DNA of 64,000 nt from Haloterrigena sp. KLK7 (GTDB lineage: Archaea; Halobacteriota; Halobacteria; Halobacteriales; Natrialbaceae). This document shows positions 1-64,000 of the stretch, piece after piece. The DNA is taken from contig NZ_CP149787.1 of NCBI RefSeq assembly GCF_037914945.1, positions 3,596,001 to 3,660,000 of the forward strand. Reading direction: 5' to 3'. Position numbers and translations under genes: made by a program. Below the pieces are notes generated by a model. It did not search any database, had not been told where the DNA came from, and saw nothing but the letters and a program-made list of their open reading frames with translations. The stretch's first letter is position 1. Every line of letters begins with the position of its first letter.

Positions 1-1586
1 ACGTCGAACCGGTGGCTCGAGAGCTCCGGCGCCGGTGCGTCCTCGTTGATCGTCTCGACGGCCTCCTCGACCGTCACGTCCTCGAGGTCCTCGTCGTCGA
101 ACTCGAAGGCGGTCGCATCGCCGGCGAGCGGGTCGGCCGCGTCGACCGCCGGCTCGTCGTCCGAACCGGCGTCACTCTCGTCGACGGGCTCGAGTCCCGT
201 CCCCGTCGTCGGCCGGGCGCTCGCGTCGTCTTCGGCGTCGGTTTCTGCGGCGGAGTCGTCGCCACCGTCGTCGGTCGCCGCCTCGGCCGCCTCGTCCGAT
301 AGCGAATCGGTCGCCTCGGTCTCCTCGAACGAGAACGCACTGGGCGTCGAGACCGTCGAGTCGTCGATATCGGTCGCGACCGATTCGGCGTCGGTTTCCG
401 CCTCGACCTCGCCATCGGTTTCGTCCTCGTCCGCGCGATCGGCTTCGCGTTCGCCCTCGCCGTCGTCCGTGTCGTCGGCCGCTGGCGCTGCCGGTTCCCG
501 ATCGATCGGTTCGGCGTCGACCGTTTCGGCCGGCGGCGCCGCCACGACGGAATCGTCGGTCGTCTCGCTCGAGTCACTGTCCTCGAACCCGTCGGCGTCC
601 ACGGCGGACGCGGTCGTCTCGTCGGTCGCAGCCGATTCGACTGGACCGGCAGCGATGACCGCGTCGTCGCCGTCCGTCTCCGAGCCGTCGGTCAGTTCAC
701 CGGCGATCACCGGTCCCGTGTCGGCGATCGCATCGCGCTCGAGTTCGATCGCGTACCACGCCGTCCGATCGGACGGCGCGACGAACCGGCCCCGATTCCG
801 CGCCGCCCGCGGATGCGACCGTTCGTTCGCCGTCTCGTCGGTGAGGGCGTCGATATTCGTCTCCGTCTCTCGGGCGGCGTCGGCGTCCGGTTCGTCGGTC
901 AGATCGTCGGCTGCGACGGCGTCGCCGTCAGTGGTGTCTGGACCGTCCGTCGTCTCGTCCGGATCCGTCGTCGGTTCGTCGGCCTCGGCGACACTCGTGC
1001 TGTCGGCCCCCGGTTCAGTGCCGTCGGTCGCTGGCTCGACCCCGCCGGCGACACCGGCCCCGTCGGCGGCACGGGAAGCGGCCGTTCCCTCGTCAACACC
1101 GCCGGTAGCGCGCGGCCCGTCCGCCGCGGTATCGGCTCTCGTCGGATCGATTCCGGCATCGGGATCCGTCGCCGTCGCCGCTTCGACGCCACCGGCGCCG
1201 GCACTTCCACCGCGCGGTCGCCGGGCCGTCTGTCGCGGTTCCGACGGCTGTGGTCCGCCGCCGGCCGCTCGCGTCCCCGGACGCTGTGCGGACTGTGCCG
1301 GCTGTCCCTGCGCCTGTCCCTGTCCGGGATTCGGGCCGGAGCTGATGGTCCCGCCGCTGAGATGCAGTTGGGTCCCACCGCCGCCGCCCCGCCCGTTCGA
1401 GATGTTGTCCAGGGAGTGGCCGATATCCGTCAGATCGTCGTCGATATTGTCCTCTAGCTTGTCGATCTTGTCACCGACACTCCGCAACGCCAGTGCGACG
1501 TCCCATAGCACGACGACGCCGAAGAAGAGGAGCGCGAGGAAGACGGTGACGGCAGCTCCGCCGAGAAGCTCAGCATTGACTTCCAT
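1..1586 (-). CDS. Membrane-anchored acidic protein (3' end outside window)
   Basis: The reading frame is open from an ATG at 1586 leftwards to the window edge, giving at least 528 codons, so the C-terminus is missing. Residues about 5-30 form one strongly hydrophobic membrane segment (MEVNAELLGGAAVTVFLALL...). A short heptad-like stretch with alternating Lys/Asp/Ile follows (about residues 36-62), then a Gly/Gln/Pro-rich linker. After that come several hundred residues of low-complexity Asp/Glu/Thr/Ala sequence typical of haloarchaeal cytoplasmic or surface linkers. No catalytic motif is visible in the part present. The next gene upstream, read in the same direction, is a DUF7504 RecA-like protein about 270 bases away. 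I do not recognise the family. The frame is supported by its haloarchaeal acidic composition; the competing plus-strand frame is Ser-rich and is an antisense artefact. Confidence 0.7.
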   Translation of the reverse strand, partial: MEVNAELLGGAAVTVFLALLFFGVVVLWDVALALRSVGDKIDKLEDNIDDDLTDIGHSLDNISNGRGGGGGTQLHLSGGTISSGPNPGQGQAQGQPAQSAQRPGTRAAGGGPQPSEPRQTARRPRGGSAGAGGVEAATATDPDAGIDPTRADTAADGPRATGGVDEGTAASRAADGAGVAGGVEPATDGTEPGADSTSVAEADEPTTDPDETTDGPDTTDGDAVAADDLTDEPDADAARETETNIDALTDETANERSHPRAARNRGRFVAPSDRTAWYAIELERDAIADTGPVIAGELTDGSETDGDDAVIAAGPVESAATDETTASAVDADGFEDSDSSETTDDSVVAAPPAETVDAEPIDREPAAPAADDTDDGEGEREADRADEDETDGEVEAETDAESVATDIDDSTVSTPSAFSFEETEATDSLSDEAAEAATDDGGDDSAAETDAEDDASARPTTGTGLEPVDESDAGSDDEPAVDAADPLAGDATAFEFDDEDLEDVTVEEAVETINEDAPAPELSSHRFD

Positions 1587-1860
1587 ATATTGTACTCTCT
1601 AATCCGATAGATCGTTCAATATATAATCCTTGTGCCGTAACACCAATATCAGTGGAGTGCTATCGTCCGAAGAACGGCGATATACGCGATTTCCCGACGA
1701 TATATGGTTTCGTTCCAAACGTTATTATCACATTGCACTCATTAGATTACAGCCATAGTACCAGCGTCGACAACTATTATATTTTCGTGACTATAATTCA
1801 CTCACGACTGTCGAGTAGCCGATCTCGAGCGACGGACGTCCCGGTCTGGTCCGTGTCCGA

Positions 1861-2514
1861 TCAGACGGGAAGCCAGTCGGTCGACGTCCCTCGGTCCCGG
1901 AGCTCCCACCGCTGTTCGGAGGCGCCGTCACGGGCGCGAATTTCGACGACCGCATCGAACAGCGGTTCGAGGAGATGGACCGCCTCGTGGTCTCGCTCGA
2001 GCGGCAGGTGATAGTGGCCCATCCCCTGGACGTTGTCCACCCGCGACGTCGTCATGTGCAACAGTCGGAACACCTTCTCCGCCGTGTGCTCTTCGAGCAG
2101 CGGGACCAGCGAGTCGACACAGACCCGAACCTGGGACGGCTCGAGGCCGTCGGCGTCGCCCTGGAAGGTGTCGATCGCGTCGACGATCTCGATACCCAGC
2201 GTTCCGAGCGGCGCGGGACCGCTCTCGGCGCCGTCCGTCGCAGTGGGTTCGAGCGCCGAGTAGTCGATCGTTCGGCCGATCCGTCCGGCCGTCCCGTCGG
2301 ACGGTTCGGTGGTCGGCTCCCGGCCGTCGGTTACGAGCAGTCGATACCGCGGTCCGTCCGCCGACTCCCCGTGGAGTCGGTGACAGAGGTCCGTGTGAGC
2401 GCCGGCCGTCTCCCGACCGACGAGCAAGATATTACTCCCGTCCCGCTTGAGCGTCGCAAGCGTCTGGGCGAAGTCGGCTCGCTCCATCGCAGTTCCCCCT
2501 CGTTCACCTGCCAT
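1861..2514 (-). CDS. DUF7504 family RecA-like protein
   Basis: A 217-residue protein of the haloarchaeal DUF7504 type, a shortened KaiC/RadA-like fold. The N-terminal block NILLVGRETAGAHTDLCHRL occupies the place of a Walker A loop but lacks GKT/GKS. The C-terminal half (LVPLLEEHTAEKVFRLLHMT ... HYHLPLERDHEAVHLLEPLFD) is the typical DUF7504 region, in which a core strand and helix are followed by a summary of the client domain. Nucleotide hydrolysis is doubtful because the P-loop is degenerate. A TATA-like element (2535-2543) lies about 25 bases before the ATG at 2514. A second Met at residue 10 (2487) is an alternative start. The gene is single and reads towards the membrane-anchored acidic protein. 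Family recognition is from memory of conserved blocks; the role is unknown, and such proteins are often linked to signalling or HTR-like functions. Confidence 0.7.
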   Translation of the reverse strand: MAGERGGTAMERADFAQTLATLKRDGSNILLVGRETAGAHTDLCHRLHGESADGPRYRLLVTDGREPTTEPSDGTAGRIGRTIDYSALEPTATDGAESGPAPLGTLGIEIVDAIDTFQGDADGLEPSQVRVCVDSLVPLLEEHTAEKVFRLLHMTTSRVDNVQGMGHYHLPLERDHEAVHLLEPLFDAVVEIRARDGASEQRWELRDRGTSTDWLPV

Positions 2515-2722
2515 CCTTTATATCGACCTTACGGTAATATAATAAATATTGTGGCCGGGTTCCACCTACGAGGACGGCGAGCGGATACTATCGTAGCCAC
2601 TGAACGTCACTGCACACCCGATCGCACGATGGCTGTGCGATCGGCGTGTAAATCGTTTCAGTTGTTACGATAGCGGTCGAACCGATCGCCCGACTTTTTG
2701 GTCCGGCCGCCGTAGCCGAACT

Positions 2723-3547
2723 ATGGCCGATCCCGACGACGAACTCGCCGAGGCCGTCCGCGAACTCACACGGACGATCGAGGACCTCCGGTCGGAACTC
2801 GAGTCGACCCAGCGCCGGTCGCCGTTCCGGCCGCCGGCGCCGCGACCGCCGACGCCCAGTGAGCTCCTCGCGTTCACCGACGAGATCGCGCTCCCCGCCG
2901 CGATCGCGGCCCTCGAGACCAGCGTCCGCGCGCTCGAGGGGTTCCAGCGGGCCCTGCGACTCGCCCGGACCGAACGAGACGTTCGCGATCGGACGACCGA
3001 GGCCACGCGGACCGCCGGAGCGCGCGCCGACGACCTCCGCCGATCGACGCTCTCCGGGCTCGACACCGTCCTCGCCGAACTCCAGCGAGCGGCGTCGGAC
3101 GGCGACCTCCCCGCCGACGACGGCGCCCGCGAGTTGCTCTCGGAGGCCCGCGAGCTGCGCGACGACGTCGACCGGCGGCTCCGGAACGTCGGCGACGACC
3201 TCGAGCAGCGCTCGACCGAGTCCACGGACACCGTTCGAATCGATATCGAGGACGGCGATCCGCGTGCGGGCACGACGGCCGACGACGAGTCGGGGTCGGA
3301 GTCGGAGCCGGAGCCGGACCCGGATCCGAGCGTCGACGTCGACGCCGAACTCGAGACGCTGAAGGATCAGTACGGACGCGACGACGGTGCCGACGGCGAC
3401 GACGCGGTGGCCGCTGCGGACGATACACCCGGCGGCGATACGGACGACGCTGGCGGCGACGACACCGATTCGGCCGACGGGGACGACGGGCCCGTCGCTG
3501 ATGACGACGATAGCGACTCGAGCGAAAACGATTCCGACGGCGTCTAA
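2723..3547 (+). CDS. Acidic coiled-coil protein of unknown function
   Basis: A 274-residue protein. Residues about 1-35 (DDELAEAVRELTRTIEDLRSELE) form a clear coiled coil. A Pro-rich linker follows (about 37-50), then a helical domain (SELLAFTDEIALPAAIAALE ... LEGFQRALRLARTERDVRD) and a second long helical stretch (about 90-160). From about residue 180 onwards the chain is an Asp/Gly/Glu/Ser tail that is probably disordered. There is no signal peptide, membrane span or metal motif. It resembles a haloarchaeal-only family (I think DUF7547), with no known function. It converges with the OB-fold gene on the other strand, and the last few bases of the two overlap. The start is the first ATG, preceded by an AT-richer spacer. 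Confidence 0.75.
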   Translation: MADPDDELAEAVRELTRTIEDLRSELESTQRRSPFRPPAPRPPTPSELLAFTDEIALPAAIAALETSVRALEGFQRALRLARTERDVRDRTTEATRTAGARADDLRRSTLSGLDTVLAELQRAASDGDLPADDGARELLSEARELRDDVDRRLRNVGDDLEQRSTESTDTVRIDIEDGDPRAGTTADDESGSESEPEPDPDPSVDVDAELETLKDQYGRDDGADGDDAVAAADDTPGGDTDDAGGDDTDSADGDDGPVADDDDSDSSENDSDGV

Positions 3548-3903
3548 ACCGGCTCGAACCGGTAGCCGCCCCAGTCCTGGCTCTCGGGTTCGCGGATGCC
3601 GGCGCCGGGCTCGCGGAGTTCCTCGACGGAGACGGGTTCGACTTCGTCGCCGGTCTCGAGGTCGTCGGTCGTCACTTGACCGATCGCGCGGACCGATTCG
3701 CCGTCAATAGTGAACTCGACGATCGCGAGCGTGTTCGGTTGGCGGACGCCGGGGGGCGTCGCCGTGCTGGTCGTCCAGGTGACGACTTCGCCGGTGTACT
3801 CGCTGAGGTCGATCGTCTCCACCGGCTCGGTGCCGCCGGGACCGCGGGGGTGGCCGGGGTAGCTGATCGAACCGTCTTCGTACTTGTACGCTTCCATGGT
3901 CAT
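3544..3903 (-). CDS. DUF35-type OB-fold protein, partner of thiolase
   Basis: A 119-residue protein with the OB-fold of the DUF35 family (TIDLSEYTGEVVTWTTST ... PNTLAIVEFTIDGESVRAIGQVT ... LETGDEVEPVSVEELRE). The Cys4 rubredoxin-like zinc ribbon that often precedes this fold is absent. DUF35 proteins bind acyl-CoA and bridge or assist thiolase-type enzymes in archaea. In haloarchaea the short OB-fold protein is, as I recall, the beta subunit of two-subunit beta-ketothiolases. The gene starts inside the thiolase stop codon (ATGA overlap), which indicates translational coupling and a stoichiometric complex. A second Met two codons later is an alternative start. Confidence 0.85.
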   Translation of the reverse strand: MTMEAYKYEDGSISYPGHPRGPGGTEPVETIDLSEYTGEVVTWTTSTATPPGVRQPNTLAIVEFTIDGESVRAIGQVTTDDLETGDEVEPVSVEELREPGAGIREPESQDWGGYRFEPV

Positions 3904-5060
3904 CGTGCTGCCTCCATGATGGTCGTGATAACGCAGTTACCGAAGCCGCCGACGTTACAGCACAGCCCGACGTCCGCGTCGACCTGTCGCGGCCCCGCTT
4001 CGCCCATCAGCTGTTCGTAGATCTCGACGCCCTGTGCGACGCCGCTGGCGCCCAGCGGGTGGCCCTTCGACTTGAGTCCGCCGGAGGTGTTGATCGGCAG
4101 CTCGCCCGTATCCCGCTCGGTGTAGCCCTCTTCGACGAGTTTCCACGCTTCGCCCTGCTCGGCGAAGCCGAGCCCCTCCATCTGGAGGAACTCGAGGATG
4201 GTGAACATGTCGTGGAGTTCGGCGACGTCGATATCGTCGGGGCCGTAGCCGCTCATCTCGTAGGCGCCCTTCCCGCTCTCGACGACGCCGCCCATCACGG
4301 TCGGATCCTCGCGCTCGTGGACGACGTGCGTATCAGTGGCGCCGTCGATCCCCGAAATGACGACGTAGTCGTCCGTGTACTCCCGGGCCACCTCCTCGGG
4401 ACAGAGCATCAGCGCCGCGGAGCCGTCCGTGATCGGACAGAAGTCGTACAGCCGCAGCGGATCGGCGACGATCGGCGACTCGAGGGCGGTCTCCTCGTCG
4501 ATCTCCTTCTGGAACTGCGCCTTCGGATTGTCGACGCCGTTCCTGTGGTTCTTGACGGCGACCTTCGCGAGGCTCTCTCGGGGCGCGTCGAACCGCTCGA
4601 GGTAGTGGCGGGCGGTGAGTCCCGCGAACGACGGGAGCGTTACACCGTGTTTGTACTCCGCGGGATGGGTCAGCGACGCGATGACGTCGGTCGCCTCGCC
4701 GGTCGTCCGGTGGGTCATCTTCTCGCCGCCGACGAGCATCGTCATGTCGCTGGCGCCGCTTGCCACCGACTGCCAGGCGGCGTAGATCCCCGCGCCGCCG
4801 CTGGAACTCGTCTGGTCGACCCGCTGGGTGTACGCCGGTATCGCGTCGATGTCGTGGGCCAACGCGTTCGGGACGCCGGTCTGTCCCTCGAACTCGCCGC
4901 TGGCCATGTTCGACACGTACAGGTGCTCGACGTCGCTGGCGTCGACGCCCGAATCCTCGAGACACTCGAGGCCGGCCTCCGCGAGGAGGTCGAGGACCCA
5001 CTCCCCCTCGCGTTGCCCGAACTGGGTCATCGACGCACCGATGATTGCAACACGTTCCAT
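3900..5060 (-). CDS. Thiolase family protein (acetyl-CoA acyltransferase-like) with Ser in place of the nucleophilic Cys
   Basis: A 386-residue enzyme of the archaeal SCP-x/acetyl-CoA C-acyltransferase family, the expected catalytic subunit for condensing or cleaving 3-ketoacyl-CoA. Visible motifs are the N-terminal IIGASMTQFG, the AELHDMFTI histidine (about 280), GHPLGASG with His334, and CCNVGGFGNC with Cys367/368. The nucleophile loop reads VDQTSSSGGAG, so Ser85 stands where most thiolases have Cys. Haloarchaeal PHA-pathway ketothiolases were reported, as I recall, to use such a Ser-His-His arrangement. The gene overlaps the downstream OB-fold gene by four bases. A strong TATA element (5084-5091) lies 24-31 bases before the ATG, so the transcript is probably leaderless. 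Likely roles are polyhydroxyalkanoate precursor supply, mevalonate entry or beta-oxidation; the sequence alone does not decide. Confidence 0.9.
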   Translation of the reverse strand: MERVAIIGASMTQFGQREGEWVLDLLAEAGLECLEDSGVDASDVEHLYVSNMASGEFEGQTGVPNALAHDIDAIPAYTQRVDQTSSSGGAGIYAAWQSVASGASDMTMLVGGEKMTHRTTGEATDVIASLTHPAEYKHGVTLPSFAGLTARHYLERFDAPRESLAKVAVKNHRNGVDNPKAQFQKEIDEETALESPIVADPLRLYDFCPITDGSAALMLCPEEVAREYTDDYVVISGIDGATDTHVVHEREDPTVMGGVVESGKGAYEMSGYGPDDIDVAELHDMFTILEFLQMEGLGFAEQGEAWKLVEEGYTERDTGELPINTSGGLKSKGHPLGASGVAQGVEIYEQLMGEAGPRQVDADVGLCCNVGGFGNCVITTIMEAAR

Positions 5061-5083
5061 AGCCTAGGGGACTCGAGTCTCCG

Positions 5084-5091
5084 ATTTATAA
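5084..5091 (-). promoter_or_regulatory. TATA box of the thiolase/OB-fold operon
   Basis: The reverse strand reads TTATAAAT, 24-31 bases upstream of the thiolase ATG at 5060. This is the spacing expected for a leaderless haloarchaeal transcript. Confidence 0.6.
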
Positions 5092-5174
5092 GGTGTGGTT
5101 AGCCTGCCGTAATCGCGACGTCACCGGCCGGAACCGAGCCGGGTGATGACGGACCGATCCCCTGTATCGTTCGA

Positions 5175-6476
5175 TTAGGCCGATTCCGCGGCCGCCGTCC
5201 GCAGCTCGCTGGCCCGCGAGCGCGCCTGCGAGATGACCGCCGGCCGGGCCTCGAAGGAGACGATAACGTCCTCGTCGCCGTAGGTGACCTCCTCGACGTG
5301 GGCGTTGTCGTGGAGCCACGAGACCACGCTCATCGTGTCCTCGGTCATCGGCAGGAGGAGGCGTTCGGCCTCCCAGCCGGGCAGTTCCTCGTTGATGCGC
5401 TCGAGGACGGCGTCGACGTTCTCGCCCTCCCGCGCGCTGACGGTGACCGGATTCGGCGCGAGCGACGAGAGGGCCTCGCGTTTCTCCCGGAGTTCCTCGT
5501 CGTCGATCTTGTCGATCTTGTTCAGGACGGTCACGATCGGCGCCTCGTTGCGCTCGTAGAGGGTGTCGTGACACGTCACGAGCTTCTCGTGGATCTCGTC
5601 GACGTCCTCGCTGACGTCGACCACGAGCAAGACGAGGTCCGCCCGGTAGACCGAATCGAGCGTCGACTTGAACGACTCGACCAGCCAGTGGGGGAGGTCG
5701 CTGATGAAGCCGACGGTGTCGGTCACCAGCACGTCGCGGGGCTCGATGGCCGCGCGCCGGGTCGTCGTCCCCAGCGTCGTGAACAGTTTGTCTTGGGACT
5801 CGGCGGTCGCGTCCAGGTCCGGGTGGAGGTCCTCGTTCTCCTCGACCGTGAGGTCGTCGGCGAGTTGGCGCAACAGGGTCGACTTGCCGGCGTTGGTGTA
5901 CCCCGCCAGCGCGACCAGATCGAACCCGGAGTCGCGCCGGCGCTCCCGGCGGTGCTCCTCGGTCCGCTCGATCTGCTCGAGTTCGTCCTTGATCCGGCTG
6001 ATCTGGTCCTTGATGTCCCGCTCGCGGCTCTCGTCGTACTCGCCCAGCCCCATGAAGCCGGGGTGCTCGTCCCGTTTCGCGAGGCTGGTCTTGGCCTCGG
6101 CGCGGGGCAGTTCGTAGCGGAGTTCTGCCAGTTCGACCTGTAGCTGCGCCTTGCGGGTCTGGGCGCGCTGGCCGAAAATCTCGAGAATCAGCGTGAACCG
6201 GTCGATTACCTCGACGCCCTCGGGGAGCAGTTGCCCGAGGTTGTACGTCTGGTAGGGTCCGAGCCGGTTGTCGAAGATGACGGTCGTCGCGTCGGTCGCG
6301 GCGACCTCGTCGGCGAGCGCCTCGGCTTTCCCCTCGCCCAGCTGGAGGGCGGGGTCGGCCGTCCGCGACTGGGTGATCTCACCGACGACGGTATACCCCG
6401 CGGCCTCGGCGAGGTCGCGGATCTCACTCGTGTCGGGCGTTCCCGAATCGACGCGCTTGGCGATGATTGCTCTCAT
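5175..6476 (-). CDS. hflX: GTPase HflX
   Basis: A 433-residue ribosome-associated GTPase that binds the large subunit and rescues or splits stalled or stressed ribosomes. The N-terminal HflX domain (about 1-185) includes RTADPALQLGEGKAEALADE, the DNRLGPYQTYNL block and the helical AQTRKAQLQVELAELRYELPR arm. The G domain follows: G1 GYTNAGKST, G3 DTVGFI followed by SDLPHWLVESFKSTL, and G4 NKID. A C-terminal beta-rich region ends the protein. The start at 6476 (MRAIIAKRVDSGTPDTSEI) gives the usual family N-terminus. An in-frame extension to 6587 is possible but is Arg/Ser-rich and unlike the rest. The gene is transcribed alone, 114 bases upstream of the thiolase operon and in the same direction. 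Confidence 0.95.
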   Translation of the reverse strand: MRAIIAKRVDSGTPDTSEIRDLAEAAGYTVVGEITQSRTADPALQLGEGKAEALADEVAATDATTVIFDNRLGPYQTYNLGQLLPEGVEVIDRFTLILEIFGQRAQTRKAQLQVELAELRYELPRAEAKTSLAKRDEHPGFMGLGEYDESRERDIKDQISRIKDELEQIERTEEHRRERRRDSGFDLVALAGYTNAGKSTLLRQLADDLTVEENEDLHPDLDATAESQDKLFTTLGTTTRRAAIEPRDVLVTDTVGFISDLPHWLVESFKSTLDSVYRADLVLLVVDVSEDVDEIHEKLVTCHDTLYERNEAPIVTVLNKIDKIDDEELREKREALSSLAPNPVTVSAREGENVDAVLERINEELPGWEAERLLLPMTEDTMSVVSWLHDNAHVEEVTYGDEDVIVSFEARPAVISQARSRASELRTAAAESA

Positions 6477-6893
6477 GCGGGTGGAAAGACGTGCTCGTGG
6501 CTCTCGCTCGGACGAGGATGCTCGTGACGACGCGAGACGGGACGCTGGGCGACCCGTCGGCCCGTCGATCCCACGGGCTGGGCGCAACGGTTCGATACTC
6601 GCGACCGCGGCTGCTCGACCGCGCTACGGATGGCAGTCGAACACCTCCGTTACTGCTCGACGGATACGGCACATACCCGACCGTACGCCCCCGACGGTCT
6701 TGAATCCCGTGGCGCACCGCTCCGCGACGACGCCGGATTCGAACCGATAGCGCGCGACTCGCCGGACGGCGGCCGTCTGTCGTGGCGAGACGAGTACTGC
6801 GATCGGACCGCGTACCGCGCTCCGATGGTCAGTAATACGGGAAAATAACGAAGCCATAACAGTCATTGTTCCCGACTCGAATACGAAGCCGTG
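6477..6893. other. Intergenic region with no supported gene
   Basis: About 417 bases separate the divergent hflX and FUN14 genes. Frames here on both strands are Arg-rich and lack the acidic bias of the neighbours, so I call none. The last 60 bases are AT-richer and probably carry the FUN14 promoter. A T-arm-like string near 6733 is not part of a tRNA. Confidence 0.5.
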
Positions 6894-7205
6894 ATGCTAG
6901 ACGTCGATCCGACGGCGCTGGGCCTCGAGTTCGGGGGCAGTGCGGTCGTCGGAGGGCTGCTGGGATTCGCGACGAAACAGATCGCGAAACTGCTCGCGAT
7001 CATCGTCGGGGTCGAGCTGATGGCCTTTCGCTACCTCGAGTCCCAGGAGATCGTTATCGTCGACTGGAACCGTCTCTCGGCGGGCCTGCTCGAGACGGGG
7101 GACCGCGCACAGGAGGGCGTTCACTGGCTCGTCTCGACGCTCTCGATGCTGTCGGTGGGGGCCGGCTTCGCCAGCGGCTTCCTGATCGGCTACCACCGCG
7201 GCTGA
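6894..7205 (+). CDS. FUN14 family membrane protein
   Basis: A 103-residue membrane protein. Gly-rich membrane helices at about 10-45 (GGSAVVGGLLGFATKQIAKLLAIIVGVELMAF) and 77-100 (LVSTLSMLSVGAGFASGFLIGY) match the FUN14 family (Pfam FUN14). That family spans eukaryotic mitophagy receptors and small archaeal/bacterial proteins of unknown function. The central segment (YLESQEIVIVDWNRLSAGLL) is also typical of the family. A GTG directly precedes the ATG at 6894; I chose the ATG. The gene converges with the SBDS gene 33 bases downstream. Confidence 0.85.
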   Translation: MLDVDPTALGLEFGGSAVVGGLLGFATKQIAKLLAIIVGVELMAFRYLESQEIVIVDWNRLSAGLLETGDRAQEGVHWLVSTLSMLSVGAGFASGFLIGYHRG

Positions 7206-7238
7206 GAAGTTCGCACTGCCTGTCGAAGCCGAAACCCC

Positions 7239-7964
7239 CTATCGCGTCTTCAGATCGTCCTTGTCCTTGATGATCTCCGTCTCGGCCTCGCCGCTGGAGT
7301 GTTCGTTGACGACGTCGTAGAAGTCGTTTTGCATTCCCGCGGGGAAGGTGATGACGCCGATCCACGAGCCGTCGGCCTGCCACTCCTCGCGCTCTAAGTC
7401 GCCGAACTGGCGGACCTGCGCCTGCGCGCTGCCGGCGTACTCGGCGGGGATCTGGACCGCGACCGTCACCTCCTCGAACCGGATCGGAATGACGGGGCGC
7501 AGATCGTCGAGCGCGTCGTCGACCTGACTCTCGACGGGTTCCATCGGATCGACCGTGAACCCGGCCTGCTCTAAGGCGTTCTCGATGCGCTCGGGCGGGT
7601 GGGGCGCGTTGTCCATCTGGGGATTGACCGCGTTGCGCGCGATGGTGTCGATCAACTGCTTGCGCTTCTGTTCTTGCATCTCGCGGCGCTGATCGGCCGT
7701 GATCTGGATCTCCCCCTCCTTGATCACCTCGGGGATGATCTCGAGGGGATCGGTCGTGTCGAAGACGTTCTCGAGATCGTCCTCGGCGGGTCGATCGCCT
7801 CGCGAGGCGTCCTCGAAGACGTCCTCGGCGGCGATCACGTCCTCGAGATCGCCGTCGAACTCGTCGCGTTTGATCTCCAGTGCCGCGTCCGGATCTACGA
7901 GCACCTCGAAGCGCGCCCCGTGTGACTCGAGTCGCGCCGTCACCGCCTCGTCGAGCGATATCAT
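7239..7964 (-). CDS. Ribosome assembly factor SBDS (Sdo1)
   Basis: A 241-residue SBDS protein, which with EF-2/EFL1-like GTPases releases the anti-association factor aIF6 from the large ribosomal subunit. The N-terminal FYSH domain (about 1-100) has ARLESHGARFEVLVDPDAAL and TTDPLEIIPEVIKEGEIQIT. The central three-helix domain carries QRREMQEQKRKQLIDTIARN and the N-P-x-M/PHPPERIENAL block. The C-terminal ferredoxin-like domain holds PIRFEEVTVAVQIPAEYAG and a WIGVITFPAG block. The ATG at 7964 gives the family N-terminus MISLDEAVTARLES; an in-frame ATG 21 bases earlier is less likely. It lies downstream of the proteasome/RNase P genes in the same direction, separated by about 300 bases, as expected for the archaeal superoperon. 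Confidence 0.95.
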   Translation of the reverse strand: MISLDEAVTARLESHGARFEVLVDPDAALEIKRDEFDGDLEDVIAAEDVFEDASRGDRPAEDDLENVFDTTDPLEIIPEVIKEGEIQITADQRREMQEQKRKQLIDTIARNAVNPQMDNAPHPPERIENALEQAGFTVDPMEPVESQVDDALDDLRPVIPIRFEEVTVAVQIPAEYAGSAQAQVRQFGDLEREEWQADGSWIGVITFPAGMQNDFYDVVNEHSSGEAETEIIKDKDDLKTR

Positions 7965-8263
7965 ATCGGTTGCTTCCGCCGCCAATGAAAAGAGTGTTTC
8001 CCGATATCACGGCACGGGTTCCGGGTCCGAACGCCGTCGAAACGGCCGTGGCTACTCCGGTCGCTGCGATCGGACTCGTGATCGCCGCCACTGAACGACG
8101 AGGAACCAGTCGGAGCCGTCGCGCCTGATCGCAGTTCACGCGCCCGTGTGCGCGGGAAGACAATCTATCGACGCGGGTCGACGGACGCGAATCGGTTCGC
8201 GGTTCGAACCCATCGCGACGAGCAGGAGAACGGCGATACTCGAGTCGAAACCGAGCGAGTCGG
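7965..8263. other. Gap between psmA and the SBDS gene, no gene seen
   Basis: Roughly 300 bases between two same-strand genes. Possible frames are Arg/Ser-rich shadows. It probably holds the end of the upstream transcript and the SBDS promoter; no clear hairpin or TATA element stands out. Confidence 0.4.
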
Positions 8264-9031
8264 TTACTCCTCTTCCGCGGCGTCGTCGGTCTCGTCGCCC
8301 TCGTCTAAGATGTCGTTCTCCTCGAGGTGGGACTCGATCCGATCGTAGTCGAACTGCTCGAAGGACTCGGTCTCGACGTCGACCGTCGCGAGACCGACCT
8401 CCGTCGGCAGGAGGGAGCCGTCGTTGACAGACGCGAGGGCATCGAGCGCGAGCGCGATACCGCCGTCGAGGTCGGCTTCTGCGTCGTAGTTCTCCTCTAA
8501 GTACTCCTGGAGTTCGCCGCGGTCGGCGCCGACGGCCAGGGCCTTCCACTCGTAGGGCGTTCCGGAGGGGTCGGTCTCGAACAGGCGGGGCTCGCCGTTC
8601 TGGATCCCGCCGACGATCAGCGCGACGCCGAACGGTCGGGCGCCGCCGACCTGCGTGTACTGCTGGATGTGGTCGGTGACCTCCTTGGTCAGCGTCTCGA
8701 CGCCGATCGGCTCGCCGTAGCGCAGCTGGTTGACCTGCGTCTGGCGGCGCGCGAAGTCGATCAGCTGGCGGGCGTCGGCGACGTGGCCCGCGCTGGCGAT
8801 GCCGATGTGGTCGTCGGCCTTGTGAATCTTCTCGACGCTCGAGTCCTCGAGCAGCGGGGAGGGGACTCGTTTGTCGACGGCCAGCACGACGCCGTCGCTC
8901 GTTCGAACGCCGATGCTCGCCGTTCCTCGCTTGACCGCCTCGCGAGCGTACTCGACCTGGTAGAGTCGGCCGTCGGGCGAGAAGATCGTGATGCCGCGGT
9001 CGTACGCCTGCTGTTGGGCTTGTCCCTGCAT
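8264..9031 (-). CDS. psmA: 20S proteasome alpha subunit
   Basis: A 255-residue alpha-type subunit of the archaeal 20S core particle. Alpha rings form the gated entry and dock the PAN/Cdc48 ATPases. The alpha signature is at residues about 9-31 (YDRGITIFSPDGRLYQVEYA), which contains the YD/R gate residues and the helix that closes the ring. Blocks GTASIGVRTSDGVVLAVDKR, IGIASAGHVADARQLIDFAR and GGARPFGVALIVGG are all family-typical. The C-terminal tail from about 225 is Asp/Glu-rich. The gene starts four bases after the rnp2 stop, so it is co-transcribed with the RNase P genes. Confidence 0.97.
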   Translation of the reverse strand: MQGQAQQQAYDRGITIFSPDGRLYQVEYAREAVKRGTASIGVRTSDGVVLAVDKRVPSPLLEDSSVEKIHKADDHIGIASAGHVADARQLIDFARRQTQVNQLRYGEPIGVETLTKEVTDHIQQYTQVGGARPFGVALIVGGIQNGEPRLFETDPSGTPYEWKALAVGADRGELQEYLEENYDAEADLDGGIALALDALASVNDGSLLPTEVGLATVDVETESFEQFDYDRIESHLEENDILDEGDETDDAAEEE

Positions 9032-9035
9032 AGTA

Positions 9036-9521
9036 TCACGCTAAATCGTAATCGAGGTCTGTCGCACCCGTGAACGCCTCATCGAGTCGCACGTCTGCAA
9101 CGCATTCCCGCAGGACGGCGACTCGCTCCTCGTTCCCGAACACGACGTTTCTCTCCTCGGAATCTTGCCGGCGGCGTCCTAAATACTTTTCTTCAGCGGC
9201 ACGGATCGTGCCACTGATACCGCAGACCCGTAGGCCGACCGCAGCCCCGTCGATCTCGTCGATGCAGGCCAGGGCCGCGCGGGCGGGTTCGGTCTCGCCG
9301 CGGCGGACGCGGACGATCGCCTCCCCCGTGGCACCGGCGAAATCGAACCGCATCACGGTCATATCGGCGTGGGCGCTGCCCGGATCGCCCAGCAGATTCT
9401 GGGCCGCGTACCAGCACTCCCGCTGGAACGCTCGTCGATCGAGTTCGGCGTCCGGCCACGTCTCGAGTTCGACGGCGAGGTACCGCCACCGCGGCTGGAG
9501 GTGTTTCGGGAGGTGTTTCAT
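9036..9521 (-). CDS. rnp2: RNase P protein component 2 (Pop5)
   Basis: A 161-residue Pop5/Rpp14-family subunit of archaeal RNase P, which matures tRNA 5' ends together with the catalytic RNA, Rpp30, Rpp21 and Rpp29. Motifs are the N-terminal MKHLPKHLQPRWRYLAVELE, FQRECWYAAQNLLGDPGSA, MRFDFAGATGEAIVRVRR and VGLRVCGISGTIRAAEEKYL, giving the ferredoxin-like RRM-type fold. The C-terminal about 25 residues extend past the usual core. The start codon overlaps the methyltransferase stop (ATGA) and the stop is four bases before psmA, so translation is coupled along this operon. Its structural partner Rpp30 is encoded one gene upstream. Confidence 0.93.
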   Translation of the reverse strand: MKHLPKHLQPRWRYLAVELETWPDAELDRRAFQRECWYAAQNLLGDPGSAHADMTVMRFDFAGATGEAIVRVRRGETEPARAALACIDEIDGAAVGLRVCGISGTIRAAEEKYLGRRRQDSEERNVVFGNEERVAVLRECVADVRLDEAFTGATDLDYDLA

Positions 9522-10180
9522 GCGTCCGCGGCGGGGTCGTCGTCGGGATCGCCGACCTCGCCCTCGGCCGTCGCGGTCGGCGATCGCTCGGCGACCAGCA
9601 CGCCGACCTGGTCGTGGACGCGTTCGACGGCGGTCAGCGAGAAGCCCGCGTCGGTGAACGCGTCGGCGAGGGCGCCGACCGTCGCGGGATCGTCGACCTC
9701 GGGCGAGTAGAACGGCGCGTCGGAATCCGGCTCGCCGAAGAACATCACGTCTCCGAGGACGAACTTCCGCGGTTCGAGGTCGGCGATGACGTCGATCGCC
9801 TCGCGCTTCTCGTCGTCCGAGAGGTGGTGCATGGCGAAGTTCGAGGTGACGACGTCGACCTCCCCCTCGTACTCGGGTTCGCGGAAGGTGCCGTAGTCGA
9901 ACTCGAGGTTCTCGAGGCCCTCCTCCTCGGCCTTTCGTTCGGCCTCGTCCATCATCCCCTCGCTGATGTCGCGACCGACCACGCGCTCCGCGTCGGGAGC
10001 GAGCGCGAGCGCGATGGCACCGGTTCCCGTCCCGAGGTCGAGGACGATGTCGTCCTCGCCGGGCGCGGCGTGTTCGACGACCAGGTTGGCACAGGCGCGG
10101 TACTCGTCGGACTTCGACTCGTCGTACTCGCCGGCCTTCTCGTCGAACCGGGCGGCGTGGTCCTCAAGGCTCTTCTTCAT
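9518..10180 (-). CDS. Class I SAM-dependent methyltransferase
   Basis: A 220-residue Rossmann-fold methyltransferase with the AdoMet-binding motif I VLDLGTGTGAIALALA (about 43-58), an acidic motif II loop VVGRDIS, and motif IV NFAMHHLSDDEK. The substrate cannot be read from the sequence. The gene sits between rnp3 and rnp2 with overlaps at both ends (about 17 and 4 bases), which argues for co-expression with RNase P. An RNA or ribosome-linked target is possible but is inference. The ATG at 10180 (MKKSLEDHAARFDEKAGEYD) gives a family-like N-terminus; an in-frame ATG at 10207 would lengthen the overlap with rnp3. Confidence 0.88.
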   Translation of the reverse strand: MKKSLEDHAARFDEKAGEYDESKSDEYRACANLVVEHAAPGEDDIVLDLGTGTGAIALALAPDAERVVGRDISEGMMDEAERKAEEEGLENLEFDYGTFREPEYEGEVDVVTSNFAMHHLSDDEKREAIDVIADLEPRKFVLGDVMFFGEPDSDAPFYSPEVDDPATVGALADAFTDAGFSLTAVERVHDQVGVLVAERSPTATAEGEVGDPDDDPAADA

Positions 10181-10868
10181 ATCTGCCCCGTTCGACCCCG
10201 GGCTCAATGAACGACTCGGACTGGACGTGACGATTTCGCTCGGCCAGCCGACCCCACTCTTCTAACCCTCGCTCGACGAACGCCGCCGAGAGGCCGATCT
10301 CCTCGCCGATCGCCGTCAGTTCGCGGGGGGCACGCAACTCGAGGTGCGAGCGCGGGTCAGCGCTGACCACGTAGGGCGCGTCGAAGTGATCGACGAGTTC
10401 CTCGAGCTTGCGCAGCGACTGGAGGGCCCGGACCCGACGCCCGCCGCTGGTCCGGAGCACCCCCGAGAGGTCGAACTCGAGGCGAACGCCGTTCTCGACC
10501 GCCGCCTTCACCAGTACGTGATTCACGTCGCCGTTGTCGGCCATCGGATGGGCGAGCACGTCGACCTTGTCGTTCTCGACGGCGAACCGATTCATGGCGT
10601 TCGTTCCGCCGTGGACTCCGACGACGGTCTCGGTCGTCCGGTAGTTGCCGACGGAGCCGCTGGCCGCCTGCGGATCGTCGGCGCGGATCTCGAGGCCCTC
10701 GACGACGTCGATGCCGTACTCCTCGCGGATCGCCTCGGCGTCGTAGTCGGCTCTCGAGTCGTGGTGGTTGCGCACGACCACGCCCTCGAAGCCGTAGTCG
10801 GCCGCCGTCTCCGCGAACCGGGCGACCGTGCTCTCTCCGTCTGGATGGGCGTGGACGGCCTCGTACAT
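10164..10868 (-). CDS. rnp3: RNase P protein component 3 (Rpp30)
   Basis: A 234-residue Rpp30-type TIM-barrel subunit of RNase P. Features are the N-terminal MYEAVHAHPDGESTVARFAE, the strand-loop GFEGVVVRNHHDS, the NKVDVLAHPMADNGDVNHVLVKAAVENGV region and a C-terminal barrel block (PYVVSADPRSHLELRAPRELTAIGEEIGL). In the holoenzyme Rpp30 pairs with Pop5, whose gene lies two genes downstream in the same operon. It is the first gene of the methyltransferase-rnp2-psmA string. A 300-base hairpin-rich spacer separates it from the tbsP gene upstream. Confidence 0.92.
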   Translation of the reverse strand: MYEAVHAHPDGESTVARFAETAADYGFEGVVVRNHHDSRADYDAEAIREEYGIDVVEGLEIRADDPQAASGSVGNYRTTETVVGVHGGTNAMNRFAVENDKVDVLAHPMADNGDVNHVLVKAAVENGVRLEFDLSGVLRTSGGRRVRALQSLRKLEELVDHFDAPYVVSADPRSHLELRAPRELTAIGEEIGLSAAFVERGLEEWGRLAERNRHVQSESFIEPGVERGRYEEEP

Positions 10869-10935
10869 ACTCGAGTCGTCTCGCGGCGGCGACTTGGGGT
10901 TTGCGCCACGGACCGAACAAATTCTATGGCCGGGA

Positions 10936-10964
10936 GCACGCTCGCCGAAACTCGGCGAGCGTGC
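10936..10964. repeat. 13-bp perfect inverted repeat, 3-nt loop
   Basis: GCACGCTCGCCGA, a three-base loop, then its exact reverse complement. This is the first of three perfect hairpins in the rnp3-tbsP spacer. Confidence 0.8.
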
Positions 10965-11056
10965 GACCCGGGGGAGGGCAGGCCGTCACCCGATATGACC
11001 GCGAGCGAGGCCGAAGGCCGAGCGAGCGGGCCGACGACTGATGTGAACGAGCGACC

Positions 11057-11077
11057 GAGCGGCGCGTAGCGCCGCTC
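11057..11077. repeat. 9-bp perfect inverted repeat, 3-nt loop
   Basis: GAGCGGCGC, GTA, GCGCCGCTC. The surrounding 60 bases (10999-11060) are also built from short GAGCG/GCGAG-like words, a composition common in haloarchaeal intergenic DNA. Confidence 0.75.
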
Positions 11078-11117
11078 AGGAGCGAGTGAATGGAAGGAGG
11101 AGCGCTTTTCATCGAAG

Positions 11118-11160
11118 TTTTGCCGAGTGGGGTCGCGCAGCGACCCCACGCAGAGCAAAA
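11118..11160 (-). terminator. Nested hairpin downstream of tbsP, probable terminator
   Basis: A perfect 10-bp stem GTGGGGTCGC / GCGACCCCAC (11127-11149) is nested inside a TTTTGC / GCAAAA pair (11118-11123 and 11155-11160). It begins nine bases past the tbsP stop. On the reverse strand it reads U-rich, stem, then AAAAC, so it is compatible with 3'-end formation for tbsP. Confidence 0.5.
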
Positions 11161-11168
11161 GTTCGGTT

Positions 11169-11987
11169 CTAGTTGAGTATGGACTGTGCGACCGTCGCGA
11201 GCTGCCCGTTGTCGGCTTCCTGCAGGCGGTCGTCGCCGATCTTCAGGCGCAGGCGCGGGCGGCCGACGTCGATGGGGACCTTCTCGGTGTCGATCAGGCC
11301 CATGTCCTCGAGTTTGGTCTTCGTGCGGCTGAACGTCGCCTTCGAGGCGATACCGACGTCCTCGCCCCACTTGCTGATGTCGTACAGCAGGGCCTCGTTC
11401 TTGGCCGCGACGAGCAGCGAGATCGTCACTTCGTCGAGGCCGTCGCCGTCACCGCGGGCGGTCTCGAGCGAGTTGAGGATCGCCGTGAAGTCGTCCTCGG
11501 CCTCGGGGCTGATCTCCTCGGAGAGGGTCTCGCGGACGGCCGTGATCGGCGGCGTCCGGAGGTTGAATTCGGCGGCGCCCTCCCAACGGGCCGCGTACGT
11601 GTCGTAGGTGTCTTCGACGAAGCTCTCGTCGTCGGTGACGAGGCCGCCGACGCGGTCGCCGGCGTGGACGATGGCGATGACCCGGTCCTCGGTGATCAGC
11701 AGCGAGTTCTCGGGCGCCTCCTCGAGCGTGCGGAGCGCGAGCGCGTCTTCGCTGATGAGGTCGGCCGCGTTCGAGGCGACGATGAAGTCGTCCATGACGT
11801 CTTTCAGCGTTCGTTCGTCGGCGAGCATGTGGACGGACGGCCGGTCGCCGTCGAACGCGGTCGCAACGGAAACGAACTCTTCGATGGCGTCCCCCGACGG
11901 GTTGACCATGTAGACGTCCCCGGTCGCCTCCTCGAGTAGGGAGTCGAGGATATCGTCAATCTGGTGGTTGAGTAAATTCGAGGTCAT
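11169..11987 (-). CDS. tbsP: Transcriptional regulator TbsP (DUF5821 family)
   Basis: A 272-residue protein matching the haloarchaeal DUF5821/TbsP family. In Haloferax volcanii TbsP acts with TrmB on gluconeogenic and glycolytic GAPDH genes. The N-terminal sensor-like half (about 1-150) has IDDILDSLLEEATGDVYMVN, a VHMLADERTLKDVMDDFIVA block and NSLLITEDRVIAIVHAGDRV. The C-terminal winged HTH is at about 185-250: DEVTISLLVAAKNEALLYDI, SKWGEDVGIASKATFSRTKT, KLEDMGLIDTEKVPI. An AT-rich element (12013-12025, reverse AAAATTAAGTAAT) precedes the ATG at the correct distance for a TATA box. The assignment rests on remembered conserved blocks. Confidence 0.8.
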   Translation of the reverse strand: MTSNLLNHQIDDILDSLLEEATGDVYMVNPSGDAIEEFVSVATAFDGDRPSVHMLADERTLKDVMDDFIVASNAADLISEDALALRTLEEAPENSLLITEDRVIAIVHAGDRVGGLVTDDESFVEDTYDTYAARWEGAAEFNLRTPPITAVRETLSEEISPEAEDDFTAILNSLETARGDGDGLDEVTISLLVAAKNEALLYDISKWGEDVGIASKATFSRTKTKLEDMGLIDTEKVPIDVGRPRLRLKIGDDRLQEADNGQLATVAQSILN

Positions 11988-12360
11988 CTCTATACAGAAG
12001 TAAACGAACGGATATTACTTAATTTTGGTGGCCGATTCCACACCAGAACATCGTATTCGACGTCGACGGCGGTAATTTTTGTCTTCGCTCTCGTCAGTTC
12101 GCCGACGAGATTACGGAACGGCCGCTACATGTATGTAATCTGTCTAGATCGGTCGAGCGACCGGCGACGGCGACCGAGAGCAGTTAGGCGGTTGACGATA
12201 AATATATAGCATTGATCTGTTATTGTAACCGTGTATGGGTGTTAGCTGCGAGCGTTTGTGGCGGGTCGCGCGTGAGTTCCTCTCCCAGGTACGAACAGCC
12301 GATAGAGCGGATCGACCAGCGACGCGCGCCAAGCGCGTCAGCACGTACGGCGGCCCCTAG
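11988..12360. other. AT-rich spacer between tbsP and the CHAT gene
   Basis: The 373 bases are much richer in A+T than the surroundings, including AAATATATA near 12200. They hold the tbsP promoter near 12013-12025. The short basic frames on both strands do not look haloarchaeal, and I call no gene here. Confidence 0.5.
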
Positions 12361-14439
12361 TCACTCGGTGAACCGCGACGCCAACTCCGTCGACCAGTAG
12401 ACGTCCCCGTTGAAGATCACCGACGCTTCCGTTTCTTCGAGTAACGCGGCCAGTTCCGACTCCGTCACGGTGAAATTCGACTGTGTGCCACAGAGGTACG
12501 CGAACTCGTTGTCCTCGAGGTGAGGGAAGTAGTACGAGCCCGTGACCCGCGTCGAGTAACAGTCGAACGTGACCAGGTATTCGGCCCGCTCGTTCTCGAG
12601 TTCCTCGAGCGTGAGCGTGGTGGGAACGCGGTGCTCGCCCTGGGTCAGCGAGTGCGTGCCGTCGCCGACGACCGCGTAGTCCTTCCCCATCATGATGCGC
12701 CTGCGCGCGAGTCCCAGCGCGCGTTCGATGCTGAACCCGTGGACGAGGAGTTTGGCGAACGTCGAGCCGACCTTGACGGCGTGGTCGTTGAGGACCTTCG
12801 AGAAGGTCACCGCGCCGGCGACGCTCCCCCGTTCGATGAGCCCCATCCCCTCGTAGTAGGAGCCACAGGCGTTCAGGAAGAACGTCTGGGTGTTACAGCG
12901 ACGGAGACTCGAGCTCGAGAGATAGCCGTCGGAACAGCGCAGGCCGTCGGTCTCGCAGTGGCCGATGTAGTGGACGAAGTCGTGGTCGTCCTCGAAGACC
13001 CGCGCGAGCTCGGCCGTCGAGAGCGATTCGTCGACGGTCACCTCCATCGAGAGCTCCTCGGACCGCTGGCGGTAGATCTCGGCGACGTCGTCGTGTTCCC
13101 CGGCCATCTCGGGATCGTTCAGGACCACGGCGATCGACGTCGAGTCGGTCGCGCGCTCGAGATAGTGTAGTCGGTTCTGGTAGGCCTCGCCGGTCGTCTT
13201 GAAGACGTCGATCGGCACGCCGTCGGCGAGCCAGCCGTGGACTCGGCCGTTGCGGAGTTCGGGTTTGACGATGTCGACCGACGCGACCTGCCCGGCGCTC
13301 GAGCGGCCGCGGTAGAAGTCCTCGAGGGAGCGTTCGACGAGTTCCTGCCCCTCGAGCTCGGAGGTTCTGGGCATGTGGATCAGGCTCATCCGGTCGAGCA
13401 GAAAGGGGAGCGACTCGACGCTGTCGTAGTCGGGGCGGACGTACGTCGAGAGGTGCCAGTCGGGGAGGCGGTGATCGATGGCGGCGTCGGGCACCTCGAG
13501 GTAGGTCGCGAGTCGACGCTGCGGACTGGCCTCGTAGAGTTCCTCGGCGTCGAGACCGAGGACCTCGAGCATGCTCTGTTCGGCCAGATTCGTCCCGTAG
13601 GGACCGGCGTTGCGGACCAGACAGTCGAAGAAGAACGTCTTGCGGAGCAGGCGCTCGACGTCGCGCTCGAGACCGGGCATCGGCGACAGCTGCCGCTCGA
13701 CGGCGAACTCCGGGAGCCGGAGCGTCGCGTGGCTCGGCCCGGTATCGGGACACGTACGCGGTTTGATCGTCGCCTGCAGATAGTAGGCCAGCGGCGCGAC
13801 GACGAACAGCGACTCGTAGTCGGCCGGGACGATCAGTTCGATGCCCGACGGCGAGAAATCCTCTCGAATGCAGTCCGGAATCTCGAGGCTGTCGCCGCGC
13901 TCGAGCAGCGACGGATGGCCGCGGAGGGTCGGATAGGTACGGTCCGGGCCGTCGGTCTTGTGGGAGGCGGCGAGGTGGGTCAGTCCGGCCGCGATCCCCT
14001 CGGGCGTATCGGGGACGGTGATGGTTCCCGCGGGGAGTTCGTGGTGGCTCCGGAAGCCGACGATGACGCGCACGCGGTCGGGAAACGTGACGACGATCTC
14101 CTCGTAGTCGTCGGTCCTCTCGATCGTCGCCGTCCCGGAAAACCGGAGGTACGTCTTGATCTCCGTATCGACGTCGACGACGTATTCTCCGGGGGACAGG
14201 GAGAGCGGCGTCCCGTCGGGATCGAGTTCGTGTTGCGCGTCCGAGCCGAGCGAAAACGCGTAGGCGACCGCGTGGGGAAAGCGGAGTTCGTCCGTCGTTA
14301 CGACGACCGTCTCGTCGACGGGACGGGGGATGTCGGGTCCGGTTCCGTCGACGACGAGATCGCTACCGCGGACCGATAACTCGGTGTTATCGGCGTCAGT
14401 CACGCGGAGCGCCCCGTCGTCTACCGCCCACTCTATCAT
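12361..14439 (-). CDS. CHAT-domain (caspase-like) protein
   Basis: A 692-residue protein whose C-terminal third is a CHAT domain, the caspase-clan fold also found in separase-related and bacterial immunity proteases. The block FVHYIGHCETDGL carries the catalytic-type His (His494, codon 12958-12960). The block TQTFFLNACGSYYEGMGLIE carries the Cys (Cys525, codon 12865-12867), followed by GAVTFSKVLNDHAV and FAKLLVHGFSIERALGLARR. The N-terminal about 390 residues are beta-rich and unrecognised. About 100 residues follow the CHAT core. There are no membrane spans or signal, so it is cytoplasmic. It stands alone between tbsP and the divergent glyA, with no obvious substrate gene. The start at 14439 (MIEWAVDDGALRV) is preferred; an in-frame ATG at 14532 would add 31 residues of non-acidic sequence through AT-rich promoter-like DNA. 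Confidence 0.85.
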   Translation of the reverse strand: MIEWAVDDGALRVTDADNTELSVRGSDLVVDGTGPDIPRPVDETVVVTTDELRFPHAVAYAFSLGSDAQHELDPDGTPLSLSPGEYVVDVDTEIKTYLRFSGTATIERTDDYEEIVVTFPDRVRVIVGFRSHHELPAGTITVPDTPEGIAAGLTHLAASHKTDGPDRTYPTLRGHPSLLERGDSLEIPDCIREDFSPSGIELIVPADYESLFVVAPLAYYLQATIKPRTCPDTGPSHATLRLPEFAVERQLSPMPGLERDVERLLRKTFFFDCLVRNAGPYGTNLAEQSMLEVLGLDAEELYEASPQRRLATYLEVPDAAIDHRLPDWHLSTYVRPDYDSVESLPFLLDRMSLIHMPRTSELEGQELVERSLEDFYRGRSSAGQVASVDIVKPELRNGRVHGWLADGVPIDVFKTTGEAYQNRLHYLERATDSTSIAVVLNDPEMAGEHDDVAEIYRQRSEELSMEVTVDESLSTAELARVFEDDHDFVHYIGHCETDGLRCSDGYLSSSSLRRCNTQTFFLNACGSYYEGMGLIERGSVAGAVTFSKVLNDHAVKVGSTFAKLLVHGFSIERALGLARRRIMMGKDYAVVGDGTHSLTQGEHRVPTTLTLEELENERAEYLVTFDCYSTRVTGSYYFPHLEDNEFAYLCGTQSNFTVTESELAALLEETEASVIFNGDVYWSTELASRFTE

Positions 14440-14616
14440 TCGGTACGCTGAATGTTCCCCGAGAAAGTTAGTTGTATCGGGTGGCAAAAAGTTGATAGAT
14501 AGGCGCAGATTCCGGAAGTGTTCGTCATGCATCCAGTTTCGAGGGGCTGCGTCCGATCGACCGCGTCGGTTCTGTGGCGGCGGTCGCGGTGGTGAGATTC
14601 ACCGAAGACGGGTACA

Positions 14617-14622
14617 CTTATA
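14617..14622 (+). promoter_or_regulatory. TATA box of glyA
   Basis: CTTATA lies 25-30 bases before the glyA ATG at 14647, consistent with a leaderless transcript. Confidence 0.55.
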
Positions 14623-14646
14623 CAGTCGCCAAACGCCACATCGGAC

Positions 14647-15894
14647 ATGGAGCACGAGCACGTACGGGACGTCGATCCCGCCGTCGCCGATGCACTCGAG
14701 GGAGAGGTAGAGCGACAGCAGGAGACGCTGCAGATGATCGCCAGCGAGAACCACGTCAGCGAGGCGGTCATCGACGCGCAGGGCAGTGCCCTGACGAACA
14801 AGTACGCCGAGGGGTACCCCGGCTCGCGCTACTACGGCGGTTGCGAGTACGCCGACGAGGTCGAACAGCTCGCGATCGACCGCGCGACGGAGCTGTTCGG
14901 CGCCGAGCACGTCAACGTTCAGCCCCACTCGGGCACGCAGGCCAACCAGGCCGTCTACTTCGCGATGCTCGAGCCCGGCGACAAGATCCTCTCGCTGGAT
15001 CTCAACCACGGTGGCCACCTCAGCCACGGTCACCCGGCGAACTTCGTCGGCCAGCTCTACGAGGTCGAGCAGTACGAGGTCGACCCCGAGACGGGCTACC
15101 TCGACTACGAGGGACTGGCGGAACACGCCGAGGAGTTCGAACCCGACATCATCGTCTCGGGCTACTCCGCGTACCCGCGCGAGATCGAGTGGGAGCGCAT
15201 TCAGGAGGCCGCCGACAGCGTCGGCGCGCTCCACCTCGCCGACATCGCCCACATCACGGGACTGGTCGCCGCCGGCGCCCACCCCTCGCCGGTCGGCATC
15301 GCCGACTTCGTCACCGGCTCGACCCACAAGACGATCCGGTCGGGTCGTGGCGGCATCGTCATGTGCGACGAGGAGTACGCCGACGACATCGACTCGGCGG
15401 TCTTCCCCGGCGGGCAGGGCGGCCCGCTCATGCACAACATCGCGGGCAAAGCGGTCGGCTTCAAGGAGGCCCTCGAGCCCGAGTTCGAGGACTACGCCGA
15501 GCAGACGGTCGCCAACGCGAAAGCCCTCGGCGAGAGCCTCACGGAGAACGGGTTCTCGCTGGTCTCCGAGGGAACGGACAACCACCTCGTACTCGTCGAC
15601 CTCCGCGAGAGCCACCCCGACACCTCCGGCGGCGACGCCGAGGAGGCCTTAGAGGAGGCGGGCATCGTCCTCAACGGGAACACGGTGCCCGGCGAGACGC
15701 GCTCGCCGTTCGACCCCTCGGGTATCCGAGCGGGTACGCCCGCGCTGACCACCCGCGGCTTCGACGAAGAGGACTGCCGCGAGGTGGGCGATCTGATCGC
15801 CCGCGTCGTCGACGCCCCCGAGGACGAGAGCGTCCTCGAGGAGGTCCGCTCGGAGGTCGCGGGCCTCTGTGAAGAGAATCCGCTGTACGAATAG
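14647..15894 (+). CDS. glyA: Serine hydroxymethyltransferase
   Basis: A 415-residue PLP enzyme converting serine and a tetrahydrofolate-type carrier to glycine and the methylene-carrier. Motifs are LQMIASENHVSEAV, ALTNKYAEGYPGSRYYGGCE, VNVQPHSGTQANQAVYFAML, ADIAHITGLVAAGAHPSPV and STHKTIRSGRGG with the PLP-binding Lys, then the C-terminal PFDPSGIRAGTPALTTRG. Bacterial enzymes read THKTLRGPRGG at the PLP lysine, so the IRSG variant is a local oddity in an otherwise conserved loop. FolD, the next enzyme of the one-carbon route, is encoded about 3.4 kb downstream on the same strand. Confidence 0.97.
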   Translation: MEHEHVRDVDPAVADALEGEVERQQETLQMIASENHVSEAVIDAQGSALTNKYAEGYPGSRYYGGCEYADEVEQLAIDRATELFGAEHVNVQPHSGTQANQAVYFAMLEPGDKILSLDLNHGGHLSHGHPANFVGQLYEVEQYEVDPETGYLDYEGLAEHAEEFEPDIIVSGYSAYPREIEWERIQEAADSVGALHLADIAHITGLVAAGAHPSPVGIADFVTGSTHKTIRSGRGGIVMCDEEYADDIDSAVFPGGQGGPLMHNIAGKAVGFKEALEPEFEDYAEQTVANAKALGESLTENGFSLVSEGTDNHLVLVDLRESHPDTSGGDAEEALEEAGIVLNGNTVPGETRSPFDPSGIRAGTPALTTRGFDEEDCREVGDLIARVVDAPEDESVLEEVRSEVAGLCEENPLYE

Positions 15895-16103
15895 TCGATA
15901 CCCCACCCATTCGACCGATTCGGCGTCGTCGGCCGACGCGATCGGCACTCAGTCCCGTTTTTCGGTGGTGTCTGAACTGGCAAGCAGCACCGTCATCCGT
16001 GCCACGCGGTCCCGTCCGACACGGGCTCGCGCCCGTTCGCGAGTCGGGCGATGAGTCTACACCTGCGACCGGAACGGCACGCGATCCACGCGACACACCA
16101 CCC

Positions 16104-16310
16104 ATGAGCGACGAATCGAGGTTCGACGCGACCGCGGACCGAAATCCGCTCGACGAACAGACCGTCACCGAAGACGAACCGCCACCAGCGGTCGAACTCG
16201 CCACCGACGGCGAATCGACGGACGAGGACGACGCGGACGAGGATCGACAGCAGGCTCGAGAGCGCCGCGAAGGGACCGGCGAGTCGCTCGAAGCGGACGC
16301 GGACGAGTAG
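16104..16310 (+). CDS. Small acidic hypothetical protein
   Basis: A 68-residue protein (MSDESRFDATADRNPLDEQT...) that is almost entirely polar and acidic, with no hydrophobic core, metal site or membrane segment. It is probably intrinsically disordered. The start at 16104 is preferred over an in-frame ATG at 15999, because the extra 35 residues are Arg/Pro-rich and not acidic. It lies about 210 bases after glyA on the same strand. I cannot assign a function; such short acidic proteins are common and often conserved across haloarchaea. Confidence 0.6.
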   Translation: MSDESRFDATADRNPLDEQTVTEDEPPPAVELATDGESTDEDDADEDRQQARERREGTGESLEADADE

Positions 16311-16456
16311 GACCGCTCGGCGGCACTTCGAGTCAGTCGCCACCGATCCGGGCTCGAGGTGTCGTCGATCAGCGCGTCCTCGCGATCGCTCGATCCCGCC
16401 AGTCCCTGTCACTCGCCGGCACGCGGCTTTTCCACCGGCTGGGCGTACCGCCGGTA

Positions 16457-17368
16457 ATGGCTACGAATCCCACCGGAACCGTTCTCGACGACGACCGGCT
16501 GCTCGAGCTCCGGGAAACGACGGCGACGGCGGCCTCGGAACTGGCCCTCGAGCTGACGCCGGTCGCCGAGTTCATGGACGCCGAGCCGGGCGACCGCGTC
16601 GACTGGGGCGTCGACGAGTACGAGGACGAGCCCATGCTCGTGATCAGCGGGATTCCGGAGCCCCAAACCGGCGACGCGCCGCACCCGCGCCAACTCCGCG
16701 AAGAGGGCGGTGAGATCGTCGCGCCCGTCCCCGATCCGCTGGTTCGCGCCGCCCCGCCGGAGGGGCTGGGGCTCGACCTCGCGTCCTACGACGCCGATCG
16801 GCCGCTGCTGTTCGACGCGATGACGGCCGCCGAGACGATCGGCCTCGTTCCGGTTCGGTTCGGCGACGGCGATCCGTACCGTCCCGAACCGCTGCCGGGG
16901 ACGCCCGACGACAGCGATCCCGTCGCGAAGGAGACTATCGCCCGCGAGCGCGACGGCGATCCGACCCCGCGACCCGAGACGATGGACGCGCCGATCGATC
17001 CACTCGTCTTCGACGACGTCATGGCCGATGCGCCGACCGACGTTCCCGCAGCCGACGTGATCGGGATTCTCGAGGGACTCGAGACCTACGACATCGTCGG
17101 CGCGGGCGACCACGTCGCCGGCAAACCGCCCCTGACGGTCGACGATCGAGCGGTGTGCCTGCTCGAGAACGAGGTGTGGACCGACCGAATCGCGCCGGCG
17201 CTCGAGTCGAACGACGTCGATGTCGACGCGGACGCGCTCGAGGTCGCACGGGAGAGCCACGAGCGACAGGCGCTGCGGCTGATCGACGCCGCGGACACCG
17301 ACGAGTACGGCGACCTCGTGACGACCTATCGACCCGTCGTCCTCGACGAACGCGATACCGCCGCGTGA
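16457..17368 (+). CDS. Unrecognised acidic protein
   Basis: A 303-residue soluble protein with a strong haloarchaeal acidic signature. It appears to have two parts. One is an N-terminal segment with possible short beta strands (EPMLVISGIPEPQTGDAPHP, LVRAAPPEGLGLDLASYD, GLVPVRFGDGDPYRPE). The other is a C-terminal helical domain (VFDDVMADAPTDVPAADVIG, ILEGLETYDIVGAGDHVAGK, then long helices with Glu/Ala/Leu). No P-loop, metal cluster, signal peptide or membrane segment is visible. The start ATG follows a GC-rich spacer with no clear TATA element. I do not recognise the family. The composition and codon use match the neighbours, so it is native rather than foreign. Confidence 0.7.
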   Translation: MATNPTGTVLDDDRLLELRETTATAASELALELTPVAEFMDAEPGDRVDWGVDEYEDEPMLVISGIPEPQTGDAPHPRQLREEGGEIVAPVPDPLVRAAPPEGLGLDLASYDADRPLLFDAMTAAETIGLVPVRFGDGDPYRPEPLPGTPDDSDPVAKETIARERDGDPTPRPETMDAPIDPLVFDDVMADAPTDVPAADVIGILEGLETYDIVGAGDHVAGKPPLTVDDRAVCLLENEVWTDRIAPALESNDVDVDADALEVARESHERQALRLIDAADTDEYGDLVTTYRPVVLDERDTAA

Positions 17369-17481
17369 ACGCTCACGAAATTTGAAAAACCTGGCCTGAG
17401 TGGGACGAGTTCAAACGCTGTCTCTCGGAGACAGGACAGCTGTAGTGACTGTATTCGATTTTGAACTATTATGAATACTTT

Positions 17482-17487
17482 CATATA
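17482..17487 (+). promoter_or_regulatory. TATA-like element of the serine hydrolase gene
   Basis: CATATA lies 24-29 bases before the ATG at 17511, within an AT-rich block that contrasts with the flanking GC-rich DNA. A second candidate, TTATAT at 17495-17500, would instead favour the ATG at 17532. Confidence 0.45.
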
Positions 17488-17510
17488 CGTCCGATTATAT
17501 GGTCTTCCTG

Positions 17511-18857
17511 ATGTCATCACAGAGGACTTCGATGGATCGACGACATGTGCTTGCGACGCTCGGTACGGTGGGGGCGACGCTTGCTACCGGTGCGTCGACG
17601 AGTGCAGCAGCGAGGGGAAGCGATGATCGATCCGAACGGGATTGGGGCAACGGGAAGGACGACCGCGACGACGCGGAGTCTGCGGTCCTGAAGACGGGAA
17701 CTGACCGAATCGAGGCGACCTTCGATCGGCAACTCGAACAGGAGCTCCATCACGGTGCGCAGCTGGCGGTCTACCGCGACGGGGAGTTCGTGGTCGATAC
17801 GGCCGGCGGAATCACCGGTCCGGACGGAGACGAAACGACAACGGAGACGCGTCACGTCCTGTTCTCGTGTACGAAACCGTACGCCGCGGCCTGTGTCCAC
17901 CTGCTGGCCGAGTGGGGAGAGCTCGACTACGACGACCGCGTCATCGAGCACTGGCCCGACTACGCCGAGGAGGGGACGCAGAAGGCGAAGACGACGATCC
18001 GACACGTGCTCTCGCACCAGGCGGGCGTTCCGGCCGTCGAAATCGACGGACAGGCCGGGAAGTGGGCCGATCCGGACGCGATCGCCGCGGGAATGGAGGC
18101 GGCCGAACCGGTCTACGAGCCGGGAACGGAGCCGAACTACCACACGCTCAGCTTCGGCTGGCTGGTCGGCGAGATCGTCCGGAAGGTCTCCGGCCGACGG
18201 ATCGACCGGTTCGCACGCGAGGAGCTCTTCGAACCGCTCGGAATGGAGAACACCAGCATCGGTCTCCCCGAAGGCGAGGAGGTCGACGTCGCCACGCTGG
18301 TCGGGTTCGAACCCTACGACCAGATCACGCCGCCCAGTTCGGGCGTCCAGTCCGGATCGAATCAGGACACCGCCGATAGTTTCAACAGCGACTTCGTCCA
18401 GCAGCAGGCGATCATCCCGGCGGCCAACGGGATCGGGACGGCCAGCGACATGCTCCGGTTCTACGCCTGTCTGCTGAACGACGGGAAGCTCGAGGGAACG
18501 CGTCTGTTCTCGCCCGAGACGATCGACGAGTGGACGTCGCTGCAGGCCGAGACCGCCGACGACATGAGCCGGGACGTCTCCGGTCGGTTCGCGATGGGCT
18601 TCTTCCTCGGCGGAGTCATCCAGAGCAACCTCGGCGTCACCGCGCCCCCGACCGCGTTCGGTCACGCCGGACTCGGCAGCAGCGTCGGCTGGGCCGACCC
18701 CGAGAACGACATCGCCTTCGCGTACGTCACGAACGGCATCCGCGAACGCACCGAACAGGACTTTCGCGTCGGGATGATGGGCGACACCGTCCGTCACGAA
18801 CTCAGCAACCAGACGTCACACCCGGGTCGCGGTCGCTCCTGGGGCCGCTGGTGGTAA
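17511..18857 (+). CDS. Tat-exported serine hydrolase (class C beta-lactamase family)
   Basis: A 448-residue protein of the beta-lactamase/EstB-like serine hydrolase family. The N-terminus has a twin-arginine signal (MDRRHVLATLGTVGATLATG, then an Ala-rich cleavage region), so it is exported folded to the cell surface. The nucleophile motif is SCTK within VLFSCTKPYAAACVHLLAEW. The Tyr motif is YHT within EPNYHTLSFGWLVGEIVRKV, and the HAGLGSS block near the C-terminus replaces the KTG triad. FEPLGMENTSIGL is also typical. This pattern fits an esterase or peptidase rather than a true beta-lactamase. Possible starts are 17499, 17511 and 17532; TATA spacing favours one of the last two. It is a single gene with no partner in the same operon. 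Confidence 0.88.
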   Translation: MSSQRTSMDRRHVLATLGTVGATLATGASTSAAARGSDDRSERDWGNGKDDRDDAESAVLKTGTDRIEATFDRQLEQELHHGAQLAVYRDGEFVVDTAGGITGPDGDETTTETRHVLFSCTKPYAAACVHLLAEWGELDYDDRVIEHWPDYAEEGTQKAKTTIRHVLSHQAGVPAVEIDGQAGKWADPDAIAAGMEAAEPVYEPGTEPNYHTLSFGWLVGEIVRKVSGRRIDRFAREELFEPLGMENTSIGLPEGEEVDVATLVGFEPYDQITPPSSGVQSGSNQDTADSFNSDFVQQQAIIPAANGIGTASDMLRFYACLLNDGKLEGTRLFSPETIDEWTSLQAETADDMSRDVSGRFAMGFFLGGVIQSNLGVTAPPTAFGHAGLGSSVGWADPENDIAFAYVTNGIRERTEQDFRVGMMGDTVRHELSNQTSHPGRGRSWGRWW

Positions 18858-19255
18858 GCGCCGCCACCGAACGCCGGTACCGAGCGCGACGACGGGACGC
18901 TACGCTGGCCCCCTGAACGCGACACGCTGACGATCGCCGTCGGCGGGCGCCAGTCGAGCCCTGTCGTCCCCGGACGTGGACGAATCGAACGATACCGACC
19001 TCGATACTCGAGGCCGACCGTCGCTATCGGGTCGTCCCGTCCCGCTTCGATTACGGACGGGTCGAACGGTCCGGTAGCAATTCGCGGACGTGAACCGATT
19101 CACACTCGAGAGCGGCGGCGCCGTCGGGGAACTGCGCTCGGCCGAACGGCGCTCGACGTCTTGTATCCACGTTCGTGCGTATTCGGTGGGCTTTTGAGAG
19201 GGGTTCTGCGCACGAATCCGAGGGTTGATTAGCCTCGCGGTCGCCCACTCGAGTA
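18858..19255. other. Intergenic region with no supported gene
   Basis: About 400 GC-rich bases between the serine hydrolase and folD. Short Arg-rich frames occur on both strands but lack acidic bias or recognisable motifs. GATTAG near 19225 is a weak candidate for the folD promoter. Confidence 0.4.
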
Positions 19256-20149
19256 ATGACCGAGATTATCGACGGCGACGCCGTCGCGAGCGAGATCCGA
19301 GACGACCTGACGGACGCGATCGAGACGCTCGCCGACGCCGGCGCGCGACCGGGGCTGGCGACCGTGCTGATGGGCGACGACCCCGCGAGTCAGACCTACG
19401 TCAACATGAAGCAACGCGACTGCGAGGAGGTCGGCATCGAGAGCTACCACGTCGACGTCGACGGGGACGCGTCTCCCGAGATGCTGTACGACGAAATCGC
19501 CGATCTCAACGCGAACGACGACGTCCACGGCTACATCGTCCAGGCGCCCGTTCCGGACCACGTCGACTACCGCGAGGTCATCCGCCGGGTCGACCCCGCC
19601 AAGGACGTCGACGGCTTCCACCCCGAGAACGTCGGCCGACTCGTCGCCGGTGACGCCCGGTTCCGCCCCTGTACCCCCCACGGCGTCCAGAAATTACTCG
19701 AGGCCGCCGACGTCGACACCGAAGGGAAGGACGTGACGATCGTCGGCCGCTCGGACATCGTCGGCAAGCCGCTGGCCAACCTGTTGATCCAGAAGGCCGA
19801 CGACGGCAACGCGACGGTGACGGTCTGTCACTCCCGAACGGACGACCTCGCGGAAAAGACTCGCAGCGCCGATATCGTCGTCGCCGCCGCCGGCGCGCCG
19901 GAGCTCGTCGACGGCTCGATGATCGGCGAGGACGCGGTCGTGATCGACGTCGGCGTCAACCGCGTCGACGCGGACACCGAGAAAGGGTACGAACTCGTCG
20001 GCGACGTCGAGTTCGAGAGCGCGAAGGAGCGAGCGAGCGCGATCACGCCCGTCCCTGGCGGCGTCGGCCCGATGACGCGCGCAATGTTGCTGTATAACAC
20101 GGTCAAGGCCGCGAGCCTGCAGGAAGACGTCGACGTCGACCTGCCCTGA
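19256..20149 (+). CDS. folD: Bifunctional methylenetetrahydrofolate dehydrogenase / methenyl cyclohydrolase
   Basis: A 297-residue FolD, oxidising 5,10-methylene-THF to methenyl-THF and hydrolysing it to 10-formyl-THF. The catalytic Tyr-x3-Lys pair is in SQTYVNMKQRDCEEVGIES. Other motifs are HGYIVQAPVPDHVD (usual consensus GILVQLPLP), PAKDVDGFHPENVGRL, PCTPHGVQKLL, the NAD(P)-binding GRSDIVGKPLANLL, and the C-terminal ITPVPGGVGPMTRAMLLYNT. It follows glyA on the same strand and connects to purine (purD) and thymidylate (thyA, folA) synthesis elsewhere in the window. Confidence 0.96.
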   Translation: MTEIIDGDAVASEIRDDLTDAIETLADAGARPGLATVLMGDDPASQTYVNMKQRDCEEVGIESYHVDVDGDASPEMLYDEIADLNANDDVHGYIVQAPVPDHVDYREVIRRVDPAKDVDGFHPENVGRLVAGDARFRPCTPHGVQKLLEAADVDTEGKDVTIVGRSDIVGKPLANLLIQKADDGNATVTVCHSRTDDLAEKTRSADIVVAAAGAPELVDGSMIGEDAVVIDVGVNRVDADTEKGYELVGDVEFESAKERASAITPVPGGVGPMTRAMLLYNTVKAASLQEDVDVDLP

Positions 20150-20215
20150 GAGCCGGCTTCCCGCTCGTTTACGTCGATTCCCCGCCGTTTCCCGTTTTCA
20201 CAGGCACAGTCTCGA

Positions 20216-20575
20216 TCACTGGCCGTTGGCCCCTTCGTCGAACCGGATCAGACCGCGTTCCTCGAGTTGCATGAGGAAGTGCGCGAGCGTCTCGTCGACG
20301 GGTTCGACCCGTTCCTCGTCGTGTTCGTCGGCGACGATCGCCGCGATTTCGGCGACGGTGTGGTCGCCGTCGCAGTGGCGCCAGACGGTCGTCCCGACGG
20401 CGTCGAGCGTGAGCGTCCGCTCTCGGCTCGTGCCGAAGAGGTCGAACAGGAACCGATCGAGTCGGTTTCGCGGCGATTTCGTCCAGGTGAGCGTGGCCCT
20501 CGAGTCGCCCTCGACGGTCGTCTCCGTCCAGTCGACGGCCCGGCTCGGAATCGCGGTCGGTCCGTGCTCGCTCAT
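20216..20575 (-). CDS. PqqD family protein
   Basis: A 119-residue protein with a PqqD/RRE-like wing-helix domain: residues about 40-110 carry LTLDAVGTTVWRHCDGDHTV, AEIAAIVADEHDEERVEPVD and LAHFLMQLEERGLIRFDEG. PqqD proteins and related RiPP-recognition elements bind a peptide and present it to a modifying enzyme; no radical-SAM or other modifying enzyme is adjacent here. Instead the start codon overlaps the stop of an OPT oligopeptide transporter (ATGA), so the two are translated together. Residues about 10-39 form an extra beta-rich N-terminus. The start at 20575 (MSEHGPTAIP) is the first in-frame ATG that does not run deep into the transporter gene. Confidence 0.85.
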   Translation of the reverse strand: MSEHGPTAIPSRAVDWTETTVEGDSRATLTWTKSPRNRLDRFLFDLFGTSRERTLTLDAVGTTVWRHCDGDHTVAEIAAIVADEHDEERVEPVDETLAHFLMQLEERGLIRFDEGANGQ

Positions 20576-22560
20576 CTGTCGACCGCGTCGGCCTCGGCGG
20601 TGCCGGGCGCGTTCCAGAGCACGCTGGCGGCGAAGAGGGCGACGAGCGCGACGAGCGCGACGCCGCCGAGGATCGTCTGCGTCTCGCCGCCGAGTCCGAG
20701 TGGGAACGGCGCGCCGTCGGCGTTCCCGGTACCGGTGATGTAGAGCGCGCCGATGACGATCCCCATGATCGCCTCGCCGGTAATGAGTCCGGCCGCGACG
20801 ATCCGGCCTCGAGCGGTCGCGTGGTCGGCGAGCGTTCCGTCCTCGTCGTCCCGTCGGGAGACGTACCGGTCGATCCCCCCGCGGAGCAGTCCGCCGAGGA
20901 AGATCGGCGTCGCGAGCGTGATCGGGAGGTAGATCCCGACCGCGAACGGCAGGACGGGGACGTCCATGAGGATCAGGACGCACGCGAAGACGGCGCCGAT
21001 GAGGATCATGCCCCACTGCGCGGTGCCCGTGAGGACGCCCTCGGAGATCAGCGCCATCATCCCGGCCTGTGGCGCGGGGATGGTCTCGCTTCCGATGCCG
21101 TAGGCCTGATGGAAGAAGTACAGAACCCAACCCGCGAACAGCGCCGACAGGGTGATCCCGATCACCTGCGCGAGCTGCTGGTTCCGGGGCGTCGCTCCGA
21201 GGAGGTAGCCCGTCTTGAGGTCCTGCGAGGTGTCGCCCGCGACCGCCGCGGCGATCGCCACGACCGAGGCCGTCACCAACACCACGACGGGGTCGGTGAC
21301 GCCGGTCGATCGCAGCGCCAGCGCGGCGATCAGGATCGTCGCCACGGCCATCCCGGAGACCGGGTTCGAGGAGCTGCCGACGACCCCGACCAGGTACGCC
21401 GAGACGGCGACGAAGAGGAACGCGGCGATCACGGCGATGAATCCGCCCAACAGGCCGACCTGGACCTGCGGGACGGCGACCAGCGCGAGCGCGATCAGGA
21501 CGGCCCCGACGACGACGACCCGCATCGGGAGGTCGCGCTGAGTGCGTTTCCGATCCTCGGTGGCGGCCGCCCCGGAGTTACGCACTTCCGCGGCGGCGGT
21601 GCCGAGCGCGTCCACGATCGTCCCGCGCATCGAGAGGATCGCGTAGAAGCCGCCGACGATCATGGCGCCCGCGCCGACGTAGCGGATGTACTCGTCCCAG
21701 ACCGCCTCGGCCTGGGCCATCAGCGTCGCGTCGGCGGCCGACTCCGGGACGAATCCGCCCGTGATGAGCAGCGGGATCAGCATCATCCAGGCGATCAGCC
21801 CGCCGCCGAAGACGTAGCCGGCGATCCGCGGGCCGATGATGTAGCCGACGCCGATCAGGGCGGGCGTGAAGTCGCCGCCGATGGCGAACCCGTCGGTCTC
21901 GCCCGCCGAGAACGCCGTCTGGATCGTCGTTCGGAAGGCGGCCATCCCGCTGGCCAGCCACATATAGACGAAGCTCACGAGGAACCCGAACGAGATGAGC
22001 TTCACGCCCTCGTCGCCGCGCGATCCGGCCTCGAGCACGTCGGCACACGCGGTCCCCTCCGGATAGGGGAGTTCCTCGTGTTTGTCGACGATGAGGTACC
22101 GGCGCATCGGGATCATAAAGAGGACCCCGAGCAGGCCGCCCAGAATCGCGACGATCGCGGTGCTGACGATGTCGATCGGTTGATCGAGGAACGTGACGCC
22201 GGCGATCGTAAAGATGACGCCGGCCGCCAGCGCCTCGCCCGCGGAGGTCATCGTCTGGACGATATTGTTCTCGAGGATCGTGCCGCCGATGCCGACCCGA
22301 CGAAGGCCGTAGAAGATCCCCATGCTGATGACGGCGGCCGGGATCGAGGCGCTGATCGTCATCCCCGAACGCATCCCGAGGTACATGTTCGCGGTCAACA
22401 TCACCACGTTGAGCGCGAGCCCGATCGCGACCGCCTTGATCGTGAGCTCGGCGACGCTCTTTCCCGCGGGAACGTACGGGGACGGTCCGTCCGTCGCCCC
22501 TTCGCGCGCTGTGCGACTGCCGCTCGCCTCCGATCGTTTCTCCGATGGTCCGTGTGCCAT
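20572..22560 (-). CDS. OPT family oligopeptide transporter
   Basis: A 662-residue polytopic membrane protein of the oligopeptide transporter (OPT) superfamily, which moves small peptides or metal chelates by proton or ion coupling. At least 14 hydrophobic segments are visible. Family blocks include AELTIKAVAIGLALNVVMLT, NMYLGMRSGMTISASIPAAV, ENNIVQTMTSAGEALAAGVI, GTACADVLEAG, GEAIMGIVIGA, and TSQDLKTGYLLGATPRNQQ with AQVIGI. The start at 22560 (MAHGPSEKRSEASG) gives a short polar cytoplasmic N-terminus; longer frames to 22827 are Arg/Ser-rich. A CTTATAC element at 22695-22701 on the reverse strand suggests a leader of about 110 nt. The PqqD-like gene is translationally coupled downstream. Confidence 0.92.
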   Translation of the reverse strand: MAHGPSEKRSEASGSRTAREGATDGPSPYVPAGKSVAELTIKAVAIGLALNVVMLTANMYLGMRSGMTISASIPAAVISMGIFYGLRRVGIGGTILENNIVQTMTSAGEALAAGVIFTIAGVTFLDQPIDIVSTAIVAILGGLLGVLFMIPMRRYLIVDKHEELPYPEGTACADVLEAGSRGDEGVKLISFGFLVSFVYMWLASGMAAFRTTIQTAFSAGETDGFAIGGDFTPALIGVGYIIGPRIAGYVFGGGLIAWMMLIPLLITGGFVPESAADATLMAQAEAVWDEYIRYVGAGAMIVGGFYAILSMRGTIVDALGTAAAEVRNSGAAATEDRKRTQRDLPMRVVVVGAVLIALALVAVPQVQVGLLGGFIAVIAAFLFVAVSAYLVGVVGSSSNPVSGMAVATILIAALALRSTGVTDPVVVLVTASVVAIAAAVAGDTSQDLKTGYLLGATPRNQQLAQVIGITLSALFAGWVLYFFHQAYGIGSETIPAPQAGMMALISEGVLTGTAQWGMILIGAVFACVLILMDVPVLPFAVGIYLPITLATPIFLGGLLRGGIDRYVSRRDDEDGTLADHATARGRIVAAGLITGEAIMGIVIGALYITGTGNADGAPFPLGLGGETQTILGGVALVALVALFAASVLWNAPGTAEADAVDR

Positions 22561-22910
22561 AGTGAGTGTGTCCGACGTCCCTATCGTGGATCGGTCGCGT
22601 CGACCGAGCGACGGCGCTCGCGACGGTATCGGTCCGCCAGAACTCGAGTCGAGCGGGGACGTTTCGGACGACCGTACCGGAGCTAACCAATGGGGGTATA
22701 AGAGTGATAAGATTTTCACCAGACCGATCGGATATCTAATGCTCAGCGAGCGCGTTGGAGAGTCGATCGAACGCGCGGATCGAATCGTTCGATACGGCGA
22801 GCGGTCGGCGAGCGCTCTCGACCGCACCGCGGGCGGGCGCTCGGTGGCTTGAGTTCCGTCGCGTCAGCGTCGTCGATTCCATCACGCCCCGCTGTCGAGG
22901 GCCGCCGCGC
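22561..22910. other. Spacer upstream of the OPT gene
   Basis: About 350 bases between the DUF7117-like gene and the OPT transporter, both on the minus strand. It contains the TATA-like CTTATAC (reverse, 22695-22701) inside an AT-rich block at 22690-22740, and no convincing gene. Confidence 0.45.
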
Positions 22911-23657
22911 TCAGTCCCCGAACCGGCCGTCCTCGGCCCCGGTTCCGAACTCGAGATCCTCGAGACGGTCCTGCGCGCGCGTAAACGCCAGTTCGTCGCC
23001 GCGCAGACCGTTCGCCAGGTCGCGGGCGGCCTCGACCAGTCGGTCGGCGGTCCGAGGATCGACGTCGCCGTCGAGCATCCGGATTCGGGTGACGTGTTCG
23101 CCGAGCGTCTCGAGGGCGCCGCGCTCGGCGGCCGTCAGGTCGCGGTCGTCGGCCCAGGTGCGGACGTCCCGGCGGTAGTCGCGGACGGCGTTCGCGGCGG
23201 CGAGGCCGCGGGCCGCTCGCAGGCTCGGCGGCACCTCCGCGGCGGGCGGCCGCCCACCGTCGTCCGCGTCCCGGAGCAGCGAGAGGAAGTAGAGTTCCTC
23301 CCGTTCCCCGAGGTCGATATCCCGGCGGACGACGTCGGCGACGTGGAGGAGTTCGTTCGCGGCCAGGTAGTCGTCGTCGAGCTCTCGGAGCGTGCCCGCG
23401 TTGACGAAGCCGCGCCGCCGAACGTACTCGCGACACTCCTCGCGGGCCCGATCGGCGAGGTCGTCGATCGGCTGGTCGTCGATGGCGTTGCGGACCGCCG
23501 TGAGGTCGAACCCAACCCGTAGATCGGTGTGTTCGGTGCGGTCGTCGACGCCGACGCTGTGGAGGCTCCCGCAGGCGGGACAGCCGACGCTGCCGGTCTC
23601 GTAGTACGACCACCGCGTCCCACACTCCTTGCACTCGCGCTCGCCCCTGATCTTCAT
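22911..23657 (-). CDS. Zinc-ribbon TFIIB-like N-terminal protein (DUF7117-like)
   Basis: A 248-residue protein. Residues about 6-35 hold a TFIIB-type zinc ribbon (CKEC ... CPAC, GTRWSYYETGSVGCPACGSL). The remainder is helical and acidic: REECREYVRRRGFVNAGTLR, AANELLHVADVVRRDIDLGE, a SLRAARGLAAANAVRDYRRD block, and an Asp-rich C-terminus. No HTH or cyclin repeat is visible, so it is not a general transcription factor. It resembles a haloarchaeal-specific family that I believe is DUF7117. Start choice: the ATG at 23657 puts the ribbon near the N-terminus; an upstream ATG at 23690 adds 11 non-acidic residues. The role is unknown. Confidence 0.75.
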   Translation of the reverse strand: MKIRGERECKECGTRWSYYETGSVGCPACGSLHSVGVDDRTEHTDLRVGFDLTAVRNAIDDQPIDDLADRAREECREYVRRRGFVNAGTLRELDDDYLAANELLHVADVVRRDIDLGEREELYFLSLLRDADDGGRPPAAEVPPSLRAARGLAAANAVRDYRRDVRTWADDRDLTAAERGALETLGEHVTRIRMLDGDVDPRTADRLVEAARDLANGLRGDELAFTRAQDRLEDLEFGTGAEDGRFGD

Positions 23658-24031
23658 GGCCGGGCCTACGCGCGGGCGACCCAAAATCACACCGGAGTCG
23701 ACCGAACACTGCCACGATGGCCGACCGTTTCACGGCCGAAACGAGAGATCACCGGTGAAACAGTAGACGGCGTTCCGTTCGGGCGATCGGGGCGACCTCC
23801 CGGCGTCCGGATCCGGACGGTCCCAGCGCCTCGAGCGAGTGCGTCTGTAGCCGGCGCTCTCACAGCCGCGGGCGGGCGAAATCGCGATAGTCTCGGCAGC
23901 TACCGTCGGATTACCCGTCGACGGTGCGAAACTGATGACGATCACGAGCCGCTAGCCGTCGTTCAATAGGTCATTAACGGACGGCAGTTGCAGGCCATAC
24001 TGCAACCACCGGGAACGTCCTTCTCAGGAAT
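23658..24031. other. Divergent intergenic region
   Basis: About 370 bases between two divergent genes. CATACT at 23996-24001 is a candidate promoter element about 31-36 bases before the lipoprotein ATG. I see no gene in the rest. Confidence 0.4.
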
Positions 24032-24751
24032 ATGTCCGATTCAGAACTCAACCGACGCAAGTTCGTCGCCGCGACAGGTACCGCAGGTGCGCTCGTACTC
24101 GCCGGCTGTGCGGATAGCGGACCCGGTGGCGGCAACAACTCGAGCGAAAACGGAGAGGAGACGGACGACACCGGAGCCGGGAACGAGACAGGAGATACCG
24201 GGTCCGAAGACGAGACGTATGCCCTGACGGTCACCGTCGAGGACGACCAGGCAGAACCCGTCGAAGGGGCGACCGTCACCCTCGAGCAGGCCGGCAGCGG
24301 AATGCTCGGCGGCAACGGCGGGGAGAACGAATCCAACGAGTCCAACGAATCCGACGGCGGCATGCTCGGCGGCAACGGCGAGGAGAACGAATCCAACGAG
24401 TCCGACGGCGGCCTGCTCGGCGAGGGGAACGAGTCCAACGAATCCGGTAACGAATCCGGCAACGAAAGCGAAGACGGCGGACTCGGCACCAGCGAGGACG
24501 AGTGGCCGCGAGAAGAGGAGACCGACGAGAACGGCGAAGTCGAGTTCGACGAACTCGAGGACGGCGAGTACACCGTCACGGCCGAGAACGAGGGAGAGGA
24601 AGCCGAGGACGACGTCGAGATCGACGGCGGCGACGAGGAAGTGACGCTGACGCTCGGCGAAGACGGCGGCATGGGTAACGAGACCGAAGACAACGAGTCC
24701 AACGACTCCAACGACTCCGACAACGAGTCCGACGACGGACTCGGGCTCTGA
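24032..24751 (+). CDS. Tat lipoprotein with Ig-like domain and Asn-Glu-Ser repeats
   Basis: A 239-residue exported lipoprotein. The signal has RRKF followed by AATGTAGALVLAGC, a Tat signal with a lipobox, so Cys26 is the predicted lipid-anchored residue. The mature chain starts a carboxypeptidase-regulatory/Ig-like domain (YALTVTVEDDQAEPVEGATV TLEQ) that resumes at TDENGEVEFDELEDGEYTVT. Between these halves (about 95-165) sits a Gly/Asn/Glu/Ser repeat, GGMLGGNGEENESNESDGG and variants, and a second NES-rich tail ends the protein. There are at least fifteen N-X-S/T sequons, so heavy N-glycosylation is likely. A host-cell or surface binding role is conceivable, but the sequence does not show it. 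Confidence 0.85.
   Translation: MSDSELNRRKFVAATGTAGALVLAGCADSGPGGGNNSSENGEETDDTGAGNETGDTGSEDETYALTVTVEDDQAEPVEGATVTLEQAGSGMLGGNGGENESNESNESDGGMLGGNGEENESNESDGGLLGEGNESNESGNESGNESEDGGLGTSEDEWPREEETDENGEVEFDELEDGEYTVTAENEGEEAEDDVEIDGGDEEVTLTLGEDGGMGNETEDNESNDSNDSDNESDDGLGL
24300..24470 (+). repeat. In-frame repeats encoding GGNGEENESNESDGG units
   Basis: Two long copies and one shorter, diverged copy of a unit of roughly 50 bases encode MLGGNG/EENESNESDGG. They lie inside the lipoprotein gene, keep frame and use GAA/GAG and TCC/TCG variants, so they are coding repeats rather than a CRISPR array. Confidence 0.6.
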
Positions 24752-25168
24752 TCGGACGGACTCGGTCGTCTGGCGGCGCGGAGCGGTATCCGTCAGGAAC
24801 CGATCGATCGCAGCCGTCGTGTCCCATCGTTTTTCGAAGCGCTCGTCGCGGAGCGACGGCTCCGCGACCAGTCTCGACCGTCTCCGGTCGACCGATCGCC
24901 TGCCGCAACCGGTTCGTAAACCGTTGTCGCCCGCAAATCGCAGCCTTATCGACGAAAGCGTCGGCCCCGCGTGACACTCGTCGTCCCAATCCCCAGTTAC
25001 CGTCCGGACCGTCGATCGCTCGAGACCGAGCTGACTGACGCGCTCGAACGGACAGTCGGCGCTGTACCGATCGTAGCGCCCCGTCACGGCCCGTGAATTG
25101 CCGTTCGGATGACGGATCGAACCCCGCTCGGCGACCGTTTTTTCCCTTCTGCGCGTCTAGTGGGGAGC
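24752..25168. other. Intergenic region with a 10-bp hairpin
   Basis: About 417 bases. A perfect hairpin, GTCGCGGAGC GACG GCTCCGCGAC, lies at 24845-24868, and GTTTTTT at 25137-25143 precedes the next gene. No coding frame with haloarchaeal composition is present. Confidence 0.45.
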
Positions 25169-25315
25169 ATGCGCGACGAAGAAGAAATCCGCGAGCAGTA
25201 CGAGTTCCTCACCGAACACCTCGAGAGCGAAGACATGCGCCACGAGGGCGTCAGACAGATGTTTACCCACTACAAGCGCGCCATCGGCTGGGTGCTCGAG
25301 GAGGAACACATCTGA
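25169..25315 (+). CDS. Small acidic protein, 48 residues
   Basis: MRDEEEIREQYEFLTEHLES followed by EDMRHEGVRQMFTHYKRAIG and WVLEEEHI. The protein is amphipathic and helical with strong acidic bias, as expected of a real haloarchaeal small protein. There is no Cys, signal or membrane segment. An upstream in-frame ATG at 25109 adds 20 non-acidic residues that I take as untranslated. It is a single gene of unknown function; I think homologues are widespread in haloarchaea, which supports a real gene. Confidence 0.65.
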   Translation: MRDEEEIREQYEFLTEHLESEDMRHEGVRQMFTHYKRAIGWVLEEEHI

Positions 25316-25771
25316 CCCGCGGCGGGACGTATCAAGAGCCGATCCAGTGTCGTTACTTTTAAGTATATTCGGCGAAAGCGTTCAGATGACGCTTCGCTTG
25401 GAGGGCCGAAGCGTCAGCGGGGACCAATTCAGGGCGGCAAGCGATCGCGTGACACTTTTCCCGTCACGCGATTTGCTTTCCTGTTTCGAACTCATCTCTC
25501 GGAGAGCGACTGCGTTCTCGCTCGCGTCCGAACTCGTCGCCGATCGAGCGCACTTTCTCGCGCCCCAATAACATAAAAATGCCGAAATAATCTGGATGGA
25601 GTGTAAACATGAACCGCACATTACGTGACTCTCCTGGAGAAACCATCATAACGGTTATCTATTGGGAATCGCGCGCAGACGACGTGGTCCGTCGGTAATA
25701 TCCCTGTTTCGTTCGAAACGACCCGATAGCCTTATTAAAATTCGACAGTAAGTACAACTGGTACTTTCCCA
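25316..25771. other. Regulatory spacer upstream of the PadR gene
   Basis: About 455 bases, AT-richer than average in its second half. It contains a 10-bp hairpin ATCGCGTGAC / GTCACGCGAT (25444-25472), the palindrome GTTTCG-TT-CGAAAC (25706-25719) and TTATTAAAA (25732-25740) just before the PadR gene. Short frames on both strands are Cys/Ser/Arg-rich and are not supported. Confidence 0.5.
25732..25766 (+). promoter_or_regulatory. padR-type promoter with candidate operator
   Basis: The TATA element TTATTAAAA (25732-25740) is followed by AAGTAC-AACTG-GTACTT, a 6-bp inverted repeat at 25750-25766. That lies where the transcript should start, just before the ATG at 25772. The position suits autorepression by the encoded PadR protein. 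This is inference from spacing and symmetry. Confidence 0.45.
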
Positions 25772-26047
25772 ATGTACGACCTGACAGGATTCCAGCGGGA
25801 CCTGCTGTACGTCATCGCTGGCGAGGAGGAGCCCCACGGACTGGCGATCAAAGAGGAACTCGAGAACTACTACGAGAAGGAGATTCATCACGGCCGACTC
25901 TACCCGAACCTCGATACCCTCGTCGACAAGGGGCTCGTCGAGAAGGGGCGGCGCGATCGTCGAACGAACTTCTACACGCTGACTCGGCGCGGCCGCCGCG
26001 AGCTCGAGGCCCGTCGCGACTGGGAAGAGCAGTACGTCGACATATAA
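25772..26047 (+). CDS. PadR family transcriptional regulator
   Basis: A 91-residue winged-helix protein of the PadR family: FQRDLLYVIAGEEEPHGLAI KEELENYYEKEIHHGRLYPN LDTLVDKGLVEKGRRDRRTN FYTLTRRGRRELEARR. The GRLYPNLDTLVDKGLVEK block is the diagnostic recognition helix plus wing. It lacks a C-terminal effector helix beyond the basic tail, the short PadR type common in haloarchaea. It probably represses its own promoter. The next gene, an MgtC-type membrane protein, is about 180 bases away with its own promoter, so a regulatory link to it is uncertain. Confidence 0.92.
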   Translation: MYDLTGFQRDLLYVIAGEEEPHGLAIKEELENYYEKEIHHGRLYPNLDTLVDKGLVEKGRRDRRTNFYTLTRRGRRELEARRDWEEQYVDI

Positions 26048-26228
26048 CGCGTAGAGCGCGACCGATCGCCGCACTCGCGGGCTCGCGCTTCGGAGTCGAT
26101 CTCGGTATCGCCGCCCGAGTCCCATCGAGCCGGTTCCGCGCGTTCGCTTCTGCCGTTCGTCTCCCGAGGACGCGTTCGCGACGGTCGCTAGCGCGCCGTT
26201 TATGGTAATTCGCCGTGAACGAGCGACA

Positions 26229-27521
26229 GTGAACGAGATCGCGTTGCAGATCGGCGATGCGCCGCTGGACGAGACGGTCGTTCGGATCGCGCTGGCCGGG
26301 GCCCTGGGGATGTTCCTCGGCCTCGAGCGCGAGTGGTCCCAGAAGTCGGCCGGGATCCGGACGTTCTCGCTGATCAGCCTCCTCGGGGCGGTCTTTACCA
26401 TCCTGGTCTTCGAGAGCGAGGTCGGCGAGACCCTCCTGGTTCTCGGCGGCCTGCTCGTGATCGTGCAGGGCGTTCTGCTGGCGGTCCAAGGGCTGTTGAG
26501 CGAGGACGACGCCGGCCTCTCGCTGACCACCTCGGTCTCGATGCTCGTCGCCTACGGCGTCGGCGTGCTGGTCGCCGCCGGCTTCATCATCGAAGGGGTC
26601 ACCGTCGCCGTCCTCTCGTCGCTCCTGCTGGTCTTAAAGCGCGAACTCCACGAGTTCGCGTGGGGGCTCTCCCACGAGGAGGTGCGCTCGTCGATCGAGT
26701 TCGCCATCCTCGCGTTCGTCATCTACCCGGTGTTGCCCGCCGAGGTGACCGTCGACGTCGGCGGCATCGCGATTCCGCTCGAGCCGCAGGTGATCTGGCT
26801 GATGGTCGTCGCGGTCGCCGGCATCGGTATCGCCAACTACGCGATCGTCTCGACGTACGGCGGCCGCGGCATCGCCGTGACCGGGTTCTTCGGCGGGCTG
26901 GCCTCGTCGACGGCCGTCGTCGGGACGATGCTCGACCACGTCAACCAGCGCCCCGAGGCCGCCTCGTACGCCGTCGCGGCGATCCTGTTGGCAAACGCCG
27001 CGATGGCCGCGCGCAACCTCGCCATCGCCGTCGGGTTCACCGTCGGCAGCGGGAGTCCCGTCCTCCTCGAGGCGATCGTCCCGCTGGGAGCGGTCATCCT
27101 GGTCGCGTTCGCCGTCGCCGCCTGGACCGCCGACTGGGACGAGTCCGGCCCGATCGACCTCGAGAACCCCTTCTCCATGAAGAACGCGCTCGCGTTCGGC
27201 GCCGTCTTCCTCGTCGTGCTCGTCTTCGGGTCGCTGGCCGAGACCTGGTTCGGGACGCTGGGCTTCTACGCCACCGCCGTCGCCAGCGGGTTCGTCTCGA
27301 GCGCCGGCGCGACCACCTCGGCGGTCGTCCTCTATCGCGGCGGCCAACTGGGGCCGGCGGAGGCGACGATCGCCATCCTGCTCGCGACGGTCTCGAGCAT
27401 CGTCGTCAAGGCCCTGCTCGCGTCGACGTCCTCGAACGACGGCTTCCGCAATCAGGTCGCGGCCTACAGCGGCCTGTTGCTGCTCGGCGGCGCGGTCGCG
27501 ACGGTCACGATTGTCGTCTGA
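26229..27521 (+). CDS. MgtC/SapB family membrane protein with DUF4010
   Basis: A 430-residue polytopic membrane protein with about 12 hydrophobic segments. The N-terminal quarter is an MgtC/SapB domain (RIALAGALGMFLGLEREWSQ KSAGIRTFSLISLLGAVF). The C-terminal half is DUF4010 (GFFGGLASSTAVVGTMLDHV, ANAAMAARNLAIAV, and GFVSSAGATTSAVVLYRGG). MgtC proteins modulate membrane energetics and magnesium-limited growth; the DUF4010 fusion is common in archaea and its transport role is unproven. The GTG at 26229 is preferred: TTTATGG at 26197-26203 lies 26-32 bases upstream, suiting a leaderless start. An ATG at 26202 overlaps that element. Confidence 0.87.
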   Translation: MNEIALQIGDAPLDETVVRIALAGALGMFLGLEREWSQKSAGIRTFSLISLLGAVFTILVFESEVGETLLVLGGLLVIVQGVLLAVQGLLSEDDAGLSLTTSVSMLVAYGVGVLVAAGFIIEGVTVAVLSSLLLVLKRELHEFAWGLSHEEVRSSIEFAILAFVIYPVLPAEVTVDVGGIAIPLEPQVIWLMVVAVAGIGIANYAIVSTYGGRGIAVTGFFGGLASSTAVVGTMLDHVNQRPEAASYAVAAILLANAAMAARNLAIAVGFTVGSGSPVLLEAIVPLGAVILVAFAVAAWTADWDESGPIDLENPFSMKNALAFGAVFLVVLVFGSLAETWFGTLGFYATAVASGFVSSAGATTSAVVLYRGGQLGPAEATIAILLATVSSIVVKALLASTSSNDGFRNQVAAYSGLLLLGGAVATVTIVV

Positions 27522-27548
27522 GGGGAAAAAGCGAGAGAGGATGCGGCG

Positions 27549-27968
27549 TCACTCCTCGAGAAGACCGAGTTGTTCGAAGAGTTCGTGTCGGTCGAAGAAC
27601 GCCCGCTCCTCCTGCAGTTTCCCGCCTTCGACGACGAACCGCGCCATGTCTCGGACTTCGAACGTCTCGTGGGTCGGTGGGATCCCGTCGAACTCCCCCT
27701 CGTGGGTGCCCGAGAGCGTCCCCTCCGCCATCACGAGGTCCTCTCCGGCGAGCATTTCGTGAACGGTGATCTCGAAGTCCGGAAACGCCTCTAGGGTCTC
27801 TCTCGCGTACGCTTCGAGGTTCTCTCGTCCCTCGATCGTCCCGCTGGTCGGCGACGTGAACGTGAACGAGTCGGCGACGACGTCCGACAGCCGCGAGAAC
27901 TCCTGCTCGTTCCAGATCGCCGCGTATTCTTCCGCGAGCCCTTTCGGATCCGGTGTCGTTTCTGCCAT
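27549..27968 (-). CDS. SnoaL-like ester cyclase family protein
   Basis: A 139-residue SnoaL/polyketide-cyclase-like protein of the NTF2 fold: AEEYAAIWNEQEFSRLSDVV DSFTFTSPTSGTIEGRENLE, AFPDFEITVHEMLAGEDLVM, and GTLSGTHEGEFDGIPPTHET. In this family the cavity binds a small hydrophobic substrate; many haloarchaeal members are of unknown function, and no polyketide genes are nearby. The start at 27968 (MAETTPDPKG) is preferred over an ATG five codons earlier. A perfect inverted repeat lies directly upstream at 27975-28002. It converges on the MgtC-type gene, about 27 bases apart. Confidence 0.85.
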   Translation of the reverse strand: MAETTPDPKGLAEEYAAIWNEQEFSRLSDVVADSFTFTSPTSGTIEGRENLEAYARETLEAFPDFEITVHEMLAGEDLVMAEGTLSGTHEGEFDGIPPTHETFEVRDMARFVVEGGKLQEERAFFDRHELFEQLGLLEE

Positions 27969-27974
27969 TGTCTC

Positions 27975-28002
27975 CCACACCACGCGTATCTATGCGGTGT
28001 GG
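27975..28002 (-). promoter_or_regulatory. Inverted repeat CCACACC/GGTGTGG, candidate operator
   Basis: CCACACC, 14 bases, GGTGTGG. It lies between the SnoaL-like start and the TATA-like TATTATG (reverse strand, about 28004-28013), the position where a repressor would block transcription. Confidence 0.4.
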
Positions 28003-28178
28003 TAGCATAATACACTACCCTGGGGATTCAGCCGTCGTGAGCCGTGGAACGGGCGATCGTCGATCGGCGAACGGAGAGTAGCCGCTGCTCGTAGACGACC
28101 CGTCGGCGGTGGGCGATTCGTTCTCGTATCGCTGCCTCTCGTCGGCGATTATTTCACATGCGGGTGATAACACACGGT

Positions 28179-29534
28179 ATGGACCGCGATACGGTCGAAC
28201 CGCAGGTCGGAACGATTCCCGACGAGCGCGCCAGGCAGTGGGTCGACTACCACCACGAGTTCGCCGCACCGAGCACGTACGTCTACGAGTTCGTCTGGGA
28301 CGCGACCGCCGAAGCCGTCGGCCCGTTCTGTACCGACGTCGACGGCAACGTCCTGCTGGACTTCACGAGTCACGTCGCCGCGGCCCCGCTGGGGTACAAC
28401 CACCCCGCGATCCGCGAGAAACTCGAGGCGTTCGACCTCGTCGATCCGCTGAAGATCGCCGGCCAGGACTTCTACGTCAGCGGCGGCGGCTCGCCCGACG
28501 ATCCCGACTTTCCGGGCCCGACGCAGCTGATGGACCGGTTGGTCGCGATGACCGACCACTACGACATGGATCGGGTCTTCCTGTCGAACTCCGGCGCCGA
28601 GGCCGTCGAGAACGCCATCAAGATCTGCTACGCCGCGGGCGGCCACCGCGCGTTCACCTTCGACGGCGCCTTCCACGGCCGCACGCTGGGCGCGCTCTCC
28701 CTGAATCGATCGAAGGCCGTCCACCGCCGGGGTTACCCCGAAATTCCGGGCGTCGTCAGCGTTCCCTATCCCTCGACCGACGCGGAGTACGAGCGCCGCT
28801 GGCGCACCGACGGCCCCGGCGGGAACGTCGTCGCGGACAAACTCCACCCCGAGCGCGGCGTGATCGACCCCGAGGAAGTCGCCTACCTCGTCCTCGAGCC
28901 GATCCAGGGCGAGGGCGGCTACCGGGTCGCCCACCCCGAGTTCGCCCGCGACCTCGAAGAACTGCGCGAGCGGTACGACCTGAAGATTGTCGCCGACGAG
29001 ATCCAGTCCGGAATCGGGCGGACGGGCGAGCTGTGGGCAGTCGACCACCTCGATCTCACGCCGGACGTCATCACCGCCGGGAAGGGGCTGCGCGTCGGCG
29101 CGACGATCTCCCGGTCGGACGTGTTCCCCGCCGAGAAGAGCCGGCTCTCCTCGACGTGGGGCGCCGGCGACGTCATCGCCTCGCTGCAGGGCGTGCTGAC
29201 GATCGATACCATCCACGAGCGGAATCTGCTGGCCAACGCCCGCGAGCGCGGCCGGCAGTTGCGGGAGCGACTCGAGGACGCCATCGCGGACGGCGACGCA
29301 CCCGGCGCCCTCGAGGTCCGGGGGCGCGGACTGATGCTCGCCGTCGAGTTCGATACCAAGGAGCGCCGCGAGGCCGTCATCGAGGCGGCCTTCGAGCGCG
29401 GGCTACTCACGCTGGGCTGTGGCCACAAGACGCTGCGCCTGCTGCCGCCGCTTTCCGTCACCGAACGGGAGATCGATCTGGGGGCGAAACTGCTGCTCGA
29501 GGCGGTGGCGGACGCCGAGTCGCGACTCGAGTGA
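28179..29534 (+). CDS. Class III aminotransferase (GabT-like)
   Basis: A 451-residue PLP-dependent class III aminotransferase, most like archaeal 4-aminobutyrate aminotransferase or the related amino-acid racemases. Motifs are FTSHVAAAPLGYNHPAIREK, FLSNSGAEAVENAIKICYAA, TFDGAFHGRTLGALSLNRSK, LVLEPIQGEGGYRVAHPEFA, ADEIQSGIGRTGELWAVDHL, and the PLP-Lys loop DVITAGKGLRVGATISRSD. The ATG at 28179 is preferred over an in-frame ATG at 28158. Substrate (GABA, beta-alanine, ornithine-like amines, or racemisation of neutral amino acids) cannot be read from the sequence, and no GABA-pathway gene is adjacent. Confidence 0.9.
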   Translation: MDRDTVEPQVGTIPDERARQWVDYHHEFAAPSTYVYEFVWDATAEAVGPFCTDVDGNVLLDFTSHVAAAPLGYNHPAIREKLEAFDLVDPLKIAGQDFYVSGGGSPDDPDFPGPTQLMDRLVAMTDHYDMDRVFLSNSGAEAVENAIKICYAAGGHRAFTFDGAFHGRTLGALSLNRSKAVHRRGYPEIPGVVSVPYPSTDAEYERRWRTDGPGGNVVADKLHPERGVIDPEEVAYLVLEPIQGEGGYRVAHPEFARDLEELRERYDLKIVADEIQSGIGRTGELWAVDHLDLTPDVITAGKGLRVGATISRSDVFPAEKSRLSSTWGAGDVIASLQGVLTIDTIHERNLLANARERGRQLRERLEDAIADGDAPGALEVRGRGLMLAVEFDTKERREAVIEAAFERGLLTLGCGHKTLRLLPPLSVTEREIDLGAKLLLEAVADAESRLE

Positions 29535-29615
29535 CGACGACGCGAGCGCGGTACGACACACGTCGTCGTACGAAAGCCCGCTGCACTTCCGCCGTCCGTG
29601 CGAACACGGTCTACG

Positions 29616-29969
29616 ATGATCGGCGCATTCACGGTCGGCAAGAAAGCGGTGAAGTTCGGGTACAAACGGTACGGCATTCCGGGCGCAATCGCGTCGGGCG
29701 GGATCGTCCTGGCTGGATACGTCGCCGTTCGCCGCGCGCTGAAATCGCAGACGAACGCCGACGACGCGACGCTCGATTCGGCCATCGACGCCGAGTCGAT
29801 CAAATCGGCCGTCGAGGAGGACGGCCTGCAGGCCGTAACCGACACGCAGACGCTCGACGACGCGATCAACCAGGACGAACTGGGATCGCCCGTCGATACG
29901 GACGACGTCCAGTCGTCGGTGTCGGACGAGACCGAGGAATTCACCGGCGGACAGGATCAGCAGACGTAG
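29616..29969 (+). CDS. Single-pass membrane protein of unknown function
   Basis: A 117-residue protein. Residues about 18-38 (YGIPGAIASGGIVLAGYVAV) form one membrane helix flanked by basic residues (KKAVKFGYKR before, RRALK after), so the N-terminus is probably inside and the helix anchors the rest. The C-terminal about 75 residues are acidic and disordered-looking (SAVEEDGLQAVTDTQTLDDA). The start at 29616 (MIGAFTVGKKAVKFGYKRYG) gives a haloarchaeal N-terminus; an upstream ATG at 29598 is possible. I do not recognise a named family. Confidence 0.7.
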   Translation: MIGAFTVGKKAVKFGYKRYGIPGAIASGGIVLAGYVAVRRALKSQTNADDATLDSAIDAESIKSAVEEDGLQAVTDTQTLDDAINQDELGSPVDTDDVQSSVSDETEEFTGGQDQQT

Positions 29970-30075
29970 GACCGTAGCCGACGCCGTTTCGCCGATCGCG
30001 CGTGCGTCGGCGTTCCGATCTCCCGACCCTCAGAGAGGCGATCCGATCGAGGGACCGCGCGCGACAGTCCGCGAG

Positions 30076-31368
30076 TTACTCCCCGCGGATCTCGTTCACG
30101 TGATCGATTCGCTGCTGGACGAGATCGGGTTTGCCGATGTCGTGGCGCACGTGGAGTCCCTCGTCGCCCGCGACCTCGAGGGCGTCCTCCGCGATTTTCT
30201 CGGCCTCTTCGATCGAGTCGGCGACGCCCACGAGGGCGAACGCGCGCGACGTGGTCGTGTAGATGCCGTCGTCGCGCTCGTCCACGCTGGCGTAGAACAG
30301 CAGGGCGTCGCCGGCGCTGTCCTCGTCGACTTGCACCTTCGCGCCGGCCTCGGGGTCCGTCGGGTAGCCCTCCGGCACGGCGTACTTACAGACCGTCGCC
30401 TGGGAGGCGAAGTCGAGCCCCGGCGGCGCCTCGCCGTCGCGAGCTGCGGTGAGCACGTCGAGGAAGTCCGTCTCGAGGACGGGCAGGGTGTTCATCGCCT
30501 CGGGGTCGCCGAAGCGGGCGTTGAACTCGACGACCTTCGGCCCCTCGCTGGTCAGCATGAACTGGCCGTAGAGGATCCCGCGATAGTCCTCGAGGGCGTC
30601 GACGGTGGCCTCGATGATCGAGACGGCCTCGTCGTAGTCCTCCTCGGTCATGAACGGCAGTTCGTCGGTCGCGTCGGAGTAACTGCCCATTCCGCCCGTG
30701 TTCGGGCCCTCGTCGCCCTCGTAGGCGCGCTTGTGGTCTTGCACGGCGGGGGAGGTCTCGAACGCGCCGTTGGCGACGAACGCCTGGATCGTGAACTCCT
30801 CGCCGACCAGTCGTTCCTCGAGGACAATCCGATCGTAGTCGGACTCGCGGATGTACTCCTTGCCCTCCTCGGCGGTCACCTGATCGCCGATGACCTTCAC
30901 GCCCTTCCCGCCGGTGAGGCCGGCGGGCTTGATCGCCAGATCGCCGTCGTAGTCGTCGATGAAGTCGCAGGCCGCGTCCATGTCGTCGAACGTCTCGAAG
31001 TCCGGACAGCCCGGGACGTCGTTCTCCTCCATGAACCGCCGCTGGAACGCCTTGTCCGTCTCGATCCGGGCGTCCTCCTCCTTCGGTCCGAAGGCGTAGA
31101 CGCCCGCGGCCTCGAGTTCGTCCGCGACGCCGGCTTCCAGCGGCGATTCGGGCCCGATGACGGCGATCGTCGCGCCGACGTCCTCGGCGTAGTCGACGAC
31201 GGCCTTCGGATTGGTCGTCTCGAGCGTCTCGAAGTCGGTCGCGATCTCCGCGATGCCCGGATTGCGGTTCCCCGCGCAGGCGTAGAGGTCGGCCTCGCTG
31301 TCCTCGAGCGCGCGAGCGATGGCGTGTTCGCGGCCACCGCCGCCGATCAGGAGCACGTTCTCTCGCAT
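30076..31368 (-). CDS. purD: Phosphoribosylamine-glycine ligase
   Basis: A 430-residue GAR synthetase, the ATP-grasp enzyme joining glycine to phosphoribosylamine in purine synthesis. The N-terminal domain starts with VLLIGGGGREHAIARALEDS. The ATP-grasp region holds AIKPAGLTGGKGVKVIGDQV, EERLVGEEFTIQAFV, and SPAVQDHKRAYEGDEGPNTG GMGSYSDA. The catalytic loop is VVEFNARFGDPEAMNTLP. It is transcribed alone; TGTAAG at 31393-31398 (reverse CTTACA) lies 25-30 bases upstream as a TATA element. Together with glyA, folD and pyrBI it places much of nucleotide synthesis in this window. Confidence 0.96.
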   Translation of the reverse strand: MRENVLLIGGGGREHAIARALEDSEADLYACAGNRNPGIAEIATDFETLETTNPKAVVDYAEDVGATIAVIGPESPLEAGVADELEAAGVYAFGPKEEDARIETDKAFQRRFMEENDVPGCPDFETFDDMDAACDFIDDYDGDLAIKPAGLTGGKGVKVIGDQVTAEEGKEYIRESDYDRIVLEERLVGEEFTIQAFVANGAFETSPAVQDHKRAYEGDEGPNTGGMGSYSDATDELPFMTEEDYDEAVSIIEATVDALEDYRGILYGQFMLTSEGPKVVEFNARFGDPEAMNTLPVLETDFLDVLTAARDGEAPPGLDFASQATVCKYAVPEGYPTDPEAGAKVQVDEDSAGDALLFYASVDERDDGIYTTTSRAFALVGVADSIEEAEKIAEDALEVAGDEGLHVRHDIGKPDLVQQRIDHVNEIRGE

Positions 31369-31531
31369 GGTCGATAGCGGGACGCACGAACCTGTAAGCG
31401 TTGCTCTTTCCGCGAGCCGAAAGTATGCACGGTCGTGGCTACCGCGGTCGCGTTCGCCCGAGCGATACCGGTTTCGCCCAAAAGTTCAACAGTATTATAA
31501 GATGTGGCGAGGAACACGAACGCCGTAGCCG

Positions 31532-32479
31532 ATGGTCACGCCCCGAACCCTCGAGCGCTCCTCCTCCTGGATCGGGTTCGCTCCCACCCTCGTCGCGAAC
31601 CTGCTTCCGCTCGCTGGCGTCCTCGCGTTCGGCTGGGACGCGGCGACGCTGGTGACGGTCTACGCGCTCGAGGTGTTCCTGTCGTTTCCGCTCACGGCGG
31701 CGAAGGCGTTGTTCGCCCAGCAGCCCCCGAAATGGGACGACGGCGACGGCGAGGACGAGGAACCCACTATCTCGGACGAACTGAAGCAGCGACGCGGTAG
31801 CGCGAAACCGGTGTCGTGGCTCCCGCCGGTCTATCCGCGGAACGTGCCGTTCGTCAGGACCGTCTTCTTCGGGTTCGCGTGGGTCTCGATCGCCATCGCG
31901 ACCGTCCTGAGCGAGGTCGTTCCCGTCGCAGACGTACTCCGGCGACCGGAGGTGGTAGTCAGCGTCGTCGCGCTGGTGGCCGCCTACTCGGCCGACGTGT
32001 GGCGCGACTACCTCCGCGGCGGCCGCTACGAGACGGTCTCCGCCTACGAGGTCGTTGAGGCGCACATCGGTCAGACGCTCTTTCTGGTCTTCGTCCTCAT
32101 GGTGGTCCCGAGTCCCGAGAACGCCGGCGGGACGGCTCTCCTCGGCGGATTCGTCCTCGGTAAGGTGCTCGTCGACTGGGCGTCCTTTCGCGCCGACCAC
32201 GGCGAACCGGGACGACTCACCGGTTGGCTCGCCGGTCCCGACGATCCGACGGAGCCGGGTGAGCCGCCGGCGGTACCCGACGGCGATCCCGACGCTCGCA
32301 TATCGACCGACGACACCTCCGTTCTGTACACCGCCGCACAGAAGACGCTGTTCGGAGCCGTCTTCTTCGCCCCGTGGATCGTGATCTCGTGGGTCGTCGT
32401 GCTCGCGGTGTTCGCCGGTGACGACGCTCCCCTGTCGATCGTGATCGGCACCGGCGTCGCGTACGGTTCCTGCTCCTGA
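31532..32479 (+). CDS. DUF6498 family membrane protein (probably shortened by a frameshift)
   Basis: A 315-residue polytopic membrane protein resembling haloarchaeal DUF6498 proteins: SWIGFAPTLVANLLPLAGVL AFGWDAATLVTVYALEVF, and GHIGQTLFLVFVLMVV-like helices, with a soluble acidic loop at about 235-275. The last helix (APLSIVIGTGVAYG) is cut short by SCS and a stop at 32477-32479. In the next frame the helix would continue GFLLLMLPATEFLETVLRYG directly into the following gene. I therefore suspect one gene of about 479 residues with a single-base loss near 32464-32475. A TATA element (ATTATAAG, 31494-31501) precedes the ATG. Confidence 0.75.
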   Translation: MVTPRTLERSSSWIGFAPTLVANLLPLAGVLAFGWDAATLVTVYALEVFLSFPLTAAKALFAQQPPKWDDGDGEDEEPTISDELKQRRGSAKPVSWLPPVYPRNVPFVRTVFFGFAWVSIAIATVLSEVVPVADVLRRPEVVVSVVALVAAYSADVWRDYLRGGRYETVSAYEVVEAHIGQTLFLVFVLMVVPSPENAGGTALLGGFVLGKVLVDWASFRADHGEPGRLTGWLAGPDDPTEPGEPPAVPDGDPDARISTDDTSVLYTAAQKTLFGAVFFAPWIVISWVVVLAVFAGDDAPLSIVIGTGVAYGSCS

Positions 32480-32970
32480 TGCTGCCCGCGACGGAGTTTC
32501 TGGAGACGGTTCTCAGATACGGCCCGCTCGAGTACCGACGGTACGAGGACCGACTCGTCGCGTACGATACGTGGGTCGACGAGCCGCAGTGGTCCGTCCC
32601 GCTCCACGAGATCCGGGACGTCGCGGTCGTCCGCGATAACCTCCCGGATCACCTCCTCGGGACGCGGACCTTCGACGTCACGCTGGGATGGGGCGACGAC
32701 GAGTTCCAGCGGGACCTCGGGCCCGTGGCGGATCCCGACGTGTTCGTCTCCGCGTTCGAATTACGGCTGCGGACGACGGACCTGGAGCCGATCGATCGAC
32801 GGCTCGCAGGGCCCGCTGTCGTTCTCGGCGTCGGACTCGCCGGGGCTCTCATCCTCTGGTACAGGCCGTGGGTGTCGGTTATCTCGCTGGTCCCGCTCGC
32901 GTTTCTCCTCCCGTTTTCGCTGGCGGTTCCGTGGGGACTCTGGAGACTGGCGTATCCGAGCCCCGAGTGA
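32479..32970 (+). CDS. C-terminal PH-like part of the DUF6498 protein, or a coupled gene
   Basis: A 163-residue frame overlapping the previous stop by one base (TGATG). Residues about 20-110 look like a PH-type beta-sandwich (YRRYEDRLVAYDTWVDEPQW SVPLHEIRDVAVVRDNLPD, LGTRTFDVTLGWGDDEFQRD). Two membrane helices follow (VVLGVGLAGALILWY, VISLVPLAFLLPFSLAVPWGL). It reads naturally as the continuation of the DUF6498 protein after a one-base correction. Translational re-initiation at the TGATG overlap is the alternative. I am fairly sure the two frames act together, less sure which case applies. Confidence 0.65.
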   Translation: MLPATEFLETVLRYGPLEYRRYEDRLVAYDTWVDEPQWSVPLHEIRDVAVVRDNLPDHLLGTRTFDVTLGWGDDEFQRDLGPVADPDVFVSAFELRLRTTDLEPIDRRLAGPAVVLGVGLAGALILWYRPWVSVISLVPLAFLLPFSLAVPWGLWRLAYPSPE

Positions 32971-33089
32971 GCGATGTCGAGTCGTGGTCTCGCTCCTCGA
33001 GGTTTCGATCCGCACTCGAAGGGAGCGAGGCCGCTGTGCGTGTCGACGCAGAACCGGGCCGAGCGGACCGGTCCCGAGCCGGCCGCCGT

Positions 33090-33293
33090 TCACTCCGCTC
33101 GCAACCGCTCGGCGAGCCGTTTCGCGCCCTCCCACGGAAGCATGAGGACGACGGCGAACAGAACGACCGCTCCCAACTGGGCGAGCAGTCCGTCAGCGAC
33201 ACGTACCGCCAGCTGCCCCGCTCCGATGGAGACGAGGAACGTAGCGATGCGGTCCGCGTCCCAGTCGAGAACCGCGGATCGGAGGGCGGACAT
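33090..33293 (-). CDS. Small membrane protein, 67 residues
   Basis: MSALRSAVLDWDADRIATFL, then a hydrophobic core VSIGAGQLAVRVADGLLAQL GAVVLFAVVLMLPWEGAKRL. It has one or two membrane helices and a basic C-terminal end. The start at 33293 is preferred; an ATG at 33320 adds nine polar residues. It converges with the DUF6498 region and follows the helicase gene on the same strand. There is no recognisable family; its composition differs from the random antisense frames around it, so I believe it is real. Confidence 0.55.
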   Translation of the reverse strand: MSALRSAVLDWDADRIATFLVSIGAGQLAVRVADGLLAQLGAVVLFAVVLMLPWEGAKRLAERLRAE

Positions 33294-33338
33294 ACTCCGA
33301 TACTGTGACTGAGGTAACATAATTTACCTGATCGGATC

Positions 33339-36038
33339 TCACGCGTAGAACAGCGGCGGCCGTCGATCCCCACCGTGCTCCTCATCGGGAAGGTACGCCT
33401 CGAGCGCGGCCTCGCCCTCGTTACCCAGCAATTGATCGAGCACGTCCACGGCCGCGTCGCGGTGTAGCGGCTGATTGTCGTTGCCACACTGGTCGTCCAT
33501 CACGCAGGCCGGACAGCCGTCGACGTTGCCGCAGTCGCAGTCCGCGATGAGTTCGCGAGCGCGCTCGGCGACGGCCTCGTAGTTCTCGTAGATCGCCCGC
33601 GCGAAGCCCAGGCCGCCCTCGATGCCGTCGTAGATGAACCAGCCGCTGGCGGGGGTGCGCTCGAGGCCGTTCGCGATCTCCCGGACCGTGGCCTCGGCCG
33701 CGGCGATGTTTCGCGGCGCGCCGTCTCCTCCCGGACTGCCCGCGGTTCCGAACTGCGAGCCCGCGTCCGCATCTGCGTCTGCCTCCTGATCGAGATGCGA
33801 GTCGATGGTCAGCGTCGCCAGCCCGCCCAGATCGCGCTTGTCGACCATCAACTCGAGCGGAGCGACGCCGATGGTGGCGTGCTCGGCGGCGTGGAGCCCG
33901 CCCGCGTAGCCGAGGTGCGCCGTTCCCGCCAGCCCGTCCTCGAGTTCGGGCACCTCGAAGTCTCGGTACTTCTCGATCAGCGCGGTCTCGATCCGCTGGG
34001 GCACCTCGAGCCAGCACAGTTGGGTCTCCATCTCGAGCGGCGGGTTTTCCGTGGAGATCCCCTGCTCCTTGCGTTTCCCGCCGTGGACGGCGACCTTGTC
34101 GTAGCTGCCGTGATACACGAGCACCCGACCGCGGCCGAAGTGCAGCGTGAAGTCGCCGATCTCGCGGGACTCCTCGGAGACCGCGTCGAGGACCGTCACG
34201 TCGGTTCGCGTCCGCGTGTAGTAGTCGACGTCCGTCGGTCGGACGGTCACCGAGGGTCGGGGCGCGTCGTGGTCGACGGCCGTCACCTCGTACTGCTGGC
34301 CCTGATGCAGCCGAACCGCGCCCTCGTGGAAGTCCCGCAGCACTCGTTCCCTCGCCAGCGGCTCCATTCCCGGGTCGTGGCGCTCGTCGACGCCGTCGGC
34401 GAGGTCGACCTCGTACTCCTCGCCCGTCGTCGCGTACAGCGAAATCGTCTGCTGGGGCCGCGGCGGTCCCACGTAGGAGACGCCGGTCTCGAGGCGCCCC
34501 CGCAACTGGCCCGCGCGTCGCCACATCTCGATCGCCCGCTCGAGGCGCTCGCGGTCGGCGAGCGTCCCCACGTCCGACTCGTCGACGGCGAGTTCGTCGG
34601 CCGCACAGCGCAGGTGCTGGGCGAAGACCGCGTCGTTGTCCACGTCGACGACCGCGTCCTCGACGTCGGACTCGAGCAGGTAGTCCGGGTTGTTCACGAC
34701 GTACTGGTCGAGCGTGCGGTGTTCGGCGACGAGCACCGACAGGGCCCGTTTCGTCCCGCGGCCGGCGCGGCCGATCTGCTGCCAGAACGACTGGCGCTGG
34801 CCGGGATAACCCAACTGGACCGTCGCGTCCATCTCGCCGATGTTGATCCCCAGCTCTAAGGCGTTCGTCGATGCGACGCCGTCTAACACGCCGGTCTTGA
34901 GCTGGTGTTCTGTCCCGTGGCGCTTCTTGCGCGAGTGGCCGGCGTGGTAGGGCTCGATCGCGCTCCCGCGGTCCGGATTCGTGTAGTAGCGGCGGTTGTC
35001 GTGGCGGTGTTTCGACGCCCGCTTGACCGAGAGTTCGGCGAGCTTCCTCGAGGGCGTGAAGAGCAGCGTCTGGGCGTCGTGGTAGGTGAGATGCGAGAGC
35101 ATTCGCGGGGCCTCGACGGTGGCGGGGACGCGCTCGACGATGGCGGGCGCGTCCTCTTTTTGTGCCTCGCCGCTCTCGCCCCATTCGTCGCGTTCGTCGT
35201 CCGTGTTCTCCCGTCCTCGCGGTGGGGGGTTCCACAACACCAGATCCCGCGGCCCGGTCGGCGAGCCGTCGTCGTCGACGACGGTCACCGACTCGTCGAT
35301 CAGCGCCGACGAGTGCTCGGCGGGGTTGCCGATCGTCGCGCTCGTGAGGACGAACTGCGGGTCAGCGTCGTAGTAGCCGAGGACGCGCTTCAGCCGGCGG
35401 ACGATCCAGGCGACGTGCATCCCGTGGACGCCCGTGTAGGTGTGGGACTCGTCGATCACCACGAGGTCGCAGGCCGAGAGGAACCGCGCCCAGCGGTCGT
35501 GGTCGTGGAGGTAGGTGTTCACGCCCGCGAAGTTCGAGATGATGACGTCGGCCTCCTCGCGGATCCGTTTGCGATTCCGTCCGCGCTCGGTGTCGCCGTC
35601 GTAGACTCGCACCGTGATCTCGAGCCCCAGATCGTCGAAGAGGTCGTTCAGCTCCCGCTCCTGGTCCCGCGAGAGCGCCTTCGTCGGATAGAGGACGTAC
35701 GCCGTGGCGTCCTCGTTTCGGGCGCGGGCCTCGAGGTAGTTCCTGGCGATCTGGAGCGCGTAGATCCGGGTCTTCCCCGAGGAGGTGCTCGTCGCGACGC
35801 AGACGTTCTCGTCGCGGGCCAGCGCCTCGAGGGCCTCGGCCTGATGCGAGTAGAGGTCGTGCTCGAGCGGCCCCGCGAGTTCGGTCCGGAGAACGCGCTC
35901 GTTGGGGACCGTCGACGCCTCGCGGCCGGGCCGCTCGAGGACGGTGACGTCGTCTTCGGCCCGGTAGCCGGGAAAGGTGTCGACCAGTTCGTCGCCGGTG
36001 ACCGGCACGTCCCGCTCGGAGTCGTGTTCGCTGCTCAT
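33339..36038 (-). CDS. DUF1998 DEAD/DEAH-box helicase, Hrq1/MrfA-like
   Basis: An 899-residue superfamily 2 helicase of the Hrq1/YprA (MrfA) type. Motif I is VATSTSSGKTR (GKT at 88-90), motif Ia VLYPTKALSRDQ, motif II VVIDESHTYTG (DESH at 196-199) and motif III VLTSATIGNP. The RecA2 region holds SRKLAELSVKRASKHRHDNR, GVASTNALELGINIGEMDA and a GQRQSFWQQIGRAGRGTKRA arginine-finger block. The C-terminal DUF1998 zinc cluster has Cys834, 836, 842, 845 and 851 (CDCGNVDGCPACVMDDQCGN). MrfA in Bacillus subtilis unwinds DNA for mitomycin-lesion repair with the exonuclease MrfB. Here a DEDD nuclease gene ends three bases before this start, so the pair are one operon. Confidence 0.92.
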   Translation of the reverse strand: MSSEHDSERDVPVTGDELVDTFPGYRAEDDVTVLERPGREASTVPNERVLRTELAGPLEHDLYSHQAEALEALARDENVCVATSTSSGKTRIYALQIARNYLEARARNEDATAYVLYPTKALSRDQERELNDLFDDLGLEITVRVYDGDTERGRNRKRIREEADVIISNFAGVNTYLHDHDRWARFLSACDLVVIDESHTYTGVHGMHVAWIVRRLKRVLGYYDADPQFVLTSATIGNPAEHSSALIDESVTVVDDDGSPTGPRDLVLWNPPPRGRENTDDERDEWGESGEAQKEDAPAIVERVPATVEAPRMLSHLTYHDAQTLLFTPSRKLAELSVKRASKHRHDNRRYYTNPDRGSAIEPYHAGHSRKKRHGTEHQLKTGVLDGVASTNALELGINIGEMDATVQLGYPGQRQSFWQQIGRAGRGTKRALSVLVAEHRTLDQYVVNNPDYLLESDVEDAVVDVDNDAVFAQHLRCAADELAVDESDVGTLADRERLERAIEMWRRAGQLRGRLETGVSYVGPPRPQQTISLYATTGEEYEVDLADGVDERHDPGMEPLARERVLRDFHEGAVRLHQGQQYEVTAVDHDAPRPSVTVRPTDVDYYTRTRTDVTVLDAVSEESREIGDFTLHFGRGRVLVYHGSYDKVAVHGGKRKEQGISTENPPLEMETQLCWLEVPQRIETALIEKYRDFEVPELEDGLAGTAHLGYAGGLHAAEHATIGVAPLELMVDKRDLGGLATLTIDSHLDQEADADADAGSQFGTAGSPGGDGAPRNIAAAEATVREIANGLERTPASGWFIYDGIEGGLGFARAIYENYEAVAERARELIADCDCGNVDGCPACVMDDQCGNDNQPLHRDAAVDVLDQLLGNEGEAALEAYLPDEEHGGDRRPPLFYA

Positions 36039-36041
36039 GGG

Positions 36042-37712
36042 TTAGAAATCGCTCAGTCCGGTTTGCTCGCCGTCGCTGCTATCGCTGCCGGCGCTCGCGT
36101 CGCGTTGCGTCGCCGTTCTGTCCGTCGTCTCAGTTCCAGACGTTTCGGTCTCGGTTCCAGACGCCTCGGAGTCCGATGCGCTCGCGCTCGCGGGTGAAGA
36201 CGCCGCGGCCGATCCGCTCGAGTCGGTCCGACTCGAGGCCGACGCCGTCGGCGTCTCCCGCAGGCGCTCGTAGACGTGCCAGAGCGCTCGGCAGTCGTCC
36301 TCGCAGTAGGCCTCGTGGCGGTCCCACTCGAGCGGCTCGCCCGTGCGCATGAACCGCTGGTAGGCCGCCGCGGTCTGGGCCCCGTCGAGGCCCGTCCGCG
36401 CGCCGTCGTAACCGAGCGCGTCGGCGACGGCCTCGAGCTTGTTCGTCCGCCCCGGCAGCAGGGCGTGCTCGTTTCGCACGGCCCAGAGGTAGAGGTCGAA
36501 CTTGGGGATCGACTCCCACTCGTCGACGTAGTAGGGGACGTGCTTCGCGACGAATGCGCCCAGATGCCGGTAGTCGAATCCCCAGCCGTTCCACGTGAGC
36601 AGGGCGCGGTTCGGGTGCATCCCCAGCAGCCAGTCACAGAAGGCCTCGAGCACCGACGCCGGATCGCTCGGATCCTCCGTCTCGACGAACGCCCGGTAGG
36701 TGTCCGCGACGGGATCGTAGACGCCGATCTGCCAGATGATCGTCGGCGAGAGGCCGTCGGTCTCGATGTCGACGCACAGCGGCGGCGTCGACCAGTCGAC
36801 GCCCGGCAGCGACTCGTCGGTGAGCCGACGGGGCTCGCCGGTCTCGAGCACCGTCGCGTGCTCGTGCATCGTCCGAGCGCCGTCGCGACCGACGCCCGGC
36901 AGCCCCGCGAGCGTCTCGACGGGCGTCTCGAGCAGCTCTTCGCGCGTCGTCACGCCGCGCTCTGCGAGTCGCTCCGCGGTCTTCGGTCCGATTCCGGTGA
37001 CCGCCTCGAGGCCGAAGTCGGTCACGTCGTGCGTCTCGACGCGCTCGACGCCGTCGGCGGTGAGCGTGAGCACGGCGATCGATCGGGAGCGGCCGTACCC
37101 CTCGACGGGACCGGCGCCCCGGACGCGGACGGAGACGCAGTCCTCGTCGAGCGGTCCGACCTCGGCGCGTAGTTCGTGGTCGACGCCGCGGACCGCGCCG
37201 GTATCGGGCTCGAGGTGCCACAGTTCGTCGTATTCGGCGGGTTCGGCGCCCGTCAGGACGGTCGTCGCGCAGTCGGTCGGGAGCACGGCCGCGAGCGTTT
37301 CTGCGCCCTCGAGGCGCGTCTCGAGGGCCGTCGGCCGCACGGTCGTCGTCACGTCGTCGCAGACGAGCGCGGTGACGTCGCCGTCCCGAAGCGCGCTCGA
37401 GGCAGCCTCGGGCGACGCTCGAAGCGCACGGAGGCTCTGGGCGACGGCGATCTCGAGTTCGATCCCGTCGTCCGCACCGATCACACGTCGATGGATCGGC
37501 TCGTTCTCGCCGGTCTCGAGCGGCGGATGGAACGCCGGCGCGTCGAACGCCCCACGCGCTCGGGCGAACGACTGCGGCTCGCGGGCCGGGCCGAGCACCC
37601 AGACGGCGTCGGGCTCGAGGGTTCGATCGATGTCCTCGAGGGTCGCGACGGGGCGGTCGGCCAGCGCCGAGGGCGGGAGGGCGAGGAGGCGGACGCCCGC
37701 TCGAGCGGTCAT
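36042..37712 (-). CDS. HhH-DEDD exonuclease, MrfB/YprB-like
   Basis: A 556-residue protein. Residues 1-235 are unrecognised. A helix-hairpin-helix DNA-binding pair lies at about 237-285 (VTGIGPKTAERLAERGVTTR ... LAGLPGVGRDGARTM). A DnaQ/RNase H-like exonuclease domain follows: CVDIETDGLS (Asp315, Glu317), LTWNGWGFDYRHLGAFV (Asp380), and RHEAYCEDDCRALWHVY (Asp472/473). These give the DEDD metal-binding set. The tail after about 490 is Ser/Thr/Ala-rich and disordered. The gene lies three bases upstream of the DUF1998 helicase, in the reverse gene order to B. subtilis yprA-yprB. The start at 37712 (MTARAGVRLLALPPSALADR) gives the sensible N-terminus; in-frame upstream residues to 38141 belong to another frame's shadow. 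Confidence 0.88.
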   Translation of the reverse strand: MTARAGVRLLALPPSALADRPVATLEDIDRTLEPDAVWVLGPAREPQSFARARGAFDAPAFHPPLETGENEPIHRRVIGADDGIELEIAVAQSLRALRASPEAASSALRDGDVTALVCDDVTTTVRPTALETRLEGAETLAAVLPTDCATTVLTGAEPAEYDELWHLEPDTGAVRGVDHELRAEVGPLDEDCVSVRVRGAGPVEGYGRSRSIAVLTLTADGVERVETHDVTDFGLEAVTGIGPKTAERLAERGVTTREELLETPVETLAGLPGVGRDGARTMHEHATVLETGEPRRLTDESLPGVDWSTPPLCVDIETDGLSPTIIWQIGVYDPVADTYRAFVETEDPSDPASVLEAFCDWLLGMHPNRALLTWNGWGFDYRHLGAFVAKHVPYYVDEWESIPKFDLYLWAVRNEHALLPGRTNKLEAVADALGYDGARTGLDGAQTAAAYQRFMRTGEPLEWDRHEAYCEDDCRALWHVYERLRETPTASASSRTDSSGSAAASSPASASASDSEASGTETETSGTETTDRTATQRDASAGSDSSDGEQTGLSDF

Positions 37713-37792
37713 TGGTGGTCGGGAGGCGGGCGGCGACAAAGAGGGTTTGGACACCGGAGCGAAAGTGGAGCGGTCCGCCGTCGGTGGCTCGC

Positions 37793-38407
37793 CTAGCCCT
37801 CGGCATCGGACCGTAGCCGGCGGCGGAAGAACCCGACGAGACCGCCGACATAACCGGTCCCCCAGACCGCCATGATCACCGCCCCGACCGCATTGAAGAC
37901 GAAATCGGTGACGATGTCGTCGAGGCCGTAGACGGTGACGACCCCGCCGAGGGCGAACTCCAGCACTTCCCAGACGACGCCGGCCGCGAGGACGAAGACG
38001 ACGATGAACACCGCTCGGAACGCCGGCGGGACATCGATGTCGTCGGAGTGCAACTCGAACGCCCGAAACGAGGCGTAGCCGATCCCCGCGATGATCGTCG
38101 CCGAGACCGTGTGCGTGATCTCGTCGTACCACTGGAACCACTCGTACAGCCAGAGCGAGCCGACGGTGTGGAGGATCATGGCGACGGTGATCCAGAGGAC
38201 CAGGCCGACGTCCATCGAGTAGCCGTACTCCCGGCGCAACGCCGCCGGCAGGAGCGTGATCGCGAGCGCGAACCCGCCGGTCGCGGCGATGGCGAACCGC
38301 ATCGTCACCAGTCCGTACCCGACGAGCCCGGCCAACGCGAACTGGAGGAGCCGAACGGCGAGTCGCTCCTGAGAATCGGACAGCCCCAGCCGATCGCTGA
38401 GCGTCAT
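37793..38407 (-). CDS. Multi-pass membrane protein, DUF2238-like
   Basis: A 204-residue protein with six or so membrane helices (VRLLQFALAGLVGYGLVTMR, AIAATGGFALAITLLPAALR, ITVAMILHTVGSLWLYEWFQ, AVFIVVFVLAAGVVWEVLEF). A DEITHT motif sits between helices (QWYDEITHTVSATIIAGIGY), and VVWEVLEFALGGVVTVYGLD follows. The arrangement resembles YjdF/DUF2238 membrane proteins with conserved D/H residues, but I would not insist on it. Its start overlaps the stop of the upstream membrane-protein gene (ATGA), so the two form a unit. Confidence 0.75.
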   Translation of the reverse strand: MTLSDRLGLSDSQERLAVRLLQFALAGLVGYGLVTMRFAIAATGGFALAITLLPAALRREYGYSMDVGLVLWITVAMILHTVGSLWLYEWFQWYDEITHTVSATIIAGIGYASFRAFELHSDDIDVPPAFRAVFIVVFVLAAGVVWEVLEFALGGVVTVYGLDDIVTDFVFNAVGAVIMAVWGTGYVGGLVGFFRRRLRSDAEG

Positions 38408-38991
38408 CGCGATCCCGTCCCGTTCGTTCGCTCGCCGGCGGTGTCGACCGATTCGAATCGAACGAAATACCACTGGAAGATCGCCCCCAGCACGAGTCCG
38501 ACGGCCGTGACGACGACGAAGTCCCACTGGAGCTCCGTCTGCGTGCGCAGGAAGTCGGTCCCGAGCCACGCGTCGGAGTAGAACTGCGCGATCGTCCACA
38601 GCGCCTGCAGTGCGAGCGTCGTCAGCACGGCGAAGCCGACCGCGAACCGAGAGCTCAGTCGCACCGACGTAAACGCCTCGAGTTCGACGACCACGACGAA
38701 GGCGAGCGACGCGATGGCGAGATAGACGGTCGTTTCGAACGGAACGACGGCCGTCCCGGCGAGCACCGCGAACGCGGTGATCGAGAGGATCGGCCACGGG
38801 ACCATCGCCGTCCACTCGCGGGTCACCAACGCCGGCACCGATGCGACGGCGACGACGAAGAGCTCGAACCCGCCCCACAGAGGGACGTCCCGAAGGAGAT
38901 TTTCGATCGCATCGACGGCCACGATACCGAGCAGTAGCCAGCCGACGACGGCGTTCGTCCGCTCGTCGTGAGCGAGACCATCGAGCGCCAC
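38404..38991 (-). CDS. Multi-pass membrane protein, paired with the DUF2238-like gene
   Basis: A 195-residue protein with five or six membrane helices (VVGWLLLGIVAVDAIENLLR, ELFVVAVASVPALVTREWTA, ILSITAFAVLAGTAVVPFET, AVGFAVLTTLALQALWTIAQ, VVVTAVGLVLGAIFQWYFVR). It ends in a short polar tail and its stop overlaps the next start (ATGA). It lacks ATPase or redox motifs. Together the pair probably make a small membrane complex. I do not recognise this half of the family. Confidence 0.72.
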   Translation of the reverse strand: MALDGLAHDERTNAVVGWLLLGIVAVDAIENLLRDVPLWGGFELFVVAVASVPALVTREWTAMVPWPILSITAFAVLAGTAVVPFETTVYLAIASLAFVVVVELEAFTSVRLSSRFAVGFAVLTTLALQALWTIAQFYSDAWLGTDFLRTQTELQWDFVVVTAVGLVLGAIFQWYFVRFESVDTAGERTNGTGSR

Positions 38992-39174
38992 AACCGGCTA
39001 GCCCGACGTGCATCCACTAAAACCCGCAGCCGGCTTCACAGTGGGTGTGAGGTGAACGCTCGCAGTGATCCTGGCTGGCCGAATCGAGCGGCGGTGAGCC
39101 GTTCTCCGTCTCGCGACGGACGCGATACGCGGGACCGATACCGATAACTTCGCCCGGTCTGAACGTCACTCCCA

Positions 39175-40191
39175 ATGCGACAGTACCTCGAGCTAGTCGA
39201 CACGGTCCTCTCCGAAGGCACCTACAAGCCCAACCGGACCGGCGTCGACACGATTTCGTCGTTCAGCGAGCACTACGAGGTCGATCTTCAGGACGGCTAT
39301 CCCCTGCTGACCACGAAGCAGATGGACGGCTACCGCTGGAACTCGATGCTCCACGAAGTCTGCTGGTATCTCTCCGGCGAGGAACACATTCGCGACCTCC
39401 GCGAGGAGACCAAGATCTGGGACGCGTGGGCCGACGAGGAGGGTCGGCTCGACACCGCCTACGGCCGGTTCTGGCGTCGATTTCCGATCCCGGAAGACGA
39501 GGCGCAACTCGAGGGCGAGTCCTGGCCCGACGAGGCCCACCAGTGGGTCACCGTCGAGGACGAGGGTCGGAAGACGTTCGATCAGCTCCAGTACGTCATC
39601 GACACGCTCTCGGATTCGCCCAACTCGCGCCGACTCGTCGTCAACGCCTGGCATCCCGCCAACGCGGCCGTCTCGACGCTGCCGCCCTGTCACTACTCCT
39701 TCGTCTTCAACGTGCAGGGCGACCGTCTGAACTGCCACCTGACCCAGCGTTCGGGCGACACCGCGCTGGGAATTCCGTTCAACATCGCGGCCTACGCGCT
39801 CCTGACGAAAGTGATCGCCCAGCAGACCGGCTTCGAACCGGGCACGTTCGCTCACACCGTCGTCGACACGCACGTCTACTGCGGCCGCGGCGACCGCGGC
39901 GAGTGGTACGCCGACAACCTCGAGGCGCTGCAGTCGCGGCTGGCCGACGTCGACGACCGCGAGGACTACCTCGCGGTCAAGGAGTGGCTCGAGTCCGAGG
40001 CCCCCGCCGAGGCCGACGGCGACGAACGCCTCGATCACGTGCCGGGCCTGCTCGAGCAACTGTCGCGAGAGCCGCTCGAGCGGCCGACGCTCGAGGTGGC
40101 GGACGTCTCGATCGACGAACTGGCGTACGAGGACGTCCAGTTGACGGATTACGAGTCCCACGAGGGCATCGAGTTCTCAGTGGCCGAATGA
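39175..40191 (+). CDS. thyA: Thymidylate synthase
   Basis: A 338-residue ThyA (class I), methylating dUMP to dTMP with methylene-folate. Motifs are VLSEGTYKPNRTGVDTISSF, GYPLLTTKQMDGYRWNSMLH EVCWYLSGEEHIRDL, the nucleophile loop STLPPCHYSFVFNVQGDRLN CHLTQRSGDTALGIPFNIAA, and the HTVVDTHVYCGRGD loop. Length exceeds the 264-residue Escherichia coli enzyme because of acidic inserts at about 100-130 and 230-290. FolA overlaps the stop codon (ATGA), so recycling of the dihydrofolate by-product is coupled. Flavin-dependent ThyX is the alternative in many archaea; this species uses the ThyA route. Confidence 0.97.
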   Translation: MRQYLELVDTVLSEGTYKPNRTGVDTISSFSEHYEVDLQDGYPLLTTKQMDGYRWNSMLHEVCWYLSGEEHIRDLREETKIWDAWADEEGRLDTAYGRFWRRFPIPEDEAQLEGESWPDEAHQWVTVEDEGRKTFDQLQYVIDTLSDSPNSRRLVVNAWHPANAAVSTLPPCHYSFVFNVQGDRLNCHLTQRSGDTALGIPFNIAAYALLTKVIAQQTGFEPGTFAHTVVDTHVYCGRGDRGEWYADNLEALQSRLADVDDREDYLAVKEWLESEAPAEADGDERLDHVPGLLEQLSREPLERPTLEVADVSIDELAYEDVQLTDYESHEGIEFSVAE

Positions 40192-40736
40192 GCCGAACGA
40201 CCCCGGACGACGCGTCACCGCCGGAGACCGACCGCGAACTCGTCGGCATCGTCGCCGTCGCCGACAACGGCGTCATCGGGAAGGACGGCGACATGCCGTG
40301 GCACATCCCGGCAGACCTGCGGCACTTCAAGGAAACCACGATGGACCATCCGGTGATTATGGGCCGGGTCACCTACGAGGGGATCCTCGAGGCGCTCGGC
40401 GAACCGCTTCCCGGCCGGACGACGGTCGTGTTGACGAGCCGGGACCTCGAGACGCCCGAGAATGCGGTTATCGCGGCGAGTCTCGAAGCGGCGCTCGAGG
40501 AGGCGGAAACCGCTGCTCGCGAGCGCCACGACGACGCCGATCGGGTCTTCGTCGCCGGCGGCGCGACGGTCTACGAGCAGTTCCTGCCCGCGCTCGATCG
40601 GCTGGTCGTCACCGAGGTCCACGAGGAGCCCGACGGGGACACCGACTTCCCCGACTGGGACCGGAACGCGTTCGAGGAGACCGCTCGAGACGAGCGCGAC
40701 GGCTTCGCGTTCGTCGAGTACGTCCGTCGGGACTGA
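40188..40736 (+). CDS. folA: Dihydrofolate reductase
   Basis: A 182-residue DHFR (haloarchaeal type) reducing dihydrofolate with NADPH, the partner of ThyA. Motifs are GIVAVADNGVIGKDGDMPWH IPADLRHFKETTMDHPVIMG RVTYEGI with the MPWH and DLRHFK active-site residues, and VFVAGGATVYEQFLPALDRL. A 15-residue acidic N-terminal extension precedes the core. The ATG at 40188 overlaps the thyA stop, so the genes are translationally coupled. Confidence 0.96.
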   Translation: MSRTTPDDASPPETDRELVGIVAVADNGVIGKDGDMPWHIPADLRHFKETTMDHPVIMGRVTYEGILEALGEPLPGRTTVVLTSRDLETPENAVIAASLEAALEEAETAARERHDDADRVFVAGGATVYEQFLPALDRLVVTEVHEEPDGDTDFPDWDRNAFEETARDERDGFAFVEYVRRD

Positions 40737-40775
40737 ATCGGAAGCGACAGCGGATCGAACTCACTTCGCGCCGTC

Positions 40776-40976
40776 TCACCCGACGAACTCGTAGCCGGCG
40801 TCGTACACCGCGTCGCCGATCCGCTGGTCGCCATCGACGACGACCTCGACCGATTCGTCGCCGTGATCGGCCTCGACGCGGCGCACGCCGGGCACGTTCT
40901 TCAGCGCGTTCTCGACGTTGGTTTCACAGCCGGTGCTGGTCACTCCGGCGACGGCGATCGTTCGGCGTTCGGGCAT
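40776..40976 (-). CDS. HMA-domain protein with a one-cysteine metal site
   Basis: A 66-residue heavy-metal-associated (Atx1-like) domain: TIAVAGVTSTGCETNVENAL KNVPGVRRVEADHGDESVEV. Where copper-binding HMA domains have M-x-C-x-x-C, the sequence is V-T-S-T-G-C, so the first Cys is Ser14 and only Cys17 remains. Metal binding is therefore doubtful; a structural or thiol-sensing role is possible. The ATG at 40976 is preferred; an upstream in-frame ATG at 41006 adds ten basic residues. It converges with folA. Confidence 0.82.
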   Translation of the reverse strand: MPERRTIAVAGVTSTGCETNVENALKNVPGVRRVEADHGDESVEVVVDGDQRIGDAVYDAGYEFVG

Positions 40977-41236
40977 GTGCGCTCGTCCACCTCTCCTGTT
41001 TATCATCCTTTCTGGAAACCGCTCTCACACGTTCCGCCGTCCGGCGACTCCGTCTTCACTCGAATTCGACCGGATGGGGCGTCCCGTCCTTCCCGCCGTG
41101 GGCGTAACCGTCGCGGAGCTATCGAGAGCGGCACGGGACGCAGAGACGCCGTAATCACTTCGGGAAGTGCCCGCGCTCGCGCTTCGACCGAGGCGGAAAC
41201 CGGATGGTAGTACCGAGTTCAGCGATAACCAGAGTT

Positions 41237-44200
41237 ATGATCCCGCGTAAACTATCCCGTTCAGTGAGTAACGATAGCGGGCGCAGTACTCAGCCGCGAG
41301 TACTGGGCCGTGAACGCGGCCCCGACGAACTACGTCAGCGCTCGGAATTCGCCGGACGGGCCGAGCCCGGCGATACGCACGACCACTCGAACGACCATTT
41401 CGCACTCATCTACGAGGACCGCGGAGACCAGTTCGCGTCTGCGATCCCGTTCATCCGTCGGGGACTCGAACGCGGCGAACGCTGTCTGTACGTCGTCGAC
41501 GATAACTCCAGGGAAGACGTCCTCCGAGCGATGCGAAACCACGGCATCGACGTGGACGCCGCCCTCGAATCGGGTGCGCTTTCCGTCCCGACGCCGGCGG
41601 ACACGTACCGCCAGACCGGCGAGTTCGATCGAGCGACGATGCTCTCGTTCTGGGAGGAGTCGCTCGAACAGGCGACGGACGTGGACGGCTACACGGGACT
41701 CAGAGCCGCCGCCGAGATGACGTGGGCACTGGACGGAGAGACGAGCGCCGACGAGTTGGTCGAGTACGAGGCCGCGCTCAATTCGCTCTACCAGGACGAC
41801 GACTACGTCGTCATGTGCCAGTACAACCGAAAGCGGTTCCCGTCGTCGGTCATCCACGACGTCATCAAGACCCACCCGCACATCGTCTCCGACGGGACCG
41901 TCTCGCAGAACTTCTACTACACGCCGCCCGAGAAGTTCTTCGGCTCCGAGGAGACGGAGGCGAAGGTCGATCGCATGATGAACACGCTGCGGGAACGGAC
42001 CGAGATGAAGACGGAGTTGACGGAGCGCAAAGCGTACCTCGAGCGGATTTTCGAGAGCAGTCACGATGCCATTCTCATCGTCGACCCCGAGGCGGACGAG
42101 ATCGTCGACGCGAACTCGGCCGCGACGGAGATGCTCGGCTACACGCACGACGAATTGCTGGCCCTCGGTCCCTCAGACATCCATCCCGCCGAACTCGACG
42201 CGTTCCAGGAATTCGTCGAGGAGGTGTTCGAGGACGGCACCGGATGGATGGACGAACTCGCCTGTCACACCAAGGACCGAGGTCGGATTCCGGCGGAGAT
42301 ATCCGCATCGCGGATGGAGCACGACGGCCGTCCGGTCGTACTCGCGGTGGTCCGCGACGTCAGCGAGCGGCGGAAATGGGAACGGGCCCAACGGAGACTG
42401 TACGAGATCACGTCCACTCCCGAATGGACGTTCGACGAGAAAATTCACGCAGTCTTCGAACTGGGCTGTGAACACTTCGACCTCGACCTGGGCGGACTGG
42501 CCAAGATCGACCCGGACGACGACCTGTTCGAGGTCGAGGTGGTCAGCGACGACCACGACAACCTCGTCCCCGGGGCGCGGGCCGACCTTTCGGAGACCTA
42601 CTGCCGGGTCGTCACCGACTCCCGCTCGGGAGACGCCGACACCGACCCGGTCGCGGTCACCGATCCCATCGGCGACGGGTTCGAAGGCGCCCTGTGCTAC
42701 GAGCGATTCGGCGTGCGAGCGTACCTCGGTTCGCATCTCGAATTCGAGGAGGCCCCCGATCGGACGTTCTGGTTCGTCTCGAACACCCCGCGCGAAGACG
42801 GATTCTCTGAGGCTGAACGCACGTTCCACCGGCTGATGGGACAGTGGGTGAAATACGAACTCGAGCGCCGCCAGCGCGAGCAGGAACTGCGCGAGCGCAC
42901 GGAGCACCTGAGTGCACTCGTCGAGACTGCGCCCGAATGCATCAAGACCGTCGCCGCCGACGGCACGCTGCTCCAGATGAATTCCGCCGGACTATACATG
43001 GTCGGAGCCGACTCGGAGGCGGACGTGATCGACGAGTGCATCTACGACCTGATCGCCCCCGAGCACCGCGAACGGTTCCGCGAGTTCAACGAACGGATCT
43101 GTCAGGGTGAACGCGGGACCCTGGAGTTCGACATCGTCGGGCTGGAGGGCACGCGCCGGCACATGGAAACGCACGCGGCGCCGCTGCGTCGCCCCGACGG
43201 GACGATCTCCCATCTGGCGTTGACACGCGACATCACTGACCAGGTCGAACGCGACCGCGAACTCGAACGGGCGCTCGACCTGCTCGAGAAGACCGAGCGC
43301 ATCGCGGACGTCGGCGGTTGGGAAATCGACCCGGAGACGGAGGACGTGTTCTGGACCGGCCACATCTTCGAACTCCTGGAGGTGCCCGGCGACGAGGAAC
43401 CGCCGCTGGACGAGGCGCTCGACATGTACCACGAGGAGGACCAGCCGATCGTCGAGGACGCCGTCGAGGCCGCCCTCGACTCCGGCGACCCCTTCGACGT
43501 CGAGGTGCGGCTCCGGACGGCGGCCAGCGGCGAGGTGCGCTGGCTACGACTCCAGGGCGTTCCGGAATCCGTCGACGACGAAGTCGTTTCGTTTCGCGGG
43601 GCGGCCCAGGACATCACCGAGCGCAAGCAGCGGGAGCAACGGCTAGAAGAGGTGATCGATAGACTCGAAGCGTCGAACGAACGGCTCGAGCAGTTCGCCC
43701 ACGCCGCTAGCCACGATCTCCAGGAGCCGTTGCGGATGGTCTCGAGCTACCTCCAGTTGCTCGAGAGCCGCTACGAGAACGCGCTCGACGAGGAGGGCGA
43801 AACGTTCCTCGAGTTCGCCGTTGACGGGGCCGACCGAATGCGCGAGATGATCGAGGGACTGCTCGCGTATTCGCGGGTCGAGACGCGGGGGGACCCGCTG
43901 GAACCCGTCGACCTCGATACCGCCTTCGACGACGTGTTATCGGACCTCCAGTTCCAGATCGAGGAGCACGACGCCGAGATCATCGTCGGCGATCTCCCCC
44001 GCGTCGAGGGCGACGTCAGTCAGCTCCGGCAGGTGTTCCAGAACCTGCTCGAGAACGCGATCACCTACAGCGGCGACGAGCCGCCTCGGATCCACGTCTC
44101 GGCCGAACGTCGCGGTGGGCGGAGCGCGGAACGGAGTCGCCCGAGAGACGGCGACGCGGTCTCTCGTGACGATGCCGCCGCGGAGGGCGACGGCTCCGAG

Positions 44201-44494
44201 TGGATCGTCTCGATCCGGGACGAGGGCATCGGCATCGATTCCGACGACCAGGAACGCATCTTCGAAGTGTTCCAACGCCTGCACACCCACGATGAGTACG
44301 ACGGGACGGGCATCGGACTGGCGCTGTGCGAGCGGATCGTCGAGCGCCACGGCGTCCGGCCGAACGACGAGAGGCCGGGCTCGACGGACGAGCGAAGCGA
44401 GTCCGTCGGCGGCGACATCTGGGTGGAGTCCTCCCCGGGCGAGGGGACGACGTTCTCGTTCACGCTTCCTGCGGTACAGCGCCTCGATCAGTGA
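41237..44494 (+). CDS. MEDS-PAS-GAF-PAS-PAS sensor histidine kinase
   Basis: A 1085-residue cytoplasmic sensor kinase. Rough order: a MEDS (DcmR-type sensory) domain at about 50-215 (NDHFALIYEDRGDQFASAIP FIRRGLERGERCLYVVDD); PAS at about 265-385; GAF-like at about 390-545; a second PAS at about 560-680; a third PAS at about 690-800; and HisKA with H-box ASHDLQEPLRMVSSYLQLLE (phospho-His826). The HATPase domain follows, with N box VFQNLLENAITYSGDE, G1 IRDEGIGID and G2 GTGIGLALCERI. It holds two unusual polar insertions: ERRGGRSAERSRPRDGDAVS and onward (about 120 residues after the H-box), and RPNDERPGSTDERSESVGG further on. No response regulator is adjacent. Starts at 41204, 41237 or GTG 41264 are possible. 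Confidence 0.92.
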   Translation: MIPRKLSRSVSNDSGRSTQPRVLGRERGPDELRQRSEFAGRAEPGDTHDHSNDHFALIYEDRGDQFASAIPFIRRGLERGERCLYVVDDNSREDVLRAMRNHGIDVDAALESGALSVPTPADTYRQTGEFDRATMLSFWEESLEQATDVDGYTGLRAAAEMTWALDGETSADELVEYEAALNSLYQDDDYVVMCQYNRKRFPSSVIHDVIKTHPHIVSDGTVSQNFYYTPPEKFFGSEETEAKVDRMMNTLRERTEMKTELTERKAYLERIFESSHDAILIVDPEADEIVDANSAATEMLGYTHDELLALGPSDIHPAELDAFQEFVEEVFEDGTGWMDELACHTKDRGRIPAEISASRMEHDGRPVVLAVVRDVSERRKWERAQRRLYEITSTPEWTFDEKIHAVFELGCEHFDLDLGGLAKIDPDDDLFEVEVVSDDHDNLVPGARADLSETYCRVVTDSRSGDADTDPVAVTDPIGDGFEGALCYERFGVRAYLGSHLEFEEAPDRTFWFVSNTPREDGFSEAERTFHRLMGQWVKYELERRQREQELRERTEHLSALVETAPECIKTVAADGTLLQMNSAGLYMVGADSEADVIDECIYDLIAPEHRERFREFNERICQGERGTLEFDIVGLEGTRRHMETHAAPLRRPDGTISHLALTRDITDQVERDRELERALDLLEKTERIADVGGWEIDPETEDVFWTGHIFELLEVPGDEEPPLDEALDMYHEEDQPIVEDAVEAALDSGDPFDVEVRLRTAASGEVRWLRLQGVPESVDDEVVSFRGAAQDITERKQREQRLEEVIDRLEASNERLEQFAHAASHDLQEPLRMVSSYLQLLESRYENALDEEGETFLEFAVDGADRMREMIEGLLAYSRVETRGDPLEPVDLDTAFDDVLSDLQFQIEEHDAEIIVGDLPRVEGDVSQLRQVFQNLLENAITYSGDEPPRIHVSAERRGGRSAERSRPRDGDAVSRDDAAAEGDGSEWIVSIRDEGIGIDSDDQERIFEVFQRLHTHDEYDGTGIGLALCERIVERHGVRPNDERPGSTDERSESVGGDIWVESSPGEGTTFSFTLPAVQRLDQ

Positions 44495-44596
44495 GGGAAT
44501 CGAACGCTCGAGTCCGCTGCAGACCGCCTCTACTCGAGGAGAGACACTCGAGTGGCGTACGTCGGCCTTTTACAGCGTCCGCCCGTAGCGACACCC

Positions 44597-46837
44597 ATGA
44601 GCGATCCCACCGCGCGCAATCGGCTCGACGAGGAGGAGAGCCCCTACCTGCGCCAGCACGCGGACAACCCCGTCAACTGGCAGCCCTGGGACGAAGGGGC
44701 CCTCGAGGCCGCCGAAGAGCGCGACGTACCGATCTTCCTCTCGATCGGCTACTCGGCCTGTCACTGGTGTCACGTCATGGAAGACGAGAGCTTCGAGGAC
44801 GAGGCGGTCGCCGAGGTGCTCAACGAGAACTTCGTCCCGATCAAGGTCGACCGGGAGGAGCGTCCGGACATCGACAGCATCTACATGACCGTCTGCCAGC
44901 TCGTCTCCGGACAGGGCGGCTGGCCCCTCTCCGCGTGGCTCACGCCCGAGGGCAAACCGTTCTTCGTCGGGACCTACTTCCCGCGGGAGAGCCAGCAGGG
45001 TCGGCCCGGCTTCCTCGACCTCTGTCAACGCATCAGCGACTCTTGGGAGAGCGACGAGGATCGCGAGGAGATGGAACACCGCGCCGACCAGTGGACCGAG
45101 GCCGCGAAGGACCGCCTCGAGGAGACCCCCGACGGCGCGGGTGCCGCGGGCGGCGCCGCCGAACCCCCGTCGAGCGAAGTCTTGGAGACCGCCGCGGACG
45201 CGGCCCTCCGGAGCGCCGACCGGCAGTACGGCGGCTTCGGCTCCGGCGGTCCCAAGTTCCCCCAGCCCTCGCGGCTCCACGTCCTCGCTCGCGCATACGA
45301 CCGGACGGGACGGGACGAGTACCTCGAGGTGGTCGAGGAATCCCTCGACGCGATGGCCGCGGGCGGCCTCTACGACCACGTCGGCGGCGGCTTCCACAGG
45401 TACTGCGTCGATAAGGACTGGACGGTCCCCCACTTCGAGAAGATGCTGTACGACAACGCCGAAATCACGCGGGCGTTCCTCGCCGGCTACCAGCTGACCG
45501 GGGCGGACCGCTACGCCGAGGTCGTCGACGAGACCCTCGCGTTCGTCGCCCGGGAGCTGACCCACGACGAGGGCGGTTTCTTCAGCACCCTCGACGCCCA
45601 GAGCGAGGACCCCGAGACCGGCGAGCGCGAGGAGGGCGCGTTCTACGTCTGGACGCCCGACGAGGTTCGCGAAAATCTCGAGGACGAGACCACTGCCGAC
45701 CTCTTCTGCGCCCGCTACGACATCACCGAGTCCGGGAACTTCGAGGGCCGGAATCAGCCCAATCGCGTGCGCTCACTCGAGTCGCTGGCCGACGAGTACG
45801 ACCTCGAGGAAGACGAGGTCGAACGGCGACTCGAGGACGCCCGGCAGCAGCTGTTCGAGGCCCGCGAGGAACGCCCGCGCCCCAACCGCGACGAGAAGGT
45901 GCTGGCGGGCTGGAACGGTCTCATGATCAACACGTGCGCGGAGGCCGCGCTCGTCCTCGGCGAGGACGCGTACGCCGACCAGGCCGTCGACGCCCTCGAG
46001 TTCGTCCGGGATCGACTCTGGGACGCCGACGAGCGACGGCTCTCCCGGCGCTATAAAGACGGAGACGTCAAAGTCGACGGCTACCTCGAGGACTACGCCT
46101 TCCTCGCCCGCGGGGCCCTCGGTTGTTACCAGGCGACCGGCGACGTCGACCACCTCGCGTTCGCACTCGATCTGGCGCGGACCATCGAGGACGAGTTCTG
46201 GGACGCCGACCGCGGCACCCTGTACTTCACTCCCGAGAGCGGCGAGTCGCTGGTCACGCGCCCGCAGGAACTCACCGACCAGTCGACGCCGTCGGCGGCC
46301 GGCGTCGCGGTCGAGACGCTGCTCGCGCTCGACGAATTTGCCGACAGCGAGGGATCGGAGATCCCTCGAGCAGACGGCGAAGCCGTCGACGACGACTTCG
46401 AGGGAATCGCCGCCACCGTCCTCGAGACCCACGCGAACAAGATCGAGGCCAATTCCCTCGAGCACGCCTCGCTCTGTCTGGCCGCCGACCGTCTCGAGGC
46501 CGGCGCGCTCGAGGTCACCGTCGCCGCCGACGAACTCCCCGCGGAGTGGCGCGATCGGTTCGCCGACGAGTACCGTCCCGACCGGCTGTTCGCGCTCCGA
46601 CCGCCGACCGAGGCGGGACTCGAGGCCTGGCTCGAGCAGTTAGGGCTCGAGGAACCGCCGGCGATCTGGGCCGGTCGCGAGGCCCGGGACGGCGAGCCGA
46701 CGCTGTACGTCTGCCGCGCTCGGACGTGTTCGCCGCCGACTCACGACGTCGAGGACGCCCTCGAGTGGCTCGGAGACAACACTGCAGTCGGCGACTCGAG
46801 CGAGACGACTATCGACGAGTCCGAGAGTCCGTTCTGA
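44597..46837 (+). CDS. YyaL-type thioredoxin-domain protein (DUF255)
   Basis: A 746-residue YyaL/DUF255 protein. The N-terminal thioredoxin-like domain has PTARNRLDEEESPYLRQHAD NPVNWQPWD, with the GYSACHWCHVMEDESFEDEA CxxC motif, and SIYMTVCQLVSGQGGWPLSA WLTPEGKPFFVGTYFP. The remainder is an alpha/alpha toroid with GGLYDHVGGGFHRYCVDKDW TVPHFEKMLYDNA, EGAFYVWTPDEVR and WNGLMINTCAEAALVLGEDA. The family is widespread; the substrate is unknown, although glycan or N-acylglucosamine epimerase-like activity is suggested by the toroid. The ATG at 44597 is preferred over an upstream in-frame ATG at 44552. Confidence 0.92.
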   Translation: MSDPTARNRLDEEESPYLRQHADNPVNWQPWDEGALEAAEERDVPIFLSIGYSACHWCHVMEDESFEDEAVAEVLNENFVPIKVDREERPDIDSIYMTVCQLVSGQGGWPLSAWLTPEGKPFFVGTYFPRESQQGRPGFLDLCQRISDSWESDEDREEMEHRADQWTEAAKDRLEETPDGAGAAGGAAEPPSSEVLETAADAALRSADRQYGGFGSGGPKFPQPSRLHVLARAYDRTGRDEYLEVVEESLDAMAAGGLYDHVGGGFHRYCVDKDWTVPHFEKMLYDNAEITRAFLAGYQLTGADRYAEVVDETLAFVARELTHDEGGFFSTLDAQSEDPETGEREEGAFYVWTPDEVRENLEDETTADLFCARYDITESGNFEGRNQPNRVRSLESLADEYDLEEDEVERRLEDARQQLFEAREERPRPNRDEKVLAGWNGLMINTCAEAALVLGEDAYADQAVDALEFVRDRLWDADERRLSRRYKDGDVKVDGYLEDYAFLARGALGCYQATGDVDHLAFALDLARTIEDEFWDADRGTLYFTPESGESLVTRPQELTDQSTPSAAGVAVETLLALDEFADSEGSEIPRADGEAVDDDFEGIAATVLETHANKIEANSLEHASLCLAADRLEAGALEVTVAADELPAEWRDRFADEYRPDRLFALRPPTEAGLEAWLEQLGLEEPPAIWAGREARDGEPTLYVCRARTCSPPTHDVEDALEWLGDNTAVGDSSETTIDESESPF

Positions 46838-46870
46838 GAGGGTCGAGAGCCGATTCGCGCTCGCGGTCGA

Positions 46871-47794
46871 TTACTGCGACTGCGCGATCGGTTCTCGAGC
46901 CGTGACGTCGAACGTCCGGTCGCCGTGATCGGTCTCGATGGTCACCGAATACGTCTCGCCCGCTTCGACGTCGGGGTCGTCTACGGAGAGCCGGGCGATG
47001 CCTTCGGCGTAGTCGTAGGCGTCGTTCTCCGCAGTCGTGTACTCCGCCGTATCGACTACCTCACCGTCGAGACGGAGGACGGCCTCGCCCGATGCGGGCT
47101 CCGGGCTCCGGACGGCGACTCCGAACGACGTTTGCCCCGCCGTGTCGAGCTGTGGCGGGAGGTCGACGACTTCCACCTGCATCCCGCCCGGATAGTCGGG
47201 TTCGTCGGCGGTCTCGTCGTCCGATTCCTGTTCACCGGTAGTCTCGTTGTCCGACTCCAGTTCGTCGGTGGTCTCGGTATCTGACTCTTGCCCGTTGGCT
47301 TCCTCGGCAGTCCCGTCGTCCGACGCCTGATCGTCGTCTCCAGACGGGTCGGTGCCGTCGGATCCGTCACCGTCGTCGCCGTTCCCGCCGGTATCTTGGG
47401 AATCGACGGACTCGTTCGAATCGGTCTCGGTCGCACCGGTATCGCCGCCTCGCTCGTCGGTGCCGTCGTCTTCGCCCGCGAGACCGTCGCCTTCGCCGTC
47501 GGATCCCTCGCCGTCACTCGGCGACGGATCGGTTCCCGACTCGTTCGTCGCGTTGCCATCGTCGGTTCCGTTCCCGTCGCCCGCCGACTCGTTTCCGTTG
47601 CTCTCACCGTCACCGTCGCCCATCGACTCGAGGCCGTTGCTGTCGTCGCTGGCGAACTCCGTCTCGTTATTTTCAGCGCCGTCGTCGCCGACGCCACCGT
47701 TCCCGGTGAACTGGAACGCCCCGAACACACCGGCAATCACGACGACAACGAGCACTACGGCGACACCGACCGTTCCCACAGATTGGTCATTCAT
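46871..47794 (-). CDS. Membrane-anchored surface protein with Ig-like domain
   Basis: A 307-residue protein. Residues about 8-30 (TVGVAVVLVVVVIAGVFGAF) form one uncleaved membrane helix. The middle about 170 residues are a low-complexity Gly/Asp/Glu/Asn/Ser stalk with many NES/NET/NGT sequons. The C-terminal about 95 residues form a CARDB/Ig-like beta domain (VEVVDLPPQLDTAGQTSFGV AVRSPEPASGEAVLRLDGEV). It is probably an externally displayed glycoprotein on a stalk. The ATG at 47794 starts just before the membrane helix; an in-frame ATG at 47827 is possible. It converges on the YyaL gene. Confidence 0.78.
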   Translation of the reverse strand: MNDQSVGTVGVAVVLVVVVIAGVFGAFQFTGNGGVGDDGAENNETEFASDDSNGLESMGDGDGESNGNESAGDGNGTDDGNATNESGTDPSPSDGEGSDGEGDGLAGEDDGTDERGGDTGATETDSNESVDSQDTGGNGDDGDGSDGTDPSGDDDQASDDGTAEEANGQESDTETTDELESDNETTGEQESDDETADEPDYPGGMQVEVVDLPPQLDTAGQTSFGVAVRSPEPASGEAVLRLDGEVVDTAEYTTAENDAYDYAEGIARLSVDDPDVEAGETYSVTIETDHGDRTFDVTAREPIAQSQ

Positions 47795-48059
47795 AGTTTC
47801 AGATGCAGACCCGTCGGGCCTAAACACGTTCCAGTACGAACGGGCATTTCAAAATAAGACGAGCCTGCACACGTATGGTATTTTTAAACGGATAATATAT
47901 TACGAAAGAATGTAAATGGAGGGATGAACGTAACGTATCCCTAGAGATGTTCCAGCGAAGGGTCGATCGGTAGTGATCGTCGGCGGTCGCCCTACCAATA
48001 GCCCGTGCCCACCGCCCAGGCCGCGGGTCGACCACTGCCGCCCTCGAGTGCGCGTCGCG

Positions 48060-48434
48060 TTACGCCAGCTCTCGCTCGAGCTGATCGGCCAGCCAGATCG
48101 CCGGCGGCCGGTCCTCCTCCTCGACGAACCGCGTGACTTCCTCGCCGTCGTCGTCGAGAACGACGACCGTCGGGATGTACTCGATGTCGTACTCCTCGAC
48201 GCCGGGTCCCTGCTTGTCCTCGTCGACGGCGGTCTCGTCAATCCGGTCGTCGGGGACGTCCGCGGCGTCGAGCGCGGCGCCGAAATCCGGCAGGAGTTTC
48301 CGGCAGTCCTTACACCAGTCGCCGCCCCAGACCTTGTAGACGAGTTCGTCGTTGTGCGCTTCGAGCGTGTCGATCGCGTCCTCGTAGGAGGCCTCGTCCC
48401 ACGCGGGGTTTGGCTCCATCGTCTCGAGACTCAT
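48060..48434 (-). CDS. Thioredoxin family protein
   Basis: A 124-residue thioredoxin-fold protein with active site GGDWCKDCRKLLPDF (WCKDC instead of WCGPC), the cis-Pro block DIEYIPTVVVLDDDGEE, and a helical C-terminus. The KD dipeptide between the Cys residues will change the redox potential relative to classical thioredoxin. It may act as a general disulfide reductant or on a specific client; the sequence does not say which. The ATG at 48434 is preferred; a GTG two codons upstream is also present. It has no operon partner. Confidence 0.9.
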   Translation of the reverse strand: MSLETMEPNPAWDEASYEDAIDTLEAHNDELVYKVWGGDWCKDCRKLLPDFGAALDAADVPDDRIDETAVDEDKQGPGVEEYDIEYIPTVVVLDDDGEEVTRFVEEEDRPPAIWLADQLERELA

Positions 48435-48763
48435 ACCCACCGATAGCGCGTCCGGGGGCTTAACGACGGTGTTTTCGATACGGTCGTCGTCCGACAGACC
48501 AGCCGCCGCCTCGAGAGCCGACCGACCGCAACCGGCTGAGACCGAAACGGGCCGATTCGATCGAATCGAGGCCGTTCAGGGTCGTTGAGAGCGCCAGAAG
48601 ACCGCGAACGAAGCCGAAACCGAATAGCCGGCACGTCCCGCCTGAGTCCAGCATCGGCTTTATACCGTTTCTTGTACCGGGTGATGCGAAGCACCGATAG
48701 TCGCTGCAGTCGCTCACCGACGTACAATAAACAGTATATGGCTCGACTTCCTAGGGGTTGCCA
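48435..48763. other. Intergenic region between thioredoxin and cysteine synthase
   Basis: About 330 bases between divergent genes. CTTTATACCG near 48658 and AGTATATGG at 48733-48741 are AT-rich elements. The latter is the likely cysteine-synthase promoter. No gene with haloarchaeal composition is present. Confidence 0.45.
48735..48739 (+). promoter_or_regulatory. TATA box of the cysteine synthase gene
   Basis: TATAT, within ACAGTATATGG, lies 25-29 bases before the ATG at 48764. Confidence 0.5.
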
Positions 48764-49741
<978 letters not shown>

Positions 49742-49861
49742 CGGGCAGCCGCCCGCTCGCTCGAGTCGGGACCGCGCGGCCGGAATTCAGGAGCCGCGAA
49801 GCGAAAATCGCTCTTTCACCTTGGCGAACTCCTTTGCGGTATCCCGGTGTCTCCTCGTGTA

Positions 49862-50602
49862 ATGACTGACCGATCGCGGCGAACGATCCTCTGCGGGACG
49901 GCCGGGCTGGTCGCCCTCTCAGCCGGCTGTCTCGACGAAGCCGGCGTCGCGGACGACGGGAACGGCCCCGACGACCCGAACGGAACCGACAGCGAGAACG
50001 GGACGGACGACCGCGGCGCCGGTGGCAACGGCGACGAAGACGACACCGATACCGCCAGTGGCGACGGTGATGGCGAGTCCGAAGCGATCGACACCGTCTC
50101 GTTTTCGTCCGCCACCGGTCCCGATTCCGAGCCGGACGCCGCGCTGTTCGTCAGTCCCGCTCGAGCGACCGACTGGCTCGACGACCGCGGCCTCGACGAC
50201 GAGCGGCTCACCGCGTTCGTCGACGAGACCGACTTCGAGCGGTCCGTAATCGTCGCCCTCGCGGCCGACGCACCGAACGCCTGTTACGAACTGACACTCG
50301 AGGAGCGGACCCTCGGGGACGAGGAGACGGACGCCGACCTCGACCTCGAGGCCGTAGTAAGCGACGAGTCCACGGGAGAGATGGGCTGTGCGCAGGTCGT
50401 GACACTCGTCGGCCAACTCGTTCGAGCGCCGATCGCAGACGGCCCTACCGTCTCGGTGACCATCGTCGACCGACACGGGGAGGAACACCAGCGGGGTATG
50501 GCCGCCGACAGCGAGAGCGAATCGGCGGCCGCTGACAGCGAGAACGAATCGGCCACCGCCGGCGAATCGGATACCGATAGCGAGAACGCTAGCGGCGCCT
50601 GA
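49862..50602 (+). CDS. Tat lipoprotein of unknown function
   Basis: A 246-residue lipoprotein. The signal is MTDRSRRTILCGTAGLVALS followed by AGC, a twin-arginine lipobox, so it is exported folded and anchored at the outer membrane face. An acidic Gly/Asn/Asp linker (about 30-80) leads into a globular domain (SFSSATGPDSEPDAALFVSP ARATDWLDDRGLDDERLTAF, SVIVALAADAPNACYELTLE, GCAQVVTLVGQLVRAPIADG). The C-terminal 40 residues are a Glu/Ser/Asn linker. I do not recognise the globular domain. The gene stands alone, converging with a DUF5804 gene. Confidence 0.8.
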   Translation: MTDRSRRTILCGTAGLVALSAGCLDEAGVADDGNGPDDPNGTDSENGTDDRGAGGNGDEDDTDTASGDGDGESEAIDTVSFSSATGPDSEPDAALFVSPARATDWLDDRGLDDERLTAFVDETDFERSVIVALAADAPNACYELTLEERTLGDEETDADLDLEAVVSDESTGEMGCAQVVTLVGQLVRAPIADGPTVSVTIVDRHGEEHQRGMAADSESESAAADSENESATAGESDTDSENASGA

Positions 50603-50653
50603 GATCGGCCTTCAGTCCGTCTTCGAGCGATTCTACCGCTTCCAATGTCTGAC

Positions 50654-51232
50654 TCACGGCGAGTGTTCCGCTTCCGTGAGGCGGACGACGAGCGTCTCCT
50701 CGACGTCCCTGAGATCGTACGTCGGGAGTTCGCCGCCGGTCCGACGGACGTATAGCGGTTCGACGAGTCGCCAGTTCGCCGCAGCGTCGCGCGTCTCGTC
50801 GGCGGCCGCCGATTCGTCCGACTCGTCGTCGTCTCCGGCCGCGGTCGACGCGGCGACATCGCCGTCGGCCTCGGTCTCGGCGTCCGGCTCCGGCCCGACT
50901 CGCTCGAGGCCGTAGATCTTGCAGAACTCGGCCGTCGCAGCGGGCTCGATGTCGCCGTTGCGGAGTTCCGTCGCGAGCGCCCGCGAGAGCCACTCGTCGT
51001 CGCTGACGCTCGGCTCCTGGACGAGCGCCTCGTCGACGAAGCGGGTGAGATACCAGTTCAGATCGTTCAGCAGCGAGACGGCCGCGCCGACGCTGACCGT
51101 CCGCAGGGCGATCGCGTTCTCGAAGGGACGGCTCAGGTCGTACGTCGCGAGGGCCTCGCGGGAGGTCTCCCGGGAGAGGAGTTCGTACTGGAGGTTGCAG
51201 TCGGGATCCCCGATGAGACAGACGCGAGTCAC
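50654..51232 (-). CDS. DUF5804 family protein
   Basis: A 192-residue haloarchaeal protein of the DUF5804 type: MTRVCLIGDPDCNLQYELLS at the N-terminus, FENAIALRTVSVGAAVSLLN DLNWYLTRFVDEALVQ, and a C-terminal WRLVEPLYVRRTGGELPTYD block. An acidic linker of about 45 residues separates the two halves. No catalytic motif is visible. The family is unassigned; recognition is from memory of the MTRVCLxGDxDCNLxYELL start. Confidence 0.82.
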   Translation of the reverse strand: MTRVCLIGDPDCNLQYELLSRETSREALATYDLSRPFENAIALRTVSVGAAVSLLNDLNWYLTRFVDEALVQEPSVSDDEWLSRALATELRNGDIEPAATAEFCKIYGLERVGPEPDAETEADGDVAASTAAGDDDESDESAAADETRDAAANWRLVEPLYVRRTGGELPTYDLRDVEETLVVRLTEAEHSP

Positions 51233-51313
51233 TACGTTGTGATCGGAACGTGGTCGTAATGTGGGTTTCGGCTCCCGCCGAAGCGATCCCCGATCGACGC
51301 TCGACGACCGGCG

Positions 51314-51511
51314 TCAGCCGTCTCGGGCGGTCTGCCCGATCTCCTCCGCGTCGAGGTCGGCGACCGGTACGTCCTCGCCGATCGCGTATTCGGAGGCCGT
51401 GCCACAGCCGTAACACTCGATGACGATGTCCGTTTCGTACGCGAGGATACTCACGCCGCCACACGCCGGACACGAAAGCCACTCCTGAAATTGATACTCG
51501 TCTCCGTCCAT
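51314..51511 (-). CDS. Small two-CPxCG-type zinc-finger protein
   Basis: A 65-residue protein with CPACG and CYGCG pairs (EWLSCPACGGVSILAYETDI VIECYGCGTASEYAIG), the signature of the haloarchaeal small zinc-finger families. Members affect biofilm formation, motility and stress responses in haloarchaea, but the targets are mostly unknown. The acidic C-terminal tail is typical. It lies 83 bases downstream of the Bat-type regulator on the same strand, which may or may not be functional. Confidence 0.85.
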   Translation of the reverse strand: MDGDEYQFQEWLSCPACGGVSILAYETDIVIECYGCGTASEYAIGEDVPVADLDAEEIGQTARDG

Positions 51512-51594
51512 CGATCGTCTGTCGCCTAGTTGGTGATCGACTCCGGAGAATGCATCCGTTGACTCATCAATTCGTTTTTACCGCGGCGTCGGCG

Positions 51595-52254
51595 TCAGTT
51601 GAGATCGGCCACCGACGAGAGCAACACCCGACGGAGGATCTTCTCGTTCCCGCGGCGAATCCGGTCCGAGAGCGCCTGCTCCGAGATATCGAGGTCGCTC
51701 GCCAGCTCCGCGAGAGTGACCTCGCTCGGCGTCGCGAAATAGCCTCGCTGCAGCGCCAGTACGAGCGCCTCGCGCTGTTCCCGTGAGAGTCCGAACCGAC
51801 GGCCCCGGTCCGACTCCTCGGTCAGCGTGTACGTCCGTTCGACGTGGACGGTGATGTCGCGTGTCGTCAAGTAATTGTACAGCTGCGTGAGCTTGTCGTG
51901 GTTGTTAAAGCGCAGCCGAAACACCCAGAGACCGTTCGCTCGCCCCTCGAGGACCGTCGCCTCGGCCTCCGCGATGCCGGTCATGAGGTCCCCGTCGTAT
52001 TCGGCCCACTCGATGCGGTAGAGGCCGCTGTTCCCGACCCTGTCGAGGGGGATCAGCTCCTCGACGTCGGGGCTCTCCCGGACCGTCTCTTCGAACGATC
52101 GCAACTCGTCTCCCGTCGCCCAGACGAACGGCATGACGTCGTTCTCCGTCGGGACGATCCGCTCGAGTTCGAGTTCGATGTCCTCCGTGCCCGACAGCGC
52201 CCGTCCGAGGACGAACTCCGCGGGCTCGACGGAGAACTCCAGAATAACGCTCAT
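51595..52254 (-). CDS. Bat-type HTH regulator (HTH_10)
   Basis: A 219-residue regulator with the bacterio-opsin-activator domain (about 1-150; SVILEFSVEPAEFVLGRALS, RSFEETVRESPDVEELIPLD, YRIEWAEYDGDLMTGIAEAE) and a C-terminal HTH_10 (about 155-205; LSREQREALVLALQRGYFAT PSEVTLAELASDLDISEQAL). Such proteins commonly sense redox or light and regulate one or a few genes; no obvious target operon is adjacent. The gene is single and has no fused GAF or PAS sensor domain. Confidence 0.9.
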   Translation of the reverse strand: MSVILEFSVEPAEFVLGRALSGTEDIELELERIVPTENDVMPFVWATGDELRSFEETVRESPDVEELIPLDRVGNSGLYRIEWAEYDGDLMTGIAEAEATVLEGRANGLWVFRLRFNNHDKLTQLYNYLTTRDITVHVERTYTLTEESDRGRRFGLSREQREALVLALQRGYFATPSEVTLAELASDLDISEQALSDRIRRGNEKILRRVLLSSVADLN

Positions 52255-52307
52255 ACGGTGTGATGCGAAGCCGTGACCCGTAGCAGTTATCCTTGCTGTT
52301 CGCGGTC

Positions 52308-52349
52308 CGCCCGGCCGCGGTGAACTGACGCCCGGCCGCGGTGAACCGA
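52308..52349. repeat. 21-bp tandem duplication
   Basis: Two adjacent copies of CGCCCGGCCGCGGTGAACTGA, the second with one change (T to C). It lies just past the thiI stop and outside any supported gene. Confidence 0.75.
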
Positions 52350-52360
52350 CGCGCGGCGAG

Positions 52361-53539
52361 TCAGGGCTCGACCAGCGTCGCGTTCGCCGCCGCCTCCTCG
52401 GCCCGCTCGAGGAGGTCGTCGGGTTCGTGCTCGAGCAGCGGCTCGAGACGCGCGTTGGTCTCGACGCGGTCGGGCGTGACGCGGTTGCAGCCGGCGTCGA
52501 TCGTCGAGTCCGTGAACGTGCCGATCTCCCGGGCCTGGGCGACGATATCCTGCTTGTCGCGGGTGAGCAGCGGGCGGTGGATCGGGAGGTCGGCGGCGCG
52601 GCTGGTGACGCCGAGGTTCTGGAGGGTCTGACTGGACTTCTGGCCGACGGCCTCGCCGGTGACGATCCCGTGGGCGTCGACGCGCTCGGCCAGCGTCTCG
52701 GCCGCCCGGTAGAAGAACCGACGCAGGGAGAGCATCCGTCCCTTGTCCATCTCCCGCACCAGCAGATCGACGGTCTCGCCGCCGGGGATCCGGTAGACGT
52801 CCATATCGAAGTTGGGCGCGTACGCCGAGAGGAGCCGAACGGTCTCCATCGCGCGCGCCTCGTGGTCGATCCCGCCGTAGTCGCCGAGGTCGACGTAGGC
52901 CGGCACGATCGGACTCCCCCGCTTCATGATCTCGTAGGCCGCGACCGGCGAGTCGATCCCGCCGCTGACCAGCGCGACGGCGGGCTCCTGGGAGCCGAGC
53001 GGCAGCCCGCCCGGTCCGGGGATCTTCTCGAGGTAGACGTAGGTACACTCGTCGCGGACTTCGACGCCGAAGGTGACGTCGGGGTCGTCGAGGTCGACTT
53101 CGGGCTCGAACTCGTCCTCGACGGTCGCCCAGACGGTGTCGCCGCCCTCGCGGGCCAGGTCCTCGCTGCTGTAGGGGACGTTCTTGTTCGCCCGACGGGC
53201 GTCGATCGCGAACGTCCCGCCGTCGTAACACTCGCGGGCGGCCTCGGTCAGCGCCTCGAGGATCCGGTCCTTCTCGGTGCTGACGGTCAGGGCGGGGCTG
53301 GCCGAGACGACGCCGAAGGCGTCGGTCGCGGCGTCGGTGGCTTCCTCGACGGCGTCCTCGGTCGTGTGGATCAGCGGTCGGTTCCACTTGCGCTCGACGT
53401 CGCCGGGGATCGAGCGGTCCGCGAGGAGGGCCTCGAGGTTCTCGCAGAGGACGTCCACCATGTACCGCTTGACGGTGTTACTCTTGGTGTTGAGATCCCC
53501 GTGACGAACGAGGACAGTATCGGCTCCCGGGGGGGACAT
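52361..53539 (-). CDS. thiI: tRNA 4-thiouridine synthetase ThiI
   Basis: A 392-residue ThiI, the PP-loop sulfurtransferase that adds sulfur to U8 of tRNA and can feed thiazole synthesis. The N-terminal ferredoxin/THUMP region (about 1-165) has DTVLVRHGDLNTKSNTVKRY, and TFAIDARRANKNVPYSSEDL with the DLAREGGD block. The PP-loop is AVALVSGGIDSPVAAYEIMK at about 190. GIVTGEAVGQKSSQTLQNLG is the adenylation-domain signature. The rhodanese domain of E. coli ThiI is absent, as usual in archaea, so another sulfur carrier must deliver persulfide. A CTTATAG element (reverse, 53562-53568) lies 23-29 bases before the ATG. Confidence 0.95.
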   Translation of the reverse strand: MSPPGADTVLVRHGDLNTKSNTVKRYMVDVLCENLEALLADRSIPGDVERKWNRPLIHTTEDAVEEATDAATDAFGVVSASPALTVSTEKDRILEALTEAARECYDGGTFAIDARRANKNVPYSSEDLAREGGDTVWATVEDEFEPEVDLDDPDVTFGVEVRDECTYVYLEKIPGPGGLPLGSQEPAVALVSGGIDSPVAAYEIMKRGSPIVPAYVDLGDYGGIDHEARAMETVRLLSAYAPNFDMDVYRIPGGETVDLLVREMDKGRMLSLRRFFYRAAETLAERVDAHGIVTGEAVGQKSSQTLQNLGVTSRAADLPIHRPLLTRDKQDIVAQAREIGTFTDSTIDAGCNRVTPDRVETNARLEPLLEHEPDDLLERAEEAAANATLVEP

Positions 53540-53561
53540 GCTCGAGGATAGCAGGTCGTAG

Positions 53562-53568
53562 CTATAAG
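53562..53568 (-). promoter_or_regulatory. TATA box of thiI
   Basis: The reverse strand reads CTTATAG, 23-29 bases before the ATG at 53539, as expected for a leaderless haloarchaeal transcript. Confidence 0.5.
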
Positions 53569-53644
53569 GGGATTACGAGGCGGCGACGCGGGAGGACGCA
53601 GCGTGGGTGATTTCGGTCCGCGACGGGGGGATCGGCGCCGCGAT

Positions 53645-54880
53645 TCAACTGACCGATTCGCCGACCGACGGACTCACGCGACCGGTGTGGACGTAGATGC
53701 CGGCGATCAGGACGACCCCCGCGAGCATCGGGACGACCGCGCTGGCGGCGTAGATGAATTCGAAGCCGAGGCGGTCGACCAGCGGCAGCGAGACGAGCGG
53801 CCCGAGCGCGCCGCCGACGTCCCCGAAGACGTTGTTCGTTCCCATGGCGCGACCGACCCGCTCCTCGGGCGTGAGGTCCGCCAGCAGCGCCGTCAGCGGA
53901 CCGCCGACGCCGCCCTGTCCGGCGCCGATCAGGAGACAGGAGAGCACCAGCACCTCGAACCGGGAGCCGAACGCGAGGACGCCGAAGCCGACACAAGAGG
54001 TGACGAGGAAGCCGAGCATGACGGGAACGCGAGCCCCGACCGAGTCGGAGAGCGCGCCGCCGCCGAGCGTGAACACCGATCCCGACAGCACCGTGACGGC
54101 CATCAGCAGCCCCGAGGACCCCTGCGCGTCGAATCCGAGGATGGAGATCGCGCGGGCGTCGAGCAGGAGGACCAGCGTCGAGAAGAGGACGCCGATGTAC
54201 GCGAAGTAGAGCCCGAAGTTGACGAGGCCGATCGTCAGCGCCGGGAGGCTCCGTTCGATGTCCCACGGCTTGACCGACTCCTGTTCCCCTTCGACGTGCG
54301 TCTCGGGAACGATGAAGTAGGCGATGACGCTCGCGAGGCCGGCGAACGACGCCGCGAGGACGAACGCCTCGACGTTCCCCCAGAGGTCGCTGACGACGCC
54401 GCCCATCACCAGCCCCGCGGGGAAGCCGAAGGTGATGCCCGCGCGGACGATTCCCATGCTGGTCCCCCTCGAGTCGGCCTCGCTGACGTCTGCCGTGATC
54501 GTGTAGGCGGTTGCGAAGACGAGGGCACTGCCGATCCCCCAGCAGACGCGGGCAAGCATGAACCAGGCCTCCGGGAACGACGAGACGATGGCGACGACGT
54601 AGCCGAACGTCGCCAGCCCCTCGATCGCCAGCCCCGCGACGAACGGCGTCCGGGTGCCGATGCGGTCGATGAGGACGCCCGCCGGCGCGTTGGCCACGAG
54701 CCGCGTGATCCGGTTGGCGCTCAGGATCAGGCCGACCATGAACGCCGAGATCCCCAGCACTTCGCCGAGGTTCGGCAGGATCGGAAAGACCACGCCGCCG
54801 CCGAAGCCGACGAAGAAGGTACTGGCGACGACGGCGAGGACGACGCGGTTCGAACCGGACGATGGCGGTGACACTGGCAC
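53645..54880 (-). CDS. MFS transporter
   Basis: A 411-residue major-facilitator protein with 12 hydrophobic segments. The motif-A-like loop after helix 2 reads NAPAGVLIDRIGTRTPFVAG (consensus GxxxDRxGRR). The motif repeats after helix 8 as GGGALSDSVGARVPVMLGFL. GQGGVGGPLTALLADLTPEE and RAMGTNNVFGDVGGALGPLV are also typical. Sequence type suggests drug or sugar efflux, but the substrate cannot be named. The start is a GTG at 54880; a second GTG two codons later is equally possible. There is no operon partner. Confidence 0.88.
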   Translation of the reverse strand: MPVSPPSSGSNRVVLAVVASTFFVGFGGGVVFPILPNLGEVLGISAFMVGLILSANRITRLVANAPAGVLIDRIGTRTPFVAGLAIEGLATFGYVVAIVSSFPEAWFMLARVCWGIGSALVFATAYTITADVSEADSRGTSMGIVRAGITFGFPAGLVMGGVVSDLWGNVEAFVLAASFAGLASVIAYFIVPETHVEGEQESVKPWDIERSLPALTIGLVNFGLYFAYIGVLFSTLVLLLDARAISILGFDAQGSSGLLMAVTVLSGSVFTLGGGALSDSVGARVPVMLGFLVTSCVGFGVLAFGSRFEVLVLSCLLIGAGQGGVGGPLTALLADLTPEERVGRAMGTNNVFGDVGGALGPLVSLPLVDRLGFEFIYAASAVVPMLAGVVLIAGIYVHTGRVSPSVGESVS

Positions 54881-55094
54881 TCGAGCTCCGTTTTCGACAC
54901 GCGTACGCAGACTACGGCACGGTTTGGATGTTGCGATGAACTCCGATGGTGCCGGTTTCGACAGTCGTCACGCTGCGTCGGCTGGTACCGTTTTCATCGC
55001 TGGACGAATCGGAAGACGATCATCGGACCCATTAATACCATTAATTTCATGTATTTCACAAAATATTAATGGTTCATCTGTTTTCTATCAGATA

Positions 55095-57001
55095 ATGACA
55101 TCCTCCCTCGGCCGTCGGCGCTTTCTCGCGGGCACCGCCACCGCAGGCGCCACCCTGAGTGCCGGCAGCCTGCCCGCTCGAGCACAGTCGGGAGAGAGAG
55201 AGACCCCGATCCGGCCGATCGCGAGGCCCTCGAGGCGTTCGTAGACGACGCGATCGAGTCGGAACTCGCGGACACCGACGCATCGGGTGCGGTCGTGTCG
55301 GTCGTCCACGACGGCACGGTCGCGCTCTCGAAGGGGTACGGCGAGACGTCGTTCGACGGCGCGGCGGTGACCGCGACGGAGACGCCGGTCCAGACAGGGT
55401 CTGTCTCGAAACTTATCACCTTCACCGCGGCGATGGGACTCGTCGACCGGGACGAGATCGATCCCGACGTCGACGTGACCGAGTATCTCGAGTCGGTATC
55501 GATTCCGGACGCGTACGACGAGCCGATCACGCTCGCTCACCTGGCGACGCACACGCCCGGGTTCGAAATCCGCGCGCGAAACGATACGGTCAGCGACCGC
55601 AACCACCGCCAGCCTCTCGAGGAGGCGGTCGGTTCCTATCAGCCGGCGCGGATTCACCCGCCCGGCGAGCTCAAGGGGTACACGAACTACGCGGCCGCGC
55701 TGACCGGACAGCTCGTCGCCGACGTCTCCGGATCCTCGTTCGAAGCGTACGCCCGCCGAGAGATCTTCGACCCGCTCGGAATGGATCGGAGCACGTTCGC
55801 ACCGACGCCCGACCACCTCGACCCGGACACGCGCGACGCACTCGCGACCGAGCTCCCGTGGCACTCCAACGTCCCGCCGGCGTCGGGATTCTGGTCGACG
55901 GGTGCGGACATGGCCCGGTTCATGCTGGCACATCTCGAGGGCGGCCGGACCGATTCGGGACGAATGCTCTCCGAAGCGGCCACCGAGGAGATGCACCGCC
56001 AGTGGTTTACCCCACACGAGAAACTGGGCGGGATGGCGTTCGGATTCTTCGAGCGGACCAGAGACGACGTTCGGCTCCTCACCCACAGCGGTGAAGGGCC
56101 CGCATACGGGAGCCAACTCGTTCTCGTTCCGGAGCTCGACCTCGGCCTGTTCGTCTCGTTTCAGGGGCGACAGACCGGGAACGCGGTCGGATCGTTCCGG
56201 GACGCGTTCCTCGAGCGCTACGTGCCGACCGGCGACGAAGCGTTGACGCCGGACGGCCGTCCGGAGCGGGCCGACGAGCTCGAGGGGACGTACCGAGCGC
56301 TCCAGATCTACGAGAGCACGACGTACGAGAAGCTCTTGCTCTCGACGTACAGTTCCGACAGGGAGGTATGGATCGAAGACGACGGAACGCTGGTCATGGA
56401 TACCGGCAGTGTCAGCCGCTGGGTCGAGATCGAGCCGCTGGTCTTTCGCCGGGTCGACGGCCAGCGGACGCTCGTCTTTCACGAGGAGGGCGGCGAAATC
56501 ACGGCGCTCTCGATCGGCGGAGCGGGGTCGGCGTACGTTCCGATCTCGCGGCTCGACGACGTGACCGTCCAGGCCCGGCTCGCGATCGGAGCGTCGATCG
56601 TCGCACTCTCGGGGGTCCTGGGATGGCCTCTCGCCGCGGCCGTTCGTCGGTACCGCGGTGTGGCACGGTCCTCGGCCGGGCCGGCGCGACGGGCGCGGTT
56701 GGCCGCCGGCGCCGCCGGCGGACTCCTGTTCGGGTTCGTCGCCGCGTTCGTCGTCGCCGCCCTGTTCACGTCGATTCTCGACGGGCCGTCACTGATCGAC
56801 CGTCCGCCTCGCGGATTTGGGTTGGTGTTCGGACTGTCGATCGCCGGCACCGTCGCGACGCTCGCGGCCGCCGGTTACGCGGTCCTGGCGTGGCGCGAAA
56901 AATTCTGGACCCTCGCCGCCCGCCTCCACTACACCGCCGTCGTCGGTTCGCTCGCGGTGTTGGTGTGGGTGTTCCGGTACTGGAACTTGCTCTGGCCGTA
57001 A
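55095..57001 (+). CDS. Tat-exported membrane serine hydrolase, frameshifted at a (GA)6 repeat
   Basis: The N-terminus starts at 55095 with a Tat signal (MTSSLGRRRFLAGTATAGAT LSAGSLPARAQSGERE) in one frame and terminates at 55242-55244. The remainder, DPDPADREALEAFVDDAIES ELADTDASGAVVSVVHDGTV and onward to 57001, is in a different frame. Removing one GA from the (GA)6 run at 55192-55203 joins the two into one 634-residue protein. The hydrolase core has the class C beta-lactamase motifs GSVSKLITFTAAMGL (SxxK) and YTNYAAALTGQLV (YxN), and four C-terminal membrane helices (LAIGASIVALSGVLGWPLAA ... GSLAVLVWVFRYW). As read, the export signal and enzyme are disconnected. A GTG at 55295 could start a cytoplasmic form without the signal. 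Pseudogene, sequencing error and switchable frame are all open. Confidence 0.8.
55192..55203 (+). repeat. (GA)6 microsatellite at the signal-peptide/enzyme junction
   Basis: Six GA units, preceded by TCGG and followed by CCCC. One fewer unit restores the reading frame of the exported hydrolase. Dinucleotide runs of this length inside haloarchaeal genes are rare and prone to slippage. Confidence 0.85.
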
Positions 57002-57015
57002 CGCGACGCGAGCGG

Positions 57016-58221
57016 TCAGAACGTCGAGAGCTCGCCGTCGATCACGCGGCGGGTGACGTCCGTGACGTCGGCGAGTTCCTCGTCGACGATGGCCTCGACC
57101 TCGTCCTCGACGTCGCCGACGGCGACGCCCTCCTCGGTGACCAGTTCGACGTCGGCGACGTGGGGCCGGTCGATCGGGCGGCCGATCTGGGAGAGCAGGC
57201 GCACGCGCAGATCGCGGATCTCGTCGACGTCGTCGACGACCGACTCGGCGATCTCCGTCGAGAGCAGGTTGTAGATCTTTCCGATGTGGTTGACCGGGTT
57301 CTTGCCGCTGGTGGCCTCCATCGACATCGAGCGGTTGGGCGTGATGAGCCCGTTGGCGCGATTGCCCCGGCCGACGGAGCCGTCGTCGCCCTGCTCGGCG
57401 GAGGTGCCCGTCACGGTGAGGTAGATCGACCCCTCGTCGTAGTCGTCGGCGTTGTTGACGTGGACGGCGACCTCGCGGTCGGTGTACTCGCCGGCGATCT
57501 CCGCGACGTAGGCCTGGACCTCGTCGACGGCGTCGCTGTACGCGTCCATGTCCGCGACGTACTCGTCGACCATCGCCGCCGCGACGGTGACGTCGATCCG
57601 GTCGCCCTCGCGTTTGCCCATGATCTTCACGTCGGGGCCCAGGTACGGGTTCTCGTCCGCGAATTCGCCGTTGAGCCGTCGCTCGGTCTCGAGGACGATC
57701 CGCTCGGTTTCGGTCAGCGGCGCGTGACCGACGCCGTAGCTCGTGTCGTTGGCCATCGGGACGGACACCTCGTCTTCACCGAAGACCTCCTGTAAGTCGC
57801 CGCTGCCCTCGCCGAGCTTGACGTCGACGACGATGTCCTCGCCGAGCTCGAGTTGCGGGATCGTCTCCGAGAGATAGTCGCGGGCGGCCCGCAGCGCGAT
57901 GGTCTCGGCGGGGATGGTCTGGCCCTCGTAGCTCTTGGTCGCGCGGCCGACGATCAGGAGATAGATCGGATCGACGACTTCGCCGCCGCCGAAGGCGGGC
58001 GCGGCCCGGCCGGCGACGAGTTGCGTCTCGTCGGTGTTGAAGTGCAGCACTTCGCCCACGCGGTCGATGTACTCGCGGGCCAAGGCGCCGGCGACGGCCT
58101 CGGCGACCCCGTCACAGATCGAGTCGGGATGGCCGATCCCCTTTCGCTCGACGACTTCGACTTCCTGGTCTTCCACTGCCTGACGGTCGATCGACTCGAC
58201 CCGAATGTTCCGCTCGCTCAT
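57016..58221 (-). CDS. Archaeal S-adenosylmethionine synthetase
   Basis: A 401-residue archaeal-type methionine adenosyltransferase (MAT), making AdoMet from methionine and ATP; it supplies the methyltransferases in this window. Sequence blocks include [40 protein letters not shown] and [20 protein letters not shown], which match the archaeal MAT family rather than bacterial Met[21 protein letters not shown] and [20 protein letters not shown] also match, with [19 protein letters not shown] further on. A GTTATAGA element on the reverse strand (58246-58253) lies 25-32 bases before the ATG at 58221. Confidence 0.96.
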
Positions 58222-58245
58222 TACCGGTGATTCGCGGAGCGTGGT

Positions 58246-58253
58246 TCTATAAC
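58246..58253 (-). promoter_or_regulatory. TATA box of the AdoMet synthetase gene
   Basis: The reverse strand reads GTTATAGA, 25-32 bases before the start codon at 58221. Confidence 0.5.
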
Positions 58254-58332
58254 TTGCGGAAACAGAACCGTCACGAAAAATGCTCCCTGGTAATACATCT
58301 CGATACCGCTCGAGTCGACGGCGATCGGCCGA

Positions 58333-58878
58333 TCAGGACTCGAGCAACAGGCCCAGATACGAGGTCCGAAGCTGGTCGTCGGGATCGAGATCCAGCCGCT
58401 CTATGACCTCGTAGGCGCCCTCGCGGGCCGACTCGAGGTCGGCTTCGGCCGCGACCTCGGTCTCCACTTCGACGTACTCGCCGACGTCGTCGACCGCGTC
58501 GAGGGTGACGGTGTAGCCCTCGAGCCCGTAGCGCTCGCGTTCCTTACGGACCGTCGCGGCCGCCTCGAAGCCGAGGCTCGTCAGGACGGCGTCCATCGTC
58601 TCGCCGTCGTCGACGCCGGTCTCGAACTCCTCGCGGCTCTTGGACTCGTCGTCCAGCAGCGGCCCCTTGTAGGTAATTCGGCTCTCGGCGGTCTCGTCGT
58701 CGGGGATCGATTCCCGCCGAATACGCAGCGCCTCGTCGGTCTCTGGAAACGACCGGTGGGGCGCGTCGTAGTACGTGTCCGCCTGCACGACGGCCCGCTT
58801 TCGGGTCGCACCGAGATCCCCGAGACGGTCCCGAACGGCCTCGAGATCCGCGGGGACCTTCACTTCGACTTCGTACAT
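58333..58878 (-). CDS. CYTH-domain protein (class IV adenylate cyclase/ThTPase-like)
   Basis: A 181-residue CYTH protein, the triphosphate tunnel fold. Residues about 1-10 (MYEVEVKVPA) have the ExExK motif, and TYYDAPHRSFPETDEALRIR RE contains the YYD and LRIRR elements. SRITYKGPLLDDESKSREEF and GEYVEVETEVAAEADLESAR follow. Such archaeal proteins (CyaB-like) may make cAMP or hydrolyse thiamine or inorganic triphosphates; this one is closest to the CyaB subgroup by length. The start at 58878 is preferred over an ATG four codons upstream. It is divergent from the FKBP gene. Confidence 0.92.
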   Translation of the reverse strand: MYEVEVKVPADLEAVRDRLGDLGATRKRAVVQADTYYDAPHRSFPETDEALRIRRESIPDDETAESRITYKGPLLDDESKSREEFETGVDDGETMDAVLTSLGFEAAATVRKERERYGLEGYTVTLDAVDDVGEYVEVETEVAAEADLESAREGAYEVIERLDLDPDDQLRTSYLGLLLES

Positions 58879-58937
58879 GGCCGAGGGCACGCGGGCCGCG
58901 CTGAAGAATCGGTCGCTCTCGAGCCAAAGCGTCGTAC

Positions 58938-58943
58938 TTAAAT
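58938..58943 (+). promoter_or_regulatory. TATA box of the FKBP gene
   Basis: TTAAAT in GTACTTAAATG lies 24-29 bases before the ATG at 58967. Confidence 0.5.
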
Positions 58944-58966
58944 GTCGACGGCGGGACGTACAACGT

Positions 58967-59941
58967 ATGACCGAGGAACAGGAGGCCGAGCTCGAGGAGC
59001 AGGCCGATGACGTCGAAGCAGAAGCAGCAGACGAAGGCGCCGACGAGGCCGAGGGGCTTCAGGAGGGCGACTTCGTCGAGCTAGAGTATACCGCGTACAC
59101 CGCCGACGGCGACCAGCTGGTCGACACGACCGATCCCGAGGTCGCCGAGGAGGAGGGCGTCGACGACCAGGGCCAGGAGTTCAAGCCGCGGACGATCGTC
59201 CTCGGTGAGGGCCACATCTTCGAGGCCGTCGAAGACGACATCATCGGCTCCGAACCCGGTGACGAGGGGACCGTGACCGTGCCCGCCGAGGAGGCCTTCG
59301 GCGAGTACGATCCCGACGACGTCCAGACCGTCAGCGCCGAAAAGATCGACGAGGACGACCGCTACCCCGGTGCCAACGTGCAGGTCGACGGCCAGCAGGG
59401 CTACATCAGCACGATCATCGGCGGTCGCGCCCGCGTCGACTTCAACCACCCGCTCGCCGGTGAGGACGTCGAGTACGACTACGAGATTCTCGGCGAGGTC
59501 GACGACCGCGAGAAGCAGGCCGCCGGCCTGTTCGAGATGTTCCTCGGGATGGAGCCCGAGCTCTGGATCGAGACGGACGAGGTCGAGGAAGAGGTCCCCG
59601 TCGAGCCCGACGAGGACGCGGACGACGACGAGCCCGCCGAGCCCGAGTTCGAGACCGAAACCGTCGAGAAGGAGACGCTCTACCTCGAGGCCACGCCCCA
59701 GATGACGATGAACCAGCAGTGGATGATGGGCAAACAGCAGATCGGCCAGCAGATCATCGACCAGATCGGCGTCGATCGCGTCATCGTCCAGGAAGTCATC
59801 GACGGCATGGGTATGGGCGGTATGGGCGGCATGATGGGCGGTATGGGCGGCATGGGCGGCGGCGACATCGAGGAGGCCCTCGAGGACGCCGACGTCGACG
59901 CCGACGAGATCGTCGAAGAGCTCGAAGGCGCCGAAGAGTAA
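58967..59941 (+). CDS. FKBP-type peptidyl-prolyl isomerase with GGM tail
   Basis: A 324-residue SlyD-type FKBP. An acidic N-terminal extension (about 1-30) leads to the PPIase domain (GDFVELEYTAYTADGDQLVD TTDPEV, RTIVLGEGHIFEAVEDDIIG, VPAEEAFGEYDPDDVQ) with the insert-in-flap domain (GYISTIIGGRARVDFNHPLA GEDVEYDYEILGEV). After an acidic linker a second segment (KETLYLEATPQMTMNQQWMM GKQQIGQQIIDQIGVDRVI) precedes a Met/Gly tail GMGMGGMGGMMGGMGGMGGG. GGM repeats end GroEL and thermosome subunits, where they line the folding chamber. Here the tail is followed by a short acidic helix (DIEEALEDADVDADEIVEEL). It probably acts as a folding factor for nascent or salt-exposed proteins; it has no signal peptide. 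Confidence 0.93.
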   Translation: MTEEQEAELEEQADDVEAEAADEGADEAEGLQEGDFVELEYTAYTADGDQLVDTTDPEVAEEEGVDDQGQEFKPRTIVLGEGHIFEAVEDDIIGSEPGDEGTVTVPAEEAFGEYDPDDVQTVSAEKIDEDDRYPGANVQVDGQQGYISTIIGGRARVDFNHPLAGEDVEYDYEILGEVDDREKQAAGLFEMFLGMEPELWIETDEVEEEVPVEPDEDADDDEPAEPEFETETVEKETLYLEATPQMTMNQQWMMGKQQIGQQIIDQIGVDRVIVQEVIDGMGMGGMGGMMGGMGGMGGGDIEEALEDADVDADEIVEELEGAEE

Positions 59942-60076
59942 CCGCTCTCTCCGACCGACCGTTCTCCGAACCGGCGGAAGCGAAACCGCCGAAGCGATCT
60001 CCGTTACGTTACTGATCGCGGCCGCGCACGTGCGCGGGCCGGATTTTTCGGCTAGTCCGTGCTCCACCCGGAACGG

Positions 60077-61072
60077 ATGGACGATTCGACGAGCGAGAGG
60101 GAGTCGAAACCCGTCTCGAGCGACGGACTCGGCCGGTTCAAACGGTGGGTGTTGCTCGAGGGAAACCGGTCCGTGATCGCCGGACTGCTCGCGGTCGCGT
60201 TCGCGCTGGCGTTTCTCGCGCTCTCGATCTCCGAACTCGCGCCGCTGGCCGACGTGCAGTCGCTGTTCTACGTCTTCAGCGGGTTGATCTCGGGGAACTT
60301 CACGCTGATCACGGTCGTCGTCTCGATCAACCAGCTGTTGCTCTCCCAGGAACTGAAGTCGCCGGGGGAACTCGAGTCCGAGATCGAGGCGACCGTCGAC
60401 TACCGGGAGGAGATCGAAGCGGTCGCCGACCGGACCGCGCCGGCCGAACCCTCGGGGTTTCTCCGGCTCGTCGTCGAGAGCGCCCGACGGGAGGCCCAGC
60501 GGCTCGGCGGCACCACCGTCGGCGCGCTTCCGGAGTCGGGCCGCGACGAGGCCGACGAGATCGTGTCGGACCTCACCGCCGAGTTCGATCGAATCGATAC
60601 GCTGGTCGATCAGTCGGACGCCGGAATCTTCAACACGCTGTCGACGACCCTCGAGACGAACTTCGCCCGCGAGATCCAGCGTCTCGAGGAATTTCGCCGC
60701 GACTACGGCGACGATCTGCCGCCGGAGACCGACGACGCGATCGACGACCTGCTCGATCGGTTGCGGGAGATGGACATCGCCCGACAGTACTTCAAGTCGA
60801 TCTACCTGCAGGTCGAGCTCTCGCGACTGTCCCGGAACCTCCTCTACGCCGGGATCCCCGCCGTCGGCGTCGCGATCGGTTCGCTGTTCGTGCTGACGGG
60901 ACTGTCGGGGCCGCCCTTCGGTCGGCCGCTTCAGCGGATCGTCTTTCCGATCGCCGTCGCGGTGGGCGCGTTCCCGCTCGCGCTGCTGTTCGCGTACATC
61001 CTGCGAACCGCGACGGTCACCGAGCGGACGGCGGCGATCACGCCGTTCACGACGCCCGAGCAAGAGGTGTGA
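60077..61072 (+). CDS. Membrane protein with central helical domain
   Basis: A 331-residue protein. Two membrane helices lie at the N-terminus (VIAGLLAVAFALAFLALSIS, FYVFSGLISGNFTLITVVVS) and two at the C-terminus (LLYAGIPAVGVAIGSLFVLT, VFPIAVAVGAFPLALLFAYI). The central about 160 residues are an acidic helical domain (LESEIEATVDYREEIEAVAD, DTLVDQSDAGIFNTLSTTLE). The arrangement matches a family of haloarchaeal proteins with two flanking helix pairs and no known function. The ATG at 60077 is preferred; an ATG at 60059 adds six residues. It converges with the RecA-like gene. Confidence 0.78.
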   Translation: MDDSTSERESKPVSSDGLGRFKRWVLLEGNRSVIAGLLAVAFALAFLALSISELAPLADVQSLFYVFSGLISGNFTLITVVVSINQLLLSQELKSPGELESEIEATVDYREEIEAVADRTAPAEPSGFLRLVVESARREAQRLGGTTVGALPESGRDEADEIVSDLTAEFDRIDTLVDQSDAGIFNTLSTTLETNFAREIQRLEEFRRDYGDDLPPETDDAIDDLLDRLREMDIARQYFKSIYLQVELSRLSRNLLYAGIPAVGVAIGSLFVLTGLSGPPFGRPLQRIVFPIAVAVGAFPLALLFAYILRTATVTERTAAITPFTTPEQEV

Positions 61073-61103
61073 GGAGCGGGCGTCGGCCGCTGGTTCCGTC
61101 GGA

Positions 61104-61730
61104 TCAGGCGATGTCCCGACTCGTGTCGATCGCCACTTCCTCCGTCAACTCGAGTTTGATCGCCTCGGTCGGCTGGCTGCCGCCGCGGAACTTGGGAATC
61201 GTGAGGTGGTTCTCGAGGTCCGTCCCGGCGATTTCGGTCCGGAGGTCGAAGACGGCGTCGGCGGCGTGGTACGTCCGCGACCGGTTCGACGGCTCGTCGT
61301 TGCCCTTCAGGCAGTGGAGGACGGCGATCGAGCCGGTCTCGAGCATCTGTGACTTGAGGTCGTTGAGAAAGGCGATGTAGTCGTCGGCGTCGGCCCGCTC
61401 GAGGACGTCCATCGTGTCGATGATGAGGTTCGCGCCGTCGGGGAGCGCGCCGATGAGCCGGGTCGCCTCCTCGAGGAGGTCGTCGCCGGCGACGCGGCGG
61501 ACGGTCGGACTGCCGACCTCCGAGGGAGAGGACTCGATCGCGTGGCGGACGGCGTCGTCGGAGCGCTCGGTCGTGAGATAGAGCGTGCCGCGGGCGGCGG
61601 TGAGCTCGTAGAGGAGCAGTTCCGACTGGCTGGCTGGATCGGCGGTGTAGGCGACGATACACCCAGGTGGGAGCCCGCCGTCGAGCTTTCGGTCCAGCAC
61701 GTCGATTCCGGTATCCAGCCGACCGACCAT
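61104..61730 (-). CDS. RecA-like protein with degenerate Walker A (DUF7090-like)
   Basis: A 208-residue RadA/KaiC-superfamily protein. The N-terminus DTGIDVLDRKLDGGLPPGCI VAYTADPASQSELLLYEL has the RadA-like geometry, but the P-loop position reads TADPASQSE with no GKT/GKS. The Walker B strand is LIIDTMDVLE. No second Walker box or DNA-binding loop is obvious. It resembles a haloarchaeal family (DUF7090, from memory) related to, but distinct from, the DUF7504 protein at the left of the window. It probably binds but does not hydrolyse nucleotides. Confidence 0.78.
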   Translation of the reverse strand: MVGRLDTGIDVLDRKLDGGLPPGCIVAYTADPASQSELLLYELTAARGTLYLTTERSDDAVRHAIESSPSEVGSPTVRRVAGDDLLEEATRLIGALPDGANLIIDTMDVLERADADDYIAFLNDLKSQMLETGSIAVLHCLKGNDEPSNRSRTYHAADAVFDLRTEIAGTDLENHLTIPKFRGGSQPTEAIKLELTEEVAIDTSRDIA

Positions 61731-61881
61731 ACAATTGAGACCAATTACCGCAGCGCCCGCATAACTCTTTGGCTTCCGATTAGTTCGTGATCGAGAGACT
61801 GTCGCGGGACCGGTTCGGTTCGCGGTGTCATCGTCGCCGAAGGGAGAGATTCAAGGTGGAGGCAGGTCCCAACACGAACGA

Positions 61882-62835
61882 ATGCGCCACGATCACCTCA
61901 TCACGAGCAAACAACTCACGCGGGGGGATATCGAGACCATCCTCGACCGCGCGGCCGAGATCGACGCCGATCCGTCGGCCGTCGCCGACCGGCACACGAA
62001 CACGCTGCTCGGCCTCCTCTTTTTCGAACCGAGCACGCGAACGAAGATGAGCTTCGAGACCGCGATGAAACGGCTCGGCGGCGACGTCGTCGACATGGGG
62101 TCGGTCGAGTCCTCGAGCGTGAAGAAGGGCGAGACGCTGGCCGACACCGTCCGGGTCATCGAGGGGTACACCGACGCGCTCGTCCTGCGCCACCCCAAGC
62201 AGGGCGCGGCGAAGATGGCCAGCGAGTACGTCGACGTGCCGCTGTTGAACGCCGGCGACGGGGCGGGCCACCACCCCACCCAGACGATGCTCGATCTGTA
62301 CACCATCCGAGAGAACGCCGGGCTGGACGACCTCACGATCGGGATCATGGGCGACCTGAAGTACGGTCGAACCGTCCACTCGCTGGCCCACGCGCTGACG
62401 AACTTCGACGTCCGCCAGCACTTCGTCAGTCCGGAGAGCCTGCGCCTGCCCCGCGAGGTCGTCTACGACCTCCACCAGGCGGACGACGGCGCCGGTATCC
62501 GCGAACACGAGTCCCTCGAAGAGATCCTGCCCGAGCTGGACGTCCTCTACGTCACCCGAATCCAGCGCGAGCGGTTCCCCGACGAGCAGGAGTACCAGAA
62601 GGTCGCCGGCGAGTACCAGATCGGTCCCGAGACGCTCGAGGCGGCGGGCGACGACCTGACGATCATGCATCCGCTCCCCCGGGTCGACGAGATCGACCCG
62701 GCGATCGACGAGACCGACCACGCGGCCTACTTCGATCAGGCCCACAACGGCGTGCCGGTTCGGATGGCGCTGCTCGATCTGCTCTTGAGCGACGACGGGG
62801 CGACCGATCGAATCGGAGGTGCGGCCGATGAGTGA
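61882..62835 (+). CDS. pyrB: Aspartate carbamoyltransferase catalytic subunit
   Basis: A 317-residue PyrB, catalysing carbamoylation of aspartate in pyrimidine synthesis. Motifs are [20 protein letters not shown] (carbamoyl-phosphate site STRT), [60 protein letters not shown] (HPTQ), [19 protein letters not shown] and [20 protein letters not shown]. It overlaps the regulatory subunit by eight bases. The start at 61882 ([20 protein letters not shown]) is preferred over an in-frame ATG at 61825. Confidence 0.97.
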
Positions 62836-63316
62836 TACTCACGACCACCACGACGGCGATGACGATCACGAACTGCGGGTCAGCAAGATCCGGAGCGGGA
62901 CCGTCATCGACCACGTCCGCGGTGGACAGGCGCTGAACGTGCTGGCGATTCTCGGCATCGACGGCAGCGAGGGCGAGGAGGTCTCGGTCGGGATGAACGT
63001 CCCGTCGGACCGACTCGCGCGCAAGGACATCGTGAAGGTCGAAGGCCGGGAACTCAGTCAGGACGAGGTCGACGTCCTCTCGCTGATCGCGCCGGACGCG
63101 ACGATCAACATCGTCCGCGACTACGAGGTGATCGAGAAACACCGCGTCGAGCCGCCGGAGATCGTCGCTGGCGTGCTGTCCTGTCCGAACGCCGGTTGTA
63201 TCACGACCAGCGGCGAACCGGTCAGCTCCCGGTTCGAGGTGCTCGAAGACGGGGTGCGGTGTGACTACTGCGGGACGATCGTCCGGGACGAGATCGCCGG
63301 GCTGATCGATACCTGA
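62828..63316 (+). CDS. pyrI: Aspartate carbamoyltransferase regulatory subunit
   Basis: A 162-residue PyrI that binds ATP/CTP and allosterically controls PyrB. The N-terminal [20 protein letters not shown] carries an unusual His/Asp extension before the usual [20 protein letters not shown] start. The nucleotide-binding body follows ([20 protein letters not shown]). The C-terminal zinc domain has CPNAGC and CDYC (four Cys). The start lies inside the pyrB gene (overlap eight bases), so translation is coupled. Confidence 0.95.
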
Positions 63317-63435
63317 CGGCCGTCCGACGACGTCCGGCCGTCCGCTGGCGCGCCCTGGAACCGGCAATCATTTCTTCATTTCTAGCGGCTCATCCAGAAT
63401 ATCTAAGTGGTAGCCGGGCGACCGATAGACTGTAC

Positions 63436-63555
63436 ATGTCCCGTACAGTGAAGTTCCTGGTTGCCCTGTTCGTCATCGCTGTCCTCTGGAAAGTCGTCAG
63501 TAGCGGCTCTTCTGACGTCGATATCGAGGAAATCGAGTACGAACCGGACGAATAA
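63436..63555 (+). CDS. 39-residue single-pass membrane peptide
   Basis: MSRTVKFLVALFVIAVLWKV VSSGSSDVDIEEIEYEPDE, a short membrane helix (about 4-21) with an acidic tail. It lies after pyrI in the same direction, downstream of an AT-rich block with CTAAG at 63400-63404. The basic N-terminus and acidic C-terminus suit insertion with the tail outside. I believe it is a real small gene, since the composition is haloarchaeal and homologous-looking short proteins occur in related species, but I cannot confirm this here. Confidence 0.55.
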   Translation: MSRTVKFLVALFVIAVLWKVVSSGSSDVDIEEIEYEPDE

Positions 63556-63776
63556 CAGCCCGTTTGCCGCTCGAAGGCGAGTCAGCGGTCGTCGCCCGGT
63601 GACCGCCGTCGGCCCTTTCTCGCATCCACCGATCGTCGGCTATAGTCGCCACTGAAACGAATCACACGCTGGTCGAAACGACGTCCTGCGATCAGGCGTG
63701 CCGTGACTTGCAGTGGATACGATAGTCTCCCACTCGAATCCGAACGGCTTACGGGAACGGCGCCGTACGCTGAGTT

Positions 63777-64000
63777 ATGTACGGCGTCGTCACGCGTAAC
63801 GCTGAAGAGGTCCGCTGGCCGGAGTTCGACCGCGGCTTCTACGAGGTCAAGGACGTGACCGGCCGGTCCGCCGACCCGATCGAGGACGGCGTGAACATGG
63901 TCTCCTGTTTCGGCGACAACGCCGCCGCGGACGCCGATCCGTCGCTGGTCCCCGTCGACGACATGGGACGGCCGGCCGATCGGGAGCGGGAGTACTTCGA
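63777..64000 (+). CDS. Start of an unidentified gene (truncated by the window)
   Basis: An open frame from the ATG at 63777 (MYGVVTRNAEEVRWPEFDRG FYEVKDVTGRSADPIEDGVN MVSCFGDNAAADADPSLVPV) to the window edge. The acidic bias and a short-strand pattern look like a real soluble haloarchaeal protein. The C-terminal part is missing, so I do not name a family. No signal or membrane segment is visible in the 74 residues present. Confidence 0.6.
   Translation, partial: MYGVVTRNAEEVRWPEFDRGFYEVKDVTGRSADPIEDGVNMVSCFGDNAAADADPSLVPVDDMGRPADREREYF

Follow-up and report, generated by a model that had tools for sequence, protein, structure and literature searches.

The gene between an MFS transporter gene and metK in Haloterrigena sp. 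KLK7 raises the question of whether an exported serine hydrolase is being switched on and off, has recently been lost, or is intact and misread. In the 64,000-nt stretch analyzed here (the window), the original prediction, made from the sequence alone, held that a GA repeat separates a Tat signal from its enzyme and that the gene may be phase variable or else has just decayed. We consider that this dispensable accessory gene probably acquired a frameshift by slippage, recently and in this genome alone, and is a nascent pseudogene. The Tat-signal frame runs into a stop after 49 codons (Table 1), and the rest of the PF00144 serine hydrolase is encoded in the -1/+2 frame relative to it. The open stretch of the hydrolase frame extends from 55070 to 57001, and the GTG at 55295 is the sole ATG, GTG, or TTG start upstream of the catalytic motifs. 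When every 2-nt deletion was scored against the two nearest orthologs, the frame change was placed at 55188-55203, which comprises the (GA)6 run and a few bases before it, so that a frame-shifting repeat lies inside the reading frame at the junction. Removal of one GA in silico fused the two frames into a 634-residue protein of normal coding bias, and no stop or indel beyond the GA change was found in its 634 codons. Together with the ortholog alignment and predicted structure described below, this bears out the original prediction in its description of the sequence: the signal frame is broken by a stop with the enzyme in another frame, the repeat lies at the junction, and loss of one GA gives a 634-residue protein with signal, SxxK and YxN motifs, and four membrane helices, with no other defect.

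Table 1. Features of the hydrolase locus and its neighbors (window positions)
Feature	Position	Strand	Evidence
MFS transporter, conserved left neighbor	53645..54880	-	
AT-rich TATA-like element AAATATTAA, ~26-34 nt before ATG 55095	55061..55069	+	Sequence read
Tat-signal frame, MTSSLGRRRFLAGTATAGATLSAGSLPARAQ..., from ATG 55095 to TAG 55242-55244, 49-residue product	55095..55244	+	Sequence read; signal aligns with intact orthologs
(GA)6 repeat	55192..55203	+	Sequence read; frame change localized to 55188-55203
Mature serine hydrolase (PF00144, penicillin-binding-protein/class C beta-lactamase fold), C-terminal beta domain, and four membrane helices, shifted frame	55202..57001	+	Pfam 2e-46; AlphaFold2 model; Foldseek top 2qmi
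Longest canonical-start ORF of the hydrolase frame, GTG 55295, 568 aa	55295..57001	+	Sequence read; AlphaFold2 model
Archaeal S-adenosylmethionine synthetase (metK), conserved right neighbor	57016..58221	-	

The fused product is a member of PF00144 by the profile match of its mature part (2e-46), by its SVSK (S102), YTN (195), and HSG (330) motifs, corresponding to SxxK, Y-x-N, and H/K-x-G, and by its fold. The AlphaFold2 model (mean pLDDT 76) depicts a hydrolase of penicillin-binding-protein-like fold, then a beta domain, and lastly four long C-terminal helices. The nearest solved structure, by both sequence (3.6e-21) and fold (Foldseek), is Pab87 of Pyrococcus abyssi (2qmi), an archaeal penicillin-binding-protein homologue, although the Tat signal and the four C-terminal membrane helices of the haloarchaeal gene fall outside the match. 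Haloarchaeal serine hydrolase domain-containing proteins (such as those encoded on NC_013744.1 and NZ_CP045491.1) share the PF00144 domain but are distant homologs (~41-43% identity), and the compared copies each occupy a single frame. The signal (GRRRFLAG...LPARAQ) contains the Tat motif RRRFL and the cleavage site ARA-Q, and it is out of frame with the enzyme in the window sequence and in frame in the nearest orthologs. The TATA-like element upstream of the signal would suit a leaderless haloarchaeal transcript and may act as its promoter. No Rfam RNA element was matched in 54400-57400, and a defense gene reading was rejected, with no PADLOC match.

Orthologs with 61 to 76% identity are present in five others of the 125 family genomes, and all five encode signal and enzyme in a single frame; a frame that is disrupted here and intact in orthologs elsewhere is the pattern of a pseudogene. 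Aligned with the two nearest orthologs, G069 (634 aa) and G068 (633 aa), the fused product is 75% identical with no gap at the junction, where the linker is Gly-Glu-Arg-Asp in the fused frame vs Thr-Asp-Ser-Asp in the orthologs. At the repeat site the DNA of the nearest orthologs reads GTC--GACGGATAGCGA, not a GA repeat. No GA run was found near the N-terminus of any of 29 family homologs, a check in which the script's orientation was wrong for a few loci and the closest loci were read correctly; the only dinucleotide runs of at least four units near homolog N-termini were CGCGCGCG, in two of the 29. The absence of a GA repeat in homologs suggests that point changes in a linker under little constraint created the repeat in this genome alone. 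The comparison of repeat length in close relatives that had been proposed as a check therefore finds neither GA5 nor GA6 there; with GACGGATAGCGA and intact frames in the nearest orthologs, it favors a private frameshift and lends no support to switching.

The repeat is rare in its own genome. In the 4.64-Mb genome, pattern searches located two sites with GA runs of at least six units, of which only 55192-55203 is on the 3.84-Mb main contig, and five sites with runs of at least five units; in a 504-kb sample, the (GA)6 run was the sole dinucleotide run of at least six units. It is also the only (GA)6 or longer run within a gene in the genus and family sample inspected. According to the codon-bias model, the other inspected runs of this length are intergenic (the genus loci, 18 further family loci, and 30 loci of genus g10), and one inspected GA/TC run, before msrA, sits upstream of the likely start. 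Since a rare repeat coincides with the frame break, slippage is the likely cause, whether biological or technical, and the frame change mapping onto the repeat strengthens the earlier proposal that slippage of one GA unit gave rise to the frameshift.

Other repeats and flags were encountered in these genomes. The msrA-associated run, (TC)9 at positions 90715-90732 of contig C4 (L137:1501-1518), is the longest GA/TC run of the genome and lies 48 nt before the msrA start; plasmid copies in H. turkmenica and H. salifodinae lack both (TC)9 and the sequence preceding it. Genus g10 of the same family (G028-G032; loci L248-L250 and L259-L288) has many long (GA)n tracts, ~9-20 per genome and 8-26 units long in the three genomes searched in detail, with 39-287 overlapping (GA)6 matches per genome vs 0-24 in other family genomes. 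All 30 inspected g10 tracts are intergenic, often with ATC just before them. Their strand tracks chromosome position, with plus-strand tracts at 0.27-1.0 Mb and 3.44-3.66 Mb and exclusively minus-strand tracts at 1.08-2.78 Mb in G029:C1, and minus-strand tracts at 0.45-1.33 Mb and plus-strand tracts at 2.42-2.96 Mb in G032:C1, so that they appear to be replichore-oriented. On the main contig of KLK7 (C1), a cluster of HMM frameshift flags at ~1269414-1287115 could reflect decay or a mobile region there.

The coding sequence bears few marks of age. Compared with the nearest ortholog, G069, dN/dS is 0.159/0.463 (0.34); identity to the outgroup L025 is 0.646 for the window gene vs 0.654 and 0.633 for intact orthologs; and neither GC3 nor codon bias is unusual. 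The terminal branch was estimated at ~0.08-0.12 substitutions per site from half of the dS to the sisters, and over its whole length a neutral gene would be expected to accumulate ~4 stops and 18-27 indels, the latter figure using the ratio of indels to substitutions in Halobacterium salinarum (PMC9997560). The lesion would span roughly less than 10-14% of this branch. The lack of added stops or indels, and of rate acceleration, means that any inactivation would be very recent, or polymorphic, or not real; such signs would be expected only in older pseudogenes. As judged from its substitutions, the gene appears to have been under purifying selection until very recently. A lesion this recent is indistinguishable from a polymorphism or a consensus error.

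In KLK7 and in the G068 and G069 genomes, the gene is flanked by the MFS gene and metK in a neighborhood that also includes thiI, CYTH, and FKBP-type genes; in G095 and G096 it adjoins metK with thiI nearby, and in G065 it is at a different location. The gene is absent from the MFS-metK locus in all five sister Haloterrigena species, where the matching flanks are separated by ~146-188 bp, and only one of the five (G005) has a homolog, of 41% identity and on another replicon. Its absence at the locus in every sister argues that the gene is accessory and dispensable. Its dS to G069 (0.46) is similar to that of the neighboring thiI, MFS, and metK genes (0.45-0.50), which fits vertical descent with losses, and recent gene transfer as the source of the patchy distribution was rejected on the same ground, with the proviso of an equally distant donor. 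In the tree, KLK7 branches between G001 and the remaining sisters, so vertical descent would require two losses; alternatively, the gene may have been gained once, in the KLK7 lineage, from such a donor.

In the explanation that we favor, a (GA)5 run in the linker that immediately follows the signal-peptide cleavage site would have gained one unit by slippage. The signal now meets a stop, with 49 codons in total, and the enzyme would not be produced in exported form. The event would be private to this genome, recent, and in a gene that the genus can dispense with; we infer loss of function and fixation of the allele in the strain. The (GA)6 run could lose one unit again, and inactivation may therefore be reversible at a low rate. 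The young private lesion, the intact orthologs, and the absence of the gene from the locus in sisters all favor the second alternative of the original prediction, that the gene has just decayed.

The main rival, which we regard as unlikely, is that the true sequence is (GA)5, the gene is intact, and the sixth unit is an assembly or consensus error. The gene is otherwise well conserved, and its sole lesion is the change of one unit in a repeat that is the longest dinucleotide run of the sample, the very place at which a sequencer or polymerase would be expected to slip. Against this, screening with a codon-bias HMM over 464 kb and nucleotide alignment (blastn) to sister species found the remainder of the window free of clean private frameshifts, across ~43-47 kb of aligned coding sequence per sister for four sisters. 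Small indels in the sister alignments were paired or fell within poorly aligned stretches, an HMM flag at 36253 was a false alarm in an intact gene with a low-complexity tail, and widespread assembly indels were rejected as an explanation because neither method revealed a general frameshift problem. A run of six units is short to have caused a consensus error in short-read data. The clean remainder of the window lowers the chance of a local consensus error but does not remove it.

Phase variation, in which slippage converts GA5 (ON) and GA6 (OFF) alleles into each other as a selected switch, is improbable, and it is highly doubtful that this locus is a repeat-based contingency locus in an archaeon that toggles an exported serine hydrolase. 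The likeness to the simple sequence repeat contingency loci of Campylobacter, Neisseria, and Haemophilus lies in a frame-shifting repeat near the 5' end of an otherwise intact gene with an exported surface product, toggled by one unit, and among the runs inspected this is the sole (GA)6 or longer run within a gene. However, in contrast to those loci, the repeat is unconserved and short, a single allele is known (one assembly per species), the gene is missing at the sisters' locus, and those haloarchaea examined to date have proved polyploid. The titles and excerpts of the literature searched contained no account of repeat-based phase variation in haloarchaea, and the phase variation of the virus phiCh1 reportedly acts by recombination. 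That haloarchaeal system is cited in PMC8371274. The cut-off for phase-variable dinucleotide tracts is at least six units in Campylobacter (PMC6321876) and at least eight in Neisseria, where no change in repeat number was seen in dinucleotide tracts (PMC5953494); the six units of the OFF allele equal the former and fall short of the latter, and the ON allele, with just five units, would lie below both, outside the hypermutable range. Nor was the repeat retained with varying unit number in the orthologs or the 29 homologs. The low indel rate of haloarchaea (4.75e-11 per site per generation in Halobacterium; PMC9997560) and gene conversion, which equalizes the many genome copies in Haloferax (PMC4056108), should damp switching. 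The original proposal of a switch is thus unsupported: homologs lack the repeat, sisters lack the gene at the locus, and the ON length is below the cut-offs.

It is hardly credible that ribosomal or transcriptional slippage at the repeat yields full-length protein from the GA6 gene, as the selected appearance of the gene and the C_CCG context after the repeat might suggest, since the orthologs are simply in frame, there is no canonical slippery heptamer, and the RNA downstream folds no better than shuffles (z ~ -0.2), nor do the stretches 55095-55204, 55206-55300, and 55180-55290. Use of the shifted frame alone, from GTG 55295, to make a 568-aa non-exported enzyme is just as implausible: the ORF can be annotated, but in the predicted structure its start falls inside the first strand of the fold, leaving the product without signal, first helix, and about half of that strand, and in every one of the nearest orthologs the enzyme frame includes the upstream Tat start.

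A true switch here would join the very few repeat-based contingency loci of archaea, and one would have to ask how switching by slippage can operate when the cell is polyploid and undergoes gene conversion. Read as a private frameshift, the locus would be a clean case of slippage that struck a dispensable surface gene very recently, and it would illustrate that a single unit of a rare repeat may hide an intact gene from annotation.
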